Shown here: positions 1-20,193 of the stretch, one piece after another | Layout: each line of letters begins with the position of its first letter | How positions within the stretch are numbered: position 1 is the stretch's first letter | From: a virus | DNA: 20,193 bases | Virus record (IMG/VR): IMGVR_UViG_3300005613_000508 | Coordinates: 1-20,193 of that record | Strand: one strand, 5' to 3' | Made by a program: the position numbers and the translations under genes | Notes under the pieces: model-generated | The model's input: the letters and a program-made list of their open reading frames with translations, nothing else | Database searches by the model: none | What the model was told of the DNA's origin: nothing

Positions 1-1731
1 GCTTCTTGGCTTCACTTCTTTTTGCTTCCTTGGTTTAGTGTCATTTGAAAATTGAGGTCTACCATTCTCATTGGTCTGTTTTTGTTCTTGTTGAGTAGTT
101 GGTGTGGGGGCTGTATTTTCTACTTGCCTTGGCTTTAAAACAGTAACGTCGTCAATACCAATCTCCCCCTTTTGCAGAGCAATTTTTCTATAATCAGAAT
201 CAACATTTGCATTATGGTATGGATCTGCCTTTGGAGGCATTTGTCTTCTATTTCTCTTTCTACCCTCGGTTTTGATGCGTGAATCTTCAATATCATGAAG
301 TTCGCCAAACCTATCTCTCAATGTTTCCACGGATATAACATTTCTATCTGCAAGTTGAATTAATAAGTTCTTTTCTGCCGCCTCGTCCGATAAGATCATA
401 TGCTCAAAATGCATTGTGGCTGGAGATGTAAATCCCATAGCCTTTTGAATATGTTCTATTTCTGCTTCCCAGAACCTACGAAGCAGATCTCTTCCATACT
501 CTAGTCTCTCTATCAATGTCTTTAAAGATATGAAGTTATTAGTAAATCCTCCAGACTGCCCAGCCAATCCAGTAAGTGTTGGAGGAATACCCAATCCTGC
601 GTAAATACTATTAAGTACCGGCTGATACTTCTCTGAACCCAAGAACTTATATATCTGAGTGTTGCTTTCCTTGAAGTCTATTTCTGGACCCCAAACCAAA
701 TCCATAGTTCCACCACCTACGTTGCTAGCTAAAATATTTCTTAACTTATCAATAGCACCCTTGTTTGGTAGAATTTTATGTTCAAGATTGCCCAATCTCC
801 AAAGTCTGATATTGGAAATAGCACCGTCCAAAGCAGACATGTCTGCAAGCTTCATTTTCTCAAGCATCATAATGTCGTCAATGATAGCATTAACCATGGG
901 ATTAGCCCATAATTCCCAATCATCTTTTTTGTAATAGAAAACGTCTATTGCATCTGCATCAAAGGTGATATAATTTTTCTGATCTCTAATTGCTTGTTTT
1001 AATGGGTTTGGTAACTTATCAACATATTTGCCATTTTTCTCAAAAGACTTTCTAACTGAATTAGTTATCTTCATCTTATAAACCTTCTCGCCGCTAAAAG
1101 CACCAGCGTATCCGCCCTCTACTTCTATTTGTAGGGGATTAAGAAGGTCATACCTCAATGGGATTATTCTCTTCGTTGTGTTTTGTTCTTTATACTGAAC
1201 CAACTCTTCCTGTCCCTTAGACATATTACGCTGTTGTTTTCTTGTTATTTTACCATATCTCTTATGTACTACAACATTACCACAGCGATACAACATGTTT
1301 AAAAATCTCTCTGATCTTTCAGATCCATTAATCTTATTCCACCATCTGCGGTAAAACTTTTCCACTTGCTTGTTTGGGTGGTTTAAAGTAATGCCCTGAG
1401 AGGCAAAGTCGCCCATGAGATCTATAACATTTTTAACTATGCCAACTCTGTCATATGCTTTCATGCACATGGACATGGCCTGCTTGAAATTATTGGCGGG
1501 TTCTTCAAAGGGGCGAAAACGATAATAATCGTCTTTTAGAAAGTCAGTTCGTACTGAAATATTGGGCTCAATATCAATATAAGATCTGCGACTTGCACTA
1601 GAACTCATAATGCCATCGTAGCTATCCACATTGCCAGATGTTTTATCAAACGCCGCCTGTTGATCTTCTGCGGAAGTCCAATAAATATAGGGCGTTTTTG
1701 CTTCTTTATTGGTTTGGTTTTCTGGGCTCAT
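1..1731 (-). CDS. Phage portal protein, C-terminus cut by the window edge
   Basis: The frame is open from an ATG at 1731 to the left edge (577 codons, no stop). The protein is mostly alpha-helical and hydrophilic, with the stretch GLGIPPTLTG near residue 400 followed by a long helical segment (FISLKTLIERLEYGRDLLRRFWE), a layout typical of tailed-phage portals. Portals form the dodecameric ring at the head vertex through which DNA is packaged. It lies directly downstream of TerL, the usual order. The tail after about residue 500 is basic and rich in Gln, Thr and Pro. The start is supported by AGAGGATTAAT just upstream. The assignment rests on motif memory and neighbours, not on a search. Confidence 0.82.
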   Translation of the reverse strand, partial: MSPENQTNKEAKTPYIYWTSAEDQQAAFDKTSGNVDSYDGIMSSSASRRSYIDIEPNISVRTDFLKDDYYRFRPFEEPANNFKQAMSMCMKAYDRVGIVKNVIDLMGDFASQGITLNHPNKQVEKFYRRWWNKINGSERSERFLNMLYRCGNVVVHKRYGKITRKQQRNMSKGQEELVQYKEQNTTKRIIPLRYDLLNPLQIEVEGGYAGAFSGEKVYKMKITNSVRKSFEKNGKYVDKLPNPLKQAIRDQKNYITFDADAIDVFYYKKDDWELWANPMVNAIIDDIMMLEKMKLADMSALDGAISNIRLWRLGNLEHKILPNKGAIDKLRNILASNVGGGTMDLVWGPEIDFKESNTQIYKFLGSEKYQPVLNSIYAGLGIPPTLTGLAGQSGGFTNNFISLKTLIERLEYGRDLLRRFWEAEIEHIQKAMGFTSPATMHFEHMILSDEAAEKNLLIQLADRNVISVETLRDRFGELHDIEDSRIKTEGRKRNRRQMPPKADPYHNANVDSDYRKIALQKGEIGIDDVTVLKPRQVENTAPTPTTQQEQKQTNENGRPQFSNDTKPRKQKEVKPRS

Positions 1732-1781
1732 ATTAATCCTCTATCAATCTGTATGAAATAGAATAGCGATCTGACTAATCT

Positions 1782-1787
1782 ATTATA
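1782..1787 (-). promoter_or_regulatory. Candidate late promoter (-10 only) for the portal gene
   Basis: In the 74-bp gap between TerL and portal the minus strand reads TATAATAGATTAG, with no TTGACA-like hexamer 15-19 bp upstream. The same 12-base pattern TATAATANATTA recurs at the other end of the leftward block (7823-7828). It could be a target of the phage sigma factor; that is inference. Confidence 0.35.
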
Positions 1788-1805
1788 CTCCAGACAGATA
1801 GAAAA

Positions 1806-3806
1806 CTAATACAAATTATTCATATGTACAGTAAACCAATTTGGTCCTGTAAAAGTTGCTTTTGCTTTACTTCCACTGTTATCATATTTAGCAAATCCAC
1901 CGTATGCATTGTATGTCAGTTGTTTCTCATCAAAGTTTATATTTCTTGCTGCCATATTTGCCATCAGTAGAGATGAGTAGCGGTCTTTTCTCATTCTTTT
2001 CTTTTTACCAACCCCTATTTTCACTTCTGGAGTATCCCATCGCATACGCCCATTTACACTTTCAGTAACCTCAATCAATGATAGCTCATTTTTTAATTCT
2101 TCTATTTCCATTACACAGTCTTCTAGTGTATCATATATGCGATTATTTACTTTGTCCTCTTCTATAGACAATCCAATAGTCACTGGATCAAATCTAGGAA
2201 ATAACAGGATCTTGTCTTCTAGATCTTTTCTAAGTCCATGGTTAGCGTCAGAATACCAATCATATTTAGCAAACTGGCACATCTCTAAAATGTGCAAGCC
2301 TTGTTCATCATCAGAGGATTGTGGCTTATCCTCGTCAATGATGGGCCAAATTGCTATCTCACCATCCTTTATTTGATTAACGTCATGAAGTGCTTCAGCG
2401 ACAGAATATCCACCGCCTTGAGCGTCCATTGCTATGTGAACTATAGGAAATAAATCCATAAGCTCCCTAATTTTCCTAGCACAATAGCTATAAAAATTGT
2501 TTTCCTTAGTAAGTCCCTTCTTAACTCTTTCAGTGTGTGCCTTTCTTGTTGTAGTCCAGCAATGAACTACTCTTCTATGATCTGCATGAATCTCTAAAAT
2601 AATAATGCTAAAATTATCAACTTCAGAGGCCGGGTCAATAGCCATAATATATTTGTCATTCTTTCCCCCTTTTAATAGAGGGTCAAAATACACTTCCCCA
2701 CTTTGTATTTTTATTGGCTTGATATCAGTTCCAACGCAAGACTCTATCAAGCTTCTCTTAAAGAAACCTTGACTGTCTTTTGTAAAGACCGCACCAAATT
2801 CCATCAAATATATACCATTATGTATGGTGGCTTTTGATCTAGCGATTTGACCCTCATCCATAAATCCTCTAGGAACTAAATCAACTGGTATTCTTATGAT
2901 AGAATAATCATCCCATCTAAAAGATAGCGGCACATCTTCTCCATTAAAAACATTATTAGATATAGACTTAATATCCCCCCTTGTTTCAATAATGGCTTTC
3001 CATCTCTTCCAATATTCTGCAAAGTGATTAAAATCATAGTAGGCAGTACCAGACAATATGATTTGATTGGTTTTAGATTGATCTATTTCTTTTTTCTTGT
3101 TGTAAAGTATAGAGGTGTCAATCCCCATTTCCTTTGCTTTATCTTCCATCGCTAATCTTTTTACATTTTCAACAGGAGACGCTGATACCGCTGCGAAACC
3201 CGCAATAACGTTCTCAAAAATCTCTCGGGACATACTCGCAAACTCATCGGCAATAATATCGTTTGCTCGCTGTCCTCGGATTTTCTGACCATCACCGATG
3301 GGCAAGGCAGAAATCGTGCTACCATTAATAGTCATTCTACACATATCAACATCGCGTCTAGGACCGCTATTCCCGTCACACATATCCCTCAATATTGGAG
3401 AGTTTTTCCATATATTCTCCATATAATCATGCAAATACTTTGACTGTCTGAATGCGGCACCAACGACGACTATCTTCCGATTAGGAATCAATACAGCTCT
3501 TAATATGCAATATAATGATAATAGAAATGTTTTTCCCAGCCCTCTTGAGCCGACTAACATCGGAAATTTTCTATTCCACATCTCATTTAGAATCAGTGCC
3601 TGCATAGGTAGCAGTTCTATATTTAAAACGTGCTTACAAATGAAGCTAAAATAATCTGGATTTATAAAGAGGCATGTTAGTCTTTTATAAAACTCTTCTG
3701 GATCATCAGTTCTTAGACGAGAAAGGGGATTTATAACATATCTATCGTCTATATTAAGATTAAGCCAAGCATTGTTTAGCTCTCTTATTGTCTCTTCCTT
3801 ACTCAT
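1806..3806 (-). CDS. terL: Terminase large subunit (TerL)
   Basis: 666 aa; the ATP-driven DNA packaging motor with a headful or cos-cutting nuclease. Visible in order: adenine-binding Q motif ELLPMQ (Q69), Walker A VGSRGLGKT (86-93), Walker B IIADE (184-188, catalytic Glu188), coupling motif SGT (252-254), then an RNase H-like nuclease with Asp391 in MAIDPAS and Asp461 in HIAMDAQGGG, and Asp519/Asp528 as candidates for the last metal ligand. Length is slightly above the usual 450-620 aa. Its start overlaps the end of the ClpP-like gene by 4 nt (ATGA), and GATGAGG provides the ribosome site, so the two are translationally coupled. Confidence 0.95.
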   Translation of the reverse strand: MSKEETIRELNNAWLNLNIDDRYVINPLSRLRTDDPEEFYKRLTCLFINPDYFSFICKHVLNIELLPMQALILNEMWNRKFPMLVGSRGLGKTFLLSLYCILRAVLIPNRKIVVVGAAFRQSKYLHDYMENIWKNSPILRDMCDGNSGPRRDVDMCRMTINGSTISALPIGDGQKIRGQRANDIIADEFASMSREIFENVIAGFAAVSASPVENVKRLAMEDKAKEMGIDTSILYNKKKEIDQSKTNQIILSGTAYYDFNHFAEYWKRWKAIIETRGDIKSISNNVFNGEDVPLSFRWDDYSIIRIPVDLVPRGFMDEGQIARSKATIHNGIYLMEFGAVFTKDSQGFFKRSLIESCVGTDIKPIKIQSGEVYFDPLLKGGKNDKYIMAIDPASEVDNFSIIILEIHADHRRVVHCWTTTRKAHTERVKKGLTKENNFYSYCARKIRELMDLFPIVHIAMDAQGGGYSVAEALHDVNQIKDGEIAIWPIIDEDKPQSSDDEQGLHILEMCQFAKYDWYSDANHGLRKDLEDKILLFPRFDPVTIGLSIEEDKVNNRIYDTLEDCVMEIEELKNELSLIEVTESVNGRMRWDTPEVKIGVGKKKRMRKDRYSSLLMANMAARNINFDEKQLTYNAYGGFAKYDNSGSKAKATFTGPNWFTVHMNNLY

Positions 3807-4432
3807 ATAACCTCATCCATAAATCCATAATAGACTGCTTCTTCTGATGTCATCCACCAATCTGTGAGCTTCTCTATTTTGTTTTTAATAAACTTGAAGG
3901 TCTTCTTATGGTCCATTCCCCTACTCTTGAAATATGAGCCTTCTACGCATCGTGAGGCATATATGTTAATCATTACATCATTTTGCTTTTCAGTGAATTT
4001 CAGTCCACTTGCCACTTGTCGGAAATCACCGCCATCTTCATACGTTCCGTAGTGAACCATAAAGTCACAATGCTTATTAATAAGCCTTCTAGTGGCTGAT
4101 TGCGGTATAATAGAACTCATTGATCTAGCATGGGCATAAGAGATAAACGTTGTTTTAGATTTAGAGTACTTTATGGCATCGTAGATAGCCATGCCGTAGT
4201 TCCAACAACCACCATAGCTTAACATTTTTAATGTTATCGGCTTGTTAGATATACTGTCTAGATAATCAATATTCTTCACAAAATTAACAGCCATTTTAAA
4301 ATCAACGCCAGACTCCTCTGCCTCTAGTGCAGAGTGAATGTATATTATGCGATGTTCAACATCAATAGAGTGATTATGTATATATTCTAAAGAATCAGAG
4401 AATTTCCGATTCCCAGTATTTGAGGGTATCAT
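3803..4432 (-). CDS. ClpP-like serine protease, probable prohead/maturation protease
   Basis: 209 aa with the ClpP/crotonase fold signature: oxyanion-side SYGG (72-75), nucleophile Ser104 in ARSMSS, His127 in DFMVHYG, Asp191 in LTDWWMTSEEAVYYGFMDEVI, which parallels the ClpP ending. The complete triad suggests an active enzyme. ClpP-type proteases serve as prohead proteases in many tailed phages, and the position next to TerL and portal fits that. A host-modulating ClpP homologue is the alternative. The ATG at 4432 is favoured by GGAGAGG 7 nt upstream. It overlaps the ERCC4-type gene by 38 nt. Confidence 0.85.
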   Translation of the reverse strand: MIPSNTGNRKFSDSLEYIHNHSIDVEHRIIYIHSALEAEESGVDFKMAVNFVKNIDYLDSISNKPITLKMLSYGGCWNYGMAIYDAIKYSKSKTTFISYAHARSMSSIIPQSATRRLINKHCDFMVHYGTYEDGGDFRQVASGLKFTEKQNDVMINIYASRCVEGSYFKSRGMDHKKTFKFIKNKIEKLTDWWMTSEEAVYYGFMDEVI

Positions 4433-4862
4433 ATGTAAACCTCTCCGCTTCTTCTTTATCGTTGCAAAAAACTACTTCTATGTTATTATAGTCTTGTTCT
4501 ATCTGACTAATTAATTTACGCAAATAATTACCATTCATTCTTACTTTAGCGAGTTTAGCCTCGGACATTCCAGAGTTTCTTGGGAATTCGTATACGCTAG
4601 ATTCTGGAAATTCACATACTATATACGCCCTTCGCAAGTCTTGCATTCTGTCAAATTCGCGGTAAAATCTAGCCTTGGCTGTTTGCTTACCAAGATTATT
4701 AGCTATTTCAGTTGCAGTTGCCTTGCGTTCAATAACTACAAAATTTTCTAATAGTTCCGTAGTATAGTCGCCACAGTCCAATTTTCTTGACTGAATCTCA
4801 ACATCTTCATGGAATGGAAATTCCCATCCGTTCTTTTCTCTAGTGTCACGAATTATTTGCAT
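4395..4862 (-). CDS. ERCC4-type (XPF/Mus81-like) nuclease
   Basis: 155 aa, a single nuclease domain. The ERCC4 catalytic motifs are present: DTRE (6-9), GDY (31-33) and VIERK (43-47). Family members cut branched or flap DNA. There is no helix-hairpin-helix domain, so it is a minimal version. GAGGAACA precedes the ATG. It overlaps the HNH gene (17 nt) and the ClpP-like gene (38 nt), placing it firmly in the packaging operon. A role resolving branched DNA ahead of packaging, analogous to T4 gp49 or T7 gp3, is inference. Confidence 0.85.
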   Translation of the reverse strand: MQIIRDTREKNGWEFPFHEDVEIQSRKLDCGDYTTELLENFVVIERKATATEIANNLGKQTAKARFYREFDRMQDLRRAYIVCEFPESSVYEFPRNSGMSEAKLAKVRMNGNYLRKLISQIEQDYNNIEVVFCNDKEEAERFTYDTLKYWESEIL

Positions 4863-5118
4863 TGTTCCTCACTATACCCATAAATAAAGGCTCGTATATA
4901 TGCTCTTGGTTTTTAATGGATTCATGGCACTGCTTACACAATGTAATTAAATTATCTGGCTCAAATCGCAAATGTGCGGCAATGCTCCATGGTCTTATAT
5001 GATGAACGTGTAGTTTTTTAGTATTATTACATCCCGGCATTTGACAAGAATGGCCGTCCCTTTTTAAAGTTCTGGTTCTTAGTTTTTTATAGACGGGATT
5101 ATCATAATCTCTTTTCAT
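4846..5118 (-). CDS. Small HNH endonuclease
   Basis: 90 aa. The HNH core reads HVHHI (37-41), Asn56 in EPDNLITLC, and CKQCHE (61-66). With Cys25 and Cys30 there are four zinc-ligand cysteines. Small HNH proteins encoded beside terminase and portal are known to act with the terminase in packaging of some phages, and the location suggests that role rather than homing. The start ATG overlaps the preceding stop (ATGA). The ribosome site is weak, consistent with coupling. Confidence 0.85.
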   Translation of the reverse strand: MKRDYDNPVYKKLRTRTLKRDGHSCQMPGCNNTKKLHVHHIRPWSIAAHLRFEPDNLITLCKQCHESIKNQEHIYEPLFMGIVRNNANNS

Positions 5119-5366
5119 GACTCTATTAATTGAACAACTTTAAAATCGTTTTTCAATTCCTTTAGCATAGTTTTGATTTCATGCTTAGAGTTTTGTTCTA
5201 ATATCTTGTCGCAAAAGATGCGATATGCTAAATAGCAGGCATCGTCTGGATTATCTGCATCTATATCTAAAAGTACGGAGAACTCTTTAAATATGCCAAG
5301 ATCTAAGTTTAACTTTTCAAGTTTTGGTAATGCTTTAGCCATATCTATAATAACTCTATAGCTCAT
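5115..5366 (-). CDS. Hypothetical protein, 83 aa
   Basis: I do not recognise this protein. It is a soluble, probably helical sequence with an acidic middle (LLDIDADNPDDACYLAYRIFCDKIL) and a lysine-rich end. Its ATG shares one base with the stop of the GMD gene (TAATG) and its own stop overlaps the HNH start, so it is co-translated within the operon and very likely real. Confidence 0.7.
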   Translation of the reverse strand: MSYRVIIDMAKALPKLEKLNLDLGIFKEFSVLLDIDADNPDDACYLAYRIFCDKILEQNSKHEIKTMLKELKNDFKVVQLIES

Positions 5367-6385
5367 TAGAATGCTTCTATATCGTGTTTAACCATCATGT
5401 GAACAAGATCTTTGAACTTTGTTTCAGGACTCCAGCCAAGTTTACTTCTCGCTTTAGAGTTAATGCCTCTTAAATAGTCAACTTCCGCTGGCCTATAAAA
5501 TTCTGGATCTTGAACAATAAAGTCCTGCCAATTTTTTATTCCTATAAAAGAGAAAGCTTCTGATAGAAACTCCCTAATAGTGTGCGATTCGCCAGTACAA
5601 ATAACATAGTCGTCACCATGTTTTTGCTGTAGCATTAACCACATGGCTTTTACATAATCTCCAGCATAACCCCAATCTCTGTATGCTTCTAGATTACCAA
5701 GGCGAAGTTTTGGAAAATCGGCATCTTTACCAGATCTAACGAATTCCCCAATCCATTTTGTTATCTTTCTAGTAACAAACTGCTCTCCCCGTCTTGGGCC
5801 TTCATGATTAAATAGTATACCGGCACTTGCGTGTAATCCATATGCCTCACGATATAGCCTCACTGCTTCATGTGCAGCGGTCTTTGCGATAGCATATGGA
5901 CTTTGAGGCATGAACTTTGTTGTTTCTTTTTGGTATTTACCATATCCGTCTGAATCATAACTCTTACCAAACATTTCACTGCTGCTGGCTTGGTAGAAGT
6001 TTATAGCTTTTGTTAAATCTAAATCAACGATAATCTGCAATAGATTAAAGCATCCCCTACATGTTGCATCCCATGTTGCTTCCGGCTGTTTAAAAGAAGT
6101 TCCAACATGTGATTGTGCCGCTAAATTATAAAGTTCACAAGCGTCGTTATGGTTCTTGACGATATTTAACATGCTGGAATAGTCAGTAATATCACCTTCT
6201 ACTAGCTTAAAATCTTTATGATGTAAGATATGCTTGATTCTACTTGTTGTGTCTGAAGAAGATCTTCTAGCGACTCCAACTATTTGATAGTTAAGAGATA
6301 ATAGGTAATCAGCTAGATGTGAACCGTCCTGTCCTGTTATGCCGGTTATGATAGCCTTTTTCTTTGGCGGCTTTTTTATGTCCAT
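5366..6385 (-). CDS. gmd: GDP-mannose 4,6-dehydratase
   Basis: 339 aa, an extended short-chain dehydrogenase that converts GDP-D-mannose to GDP-4-dehydro-6-deoxy-D-mannose, precursor of fucose, rhamnose, colitose or perosamine. Visible: Rossmann motif GITGQDGS (15-22), VARRSSS (38-44), ASSSEMFG with Glu137, Tyr164 and Lys168 in SPYAIAK, and FNHEGPRRGEQFVTRKIT (family usual FNHESPRRGE). It is about 30 aa shorter than the E. coli enzyme. The start is supported by AAGGACAAG. No partner reductase or transferase lies in this window. It sits inside the packaging operon, an odd place for a sugar gene, perhaps for capsid, tail or host-surface glycan modification. Confidence 0.93.
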   Translation of the reverse strand: MDIKKPPKKKAIITGITGQDGSHLADYLLSLNYQIVGVARRSSSDTTSRIKHILHHKDFKLVEGDITDYSSMLNIVKNHNDACELYNLAAQSHVGTSFKQPEATWDATCRGCFNLLQIIVDLDLTKAINFYQASSSEMFGKSYDSDGYGKYQKETTKFMPQSPYAIAKTAAHEAVRLYREAYGLHASAGILFNHEGPRRGEQFVTRKITKWIGEFVRSGKDADFPKLRLGNLEAYRDWGYAGDYVKAMWLMLQQKHGDDYVICTGESHTIREFLSEAFSFIGIKNWQDFIVQDPEFYRPAEVDYLRGINSKARSKLGWSPETKFKDLVHMMVKHDIEAF

Positions 6386-6395
6386 AGTCTTGTCC

Positions 6396-7187
6396 TTATT
6401 TTACAGTTTCTGAATTCAAAAATGGGATGTCCACAGTCCCATCTGCATATGTGTAATAATCCGATAACCTTTCCTTTTCCTTTTCCATGGCAAGCCGCAT
6501 CTTTTCAATAGCTTTTCCCTCTTGCTCATAGAAGTCGGGATCTCTTAGTATCTTATTCACTAAAGAAGCAAGTGTCTGCTTATTATTTTCTAGTTTTTCA
6601 ATTCGCTGCTCTCTAGTAGCCTTTAAGTCTTTATACATGGAGGCTTTTTTGGTCTGCAAGTCTTTAAATTCCCGCGAAAGAGATTCCTTTGCAGCCCTCA
6701 AGCTAGCAATCTGCCTCTCTAGGTTGAAAATCATTTCCTTATCCTGCTGGTCAGAATCTCGTCTTTTTTCCAAATTGATTTCCGCATCTAGTGCTTTTAC
6801 CATCACCATAGATTCTTGTTGTTCACGTAAAGCACGATTCATCAATACTTCTAGCTTTATTGTGTCAACTATTTGCAACTCTTCTGTAGCTAAAACGTCT
6901 TTACGGAACTGGGCAATAATCTGCTTCCAGTGATACAAGAAAAGTTCAAGCTCCTCATCAGAGAATTGCTGTTTTAATTCCTTCCAATATGGCCGGGATT
7001 TTATATCATACTCAGCCTGAACCGTTAATGACTCATGCCTATTGTATGACTTTCCTATCTTTTTAAGATATTTCTCTACCGGCTCAAGAGAGCGGTTTAA
7101 ATTTTCCGCTATTTTTTCGGGGCTTAATTTATCGGCGTGAGCCTCAATATATTCCCAATCTGATTTAGATAGTCTACCAGTCCTCAC
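6396..7187 (-). CDS. Coiled-coil protein with N-terminal HTH-like segment; small terminase candidate
   Basis: 263 aa. Residues 1-45 (RLSKSDWEYIEAHADKLSPE... onward) look like a small helix-turn-helix of the kind that opens many phage DNA-binding proteins. About residues 115-235 are heptad-rich and highly charged, a long coiled coil. Start is a GTG at 7187 with GGAG 7 nt upstream, inside the end of the sigma-like gene (14-nt overlap). DNA-binding start, coiled-coil body and position in a packaging operon lacking any other candidate make a small terminase subunit possible, but no diagnostic motif proves it. Confidence 0.7.
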   Translation of the reverse strand: MRTGRLSKSDWEYIEAHADKLSPEKIAENLNRSLEPVEKYLKKIGKSYNRHESLTVQAEYDIKSRPYWKELKQQFSDEELELFLYHWKQIIAQFRKDVLATEELQIVDTIKLEVLMNRALREQQESMVMVKALDAEINLEKRRDSDQQDKEMIFNLERQIASLRAAKESLSREFKDLQTKKASMYKDLKATREQRIEKLENNKQTLASLVNKILRDPDFYEQEGKAIEKMRLAMEKEKERLSDYYTYADGTVDIPFLNSETVK

Positions 7188-7668
7188 CTAATATCTCCTT
7201 TATTTTATCAAATAGTACCGCCTTCTTGGAAGACTGTATTGATACGCCATTAGCAAGCCGGTAAAAATTATTCCTCATAGATGGGGGCAATTCTCGCATA
7301 AGCGTCTCCATTGCTTCCGATGTGGACATACGTTCTATTATATCGTCTTCATATACTTTGTATGAACCGTCTACGCTTTTTAGGTCCATTAGGTTTTTTT
7401 TGCTTTGATTGAGCTTTTCATGCTTTTCAGACTCAATATTACTACGGGAGTATTTATCTCTAATAAGTGTTTTCAGCCTGTTAGATAAGTGCTTGGAGAT
7501 AAAATTTTCAAAAGGACGAGAGTTATCGTATTTTTCTACTGCCTCAAGGCATATAATAAATGACTCTTGTTTAATGTCATCAAGTTCATAATAACTAAAA
7601 GTATACTTAGGTGCAATCCTATTAATTACCTTTAGTATTATTTCCTGTTGTTGTGGTGTTGGCTGCAT
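7174..7668 (-). CDS. Phage sigma factor (sigma70 region-2-like, gp55 type)
   Basis: 164 aa. Residues about 29-72 match sigma70 region 2: LDDIKQESFIICLEAVEKYD, then F..F...HLSNRLKTLIRDKY. The rest lacks a clear region 4 helix-turn-helix, as in short phage late sigma factors such as T4 gp55, which recognise only a -10-type element. It is the first large gene of the leftward late block and is well placed to direct transcription of it, and the -10-only candidate promoters nearby fit that. The ATG has only a weak ribosome site (ATATTATTAAC), suggesting coupling to the 47-aa ORF upstream. Confidence 0.78.
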   Translation of the reverse strand: MQPTPQQQEIILKVINRIAPKYTFSYYELDDIKQESFIICLEAVEKYDNSRPFENFISKHLSNRLKTLIRDKYSRSNIESEKHEKLNQSKKNLMDLKSVDGSYKVYEDDIIERMSTSEAMETLMRELPPSMRNNFYRLANGVSIQSSKKAVLFDKIKEILGEDW

Positions 7669-7765
7669 TGTTAATAATATCTAGGCCGCTGGCCGCTGGA
7701 GGATCTGGTATGAGTAAATCCGCTTTGGCTGACTTGTCAGCCTCAATTGATGCTGTAATTTTCAT
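7622..7765 (-). CDS. Small ORF, 47 aa, overlapping the sigma gene start
   Basis: ATG at 7765, preceded by GAGCGAAGCGAAC. It is a polar peptide (MKITASIEADKSAKADLLIP...) ending in an Asn/Thr-rich tail. It overlaps the sigma start by 47 nt in another frame. No family is recognised. A longer version from a TTG at 7834 would begin inside a -10-like box, so I prefer the internal ATG. It may be a leader that couples translation of the sigma gene, or may not be real. Confidence 0.4.
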   Translation of the reverse strand: MKITASIEADKSAKADLLIPDPPAASGLDIINNAANTTTTGNNTKGN

Positions 7766-7822
7766 GTTCGCTTCGCTCACAATCAGATAAAAGAAGAAGG
7801 CATATATACTACATGTTAATGT

Positions 7823-7828
7823 ATTATA
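7823..7828 (-). promoter_or_regulatory. Candidate leftward promoter (-10 only) for the sigma/late block
   Basis: The minus strand reads GGGGTATAATACATTAAC, matching TATAATANATTA at 1782-1787. No -35 hexamer is apparent. It lies upstream of the first leftward genes and 20 bp from the start of the rightward HNH gene, marking a divergent junction. Confidence 0.4.
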
Positions 7829-7847
7829 CCCCAAAGAAAGGAAAAAA

Positions 7848-8273
7848 ATGTTACAAATTAAGCTGAATGGTATAAATGGGGCTGGAAAATACGCACTCGT
7901 GAGTCCTGAAGACTACCCTATGGTAGCTAGACATAGCTGGTATTACCGCGAGGGATACGCTTTGGCTAAGATTGGAAACAAAGAAATAAGGATGCACCGC
8001 TATATCATGGACGTTAGAGATCCAGATTTAATAGTGGACCATATTGACCGGAATCGTTTAAATAACACCCGCGAGAACCTTCGCGTCATTAATTACCTTG
8101 AAAACGCAAACAATAGGAGCGATAATGTTTTTATTGAGTGTTTTGGGGAATCAAAGACAATAGCGGAGTGGAGTCGTGACCCGCGATGTGAAGTAACCTA
8201 TGATGCACTGCGTGCAAGGATAAGAAGGGGTATAGAAACATGGGCTGCGATACTGGCTCCTAGTTCAGATTAG
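7848..8273 (+). CDS. HNH homing endonuclease
   Basis: 141 aa. The HNH_3-type core is plain: MHRYIMDVRDPDLIVDHIDRN with H44/H58-type residues, then NNTRENLRVINYLENANNRS. The C-terminal part (GESKTIAEWSRDPRCEVTYDALRARIRRG) is the small DNA-binding module that follows the nuclease in many free-standing phage HNH homing enzymes. The start has AAAGAAAGG upstream. It runs against the neighbouring leftward operon and overlaps the tail of the next gene by 9 nt head-on, as expected for an inserted mobile gene. Confidence 0.9.
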   Translation: MLQIKLNGINGAGKYALVSPEDYPMVARHSWYYREGYALAKIGNKEIRMHRYIMDVRDPDLIVDHIDRNRLNNTRENLRVINYLENANNRSDNVFIECFGESKTIAEWSRDPRCEVTYDALRARIRRGIETWAAILAPSSD

Positions 8274-9563
8274 TTCTTCATAATTAAAATGATATACGCC
8301 AATAGTTATCCCGCTCGCTTGTATTCTGGATATATCGGGTATGTATGAAAGAATGTCTATAGCAAGCCCCTTATTCTTACATCTTTTACATGTTTGGAAT
8401 TTTTTTATTGCCGCCTTTGAAGTGTATCTTATATTTCCGCATTTTACACATTCCCATTTGTGACTATGTTTAGAAACCCATTCATCAATACACTTCCAAT
8501 CGTTTATAACCTTGTCTTTCAAAGATGCTTTTTGAGGTCCACGACCCCTTGATGATTTTTTGTTTCTCTCCTTTATAACACGATACTTTTCCTCTGTAAT
8601 ATTGGGGTACTTATCTTTCAGTTTTAATATTTTCTGGTAATAGTAACATCTATTTTTGCCATAACTTGTTTTACTAGCTATTGCACCAATATCACCATTA
8701 TGCTGTATCCATAATGTTTCAAATTCTTTTTCTTGTTTTTTCTTTTTCTCTTTGTGTGTTTTTGAATCTATAAAGTCTTTTGAATTGTCAGCGTAGGAGC
8801 CTTCATCTAAATGATCGGGATTAACACAGAGTCCATTGTTGCATTTGTGTCTAACCAAGGTCGGAATTTTACCCGTCTTAATAAAAAACGAAACCCTATG
8901 CGGTTGTAGATATTTTTTCACCCTATCAATTGATATCTGAATACTTCCTCCATATCCTCTATGATTACGATTATAAATCCAACAATCGCCTTCTACCGTA
9001 TACTTATCCGCTGAAAAGCTTTTAGCGGCTTTTACATAGAACTCTTTCATGTTTTCTGGTAGTGACCACGCGTTAATCATGCATCCTTTACAGTATTGAT
9101 TAATTAGTGAATTTTCCAAAGCTATTAAGTCAGACTCTTCACATTCTTTAAAAAGGAAGGCCACCATAGGTATGCTTTTATTAAAAAGCTCTTGCATTTT
9201 CTTGTTATAGTGCCTTTGTGATGATAGTGCCGATTTGTGTGATTTGATACGGGCGTAAACGTCTACACTACTTCCTATATACCACATAGTTCTTCTGGCC
9301 GGATTAAAAAAGGCAATAGCATACACGCCGCAAATTTTATCACTAGAAGTTTCGTCTAGACGACGAGCCATTTCTTTCGCATTAAGATCTGGCTTGATTC
9401 TCATTTTCTTTAATTGATTGTAACTCCATTTGGTTTCTTCATGAATCTCCTTAGTAGTCATACCCGAGGCAAATAAATTGTTCACATATATAACGTCTTT
9501 ACGTGAGTAAGCGTCTCGCGTTGCTCTTTTAGTTTTATCTTTTGAACCCTTTGGTCGTGACAT
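8265..9563 (-). CDS. GIY-YIG plus HNH fusion homing endonuclease
   Basis: 432 aa. An N-terminal resolvase-like HTH (about 22-60) precedes a GIY-YIG domain: GVYAI (79-83), YIGSS (95-99), Arg105, Glu150. A second nuclease-like segment follows at 217-260 (PHRVSFF, RHKCNNGLCVNPDHLDEGSYADN), the HNH signature with Cys241/Cys246, Asn248 and His251. After a Lys-rich linker (268-285) and an HTH-like stretch comes a four-Cys zinc finger, CVKC (372-375) and CKRC (392-395). Two nuclease families in one free-standing enzyme is uncommon. AAGGAG precedes the ATG. The gene is convergent with the HNH gene. Confidence 0.88.
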   Translation of the reverse strand: MSRPKGSKDKTKRATRDAYSRKDVIYVNNLFASGMTTKEIHEETKWSYNQLKKMRIKPDLNAKEMARRLDETSSDKICGVYAIAFFNPARRTMWYIGSSVDVYARIKSHKSALSSQRHYNKKMQELFNKSIPMVAFLFKECEESDLIALENSLINQYCKGCMINAWSLPENMKEFYVKAAKSFSADKYTVEGDCWIYNRNHRGYGGSIQISIDRVKKYLQPHRVSFFIKTGKIPTLVRHKCNNGLCVNPDHLDEGSYADNSKDFIDSKTHKEKKKKQEKEFETLWIQHNGDIGAIASKTSYGKNRCYYYQKILKLKDKYPNITEEKYRVIKERNKKSSRGRGPQKASLKDKVINDWKCIDEWVSKHSHKWECVKCGNIRYTSKAAIKKFQTCKRCKNKGLAIDILSYIPDISRIQASGITIGVYHFNYEELI

Positions 9564-9598
9564 TATTGTCTCCTTTATTATTAGATACCTATAATATC

Positions 9599-9604
9599 AT
9601 TATA
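9599..9604 (-). promoter_or_regulatory. Candidate promoter for the GIY-YIG/HNH gene
   Basis: The minus strand reads TCCGATACTATAATGATATTATAGG ahead of the gene's ribosome site; the -10 is TATAAT. The best -35 is TAGACA at a long 19-bp spacing. The CCGATACTA upstream of the box resembles the GCCGAT spacer word of the rightward early promoters. Confidence 0.4.
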
Positions 9605-9689
9605 GTATCGGAGTAGTTTTTTATGTCTAAACTTTTTAAGTTATTTTTGGGGTTTTGATTAAACGCCGACCCCCGCGTCACGATCACCT

Positions 9690-9742
9690 TCCCCCTGATG
9701 GGGGGGAACTGAACAAAAAACCACCACCCCTTCTGAGGGGTG
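9690..9742. terminator. Two G/C hairpins, terminator-like in the leftward direction
   Basis: TTCCCCCTGATGGGGGGAA (about 9690-9708) and CACCCC/GGGGTG (9725-9742, loop TTCTGA) bracket six adenines at 9715-9720. Read leftward, the second hairpin is followed within 5 nt by a run of six T, the usual intrinsic terminator order. It would separate leftward transcripts from the repeat region to the right. Confidence 0.5.
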
Positions 9743-9751
9743 TACGATTGT

Positions 9752-9763
9752 ATAGTATACTAT
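9752..9763. repeat. 12-bp perfect palindrome ATAGTATACTAT
   Basis: A perfect dyad at the left side of the repeat-rich gap. Short relatives (GTATAGT, GTATAC, TGTACA) recur across 9745-9795 and again at 11036 and 14343-14353 beside intergenic cassettes. It could be part of a control or origin region; no binding protein can be named. Confidence 0.45.
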
Positions 9764-9798
9764 TTGTTTAGTATAACTTTTTGTATAGTGTACAAACA

Positions 9799-9870
9799 TT
9801 CACTACTATACTAGTGTTCACTACTGTACTGTTGTTCACTACTGTGCTAGTGTTCACTACTGTACAATCG
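9799..9870. repeat. Four 18-bp tandem repeats (TTCACTACTGTACTRGTG-like)
   Basis: TTCACTACT begins at 9799, 9817, 9835 and 9853, exactly 18 bp apart, with a fifth TTCAC at 9871. Variation is confined to the second half of each unit. No gene is present here. An iteron array for an initiator or a multimeric operator is the likeliest reading. Confidence 0.9.
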
Positions 9871-9881
9871 TTCACCCACAA

Positions 9882-9946
9882 CTGCAACGCCATTGCAATC
9901 ACAGTTGCAAAACGGTTGCATCAAAGCCATTGCAACGCGATTGCGA
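9882..9946. repeat. Cluster of TTGCA words spaced 11-14 bp
   Basis: TTGCA or a close relative occurs at 9893, 9905, 9916, 9930 and 9941 (the last TTGCG), plus CTGCAA at 9883; GCCATTGCAA occurs twice. Spacing near one or slightly more than one helical turn suggests binding on one face of the DNA. It directly follows the 18-bp array and precedes the first rightward promoter. Confidence 0.6.
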
Positions 9947-10010
9947 AAAGACGTAAGTGCTTGAAAACAAAGGACTTGTGACACAAAAAAAGATTTTCTG
10001 GATTTTCCGC

Positions 10011-10038
10011 TTGCAAGTGCCGATCTACTCTGTATAAT
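10011..10038 (+). promoter_or_regulatory. Early promoter P1
   Basis: TTGCAA, 16-bp spacer containing GCCGAT, TATAAT. The -35 lies in the palindrome CTTGCAAG. An A/T-rich tract (AAAAAAAGATTTTC) upstream resembles an UP element. Confidence 0.85.
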
Positions 10039-10080
10039 GGTAGCATGACAAGTGAGAACGACAACCACAAGGAAAGAAAA

Positions 10081-10272
10081 ATGAGCGTTGCACAAACCAC
10101 CGGATTCCGATTCACTCCGACCGCTGGAGAGCAGGACACTCTCTCGGCCATGAAACTAAGCCAGTACTGTCTTGAACGTCTGAAACTGACGGATAAAGAA
10201 AAGGAGTTTCACTACAACACGGTTTCACGTTGTGCTAAAGAACTGCGAAAGATCTTTTATCCCTCAAAGTAG
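10081..10272 (+). CDS. Hypothetical early protein, 63 aa
   Basis: First gene behind P1. The ATG at 10081 has AAGGAAAG upstream; an in-frame ATG at 10045 falls at the expected transcription start and is unlikely to be used. The protein is basic and helical in its second half (CLERLKLTDKEKEFHYNTVSRCAKELRKIFYPSK). No family is recognised. The operator-like GAAC-N4-GTTC and promoter P2 follow its stop within 30 bp. Confidence 0.75.
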   Translation: MSVAQTTGFRFTPTAGEQDTLSAMKLSQYCLERLKLTDKEKEFHYNTVSRCAKELRKIFYPSK

Positions 10273-10276
10273 TGGT

Positions 10277-10288
10277 GAACAAGTGTTC
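10277..10288. promoter_or_regulatory. GAAC-N4-GTTC operator-like box before P2
   Basis: GAACAAGTGTTC ends 4 bp before the P2 -35. The same box at the same distance precedes P7 (13340-13351). The core is the form bound by LexA/DinR in Firmicutes and Actinobacteria; a phage repressor is equally possible. Confidence 0.5.
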
Positions 10289-10292
10289 AGTG

Positions 10293-10320
10293 TTGACAGC
10301 CCAAAAATATCTGGTAGAAT
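10293..10320 (+). promoter_or_regulatory. Early promoter P2
   Basis: TTGACA, 16-bp spacer, TAGAAT. The spacer (GCCCAAAAATATCTGG) is nearly identical to that of P7 and similar in P4, so these three form a promoter subfamily. Confidence 0.85.
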
Positions 10321-10351
10321 CAGGACACCACAAAGGAAAAGGAAAGAAACA

Positions 10352-10570
10352 ATGAGCATCACCTATACCGGTCGCGTGTACGATACCTATGGCGAGATTC
10401 TTGAAGAGACGGAAGGCTATAGCGTAGAAGCCGTGGAACAGGATATACTGGACAAGTGGACAGGGTGCATTGAAGCCAAGTCCTATGTTGTATTGAACGA
10501 CGAGGATGGAAGTGAGGAAGCGGTAGAAGAGTTTCCTATCGTTAGTGTTAGTAAAACGTGGAACTATTAA
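10352..10570 (+). CDS. Hypothetical acidic protein, 72 aa
   Basis: Starts at ATG 10352 after AAAGGAAAAGGAAAG, the leader shared with the gene at 11490. The acidic protein (MSITYTGRVYDTYGEILEETEGYSVEAV...) probably has a beta-alpha-beta fold, with alternating beta strands at both ends. No family is recognised. First gene of the P2 unit. Confidence 0.78.
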   Translation: MSITYTGRVYDTYGEILEETEGYSVEAVEQDILDKWTGCIEAKSYVVLNDEDGSEEAVEEFPIVSVSKTWNY

Positions 10571-10593
10571 TGCAACTATTGAGGAATATAACA

Positions 10594-10767
10594 ATGTCCA
10601 GTTTTGATTATAGTGTACAATGCGAGGAAACATTCCAGCCTATGCGAATGGTATGGTCGGATTGTTGCGGGGAGTATATGTCACACGAACACGAACAGCA
10701 TGGTATCTGCCCATGCTGCGAGGAACATTGTGACGCGATTGTAGAAGATGTTATGGTTTGTAACTAA
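10594..10767 (+). CDS. Small zinc-ribbon-like protein, 57 aa
   Basis: ATG 10594 has GAGGAATATAAC upstream, better than the in-frame ATG at 10570 inside the preceding stop region. Cysteines pair as DCCGEY and CPCCEEHC with flanking histidines (HEHEQHGIC), so a zinc knuckle of the form CC...H...C.CC..HC is likely. Such small proteins are common among phage early genes; the function is unknown. Confidence 0.78.
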   Translation: MSSFDYSVQCEETFQPMRMVWSDCCGEYMSHEHEQHGICPCCEEHCDAIVEDVMVCN

Positions 10768-10778
10768 GGGAATATATC

Positions 10779-11018
10779 ATGCTCTATAGCATCATCAAGA
10801 GTGTACTATCCAAGCGGCTTTCGGCTGATGATATTGATGAAAACGACTGTGGCAAATATTGTATTGTAAAGCGTTCAGATGGTAGACTATTCCGTGGGTT
10901 TATTCAAGCCGTGCGAATAGTAAAGAGTAACAAACGCCATATGTTAACTATTCGCGTTCCCGGTGAAGGTTACAAGAATGTATATCTTGACGATTTAGTA
11001 TATACATTTGTTCAATAG
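10779..11018 (+). CDS. Hypothetical protein, 79 aa, beta-rich
   Basis: Last gene of the P2 unit, ribosome site AAGGGAATAT. The sequence alternates basic and hydrophobic beta strands (YCIVKRSDGRLFRGFIQAVRIVK, HMLTIRVPGEGYKNVYLDDLVYTF), reminiscent of a small SH3- or OB-like barrel, but no family is recognised. Cassette A follows. Confidence 0.75.
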   Translation: MLYSIIKSVLSKRLSADDIDENDCGKYCIVKRSDGRLFRGFIQAVRIVKSNKRHMLTIRVPGEGYKNVYLDDLVYTFVQ

Positions 11019-11033
11019 TAACAACCCCCGATT

Positions 11034-11163
11034 GTAGTATACAAAAATAGTAACACCCCCAATGGGGGGAATACCCCCCAGCCGCCGCAGAGCGGCCCTA
11101 AAGGGCCGCTCGTGTGTATTTCAACCCCCCTGAATGGGGGATTATCCCTCTGTATGGGGGTTC
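11034..11163 (+). repeat. Intergenic hairpin cassette A
   Basis: No gene in 11019-11200. Three parts: C5 (11056-11060), G6 (11064-11069) and C6 (11074-11079) blocks that can pair in two mutually exclusive ways; the palindrome with arms GAGCGGCCCT (11090-11099) and AGGGCCGCTC (11102-11111); then C6, G5, CCCTC and G5 blocks ending in GGGGGTT. Copies B to F share the layout. It separates the P2 and P3 units and probably terminates the former. Confidence 0.85.
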
Positions 11164-11164
11164 T

Positions 11165-11180
11165 AGCAAACGGTGTGCCA
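11165..11180. promoter_or_regulatory. Half of the 34-bp dyad, upstream of P3
   Basis: The minus strand reads TGGCACACCGTTTGCT, one arm of the dyad found complete before P5, P6 and P12. The left arm is missing here. It lies 20 bp before the P3 -35, with an A/T-rich tract between. Confidence 0.6.
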
Positions 11181-11200
11181 GAAAAATCTTTTCTAAGGTG

Positions 11201-11228
11201 TTGACAGGGAAAATGCCGATGCTAGAAT
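11201..11228 (+). promoter_or_regulatory. Early promoter P3
   Basis: TTGACA, 16-bp spacer with GCCGAT, TAGAAT. Confidence 0.85.
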
Positions 11229-11269
11229 AGTGGCATAGAGAAGAACGGAAAACGAAAAGGAAGAAAATC

Positions 11270-11434
11270 ATGACCGTCTACGTTGCTCGCGTTCAAGGTT
11301 GGGAAGACTCGTATACCCTTGGTGTGTTCACGACAGAAGAAGAGGCCATGGAAGCCGGTCGTCTCTATGTTCAGGAACGCGAACTGGAAGACTATTCGTG
11401 GGTCGCAGAAAAGTTTCAGGTTCAGGGGGCTTGA
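11270..11434 (+). CDS. Hypothetical protein, 54 aa
   Basis: Only gene of the P3 unit. ATG 11270 follows AAAAGGAAGAAAATC. The sequence MTVYVARVQGWEDSYTLGVFTTEEEAMEAG... has a beta hairpin followed by an amphipathic helix, resembling small proteins that carry a 'GVFTTEEEA' SPOR/RNase H1-N-like motif, but a family cannot be assigned. Its TGA stop (11432-11434) lies inside the -35 hexamer of the next promoter, P4, so there is no spacer between units. Confidence 0.78.
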   Translation: MTVYVARVQGWEDSYTLGVFTTEEEAMEAGRLYVQERELEDYSWVAEKFQVQGA

Positions 11435-11460
11435 CAAGCCCAAAAGGTATTTGGTAGAAT
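11431..11460 (+). promoter_or_regulatory. Early promoter P4, overlapping a stop codon
   Basis: TTGACA, 18-bp spacer, TAGAAT. It lies directly on the end of the 54-aa gene. The downstream leader (CACCACAAAGGAAAAGGAAAG) is the same as that of P2. Confidence 0.8.
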
Positions 11461-11489
11461 CAGAGCACCACAAAGGAAAAGGAAAGAAA

Positions 11490-11669
11490 ATGAAATGGTT
11501 GCCAATCCAAAGCGATGCCTGTGATATGTATGTGGATTCTGATTGTGATCACTTTTCCATCAAGACAAATGAGGATGCCTTTGACGGAGAGGTTTCAGCC
11601 CTTGCCATGCTAACAAAGGAAGACGCCAAAAAACTTCGGGACTATCTTGATGCCTTCATCAACTCATGA
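11490..11669 (+). CDS. Hypothetical protein, 59 aa
   Basis: First gene of the P4 unit, ribosome site AAAAGGAAAG. It has an N-terminal strand segment with Cys and Asp residues (SDACDMYVDSDCDHFSIKT), then helix LTKEDAKKLRDYLDAFI, which resembles the C-terminal helix of many small phage proteins. No family is recognised. Confidence 0.75.
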   Translation: MKWLPIQSDACDMYVDSDCDHFSIKTNEDAFDGEVSALAMLTKEDAKKLRDYLDAFINS

Positions 11670-11697
11670 TAGACTAGAGAAAACCAAAGGAAAGAAA

Positions 11698-11889
11698 ATG
11701 AAAAGCCCATTTCAAGTTAACCCCGAAGCGTTTGCCAGGATCATGAAAAGTTTTGAGGAGATTGCTGTTCTGGACGATTATTCACCAGAGCCAGAAGATG
11801 CCGATTGGGATGGATTTTACGATTTTGAGGTTGACGATGGGCAACCCACCGAGTATGATGAATGGCAGAGTTTTGACCCCGATTGCTAG
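11698..11889 (+). CDS. Highly acidic small protein, 63 aa
   Basis: ATG 11698 has CAAAGGAAAG upstream. About 19 Asp/Glu against three Lys/Arg, with the acidic residues concentrated after residue 20 (LDDYSPEPEDADWDGFYDFEVDDG). No family is recognised. The charge pattern would suit a DNA-mimic protein; that is inference only. Second gene of the P4 unit. Confidence 0.72.
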   Translation: MKSPFQVNPEAFARIMKSFEEIAVLDDYSPEPEDADWDGFYDFEVDDGQPTEYDEWQSFDPDC

Positions 11890-11899
11890 GAGATTCAAG

Positions 11900-12145
11900 A
11901 TGAGCGATTTTGACAACGACGAACTTTGGTTTGATGCTCTGGAAGATTTTCGCGGACCAGAAATCACCGCAGAAGAGATGGAGTGGAGTGTGAGCGATGC
12001 CGACTATGAGGCTTGGCTTGCCCGTAGGTCAGAAAAGTTGAAGCGGAAAACAGCCCGCGACCATGAGGCTGAAACTAGAGCGAAGACTCTAGCATTCTAC
12101 ATGAATGAGGACAATATCCTGAACGAACGTTCACTGTGGGAATGA
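11900..12145 (+). CDS. Hypothetical protein, 81 aa, duplicated module copy 1
   Basis: ATG 11900 follows AGGAGATTCAAG. The protein runs MSDFDNDELWFDALEDFRGPE..., then a charged helical region (RRSEKLKRKTARDHEAETRAKTLAFYMNEDN) ending NERSLWE. From about residue 13 it is nearly identical to residues 43-112 of the gene at 13414, and the DNA is also nearly identical, so one is a recent duplicate. No family is recognised. Last gene of the P4 unit. Confidence 0.78.
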   Translation: MSDFDNDELWFDALEDFRGPEITAEEMEWSVSDADYEAWLARRSEKLKRKTARDHEAETRAKTLAFYMNEDNILNERSLWE

Positions 12146-12153
12146 AAATCTGT

Positions 12154-12301
12154 ACACTACCCCATTGGGGGATAACCCCCCTTTGGGGCTTAGTGTGTTT
12201 TTGTACACCCCTCTAATGGGTGATCAGCCGCCGCAGAGCGGCCCTAAAGGGCCGCTCGTGTGCGTTTCAACCCCCCGAAGGTGGGGATCGTTGGGTTTTT
12301 T
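12154..12301 (+). repeat. Intergenic hairpin cassette B
   Basis: No gene in 12146-12364. First a nested hairpin: ACACTA (12154-12159) pairs with TAGTGT (12191-12196) around C/G blocks and is followed by GTTTTTG, an intrinsic terminator. Then the palindrome GAGCGGCCCT (12236-12245) / AGGGCCGCTC (12248-12257). Then AACCC...GGGG...GGGTTTTTT (12269-12301), where the C block can pair with either G block and the second is followed by T6. Confidence 0.85.
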
Positions 12302-12334
12302 GGCATGGTATTTGCATATGCAAATGCTGTGCCA
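12301..12334. promoter_or_regulatory. 34-bp dyad with sigma54-like arms, before P5
   Basis: Outer TGGCA/TGCCA and a perfect inner palindrome ATTTGCATATGCAAAT (12310-12325). Each arm fits TGGCAY-N5-TTGCW: TGGCAT-GGTAT-TTGCA rightward and TGGCAC-AGCAT-TTGCA leftward. It lies 30 bp before the P5 -35, separated by A-tracts. Confidence 0.75.
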
Positions 12335-12364
12335 GAAAAAAACAAAAAAAACTGATCCAACCTG

Positions 12365-12393
12365 TTGACACTGGCCGATGATAGTGGTACAAT
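12365..12393 (+). promoter_or_regulatory. Early promoter P5
   Basis: TTGACA, 17-bp spacer with GCCGATGATAG, TACAAT. Confidence 0.82.
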
Positions 12394-12431
12394 CAATGTA
12401 GTTGAGTTGATCACCCCCCGGAGGTTTAACC

Positions 12432-12593
12432 ATGACCGTGCGAGTTGACGACGACATGATTCAGTGCCCGTTTGATATGACCGTGGAACAGTTTGACGCC
12501 GCTCTAGAGCAGTTTGCTCTGGGCATGGATGATCTTGACTGTGGCGAACACGAACAGCCCGACGATCACGATTGGCAGGATTGTCCCTGGTGA
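12432..12593 (+). CDS. Highly acidic small protein, 53 aa
   Basis: First gene of the P5 unit. ATG 12432 has a strong CGGAGG site. About 16 Asp/Glu against one Arg; the end (CGEHEQPDDHDWQDCPW) is rich in His, Asp and Trp. No family is recognised. A perfect terminator follows its stop by 8 nt, so it may be made as a short monocistronic transcript. A DNA-mimic or inhibitor role is only a guess from charge. Confidence 0.75.
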   Translation: MTVRVDDDMIQCPFDMTVEQFDAALEQFALGMDDLDCGEHEQPDDHDWQDCPW

Positions 12594-12601
12594 ACCTTTG
12601 T

Positions 12602-12630
12602 CCCTCCCCCTTCGGGGGGAGGGCATTTTT
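12602..12630 (+). terminator. Intrinsic terminator with UUCG tetraloop
   Basis: CCCTCCCCC (12602-12610), loop TTCG, GGGGGAGGG (12615-12623), then CATTTTT. A perfect 9-bp stem. The next gene lies only 24 bp beyond with no new promoter, so read-through or partial termination must supply it. Confidence 0.93.
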
Positions 12631-12646
12631 AACTTTGGAGAATACT

Positions 12647-12919
12647 ATGAGCGACAATAACACCACAATCCTTCACCCCTCTATGATTGTATCATTTTGC
12701 TATAATGGCAAAGATCGTTATGGTACAATCACCGCCGTTCGCCAAACAGGGATCGGAACGCTATTTACTATTGATAATAAATCGTATTATTATCATAGGT
12801 GCGAAAAGTTTAATATCTGCCACAATCCTAGGTGGTACAAAAAACCGAGCCAAAGCGGCTATCAAGGAACGGGCGAGCCGTATGATGCCTGGAAAGATCG
12901 TCAACTTGAACTATACTAA
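12647..12919 (+). CDS. Hypothetical protein, 90 aa
   Basis: ATG 12647 has TTGGAGAATACT upstream; an earlier in-frame ATG at 12572 would read through the terminator and is rejected. The first half is beta-rich (MIVSFCYNGKDRYGTITAVRQTGIGTLFTIDNKSYYYHRCEKF), like a small barrel, with a polar Trp/Tyr-rich tail (GEPYDAWKDRQLELY). No family is recognised. Confidence 0.78.
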   Translation: MSDNNTTILHPSMIVSFCYNGKDRYGTITAVRQTGIGTLFTIDNKSYYYHRCEKFNICHNPRWYKKPSQSGYQGTGEPYDAWKDRQLELY

Positions 12920-12937
12920 TCGTGAGGAAAACTACTT

Positions 12938-13030
12938 ATGAATGATGGTGATATGGATGTTGTTTGTATTGTTTTGTTTCTTGCTGTTACTACTTTCTGC
13001 ATTTTCTATAGTTATACTCCTATCTGTTAA
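12938..13030 (+). CDS. Membrane microprotein, 30 aa
   Basis: ATG 12938 follows GTGAGGAAAACTACTT (GAGG spaced 10 nt). It has an acidic N-terminus (MNDGDMD), one hydrophobic span (VVCIVLFLAVTTFCIFY) and a short polar end. A single-pass inner-membrane peptide is likely. Function unknown. Last gene of the P5 unit; cassette C follows. Confidence 0.6.
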   Translation: MNDGDMDVVCIVLFLAVTTFCIFYSYTPIC

Positions 13031-13044
13031 TGTATAGCCCAAAA

Positions 13045-13160
13045 GGGGGGGTGTTAATATACACCCCCCCAATGGGTGTTTATACCCCCAGCCGCGTCGG
13101 AGCGGCCCTAAAGGGCCGCTCGCCGTGTGTCAACCCCCTCTGATGGGGGATCGCGGGGTT
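13045..13160 (+). repeat. Intergenic hairpin cassette C
   Basis: No gene in 13031-13229. A perfect 10-bp hairpin, GGGGGGGTGT (13045-13054) with ACACCCCCCC (13061-13070), loop TAATAT; the palindrome GAGCGGCCCT (13100-13109) / AGGGCCGCTC (13112-13121); then CAACCCCC...GGGGGATCGCGGGGTTT (13131-13161), the third hairpin with two competing G blocks. Confidence 0.85.
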
Positions 13161-13194
13161 TGGCATAATATTTGCCTTAGCAAACGGCGTGCCA
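13161..13194. promoter_or_regulatory. 34-bp dyad with sigma54-like arms, before P6
   Basis: TGGCA (13161-13165) and TGCCA (13190-13194) with inner TTTGC/GCAAA. Arms: rightward TGGCAT-AATAT-TTGCC, leftward TGGCAC-GCCGT-TTGCT. Same 34-bp length as the copies at 12301 and 19588. It lies 35 bp before the P6 -35. Confidence 0.75.
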
Positions 13195-13229
13195 AACACG
13201 AAAAAAGTTTTTCCGCGTTTTTTTAAGAC

Positions 13230-13257
13230 TTGACAACACAAAAGCCGATGATATACT
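13230..13257 (+). promoter_or_regulatory. Early promoter P6
   Basis: TTGACA, 16-bp spacer with AGCCGATG, TATACT. Confidence 0.8.
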
Positions 13258-13263
13258 TGGGGT

Positions 13264-13341
13264 ATGGAAAACATCATCATAATCATCATTCTCTCGGGCT
13301 TGGCCTTCCTGTTTTGGATCACCCTTCCCGACAACTACTGA
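13264..13341 (+). CDS. Possible leaderless membrane microprotein, 25 aa
   Basis: ATG 13264 lies 7 nt after the P6 -10, where transcription should start, so any mRNA would be leaderless. The peptide MENIIIIIILSGLAFLFWIT plus LPDNY is one hydrophobic span with charged ends, too regular to dismiss. The TGA stop overlaps the GAAC box before P7. No ribosome site is possible on a transcript starting here, which lowers confidence. Confidence 0.42.
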   Translation: MENIIIIIILSGLAFLFWITLPDNY

Positions 13342-13351
13342 ACAAACGTTC
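13340..13351. promoter_or_regulatory. GAAC-N4-GTTC operator-like box before P7
   Basis: GAACAAACGTTC, 4 bp before the P7 -35, the same geometry as the box before P2. It overlaps the stop of the 25-aa ORF. Confidence 0.5.
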
Positions 13352-13355
13352 AGTA

Positions 13356-13383
13356 TTGACGGCCCAAAAATATCTGGTAGAAT
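13356..13383 (+). promoter_or_regulatory. Early promoter P7
   Basis: TTGACG, 16-bp spacer, TAGAAT. About 45 bp including the operator-like box are nearly identical to P2. Confidence 0.83.
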
Positions 13384-13413
13384 CAGAGCATCATCAACCC
13401 AAGGAATCCAAAA

Positions 13414-13752
13414 ATGAAACCCTATACATATCATGGCGTTGACTACAATCTGCTTTCCATTGAAGAGTTTGAAGCCGCCATCGCAGAACTCACTAGAGAG
13501 GCTGAGAGCATCCCTCTCCCGGAGGGTGAAGAGTTTTTTGACGCTCTTGAAGATTTTCGCGGCCCCGAAATCACTGAAGAGGAAAAAGAGTGGAGTGTGA
13601 GCGATGCTGATTATGCGGCTTGGCTTGATCGTAGGTCAGAAAAGTTGAAGAGAAAAACAGCCCGTGATCATGAGGCTGAAACTAGAGCGAAAACTCTAGC
13701 ATTTTACATGAATGAGGACAATATCCTGAACGAACGTTCACTGTGGGATTGA
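13414..13752 (+). CDS. Hypothetical protein, 112 aa, duplicated module copy 2 with extra N-terminus
   Basis: Start ATG 13414 has CAAGGAATCC upstream. Residues 1-40 (MKPYTYHGVDYNLLSIEEFEAAIAE...) are unique; residues 43-112 repeat the protein at 11900 almost exactly. The duplicated DNA spans about 13549-13749 against 11941-12141 with mostly synonymous differences, so the copy was fused to, or lost, an N-terminal segment recently and has stayed under selection. Family not recognised. First of three genes in the P7 unit. Confidence 0.82.
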   Translation: MKPYTYHGVDYNLLSIEEFEAAIAELTREAESIPLPEGEEFFDALEDFRGPEITEEEKEWSVSDADYAAWLDRRSEKLKRKTARDHEAETRAKTLAFYMNEDNILNERSLWD

Positions 13753-13755
13753 ATC

Positions 13756-14019
13756 ATGACTACTAAAGAACTGAAACAACACATTAGGAATGGTAAATAC
13801 GCTTGGCCGGGAGGCTATCCTATTTACTTTGTAGCGTCTGATGGTGAAGTACTATCGTTTGATACAGTAAAGAAAAACTATCGTGAGGTGTTATATGCTA
13901 TGAAATACTTTGGGGATTTTAGTGGTTGGAATGTTATTGCTGTTGATGTAAACTACGAAAACGAAAACTTGATCTGTGCCCATAGTGGCGAAAAGATTGA
14001 ATCAGCCTACGGAGAATAA
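13756..14019 (+). CDS. Conserved-looking phage protein, 87 aa
   Basis: The sequence MTTKELKQHIRNGKYAWPGGYPIYFVASDGEVLSFDTVKKNYREVLYAM... ending CAHSGEKIESAYGE resembles a hypothetical family I have seen repeatedly in phages (WPGGYP.YF...DG..L.F..V..NY). The ending resembles half of a zinc site (C..H.G). It starts 3 nt after the previous stop with a weak ribosome site, so translation is probably coupled. Function unknown. Confidence 0.82.
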   Translation: MTTKELKQHIRNGKYAWPGGYPIYFVASDGEVLSFDTVKKNYREVLYAMKYFGDFSGWNVIAVDVNYENENLICAHSGEKIESAYGE

Positions 14020-14021
14020 TA

Positions 14022-14348
14022 ATGTATCAAGGTTATCATAATCACGCAACGTTTCTTGTGAAAGTATGGATTGATAATGATCAGGGAAATGTGGAGTATT
14101 GGGTTGAGCAGGCCCAAGATTTATACATCAACCATGCGGAAGATACTAAGTATTTTACAAAGCGAGAAGAGGCTATCATTCTTCTTTCGGAAAGTATGAA
14201 AGAATACTATGAAGTTTGTATGCCAGAAAGTGATGATATTGGGGGATTGTGGTCCGATCTTTTACATTCCGCCCTTTCTGATGTTGACTGGCACGAACTT
14301 GCCGGTATGATTATGGAACGGGCGTTGGAAAACTTTGAAACTGTATAG
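14022..14348 (+). CDS. Phage protein of the YxGYxNxxT...WIDNDQ family, 108 aa
   Basis: It opens MYQGYHNHATFLVKVWIDNDQGNVEYWVEQAQ, the signature of a widespread small phage and plasmid family (I believe DUF7249) whose members usually read YNNYETWxVxLWIDND. The rest is helical (LLHSALSDVDWHELAGMIMERAL). Function unknown. It starts 2 nt after the preceding stop with AGAATAATA upstream. Last gene of the P7 unit; hairpin D begins at its stop codon. Confidence 0.85.
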   Translation: MYQGYHNHATFLVKVWIDNDQGNVEYWVEQAQDLYINHAEDTKYFTKREEAIILLSESMKEYYEVCMPESDDIGGLWSDLLHSALSDVDWHELAGMIMERALENFETV

Positions 14349-14466
14349 TATACAACCCGCTTGGGGGGTTAATCCCCCCTGGCGGGCTATACGAGCCGCG
14401 ACGGAGCGGCCTTAAAAGGCCGCTCGCCCTGTGTCAAGCCCCCCGAAGGTGGGGATCGTGGGTTTT
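14348..14466 (+). repeat. Intergenic hairpin cassette D
   Basis: A long nested hairpin: GTATA (14348-14352) / TATAC (14388-14392), CCCGC (14356-14360) / GCGGG (14382-14386), GGGGGG (14363-14368) / CCCCCC (14374-14379). Then the palindrome GAGCGGCCTT (14404-14413) / AAGGCCGCTC (14416-14425), which differs from A-C by a paired C:G to T:A change. Then AAGCCCC...GGGG...GGGTTTTTT (14435-14466). Confidence 0.88.
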
Positions 14467-14476
14467 TTGTTTTTTC

Positions 14477-14493
14477 TCAAGAATACCGCTTGA
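14477..14493. promoter_or_regulatory. TCAAG-N7-CTTGA dyad overlapping the P8 -35
   Basis: TCAAG (14477-14481) and CTTGA (14489-14493). The right arm includes the first four bases of the -35, so a bound dimer would block RNA polymerase. Copies before P9 and P10. Confidence 0.55.
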
Positions 14494-14517
14494 CGTTGCC
14501 GATATACTTTGTAGAAT
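14490..14517 (+). promoter_or_regulatory. Early promoter P8
   Basis: TTGACG, 16-bp spacer with GCCGAT, TAGAAT. Confidence 0.83.
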
Positions 14518-14544
14518 GAGAGTATCACCAACGGAGACGAGAAA

Positions 14545-15249
14545 ATGAAAGTAGCAAACGGGAACGACAAACTGGGTAAGGGCTGCGTTGTTGTTAGCCG
14601 TCCGGTGGGCGATACTTGCCCCTCAACGTGTGCATTCTTGGGCAATGGGTGCTATGCCGAAGCGACGGAACGACAGTATAAGAATGTTCGCCCCGCTAGT
14701 ATGCAAAACGTTATAACTGAAGTAGCCCGCATTCGCAGCATGATCATTGATGCTATTAAGCGTGGAAAGTCTATCCGATGGCACGAACGGGGAGATTGGT
14801 TTCTTGATGGAAAACTTGATGAGGACTATGTTAATAACGTTAGTGTTGCTTGTGAATCTGTTATCAAGTCCGGTTATACTTTACCCGATATGTGGTTTTA
14901 CACTCATATTTATGATAGCCGACTTGTTTCACTAGAAAAGTATATGGCAGTGTATGCTAGCATTCACAATGCGGAAGATATGGCGACAGCCAAGCGAGTA
15001 GGTTTCAAACTGTTCGCATGGTGTGATTCCGACGAGGCTATTGTATCAAAGCGTCCTCGCGGTAAAGTAAAGAAAGCCGCATGGCAAGCCGCCCTTCCTA
15101 AACTTGTGGTGCTGGAAGGTGAAACGTTTGTAACGTGCCCAGAGATACGCAAGGGGCGTGACTTTGTAACATGCACGGGAAGTAAAGATAGTAACGCCTG
15201 CAATATGTGTCCTCGCGGTAAGAAAAATGTACTATTCCCTTCTCATTAG
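14545..15249 (+). CDS. Cys-rich phage protein resembling the mycobacteriophage gp88 family, 234 aa
   Basis: Start supported by GGAGACG. The N-terminus has KLGKGCVVVSRPVGDTCPSTCAFLGNGCYAE (Cys at about 13, 24, 28, 35); the C-terminus has FVTCPEIRKGRDFVTC, SNACNMCPRGKKNVLFPSH. Between lie GKSIRWHERGDWF and FKLFAWCDSDEA. The spaced Cys clusters and the closing C..C......V.F..H are like the phage gp88-type family, possibly metal or Fe-S binding. The reaction is unknown. It is the largest early gene here and first in the P8 unit. Confidence 0.82.
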   Translation: MKVANGNDKLGKGCVVVSRPVGDTCPSTCAFLGNGCYAEATERQYKNVRPASMQNVITEVARIRSMIIDAIKRGKSIRWHERGDWFLDGKLDEDYVNNVSVACESVIKSGYTLPDMWFYTHIYDSRLVSLEKYMAVYASIHNAEDMATAKRVGFKLFAWCDSDEAIVSKRPRGKVKKAAWQAALPKLVVLEGETFVTCPEIRKGRDFVTCTGSKDSNACNMCPRGKKNVLFPSH

Positions 15250-15258
15250 GAGATTATG

Positions 15259-15459
15259 ATGGATTATACTATTGTGGAAGATGATACTAAACTCATGACG
15301 GTGTGGGAATGTTGCGAATGTAAAAAGCAGGAACTGCACTTTTTGTGGAGTGCCCAAAATATAGGACGCCCATACTGTGCAGACTGCGATGAGGATATGG
15401 TATATATTGAGACACTTTTGTATGAAAAGAACTATCGTGAAAGGCTTGGGCTTGCATAA
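15259..15459 (+). CDS. Small zinc-ribbon protein, 66 aa
   Basis: Two ATGs adjoin (15256, 15259); the GGAG at 15249 is 6 nt from the second, which I prefer. Four cysteines in CCECKKQELHF...PYCADCDED form a zinc ribbon (C..C-N18-C..C). The C-terminal half is helical. Function unknown. Its ribosome site overlaps the stop of the gp88-like gene. Confidence 0.78.
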   Translation: MDYTIVEDDTKLMTVWECCECKKQELHFLWSAQNIGRPYCADCDEDMVYIETLLYEKNYRERLGLA

Positions 15460-15474
15460 TGGAACTTAATACCA

Positions 15475-15604
15475 TTGGGGGATAATATATAACCCGTTTG
15501 GGGGATTAAACCCCCCAGGCGGGCTATACGAGCCGCGACGAAGCGGCTGTTAACAGCCGCTCGCCATGTGTCAACCCCCTGAAGGTGGGGATCGTGGGGT
15601 TTTG
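15475..15604 (+). repeat. Intergenic hairpin cassette E
   Basis: No gene in 15460-15659. A hairpin CCCG...GGGGG (15493-15504) / CCCCCC..CGGG (15511-15523); then a 20-bp palindrome AGCGGCTGTTAACAGCCGCT (15542-15561), which keeps the position of the A-D palindrome but with compensatory base changes; then AACCCCC...GGGG...GGGGTTTT (15572-15603). Confidence 0.87.
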
Positions 15605-15611
15605 GAAAATC

Positions 15612-15627
15612 TCAAGATTCCGCTTGA
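15612..15627. promoter_or_regulatory. TCAAG-N6-CTTGA dyad overlapping the P9 -35
   Basis: TCAAG (15612-15616), CTTGA (15623-15627); the CCG before CTTGA is also shared with P8. Confidence 0.55.
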
Positions 15628-15651
15628 CAATGCCGATATAGAGTGTATAAT
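15624..15651 (+). promoter_or_regulatory. Early promoter P9
   Basis: TTGACA, 16-bp spacer with GCCGAT, TATAAT. The predicted start, about 15658-15660, coincides with the first base of the structured RNA that follows. Confidence 0.87.
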
Positions 15652-15659
15652 CAAAGCAT

Positions 15660-15763
15660 CGCCCAGCCAAGCAAGATGGAGTACAGATAGGCTATCTTAT
15701 CACTTGACATAGCCTAGTGTTTCTGGTAAGATACTGTACTGAGGTGCGAGTCCTACCTGGGTG
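15660..15763 (+). ncRNA. 104-nt tRNA-like RNA with internal pseudoknot, copy 1
   Basis: Outer stem CGCCCAG (15660-15666) / CTGGGTG (15757-15763), 7 bp like a tRNA acceptor. Next CCA/TGG mini-hairpin (15667-15679) in the D-arm place. A 17-bp helix is made of AGTACAG/CTGTACT (15680-15686, 15734-15740) and TATCTTATCA/TGGTAAGATA (15693-15702, 15724-15733). The bulge TAGGC (15688-15692) can pair with loop GCCTA (15712-15716). A T-arm-like hairpin AGG-TGCGAGT-CCT (15742-15754) lies at tRNA spacing from the 3' stem. It follows P9 exactly and ends in TTTT. Identical to 20087-20190. It is either a free RNA or a leader for the gene at 15788. Confidence 0.7.
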
Positions 15764-15787
15764 TTTTAATATACTTTGGAGAAGATG

Positions 15788-15985
15788 ATGAAAGTAACTC
15801 TGGCAGATATTGGTGAGGCTAAGATTCTCGCAGAAGAAAACTACAATACGTGGGGACAGTATATAGTTGAGTGTTACACTAGCGAGGAACTTGCAGAACA
15901 ACTTGCTGAGTTTGACACCCTTGAAGAATGGGTGGAGATCCGACAAAGAGTGGCTAAAATATATGAAGAGCGTATGAGTACTTAG
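15788..15985 (+). CDS. Hypothetical protein, 65 aa
   Basis: Paired ATGs at 15785 and 15788; TTGGAG spacing favours 15788. The helical acidic protein (MKVTLADIGEAKILAEENYNTWGQYIVECYTSEELAEQLAEFDTLEEWVEIRQRVAKIYEERM) has no recognised family. It lies 24 nt after the tRNA-like RNA on the P9 transcript. Confidence 0.78.
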   Translation: MKVTLADIGEAKILAEENYNTWGQYIVECYTSEELAEQLAEFDTLEEWVEIRQRVAKIYEERMST

Positions 15986-15995
15986 GAGATGTGAT

Positions 15996-16160
15996 ATGGA
16001 TAAAGAATCTGCTATATTTTTTATTCTGAGAGTATTATCGTCACACATGGCGGTTTTATCTAAACCCATGAGAGAAAATGCTCTTGACTTGGTGAATGAG
16101 CATGGTATAACAGTGAAAGACCTGATTCGCACCGCACTAGAAAGGGCAGAGAATGTATAA
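15996..16160 (+). CDS. Hypothetical protein, 54 aa
   Basis: ATG 15996 follows TTAGGAGATGTGAT. A helical small protein (MDKESAIFFILRVLSSHMAVLSKPMRENALDLVNEHGITVKDLIRTALERAENV) with a possible C-terminal HTH-like pair of helices. Overlaps the start of the next gene by 8 nt, so the two are coupled. No family is recognised. Confidence 0.75.
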   Translation: MDKESAIFFILRVLSSHMAVLSKPMRENALDLVNEHGITVKDLIRTALERAENV

Positions 16161-16563
16161 CGTTCGTTTTCACCTTCAGCGTGGACCTTATTATAAGTTT
16201 TGGCAGATTCGTGATGGGAAAGATAGGCAATGTGCCCCATCTTATGTTGACCCAAAAAAATATCAACTTACTATGGTAGATTGTGAGTTAGTGTGCAATG
16301 AATCAAAAGCAAGAAAAGTATACGCCGCAGGAGTTAAAGACGTTTGTGGATGGGTTCAGTGTCGCAATGTGTTTTGTAGTGATCTTAGTGTTTTTAGTCC
16401 TGCAAATACTGACGAGTATCCTCGCCTATGCTTTAACCCCATAGTTGATACTGCGTGGCGTTTAGAGGGCTTTCCAGAAGAAAACTGGAATGGTAGACAT
16501 GTGGACACTATTATAACTAGTGGGCATAGGTGCTACATTGATCAAGATTGCTTAGTAGCATAA
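16153..16563 (+). CDS. Conserved-looking phage protein, 136 aa
   Basis: It opens MYNVRFHLQRGPYYKFWQIRD; the middle VYAAGVKDVCGWVQC and five to seven scattered cysteines recall a hypothetical phage family (YNVRFNL..G..Y..W...D...VCAWV.C). The beta-rich start and conserved Trp/Cys suggest a small compact domain; no activity can be assigned. Ribosome site GAAAGGGCAGAG. Last protein gene of the P9 unit; tRNA-Lys follows 5 nt after the stop. Confidence 0.82.
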   Translation: MYNVRFHLQRGPYYKFWQIRDGKDRQCAPSYVDPKKYQLTMVDCELVCNESKARKVYAAGVKDVCGWVQCRNVFCSDLSVFSPANTDEYPRLCFNPIVDTAWRLEGFPEENWNGRHVDTIITSGHRCYIDQDCLVA

Positions 16564-16568
16564 ACACT

Positions 16569-16641
16569 GGGGGTGTAGCTTAGTGGCTAAAGCAACGGTC
16601 TTTTAAACCGTATATCGTGGGTTCGAGTCCCACCGCCCCTA
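16569..16641 (+). tRNA. tRNA-Lys (anticodon UUU), copy 1
   Basis: Acceptor GGGGGTG/CGCCCCT, D-arm GCTT/AAGC with GG in the loop, anticodon stem ACGGT/ACCGT with loop CTTTTAA (anticodon TTT), T-arm GTGGG-TTCGAGT-CCCAC, discriminator A, no encoded CCA. All standard tertiary bases are present. It reads AAA/AAG codons. Confidence 0.96.
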
Positions 16642-16651
16642 TTTAATATAA

Positions 16652-16742
16652 CCCTTTTGGGGGATATGGGCCGCGACGAAGCGGCTGTTAACAGCCGCTC
16701 GGCCTTTGTCAACCCCCCTGGTTGGGGGATCGTGGGGTTTTT
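16652..16742 (+). repeat. Intergenic hairpin cassette F
   Basis: No gene in 16642-16815. The first hairpin is reduced (CCCTTTTGGGGG). Palindrome AGCGGCTGTTAACAGCCGCT at 16680-16699, as in E. Third hairpin AACCCCCC...GGGGG...GGGGTTTTT (16710-16742). It terminates the P9 unit after tRNA-Lys. Confidence 0.86.
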
Positions 16743-16750
16743 AAAAATCC

Positions 16751-16767
16751 TCAAGAGGTCGCCTTGA
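16751..16767. promoter_or_regulatory. TCAAG-N7-CTTGA dyad overlapping the P10 -35
   Basis: TCAAG (16751-16755), CTTGA (16763-16767), the third copy of this arrangement. Confidence 0.55.
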
Positions 16768-16791
16768 CATAGCCGATGATAGGTGTATAAT
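16764..16791 (+). promoter_or_regulatory. Early promoter P10
   Basis: TTGACA, 16-bp spacer with AGCCGATGATAG, TATAAT; consensus at both hexamers. TTGACATAGCC is also present inside the 104-nt RNA element. Confidence 0.9.
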
Positions 16792-16815
16792 CAGAGCATC
16801 ACAAGGGAGAACGAA

Positions 16816-17349
16816 ATGAACATCTTCATACTAGACGCTGATCCGGTGACGGCAGCGGAGATGTACTGCGATAAGCATGTACCTAAGATGGTGGTGGAAC
16901 TCTATCAACAGATGGGCAGTGCTTTACGCAGGCACGGGGCTACTGACGATCAGATGCCTCTCACGCAGGCTGGCAAGCCCCTCAAGGGCGGATATCACCA
17001 TCATCCATGTACGCAGTGGGTTGGCGACTCTATGGCAAACTACGCATGGGCATGGCTTCATGCCAAACAGTTGTGCAGAGAGTATACGTTGAGATATGGC
17101 AAACAACATTTTTGTGAGTCTGGCATTGATAAGATGGGGGATTTTCCTATTTATGAGATGTTTGATTGGGAGGCTAGCACACCCTATGCTCAGGCCATGC
17201 CGGATGAATACAAGAATAGCGATGCCGTGGAAGCATATCGTACCTACTACTGGAACGACAAGCGGCGTTTTGCTAAGTGGGAGAAAGGTCGTAGTGCCCC
17301 AAAGTGGTGGAAAAAAATGCAGTTGACAACTCAAGTTTGTGGTGTATAA
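16816..17349 (+). CDS. Phage protein of the MNIF...D.DP..AA...CDKH family, 177 aa
   Basis: ATG 16816 follows AAGGGAGAACGA. The start MNIFILDADPVTAAEMYCDKHVPKMVVEL, the HHHPCTQWVGDSMANYAWAW block, EYTLRYGKQH, and TPYAQAMPDEYKNSDAVEAYRTYYWNDKRRFAKW form a recognisable phage family, often left hypothetical and sometimes linked to pyrimidine-dimer glycosylases; I would not commit to an activity. Conserved His, Cys and Trp suggest a metal or DNA site. Only gene of the P10 unit. Its TAA stop lies within the -10 box of P11. Confidence 0.85.
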   Translation: MNIFILDADPVTAAEMYCDKHVPKMVVELYQQMGSALRRHGATDDQMPLTQAGKPLKGGYHHHPCTQWVGDSMANYAWAWLHAKQLCREYTLRYGKQHFCESGIDKMGDFPIYEMFDWEASTPYAQAMPDEYKNSDAVEAYRTYYWNDKRRFAKWEKGRSAPKWWKKMQLTTQVCGV

Positions 17350-17350
17350 T
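17323..17350 (+). promoter_or_regulatory. Early promoter P11, embedded in the end of the preceding gene
   Basis: TTGACA, 16-bp spacer, TATAAT. It lacks the GCCGAT word and has no cassette; its -10 contains the TAA stop of the 177-aa gene. Confidence 0.83.
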
Positions 17351-17377
17351 GACGATATCAAGTAAAGGAGAAGGCTG

Positions 17378-17518
17378 ATGAAGATTCTTGGACTCGGTGA
17401 TAGTTTGAATGGTGGTACGATTGTTAGTATCACTCGTGATGGTGTTACGGTTGATGTCAAGGGAAAGAGCGTGACGTTCTCGCTCTCGCAAGTTGAACTG
17501 TTTGTTTTTGGAGGTTGA
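17378..17518 (+). CDS. Hypothetical beta-rich protein, 46 aa
   Basis: ATG 17378 follows AAAGGAGAAGGCTG. MKILGLGDSLNGGTIVSITRDGVTVDVKGKSVTFSLSQVELFVFGG is a run of short strands and turns, like a five-stranded SH3-type barrel. Function unknown. Its GGAGG near the stop serves as ribosome site of the next gene. Confidence 0.75.
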   Translation: MKILGLGDSLNGGTIVSITRDGVTVDVKGKSVTFSLSQVELFVFGG

Positions 17519-17523
17519 TTACT

Positions 17524-17757
17524 ATGGGATATGTTGCTCTTTCTAGCCGTGTTGCCGTTGGCAAGTTTCTGAAGTGTAAGTACCCCAAGCATGGGCGTCT
17601 GAATATCCTCAAGACGCATATGGGGGCGATTGAAAAGGTAGGCGACGGGCCTAATGGCCGGTATGCTCTGGTTCGTGACACTCGTACCAACGAGTATCGT
17701 ACCCTCCGCTTGGATCGCATGATTGATGCCTCTGTGGCAGAAGCCGTTGCGTCCTAG
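17524..17757 (+). CDS. Hypothetical protein with WYL-like ending, 77 aa
   Basis: ATG 17524, GGAGG upstream. The ordering HMGAIEKVGDGPNGRYALVRDTRTNEYRTLRLDRMIDA resembles the end of WYL-type ligand-binding domains (...YRTFRLDRI), seen also as stand-alone phage proteins. The N-terminal half is basic. Could sense a nucleic acid ligand; that is inference. Second gene of the P11 unit. Confidence 0.75.
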   Translation: MGYVALSSRVAVGKFLKCKYPKHGRLNILKTHMGAIEKVGDGPNGRYALVRDTRTNEYRTLRLDRMIDASVAEAVAS

Positions 17758-17766
17758 CCCTTGACC

Positions 17767-17822
17767 GTGTGGGCGGTGTAGATGTGTTGCTCAAAGTTAG
17801 CCTAAGTCTATGCCGCCCACAC
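17767..17822 (+). other. 16-bp stem-loop just upstream of tRNA-Ile
   Basis: GTGTGGGCGGTGTAGA (17767-17782) pairs with TCTATGCCGCCCACAC (17807-17822) over 16 bp with two wobbles and a 24-nt loop. It ends 5 nt before the tRNA and has no T-run, so it is not an ordinary terminator. A processing signal for RNase III or a small structured RNA are options. Confidence 0.75.
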
Positions 17823-17827
17823 ACCAC

Positions 17828-17903
17828 GGGGCGTAAGGTAAGCCGGTTGCATCCGACACTCTTATAAGGTGTTCATAGGCAGGTTCGACTCCTGCACGCC
17901 CTA
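17828..17903 (+). tRNA. tRNA-Ile (anticodon UAU)
   Basis: Acceptor GGGGCGT/ACGCCCT, anticodon stem ACACT/GGTGT with loop CTTATAA giving anticodon TAT (codon AUA), T-arm GCAGG-TTCGACT-CCTGC, discriminator A, no CCA. The D-stem is weak (two firm pairs), positions 8-9 are AA and the variable loop has 6 nt, so the D side is degenerate. UAU anticodons are rare in bacteria, where a modified CAU normally reads AUA. Confidence 0.85.
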
Positions 17904-17932
17904 CTGTTTTCCTTTTACATGGAGGTATTGAC

Positions 17933-18211
17933 ATGGAAGCATTAGTCGTTATACTAGGACTGTTGGGTTTGGCAAAGGGGGGCCAGCCTCAAGCACAGCA
18001 AGTTCAGACGTTTTACAATCCTCAAAATGGCAAGTATTACTTCACTCACAACGGGTATTTGTATGAGCAAAACGTACCACAAAATCAAGGGTATCAAAAT
18101 CAGCCCCCGCAAAATCTGGCAAGTCCCTACGGGACACAGACAGGACCGCAAAGTTACTATTATGGACAACCGCCCCAAACGGCAACGTACCCGCAGGGAT
18201 TCTATCGTTAA
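17933..18211 (+). CDS. Membrane-anchored Pro/Gln/Tyr-rich protein, 92 aa
   Basis: ATG 17933 with GGAGG 7 nt upstream. Residues 2-14 (EALVVILGLLGLA) are hydrophobic, then a low-complexity tail rich in Gln, Pro, Tyr, Asn and Gly (QNQGYQNQPPQN, QSYYYGQPPQTATYPQGFYR) with the motif YNPQNGKYYFTHNGYLYEQ. It is likely tethered to the membrane with a disordered, sticky tail. Family not recognised. Confidence 0.75.
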   Translation: MEALVVILGLLGLAKGGQPQAQQVQTFYNPQNGKYYFTHNGYLYEQNVPQNQGYQNQPPQNLASPYGTQTGPQSYYYGQPPQTATYPQGFYR

Positions 18212-18232
18212 ACACTTGAAGGAGTTTGAATA

Positions 18233-18448
18233 ATGAAGACTTTTACCATTGAATGTGTAACTCTGGAAACCGTTTGTGAGTTTAATAAGTTGGATATTGA
18301 ACCGGTTTTTGAGAGGGTTAGTAATAGCGACATTTCCTTCGGCACCAACGCCGATACCCTCTTGACAAGATCAGACTTAGAGGATATACTGGAACACAAG
18401 TTGGATTGGGAAGGTTCCGAAGACATTCTTATTAGTTTGGGGTGCTAA
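18233..18448 (+). CDS. Hypothetical acidic protein, 71 aa
   Basis: AAGGAGTTTGAATA precedes ATG 18233. The sequence MKTFTIECVTLETVCEFNKLDIEPVFERVSNSDISFG... shows a strand-helix pattern with an acidic C-terminal half (RSDLEDILEHKLDWEGSEDIL). No family is recognised. It is followed after one base by the next gene. Confidence 0.75.
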   Translation: MKTFTIECVTLETVCEFNKLDIEPVFERVSNSDISFGTNADTLLTRSDLEDILEHKLDWEGSEDILISLGC

Positions 18449-18449
18449 A

Positions 18450-18719
18450 ATGGCTGGAAAAGTTGTTGTAGAGTTTAGTGGTTATATGGTTCTTGATGAT
18501 AACACAATCTTTATGCGATTATATGAGGGTGTGGCTTCTAGCTCATTCATTACTGCCAAACAGTGGCTTGCTCTTGACAACGAGTATAAGGATGAGTACG
18601 TTATCTATAGCATGGAACACGCTATGTCAGACGCTCAGGAACTAGGGTGGAACCATTCCGATATTCTTGTTGAAGACGAGAATGGTGAGGAAGTTTACTC
18701 TGATAGGACATATTCATGA
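18450..18719 (+). CDS. Hypothetical acidic protein, 89 aa
   Basis: ATG 18450 after GGGGTGCTAAA. The start is beta-rich (VVVEFSGYMVLDDNTIFMRLYEG) and the rest helical with an acidic end (HSDILVEDENGEEVYSD). No family is recognised. Overlaps the next start by 4 nt (ATGA). Confidence 0.75.
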   Translation: MAGKVVVEFSGYMVLDDNTIFMRLYEGVASSSFITAKQWLALDNEYKDEYVIYSMEHAMSDAQELGWNHSDILVEDENGEEVYSDRTYS

Positions 18720-18922
18720 AAATCTCCAAAGAAAAAATAATGTCTGCTATTGATATGAATCCAGACGAGGGTTGGACGATAGAAGAAATGAGGGAAGCAC
18801 TACAACGCATTGAAGATACACTTTCGGAGATTATAGATATGGAGATTCTTGAAAATGATTATCACTCTTATACTTTGGGCGATGTGTCTAATCTGGTACA
18901 GGTAATAAAGGAGGAACTATAA
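18716..18922 (+). CDS. Hypothetical helical protein, 68 aa
   Basis: Coupled to the gene before by ATGA. Acidic helical sequence (MKISKEKIMSAIDMNPDEGWTIEEMREALQRIEDTLSEIIDME...) ending NLVQVIKEEL. The last 36 bp, which also hold the ribosome site of the next gene, reappear 190 bp downstream (19092-19127). Confidence 0.76.
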   Translation: MKISKEKIMSAIDMNPDEGWTIEEMREALQRIEDTLSEIIDMEILENDYHSYTLGDVSNLVQVIKEEL

Positions 18923-18923
18923 T

Positions 18924-19091
18924 ATGACTTACTATATTCAAAAGCATGATATGAATATTATTCTGGATGCTCTAGAGTGTTTGAGTGAACACATTAAGCA
19001 TTATGAGGGAAATAGTCCTAGTTATACTTGGACTCTAGATGAAGTTGATAGTCTTTTTCAGAGTTTTGCTTTTTACAGCGAAGCAGAATAA
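18924..19091 (+). CDS. Hypothetical protein, 55 aa
   Basis: ATG 18924 follows AAAGGAGGAACTATAAT. MTYYIQKHDMNIILDALECLSEHIKHYEGNSPSYTWTLDEVDSLFQSFAFYSEAE is helical. No family is recognised. Its stop abuts the duplicated tail at 19092. Confidence 0.75.
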   Translation: MTYYIQKHDMNIILDALECLSEHIKHYEGNSPSYTWTLDEVDSLFQSFAFYSEAE

Positions 19092-19127
19092 ATGAACCTT
19101 ATACAGGTAATAAGGGAGTCTCTATAA
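19092..19127 (+). pseudogene. 11-codon duplicated gene tail
   Basis: ATGAACCTTATACAGGTAA and the following bases encode MNLIQVIRESL-stop, matching the end NLVQVIKEEL of the protein at 18716 and its downstream ribosome site. It looks like debris of a tandem duplication in which the second downstream gene was lost or replaced by the tRNA. Confidence 0.55.
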
Positions 19128-19135
19128 TAGTTTAT

Positions 19136-19206
19136 GGGGGTGAAGCTTTAAAGTGAAGCAAGGAGCTTTTAACTCCTAGAAGGCGGCGCGATACCGCCCA
19201 CCCCTA
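19136..19206 (+). tRNA. tRNA-Lys (anticodon UUU), copy 2, structurally divergent
   Basis: Acceptor GGGGGTG/CACCCCT, D-arm GCTT-TAAAGTG-AAGC, anticodon stem AGGAG/CTCCT with loop CTTTTAA identical to copy 1, T-stem GGCGG/CCGCC, discriminator A. The T-loop is CGCGATA rather than TTCNANN, the D-loop has no GG pair, and position 8 is A. The bases that normally join the D- and T-loops are therefore missing on both sides. All stems are perfect, so it is not simply decayed. Confidence 0.85.
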
Positions 19207-19242
19207 CTGGTTTCTGTTTGTTTCTCAACTAGGAGGTTTACT

Positions 19243-19407
19243 ATGAGTTTTTATGATGAAAACGATTATGAGTTCGACTATGGTAGGATTGTTGGAGATA
19301 GTGAAGAGTTTACCTATGAAGATGGAGACTATGAGCCTACTGAACAAGCAGAGATGCAAGAATGGGAGCGTTGGTATGATCGGGAAGTAAGTAACGCTGA
19401 TTTTTAA
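19243..19407 (+). CDS. Extremely acidic small protein, 54 aa
   Basis: ATG 19243 with AGGAGG upstream. It has 19 Asp/Glu against three Arg and no Lys: MSFYDENDYEFDYGRIVGDSEEFTYEDGDYEPTEQAEMQEWERWYDREV. Regularly spaced aromatics and acids (YDENDYEFDY, YEDGDYE) are compatible with a DNA-like surface, but no family is recognised. Last gene of the P11 unit; a strong terminator follows. Confidence 0.76.
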   Translation: MSFYDENDYEFDYGRIVGDSEEFTYEDGDYEPTEQAEMQEWERWYDREVSNADF

Positions 19408-19420
19408 TATAACTTTTATG

Positions 19421-19476
19421 GGGGCTGGTAGTGTTGACATCCTGCCATTCAGTTGGCACTATCGGCCCCTTTTTTA
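19421..19476 (+). terminator. Strong intrinsic terminator of the P11 unit
   Basis: GGGGCTGGTAGTG (19421-19433) pairs with CACTATCGGCCCC (19457-19469) over 13 bp including two wobbles, with an inner TGCCA/TGGCA pairing, followed directly by seven T. Confidence 0.95.
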
Positions 19477-19529
19477 TTTATATTGTCTGAGGTAAACCTT
19501 TCGGTTGAACTATGGTGATAGCCAGCGAG

Positions 19530-19586
19530 ATCCCCCCATTGGAGGGGTGTGGGCGGGGCGACACCCCTCGCAGGAGGGGTAAGGGT
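19530..19586 (+). repeat. G/C-block region without the palindrome
   Basis: Between the terminator and the P12 dyad lie alternating C and G blocks (CCCCCC, GGGG, GGGCGGGG, CCCC, GGGG) able to form competing hairpins, as in cassettes A-F, but the central AGCGGC palindrome is absent. No gene in 19478-19708. Confidence 0.6.
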
Positions 19587-19587
19587 T

Positions 19588-19621
19588 TGGCACAGAACTT
19601 GCACGAGCAAATATCATGCCA
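19588..19621. promoter_or_regulatory. 34-bp dyad with sigma54-like arms, before P12
   Basis: TGGCA (19588-19592) and TGCCA (19617-19621). Arms: rightward TGGCAC-AGAAC-TTGCA, a full match to the sigma54 consensus, and leftward TGGCAT-GATAT-TTGCT. It lies 33 bp before the P12 -35 with T8 between. Confidence 0.75.
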
Positions 19622-19654
19622 TAGAAAATCTTTTTTTTAGGCTAATCTCAACAG

Positions 19655-19682
19655 TTGACAATGACGATACTAGGTGTATAAT
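19655..19682 (+). promoter_or_regulatory. Early promoter P12
   Basis: TTGACA, 16-bp spacer (ATGACGATACTAGGTG, one base off the GCCGAT word), TATAAT. Confidence 0.87.
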
Positions 19683-19708
19683 CAAAGAGTCGCCAAGGGG
19701 GTGACAAG

Positions 19709-19726
19709 ATGAGTTTGGAAACCTAG
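19709..19726 (+). CDS. Possible 5-codon leader peptide
   Basis: ATG with AAGGGGGTG upstream encodes MSLET then TAG, ending 15 nt before the next start codon. It could tune translation of the gene at 19742; it may also be chance. Confidence 0.25.
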   Translation: MSLET

Positions 19727-19741
19727 TTTTTGGAGAATAGT

Positions 19742-19993
19742 ATGAAAGCCTATAGTTTTAATGTGACGATTGCTGCCGAGAATCTCGACACTGAGGTTGT
19801 GATTGATAGCCTGCGTGAGTGTTTGATTGACGGTCTGCCAGAGGGTACGCTGGCCCATATCAAGGCCGATGGCATCAAGAACTACTCTGAGCAAGGGTTC
19901 AAGGTGTTTCGTGCCCGTGTCTTTGGAGTCACGGCAAAGGTGGCTGGTGACGCTCACAATGCGAAGCCCGTCAAGGAAACCGTGGGGGCATAA
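19742..19993 (+). CDS. Hypothetical protein, 83 aa
   Basis: ATG 19742 has TTGGAGAATAGT upstream. MKAYSFNVTIAAENLDTEVVIDSLRECLIDGLPEGTLAHIKADGIKNYSEQGFKVFRARVFGVTAKVAG... has a ferredoxin-like beta-alpha-beta pattern, with strands at both ends and a helix between. No family is recognised. Only protein gene in the P12 unit, followed after 9 nt by tRNA-Arg. Confidence 0.8.
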   Translation: MKAYSFNVTIAAENLDTEVVIDSLRECLIDGLPEGTLAHIKADGIKNYSEQGFKVFRARVFGVTAKVAGDAHNAKPVKETVGA

Positions 19994-20002
19994 CCCCACA
20001 AT

Positions 20003-20074
20003 GGCCCCATAGTTAAACGGAAATAACAAAACTCTTCTAAAGTTTAGTTGGAGGTTCGATTCCTCCTGGGGCTA
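20003..20074 (+). tRNA. tRNA-Arg (anticodon UCU)
   Basis: Acceptor GGCCCCA/TGGGGCT, D-arm GTTA/TAAC with GG, anticodon stem AAACT/AGTTT with loop CTTCTAA (anticodon TCT, codons AGA/AGG), T-arm GGAGG-TTCGATT-CCTCC, discriminator A, no CCA. Confidence 0.96.
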
Positions 20075-20086
20075 TTTTTAAAACTT

Positions 20087-20190
20087 CGCCCAGCCAAGCA
20101 AGATGGAGTACAGATAGGCTATCTTATCACTTGACATAGCCTAGTGTTTCTGGTAAGATACTGTACTGAGGTGCGAGTCCTACCTGGGTG
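20087..20190 (+). ncRNA. 104-nt tRNA-like RNA with internal pseudoknot, copy 2
   Basis: Base-for-base identical to 15660-15763, including one T before and three T after. Here it lies 12 nt after tRNA-Arg on the P12 transcript rather than at a transcript start, so in this copy it would have to be released by tRNA-type processing. The window ends 3 nt beyond it. Confidence 0.7.
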
Positions 20191-20193
20191 TTT

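Follow-up and report, generated by a model that had tools for sequence, protein, structure and literature searches.

Facing sigma54-like arms form a putative host-responsive element upstream of sigma70-type promoters in phage DNA

Organization of the locus

The window, by which we mean the whole stretch of 20,193 bases of viral DNA that was analysed, includes genes for a terminase large subunit and for a protein with sigma-70 region 2. It also carries three 34-bp dyads, in each of which two arms of the form TGGCAY-N5-TTGC face each other, and one additional single arm. The pattern TGGCAYN5TTGC matches exactly seven times with zero mismatches, and these are precisely the seven arms of the initial annotation; 2.2 single arms are expected in the shuffled window, even with one mismatch allowed. 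The full 34-bp pattern has exactly three matches in the whole 20,193-base record, as had been reported. The half copy is a true single arm, oriented away from its downstream gene. The N5 parts differ between copies, and each full dyad consists of one TGGCAC arm and one TGGCAT arm. The features are listed below.

11166..11180, (-): single arm TGGCACACCGTTTGC, without a facing partner
11201..11228, (+): sigma70-type promoter TTGACAGGGAAAATGCCGATGCTAGAAT, 3' of the single arm, gap 20 bp
12301..12334, no strand: dyad 1, two facing sigma54-like arms, TGGCATGGTATTTGC-ATAT-GCAAATGCTGTGCCA; arms at 12301-12315(+) and 12320-12334(-)
12335..12353, (+): A tract, dyad 1 to the -35 box
12365..12393, (+): sigma70-type promoter TTGACACTGGCCGATGATAGTGGTACAAT, 3' of dyad 1, gap 30 bp
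12432..12593, (+): 53-aa ORF, the first gene past dyad 1 and its promoter
13161..13194, no strand: dyad 2, TGGCATAATATTTGC-CTTA-GCAAACGGCGTGCCA; arms at 13161-13175(+) and 13180-13194(-)
13198..13226, (+): A/T tracts, dyad 2 to the -35 box
13231..13258, (+): sigma70-type promoter TTGACAACACAAAAGCCGATGATATACT, 3' of dyad 2, gap 36 bp
19588..19621, no strand: dyad 3, TGGCACAGAACTTGC-ACGA-GCAAATATCATGCCA; arms at 19588-19602(+) and 19607-19621(-)
19622..19639, (+): A/T tract, dyad 3 to the -35 box
19655..19682, (+): sigma70-type promoter TTGACAATGACGATACTAGGTGTATAAT, 3' of dyad 3, gap 33 bp

The sites thus lie 5' of sigma70-type -35 boxes across A/T tracts, as first described. The gaps were counted on the sequence from the dyad or half site to TTGACA; that of dyad 2 is 35 in the promoter scan, whose -35 start may shift one base either way.

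Several other repeated features were seen in the window. Seven sigma70-type promoters (11201, 12365, 13231, 14492, 15624, 16765 and 19655) have in common a GCCGAT(GATA)-like motif within the -35/-10 spacer, with a dyad upstream or not. A repeated, terminator-like GC-rich hairpin with C/G runs (gagcggccctaaagggccgctc and variants) precedes most of the window promoters, again with or without a dyad (11091-11112, 12236-12257, 13101-13122, about 14398, 15540 and 16670). The ORFs at 11930-12141 and 13530-13748 are paralogous, their C-terminal parts being nearly identical, and 15611-15760 and 20080-20193 form a near-identical duplicate with a promoter and a tRNA-like end. The gene at 14545-15249 is of the GP88/DUF7227 type, and related genes occur near arms in 18 DNA-similarity groups.

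A blastn search with positions 10000-14600 of the window found no similar phage record. A relative of the window, record G023, is up to 98% identical to it over parts. Both paralogous ORFs match one G023 region, and both copies of the duplicate match G023 around 41.2-41.4 kb. The promoter TTGACGTTGCCGATATACTTTGTAGAAT is identical in G023 and the window, with a dyad just upstream in G023 only:

14467..14545, (+): comparison site in the window, promoter identical to that of G023, dyad absent

The homology between the two ends at the T tract (14467), and dyads are therefore exchangeable modules placed upstream. G023 has 27-bp palindromes of the form GTAAGT-N15-ACTTAC next to its dyads, on the flank that does not face the promoter, in pairs exactly 53 bp apart. 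Similar palindromes are present in five other loci (L005, L067, L089, L101 and L120); none was found near the dyads of the window. Those lying beside dyads are:

L145/G023: 39442-46535
L005: 2515, 3601, 3654
L120: 166, 1089
L089: 1979, 3118

Their placement resembles that of an enhancer pair, and as a lead they may be regarded as candidate regulator sites.

Occurrence in viral and cellular DNA

When the scan for the 34-bp pattern was extended from the record to viral DNA at large, the exact dyad was found in at least 120 stretches in IMG/VR. In contrast, only seven matches were present in 257 Gb of bacterial and archaeal genomes, where about one is expected by chance, as estimated from the 38 bits of the pattern. 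Three of the seven (L125, L128 and L129) are perfect hairpins of another class and were set aside. The others are near chance level; only L130, with two dyads on a 4.3-kb contig of a Verrucomicrobiia MAG, looks real and phage-like. Neither two control palindromes of equal information content nor the same arms placed back-to-back at 4 bp gave any match in all of IMG/VR. Dyads also avoid coding DNA, since 25 of 141 sites lie inside ORFs over 100 aa, versus a coding coverage of 70%. The dyad is real, widespread and essentially confined to viral DNA. Single RpoN sites are general in bacteria, but pairs of this form hardly occur in cellular genomes.

The carriers are diverse, including relatives of the window, a large podovirus-like group, Pakpunaviruses and T5-like Vibrio phages. 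The named hosts of carriers belong to Pseudomonas and Vibrio, two genera that have RpoN. Positions 80960-80993 of Pseudomonas phage vB_PaeM_C2-10_Ab02 match the dyad exactly, and the 622-bp intergenic region is matched by 135 Pseudomonas phage records. The dyad of PAK_P4, at about 55.82 kb, is located 11 bp upstream of a minus-strand TTGACA-N16-TAGAAT and adjoins PAK_P4as16, a non-coding RNA annotated from RNA-seq; no link to sigma54 was found in the text on the PAK_P3 transcriptome. Pakpunaviruses and diverged Pseudomonas phages (of P. putida, P. plecoglossicida and Antarctic Pseudomonas) retain the dyad in the same position ahead of a sigma70 promoter, while N5 and N4 change. The dyad of Kassivere has 3-bp spacing and TATGC, and that of UAVern has GTGC. 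Vibrio phage VCPH contains an exact dyad in a 1.27-kb region upstream of the A2-A3 gene. In Vibrio phages pVp-1 and KIT04 (L434 and L435), LexA-like (ACTGTATATTTATACAGT) and DnaA boxes were seen between sigma54-like arms within one intergenic region. The dyads of L060 are absent from MW202554, which is another phage.

Base profile of the arms

The arms have the TGGCAC-N5-TTGCW core with near-invariant GG and GC. The loci behind the spacing and profile statistics were retrieved with patterns in which the core is fixed, so that independent evidence comes only from the mismatch spectrum and the free positions. At the free positions, the arms have C/T at.56/.44 (position 6), G/A at.60/.37 (position 7), T at positions 9-10 and A/T at 16-17, and paired and isolated arms share one common profile. 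In Salmonella, the 29 intergenic RpoN ChIP sites used for comparison have C/T at.59/.38, G/A at.66/.34 and A/T at 16-17 (PMC3844500). The E. coli gSELEX motif of RpoN is TGGCACnnTTnTTGC (PMC8743547). The arms agree with both in the C/T and G/A ratios, the spacer TT, the following A/T and the near-invariant GG and GC.

The mismatch spectrum was obtained from dyads with up to three mismatches within 1.08 Mb. At 17 or more matches out of 20, 148 dyads were found versus 1 in the shuffled control. Mismatches are almost confined to position 12, the first T of TTGC (21), which is also the weakest position of the Salmonella RpoN sites, and to C4>T (10, with A4 once). The first G of GG and the G of GC are never changed. 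This is the pattern that would be expected of sigma54 sites. The prediction that the arms have the binding specificity of sigma54 recognition sites is, on these profiles, well supported.

Spacing, orientation and promoter context

When the scan imposed no spacing, facing arms were most often 4 bp apart (34 cases), followed by 3 bp (22), 5 bp (16), 6 bp (11) and a tail; they were never 0-2 bp apart. The length of exactly 34 bp claimed initially is therefore the mode but not a rule. We also rejected a rigid dimer that would need 4 bp between its arms, as the strictness was a bias of the spacing-fixed pattern.

Longer distances were compared in 392 loci belonging to 166 DNA-similarity groups. Arms placed back-to-back are concentrated at 5-10, 15-21 and 25-32 bp (peaks at 7, 17 and about 27) and are nearly missing at 11-14 and 22-24 bp. 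Face-to-face arms cluster at 3-10, 14, 20-23 and 30-31 bp (peaks at 4, 14, 20-23 and 31). In an earlier subset, the Rayleigh p for the back-to-back phasing was 2e-4 with a period of 10.5 bp, which was chosen by us; periods of 10-13 bp scored alike. Some loci hold arrays of up to 21 arms. Polymerases, being large, account for the helical phasing and the dense arrays less well than a small cooperative protein would. Placement of arms on the same face is equally expected from several sigma54 sites sharing one enhancer as from a cooperative small protein.

The combination of one C arm and one T arm extends beyond the window. Positions 6-8 are anti-correlated between the two arms of a dyad, with 99 of 130 dyads being C/T where 64 are expected, and Watson-Crick pairs between the arms number 133 versus 174 +/- 9.6 in shuffles. 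Perfect palindromes are thus avoided, and this self-pairing below that of shuffles led us to reject an RNA hairpin.

Consensus sigma70 promoters around 240 dyads point outward in 25 cases (within 100 bp) versus inward in 6 (within 140 bp), and paired arms are found in 307 divergent versus 67 convergent intergenic settings. Isolated arms show no significant orientation relative to downstream genes (28 versus 17; in a second count 30 versus 21, p=0.26), and the median distance from arm to gene start is about 260-325 bp. A bidirectional dyad needs no gene-directed orientation, but isolated arms should show it if they were promoters. Their not being gene-directed weighs more heavily than any other observation against a simple promoter function.

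Sites for host regulators near the arms

Palindromes of the form TGCAC-N7-GTGCA occur 39 times within 315 bp of arms versus 8 times elsewhere, although the far DNA is several times larger. Other spacings of the same box (0-6 and 8-15) occur 0-2 times each near arms. Most of these boxes read TGCACCAnnnTGGTGCA, the published NtrC consensus; NtrC being an activator of sigma54, they test the sigma54 reading independently of the arm profile. The enrichment near arms is 22.6-fold when only non-coding DNA is considered, but the matches fall into 6 DNA-similarity groups and the effective sample is therefore small. NtrC boxes accompany arms in about 6 lineages only, at distances of 26-260 bp in some of them. 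In the reverse test, with 110 loci retrieved by the NtrC box alone, arms per kb are 17-fold more frequent within 400 bp of the box than outside, although only 9 of the 110 loci have arms near it. The window has no convincing NtrC box; its one match, at 17295, has 2 mismatches and is at chance level.

As a separate observation, canonical NtrC boxes are grouped by threes to sevens in some viral contigs, several of which have no sigma54-like arms close to the boxes:

L448: 3218-3433
L507: 2042-2257
L179: 806-1113
Also in L439, L469 and L501

Near NtrC boxes in L179, L195 and L448, a further recurrent palindrome like TTAGTGAGTACTCACT / AGTAAGCACTGACTAAC was noticed, which is also present in the control regions of the podovirus loci L020, L022 and L035.

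Three other kinds of host site are frequent near arms. First, DnaA boxes occur at 0.240/kb near arms versus 0.050/kb in far non-coding DNA; in non-coding DNA their enrichment is 7.5-fold, and they were found in 13 lineages. Second, strict LexA boxes number 10 near arms versus 0 far from them. Third, IHF-like sites are 4.0-fold enriched near arms in non-coding DNA, but four scrambles reach 1.1-3.0-fold, so that this enrichment is supportive and not clean.

Search for the binding protein

In a phmmer comparison (E 1e-3) of six diverse carrier genomes and the window, no shared DNA-binding protein was detected, diverged or truncated cases being able to escape such a search. A search of carriers for a protein with an RpoN box gave one spurious match and no true one. 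No Sigma54_DBD domain (PF04552) exceeded the cut-off in 40 carrier records, and no Sigma54_activat domain (PF00158), i.e. no bEBP gene, was found in 49, many of the records in both sets being fragments. If sigma54 is involved, activation must therefore come from the host. A motif unchanged across unrelated phages, with no shared gene for its binder, argues for a conserved host protein, and the specificity predicted from the arms is that of RpoN.

Interpretation and alternatives

We favour, with modest confidence, the explanation that the dyad is a bidirectional, putative sigma54 element that responds to the state of the host and is placed upstream of ordinary sigma70-type promoters. Each arm would be a recognition site for host sigma54 (RpoN) RNA polymerase. 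Two facing arms, with their -12 elements 3-7 bp apart, would make a compact bidirectional element, open in either orientation to one polymerase at a time; the predicted start, about 12 nt past TTGC, falls inside the opposite arm. Its place 5' of a sigma70-type promoter recalls tandem sigma54/sigma70 control regions. It may respond to host enhancer-binding proteins, namely NtrC in lineages with NtrC boxes, and in relatives of the window perhaps another enhancer-binding protein acting at the 27-bp palindromes. Binding of RpoN, transcription start at the dyad and tuning of phage expression or replication to the host state are what we infer here. Of the two face-to-face sigma54 promoters suggested in the initial annotation, the sigma54 part has gained from the RpoN-like profile and the enriched NtrC boxes, but the promoter part has suffered from the isolated arms, which do not point at genes.

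This neutrality of orientation in divergent intergenic regions would suit a decoy, in which non-coding islands of consensus sites for RpoN, NtrC, DnaA, LexA and IHF titrate host regulators and do not start transcription. The co-enrichment of DnaA, strict LexA and NtrC boxes, the arrays of up to 21 arms, the 7 NtrC boxes in L179 and the near absence of the pattern from cellular genomes are also consistent with it. However, two polymerases do not fit on facing arms with 4 bp between them, which would make a wasteful sponge, the window has only three dyads, and the ordered distances upstream of sigma70 promoters and the helical phasing are left unexplained. We consider a decoy role unlikely.

The phasing is better accommodated by an operator that a small protein of phage or host, other than RpoN, binds cooperatively on one face of the DNA; it would regulate early promoters or an origin and resemble sigma54 sites through convergence or because it mimics the sigma54 promoters of the host. 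Periodic distances of both back-to-back and face-to-face arms across the 166 DNA-similarity groups, the lack of orientation bias and the nearby DnaA-box arrays agree with such an operator. Yet the likeness to RpoN sites extends to degenerate positions and NtrC boxes accompany the arms; the six carriers and the window have no protein in common in the phmmer comparison, and neither an RpoN-box-like protein nor a Sigma54_DBD over the cut-off was found; moreover, several sigma54 sites facing one shared enhancer would produce phasing as well. We judge an operator of this kind improbable. The same evidence bears on the phage regulator proposed initially: no regulator gene shared by the six carriers and the window was found, and the helical phasing leaves room for a small cooperative protein.

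A packaging, replication-origin or RNA-hairpin element with incidental sigma54 likeness is very improbable: a terminase gene cluster turns up in 56 of the 166 groups, with 241 member proteins over the 392 loci, and DnaA boxes lie near dyads, but dyads are not beside the terminase in the window or in Pakpunaviruses, self-complementarity of the arms is avoided and not favoured, and the NtrC boxes would be left unexplained.

Relation to known systems

Palindromic operators are known from the promoters of Pseudomonas phages, such as those of SrpA and LfsT, with the motifs NTATC..GATAN and AACN..GTT (PMC5945682, PMC9769523). Although these are likewise palindromes in phage promoters, they were rejected for the dyad because the motifs differ. 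In the open-access literature, outside of which most subscription papers fall, we found neither facing sigma54 pairs nor sigma54/NtrC elements of phages described. Dependence of phages on sigma54 has hardly been described so far, and the present data suggest that phages plug into, or soak up, the stress and nutrient switch of the host. As a tentative generalization, the dyads may represent a virus-specific class of bidirectional sigma54 elements in unrelated phage families, which would tie early expression or origin use to the nitrogen or stress state of the host (NtrC-RpoN), or titrate those regulators, within control islands with DnaA, LexA and IHF sites. If true, many phages read, use or sequester this switch, and the outcome of infection is linked to host nutrition.

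The arms have the same core, spacer and base preferences as sigma54 -24/-12 promoters (PMC3844500, PMC8743547). Classical sigma54 control regions likewise have NtrC boxes, seen here in some carrier lineages, and IHF-like sites, enriched here. Unlike sigma54 promoters, the sites of a dyad point towards each other and their predicted start regions overlap, the arms are not gene-oriented and lie far from start codons, and the pair is essentially viral only. RpoN holoenzyme has been proposed as a repressor of RpoD promoters (PMC8743547). The likeness to that model would be unactivated RpoN occupying a site close to a sigma70 promoter, which is predicted here; in contrast to it, the dyads of the window are 30-36 bp upstream of the -35 box and not over the core promoter, and those of Pakpunaviruses are 11 bp upstream. 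NtrC enhancer boxes have exact matches beside arms in several phage lineages, and relatives of the window have the 27-bp palindromes in their place. Finally, promoters of the glnA type are tandem sigma70/sigma54 promoters. The phage regions share with them a sigma54-type site next to the sigma70 promoter of the same transcription unit; unlike the glnA type, the sigma54-type site is a dyad, lies upstream and has a second arm pointing the opposite way.

Follow-up and report, generated by a model that had tools for sequence, protein, structure and literature searches.

The window, i.e., the whole stretch of DNA analyzed here, is a complete IMG/VR virus record of 20,193 bases, which is a linear fragment. 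A terminase gene is located on its minus strand (PHROGs and Pfam). On the plus strand there are numerous small ORFs along with three tRNAs and several strong promoters. The closest relative that we found by sequence is G001, a 73-kb phage contig (IMGVR_UViG_3300005611_000013). Promoters of the family around TTGACNNTGCCGATATANNNTGTANAAT are present in the window at 14490-14517, 15624-15651, 16764-16791 and 19655-19682 with a conserved spacer GCCGATA, and exact matches to this family were found in 24 IMG/VR stretches, mostly ahead of small ORFs. The small ORFs of the window are separated by terminator-like intergenic hairpin repeats (AGCCGC...GCGGC..GGGG) that are approximately 67-89% alike (13089-13169, 14393-14473, 15531-15610, 16669-16748, 11079-11142 and 12225-12288). 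The window also holds a 217-nt direct repeat (11930-12146 and 13537-13753, 90% identical), in which the terminal part of a small protein gene is present twice.

One 104-nt element, hereafter E1, is located at 15660-15763 on the plus strand (CGCCCAG...CTGGGTG), and an identical second copy is found at 20087-20190 on the same strand, three nucleotides before the contig stops. The identical stretch covers 108 nt (15659-15766 and 20086-20193), which is a minimum length for the duplication because the stretch runs into the contig end. The element and its copy had been proposed in the initial annotation at exactly these coordinates, together with a start of copy 1 at a promoter and a location of copy 2 in a tRNA unit, all of which our analysis bears out. 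Copy 1 begins where transcription from a perfect promoter (15624-15651, +; TTGACA-16-TATAAT, family TTGACNNTGCCGATATANNNTGTANAAT, 12/12 hexamer matches) is expected to start. Copy 2 is preceded at a distance of 11 nt by tRNA-Arg(TCT) (20002-20075, +), and a promoter of the TTGACNNTGCCGATATANNNTGTANAAT family lies upstream of the unit that contains both (19655-19682, +). A small ORF (15788-15985, +), for which PHROGs and Pfam gave no match, starts 24 nt downstream of copy 1. E1 is also identical in G001, within a 550-bp block (98.4% identity) that extends from just upstream of the promoter through two small ORFs. The absence of differences over the 104 nt is not significant alone, since the flanks diverge by only about 2%.

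All the helices proposed for E1 are present and mutually compatible (plus strand throughout). The acceptor-like P1 pairs CGCCCAG (15660-15666) with CTGGGTG (15757-15763) over 7 bp, one of them G-U, and is followed by a discriminator-like T at 15764, with no encoded CCA. A D-like hairpin with a 3-bp stem (CCA-AGCAAGA-TGG, 15667-15679) stands flush against P1. The 5′ strands of P3 (AGTACAG, 15680-15686; 7 bp with 15734-15740) and P4 (TATCTTATCA, 15693-15702; 10 bp with 15724-15733, including one G-U) are separated by a 6-nt bulge, ATAGGC (15687-15692), and their 3′ strands are contiguous (15724-15740). On the 3′ side, a T-arm-like hairpin (AGG-TGCGAGT-CCT, 15742-15754) has a stem of three Watson-Crick pairs. 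The initial annotation further suggested a pseudoknot between the bulge and the loop. The 5-bp complementarity TAGGC/GCCTA (15688-15692 with 15712-15716) is indeed found. In addition, the 21-nt apical loop contains a predicted extra hairpin, P5 (GACAU-AGCCUA-GUGUU, 15706-15721), and in the MFE fold its loop (15711-15716) faces the bulge. The pseudoknot is thus predicted to be a kissing interaction between bulge and hairpin loop, of up to 6 bp (UAGGCU/AGCCUA).

Thermodynamic folding of E1 returns the nested part of this structure together with the apical-loop hairpin. The folding energy itself is weak (z = -1.55; 15 of 200 shuffled sequences fold equally well), and we dropped it as evidence. 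The two-part helix alone is expected about 1.2 times per shuffled window. The helix together with 5 bp or more of complementarity between bulge and loop occurs 0.04 times per shuffle (12 in 300), versus two observed, i.e., both copies. The strong evidence for the structure of E1 is comparative and comes from the aligned relatives described below.

A first model search of 49 related records yielded the identical copy and one sub-threshold match only. No match was obtained by blastn for E1 against phage and plasmid records or for two group-B members (see below) against phage records. When IMG/VR was searched for exact occurrences of 16-mers from the D-like region and the P3/P4 core, only chance matches appeared besides the identical copy. 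The E1 core had no match in bacterial genomes. By covariance models and an architecture scan, we have identified relatives of about 104-155 nt in some twenty related viruses. They fall into three sequence groups in phage contigs: E1 (the window and G001), S1 (three records) and B (16 copies in 15 records). Each phage carries one group only in the records searched. The covariance search of related phage genomes that had been suggested for this element was thereby productive.

S1 was found with a descriptor that specified a 7-bp acceptor and a T-arm at any length. This element of 131 nt had no annotation and has the same sequence in two phages, the terminases of which share 85% identity with that of the window. 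Its elements come in the same order as those of E1 (acceptor, flush 3-bp hairpin, P3, bulge, P4, kissing hairpin and T-arm); P3 is CUCCAG/CUGGAG, and the bulge sequence UGCGA pairs with UCGCA in the hairpin loop. In both phages S1 starts about 10 bases behind a promoter, TTGACTTTGCCGATATAGATTGTATAAT, of the same family as that of E1. The S1 model detected a third such element, in G061 (63.7 bits, E = 1e-14), in which the kissing pair is CGCUA/UAGCG and the P1 and kissing pairs are changed with compensation.

Adding the bulge/loop requirement to the descriptor led to the first group-B member, a 134-nt sequence in G042. Very similar sequences lie upstream of homologs of the 15788-15985 ORF in six other contigs, and the group-B model, built from nine of these sequences, identified 16 copies in 15 of 46 records. 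In the resulting alignment, 95.8% of the cells are paired, and 16 of the 39 pairs change on both sides, compared with 6.5 in shuffled alignments (0/500); sliding the partners lowers the pairing to 35-44%. Only the nested structure, not the kissing pairs, guided the fitting of this alignment. The kissing helix is 100% paired, with both-sided changes in three of its six pairs, and its variants include AUAGCC/GGCUAU, AUAACC/GGUUAU, AUAAGC/GCUUAU and UUAAGC/GCUUAA. The shortest member (106 nt, in G056), from which the extra insertion is absent, adopts the E1 topology when folded unaided, with a 6-nt bulge AUAACC versus AUAGGC in E1. The group-B pattern also matched twice in bacterial genomes, and both matches were rejected by the group-B model.

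It is evident from this comparison that E1, S1 and B share one predicted architecture: acceptor-like ends, a flush short hairpin (with equivalents of the D-like hairpin of E1 in both S1 and B), P3, bulge, P4, a kissing hairpin and a T-arm-like hairpin. When E1 is compared with this family outline, every element is found in its proper place, and covariation among the members is seen in both P4 and the kissing helix; the bulge position of the kissing pairs covaries in group B, in S1 and in the G061 member. The two pairings singled out for a check in relatives, the pseudoknot and the 10-bp helix, have thus changed with compensation. Record-wide model searches do not cross the groups (models R1 and R3 detect no group-B member, model R2 misses both E1 and S1, and searches of G001 with the models of the other groups give no E1 match), and S1 does not align to the group-B model. 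In targeted searches, the S1 model aligns end to end to E1, exactly at 15660-15763, with 14.5 bits (next best 3.1), and the group-B model aligns to 15661-15762 with 13.4 bits (-1.5 on the reverse strand). These targeted scores correspond to E values of about 2e-4 to 3e-4 for 201 nt and are not significant genome-wide. Because the order of elements, bulge position, kissing partner, promoter type and downstream ORF are shared, the sizes are similar, and given the targeted scores, common descent of the three groups appears quite likely.

These results also bear on whether the interior of E1 is partly a promoter, with an incidental structure. A promoter-like site is present at 15704-15732 (TTGACA, a spacer of 17, and TGGTAAGAT), and this TTGACA-17-TAAGAT site with an extended -10 has 10 of 12 hexamer matches plus TG; moreover, its start TTGACATAGCC also opens the promoter at 16764. 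However, about 1.4 promoter-like sites are expected by chance in the region, the architecture persists in S1 and B despite their unrelated sequences, and the helix with its kissing match is rare in shuffles. We therefore regard this explanation as very improbable. E1 is a real RNA element. The initial annotation had left its family open. Rfam, searched with E1 and the group-B loci in gathering and E-value modes, gave nothing besides tRNA except sub-threshold chance matches, but the element can now be placed in the newly outlined family. Searches of Rfam 15 and of the literature accessible without subscription turned up no described family, and E1 very probably belongs to a phage RNA family that has not been described.

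The family is associated with the small ORF behind copy 1. In all eight contigs that carry the ORF family (the window, G001 and L090-L095), such an RNA lies upstream at a distance of at most about 0.8 kb; in the six contigs other than G001 with a homolog of the window's ORF (56-60% identity), it is a group-B RNA about 0.2-0.8 kb upstream. E1 could then be a cis-acting leader of this ORF, with a regulatory or processing role, as suggested by the 24-nt spacing in the window and by the association kept in eight contigs. S1 does not fit such a role. E1 and S1 both lie directly behind members of one strong promoter family, but the next promoter follows within about 40 nt of S1, with no ORF in the unit, which indicates that S1 is a stand-alone unit. 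Moreover, the group-B RNAs of G055 and G042 adjoin other RNAs or other genes, and copy 2 of E1 follows a tRNA. Since S1 stands alone and group B occurs in RNA arrays, the leader switch raised in the initial annotation is unlikely, and we give the cis-acting explanation as a whole little weight.

The ends of E1 have a tRNA character. A 16-mer on its 3′ side, AGGTGCGAGTCCTACC, is a tRNA T-arm sequence that was found in 44 IMG/VR stretches, 31 of which lie inside tRNAs called by ARAGORN (24 of them tRNA-Tyr); several of the remaining stretches outside ARAGORN calls look tRNA-like. E1 has a 7-bp P1 and a 7-nt T-loop, UGCGAGU, at the right spacing, yet its T-stem is just 3 bp, because the canonical T-stem UGAGG/CCUAC has two outer mismatches. 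E1 resembles phage tRNA genes, class II tRNA-Tyr in particular, in T-arm sequence, genomic setting and promoter type, but differs from them in lacking a canonical D-arm and an anticodon arm with a 7-nt loop. In place of the latter, the sequences predict a long P3-bulge-P4 arm that is clamped by the kissing of bulge and hairpin loop. E1 is called by neither ARAGORN nor the Rfam tRNA model RF00005. The earlier description of a discrete tRNA-ended element without an anticodon arm is supported.

Could E1 simply be a functionless degenerate tRNA, or the remnant of an intron-bearing one? In this phage group, group I introns interrupt tRNA genes, and there are tRNAs in which the anticodon arm is altered; moreover, the T-arm of E1 is that of phage tRNA-Tyr. 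However, covariation and a bulge/loop pairing conserved across diverged groups point to selection, and the promoters are strong and dedicated. In view of the covariation above all, we consider decay scarcely credible. We also dropped the idea that a spliced-out intron restores a normal tRNA, since the D region is too short in E1 and S1 (12-13 nt). The group I intron model RF00028 does not match E1, although it finds an intron in G001.

Known tRNA-like RNAs include tmRNA and Y RNAs, and also the 3′ ends of plant RNA viruses. In the tRNA-like domain (TLD) of tmRNA, the D-loop is reduced and stemless, a long helix, H2, replaces the anticodon arm, and G3-U70 is a conserved identity pair that is required (PMC3968760). 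E1 resembles this domain in its acceptor-like stem made from both ends, its T-arm on the 3′ side, its reduced D region and a long pseudoknotted helix in place of the anticodon arm. The resemblance to the tmRNA TLD noted in the initial annotation is therefore fair as architecture, but does not extend to membership. The G-U pair is at 2:71 in E1 (C3-G70, G2-U71) rather than at 3:70, E1 has a D-like stem where tmRNA has none, and tmRNAs are 230-400 nt long compared with 104-155 nt for the family here. Moreover, RF00023 matches neither E1 (up to E = 5) nor a group-B member, and the Rfam library that misses E1 does detect a separate tmRNA in G001 (L007:19178-19529, minus strand; RF00023, 97 bits; tag GETHLALAA). 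ARAGORN reports a further tmRNA* in L170:8115-8539 (tag AKPSFALAA). A short frame GCT..TAG (AILSLDIA) was seen in E1 by eye only.

This comparison raises the possibility that E1 is a message-less look-alike of the TLD that binds SmpB or the ribosome rescue site and blocks or redirects trans-translation. The layout of acceptor, reduced D region of 12-13 nt, long helix and T-arm is that of the TLD (PMC3968760), and the tmRNA of G001 suggests that this phage group engages the pathway. Weighed against the lack of G3-U70, the lack of an Rfam tmRNA match and the presence of a D-like stem, an action on SmpB seems unlikely.

Bacterial Y RNA mimics tRNA in a circularly permuted form (PMC11472068), and the YrlA type (PDB 6CU1) is similar to E1 as a non-coding tRNA mimic that has also been reported from phages. 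Y RNA is permuted and ends in a Ro-binding stem, whereas in E1, S1 and B the two ends pair into the acceptor-like stem. No Ro/Rsr gene (TROVE, PF05731) was found in the 15 phage records, which may be incomplete, and a control genome was positive. As a tRNA, a tmRNA or a Y RNA, E1 was rejected by the tests that we ran.

Phages are also known to produce other small or structured RNAs. T4 stable RNAs species 1 and 2 are small RNAs of the tRNA cluster without an assigned function, made together with the phage tRNAs. By that description alone they resemble E1, and our literature search found no paper on them. GOLLD and ROOL are structured phage RNAs, often near tRNA genes; they are several times larger than E1, which has no Rfam match.

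Taken together, the data are best explained by a set of phage RNAs that share one architecture, combine tRNA-type ends with a clamped arm and act in trans, and we consider this explanation to be somewhat favored. The RNA would be made early from a host-type promoter or within tRNA operons. Host tRNA-processing enzymes may trim it to a stable stand-alone form, given that we found no terminator behind E1 and that its two ends pair as an acceptor. The mature RNA would then act in trans, because S1 stands alone and group-B RNAs occur in arrays or tRNA clusters. The module of P3, bulge, P4 and kissing pairs is the most constrained part, and the T-loop and acceptor are looser in group B. This suggests that the core probably makes a specific contact, and that the ends serve maturation and stability. 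The clamped arm may thus be the specific working part, with a core that binds a protein or the ribosome, and the tRNA-type ends may in addition give entry to tRNA-binding sites or factors.

As for the job itself, the likeliest is mimicry, in which the RNA would occupy a host factor that recognizes the acceptor/T-arm half of tRNA or of the tmRNA TLD, without decoding; we put it forward only tentatively. The case for tRNA mimicry as the selected function is weakened by some group-B members, in which P1 measures 5 bp and the T-loop does not resemble that of a tRNA. The RNA might alternatively serve as a decoy against tRNA-directed defense, i.e., tRNA-cutting toxins or nucleases, while being spared itself through its replaced anticodon arm. 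The host-type promoters, the tRNA units and the absence of a codon-reading arm would suit a decoy. However, most known anticodon nucleases require the anticodon arm, which is missing here, and no link to defense was found; this explanation is rather improbable.

A broader proposal, which we regard as possible but short of probable, is that mimicry by this family defines a viral RNA of a new class, namely a tRNA look-alike in which an arm locked by a kissing loop stands in for the decoding arm. A large uncharacterized phage group would use it in trans to occupy a host factor that handles tRNA or ribosomes, and would express it in an RNA island alongside several further structured RNAs that have not been described. 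If so, the phage family would represent a further, non-permuted tRNA mimic, in which the acceptor/T-arm half is kept and the decoding arm is swapped. The family shows that phage tRNA islands contain uncharted RNAs that are missed by tRNA finders and Rfam, and it supplies precise, covariation-backed pairs for mutation.

Several other RNA-like elements were observed in related phages. One conserved element of about 75 nt is present at 11 loci (L215, L091-L095, L185, L193, L196, L199 and L201; e.g., GGCAGAATGATATCAAAGAAGCCACGGTTAAATGCAAAGCCGAGTATGGCATAA); its closing stem shows compensated changes (TGTACGGG/CCCGTACA and ATATAAGGG/CCCTTATAT), and it has no Rfam match in L215, L091 and L093. Another conserved and undescribed element, CCAGTAATCGTTCCCAAGAGCCAGAC...TTCGCTGG, of about 110-160 nt, adjoins group-B RNA and is found at L187 14270-14410, L091 4825-4975, L092, L095, L231, L235 and L239. 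RNA modules are connected by a recurring linker, AATACAA, at L210 9940-10380 and also in L215, L187 and L246, which is possibly a processing signal.

Unusual tRNA-like genes were also found. A tRNA-like RNA with normal acceptor, D-arm and T-arm (L187:13970-14072, plus strand; L165:9486-9584, minus strand; L239) carries the conserved sequence GGGAAGTTCCGAA.TGCGACA...GTAGGCAAACAAATGCCC in place of the anticodon arm and barely passes the Rfam tRNA cutoff. A group I intron of about 190 nt is located inside a tRNA gene of G001 (L005:7685-7874, minus strand), and a similarly interrupted tRNA is found at L165 8940-9200. In two tRNA-Asn-like genes (L113:5940-6081, plus strand, and L130:910-1048, minus strand), the anticodon loop is split by about 70 nt, which is too short for a usual group I intron. 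Directly behind a promoter, L166:11768-11857 (minus strand) holds a 90-nt tRNA-like element with two T-arm-like hairpins and no tRNA call, and tRNA-like genes at L099 9300-9460, in another phage, have T-arms without the usual T-loop (GGGGCAGTACCTT).
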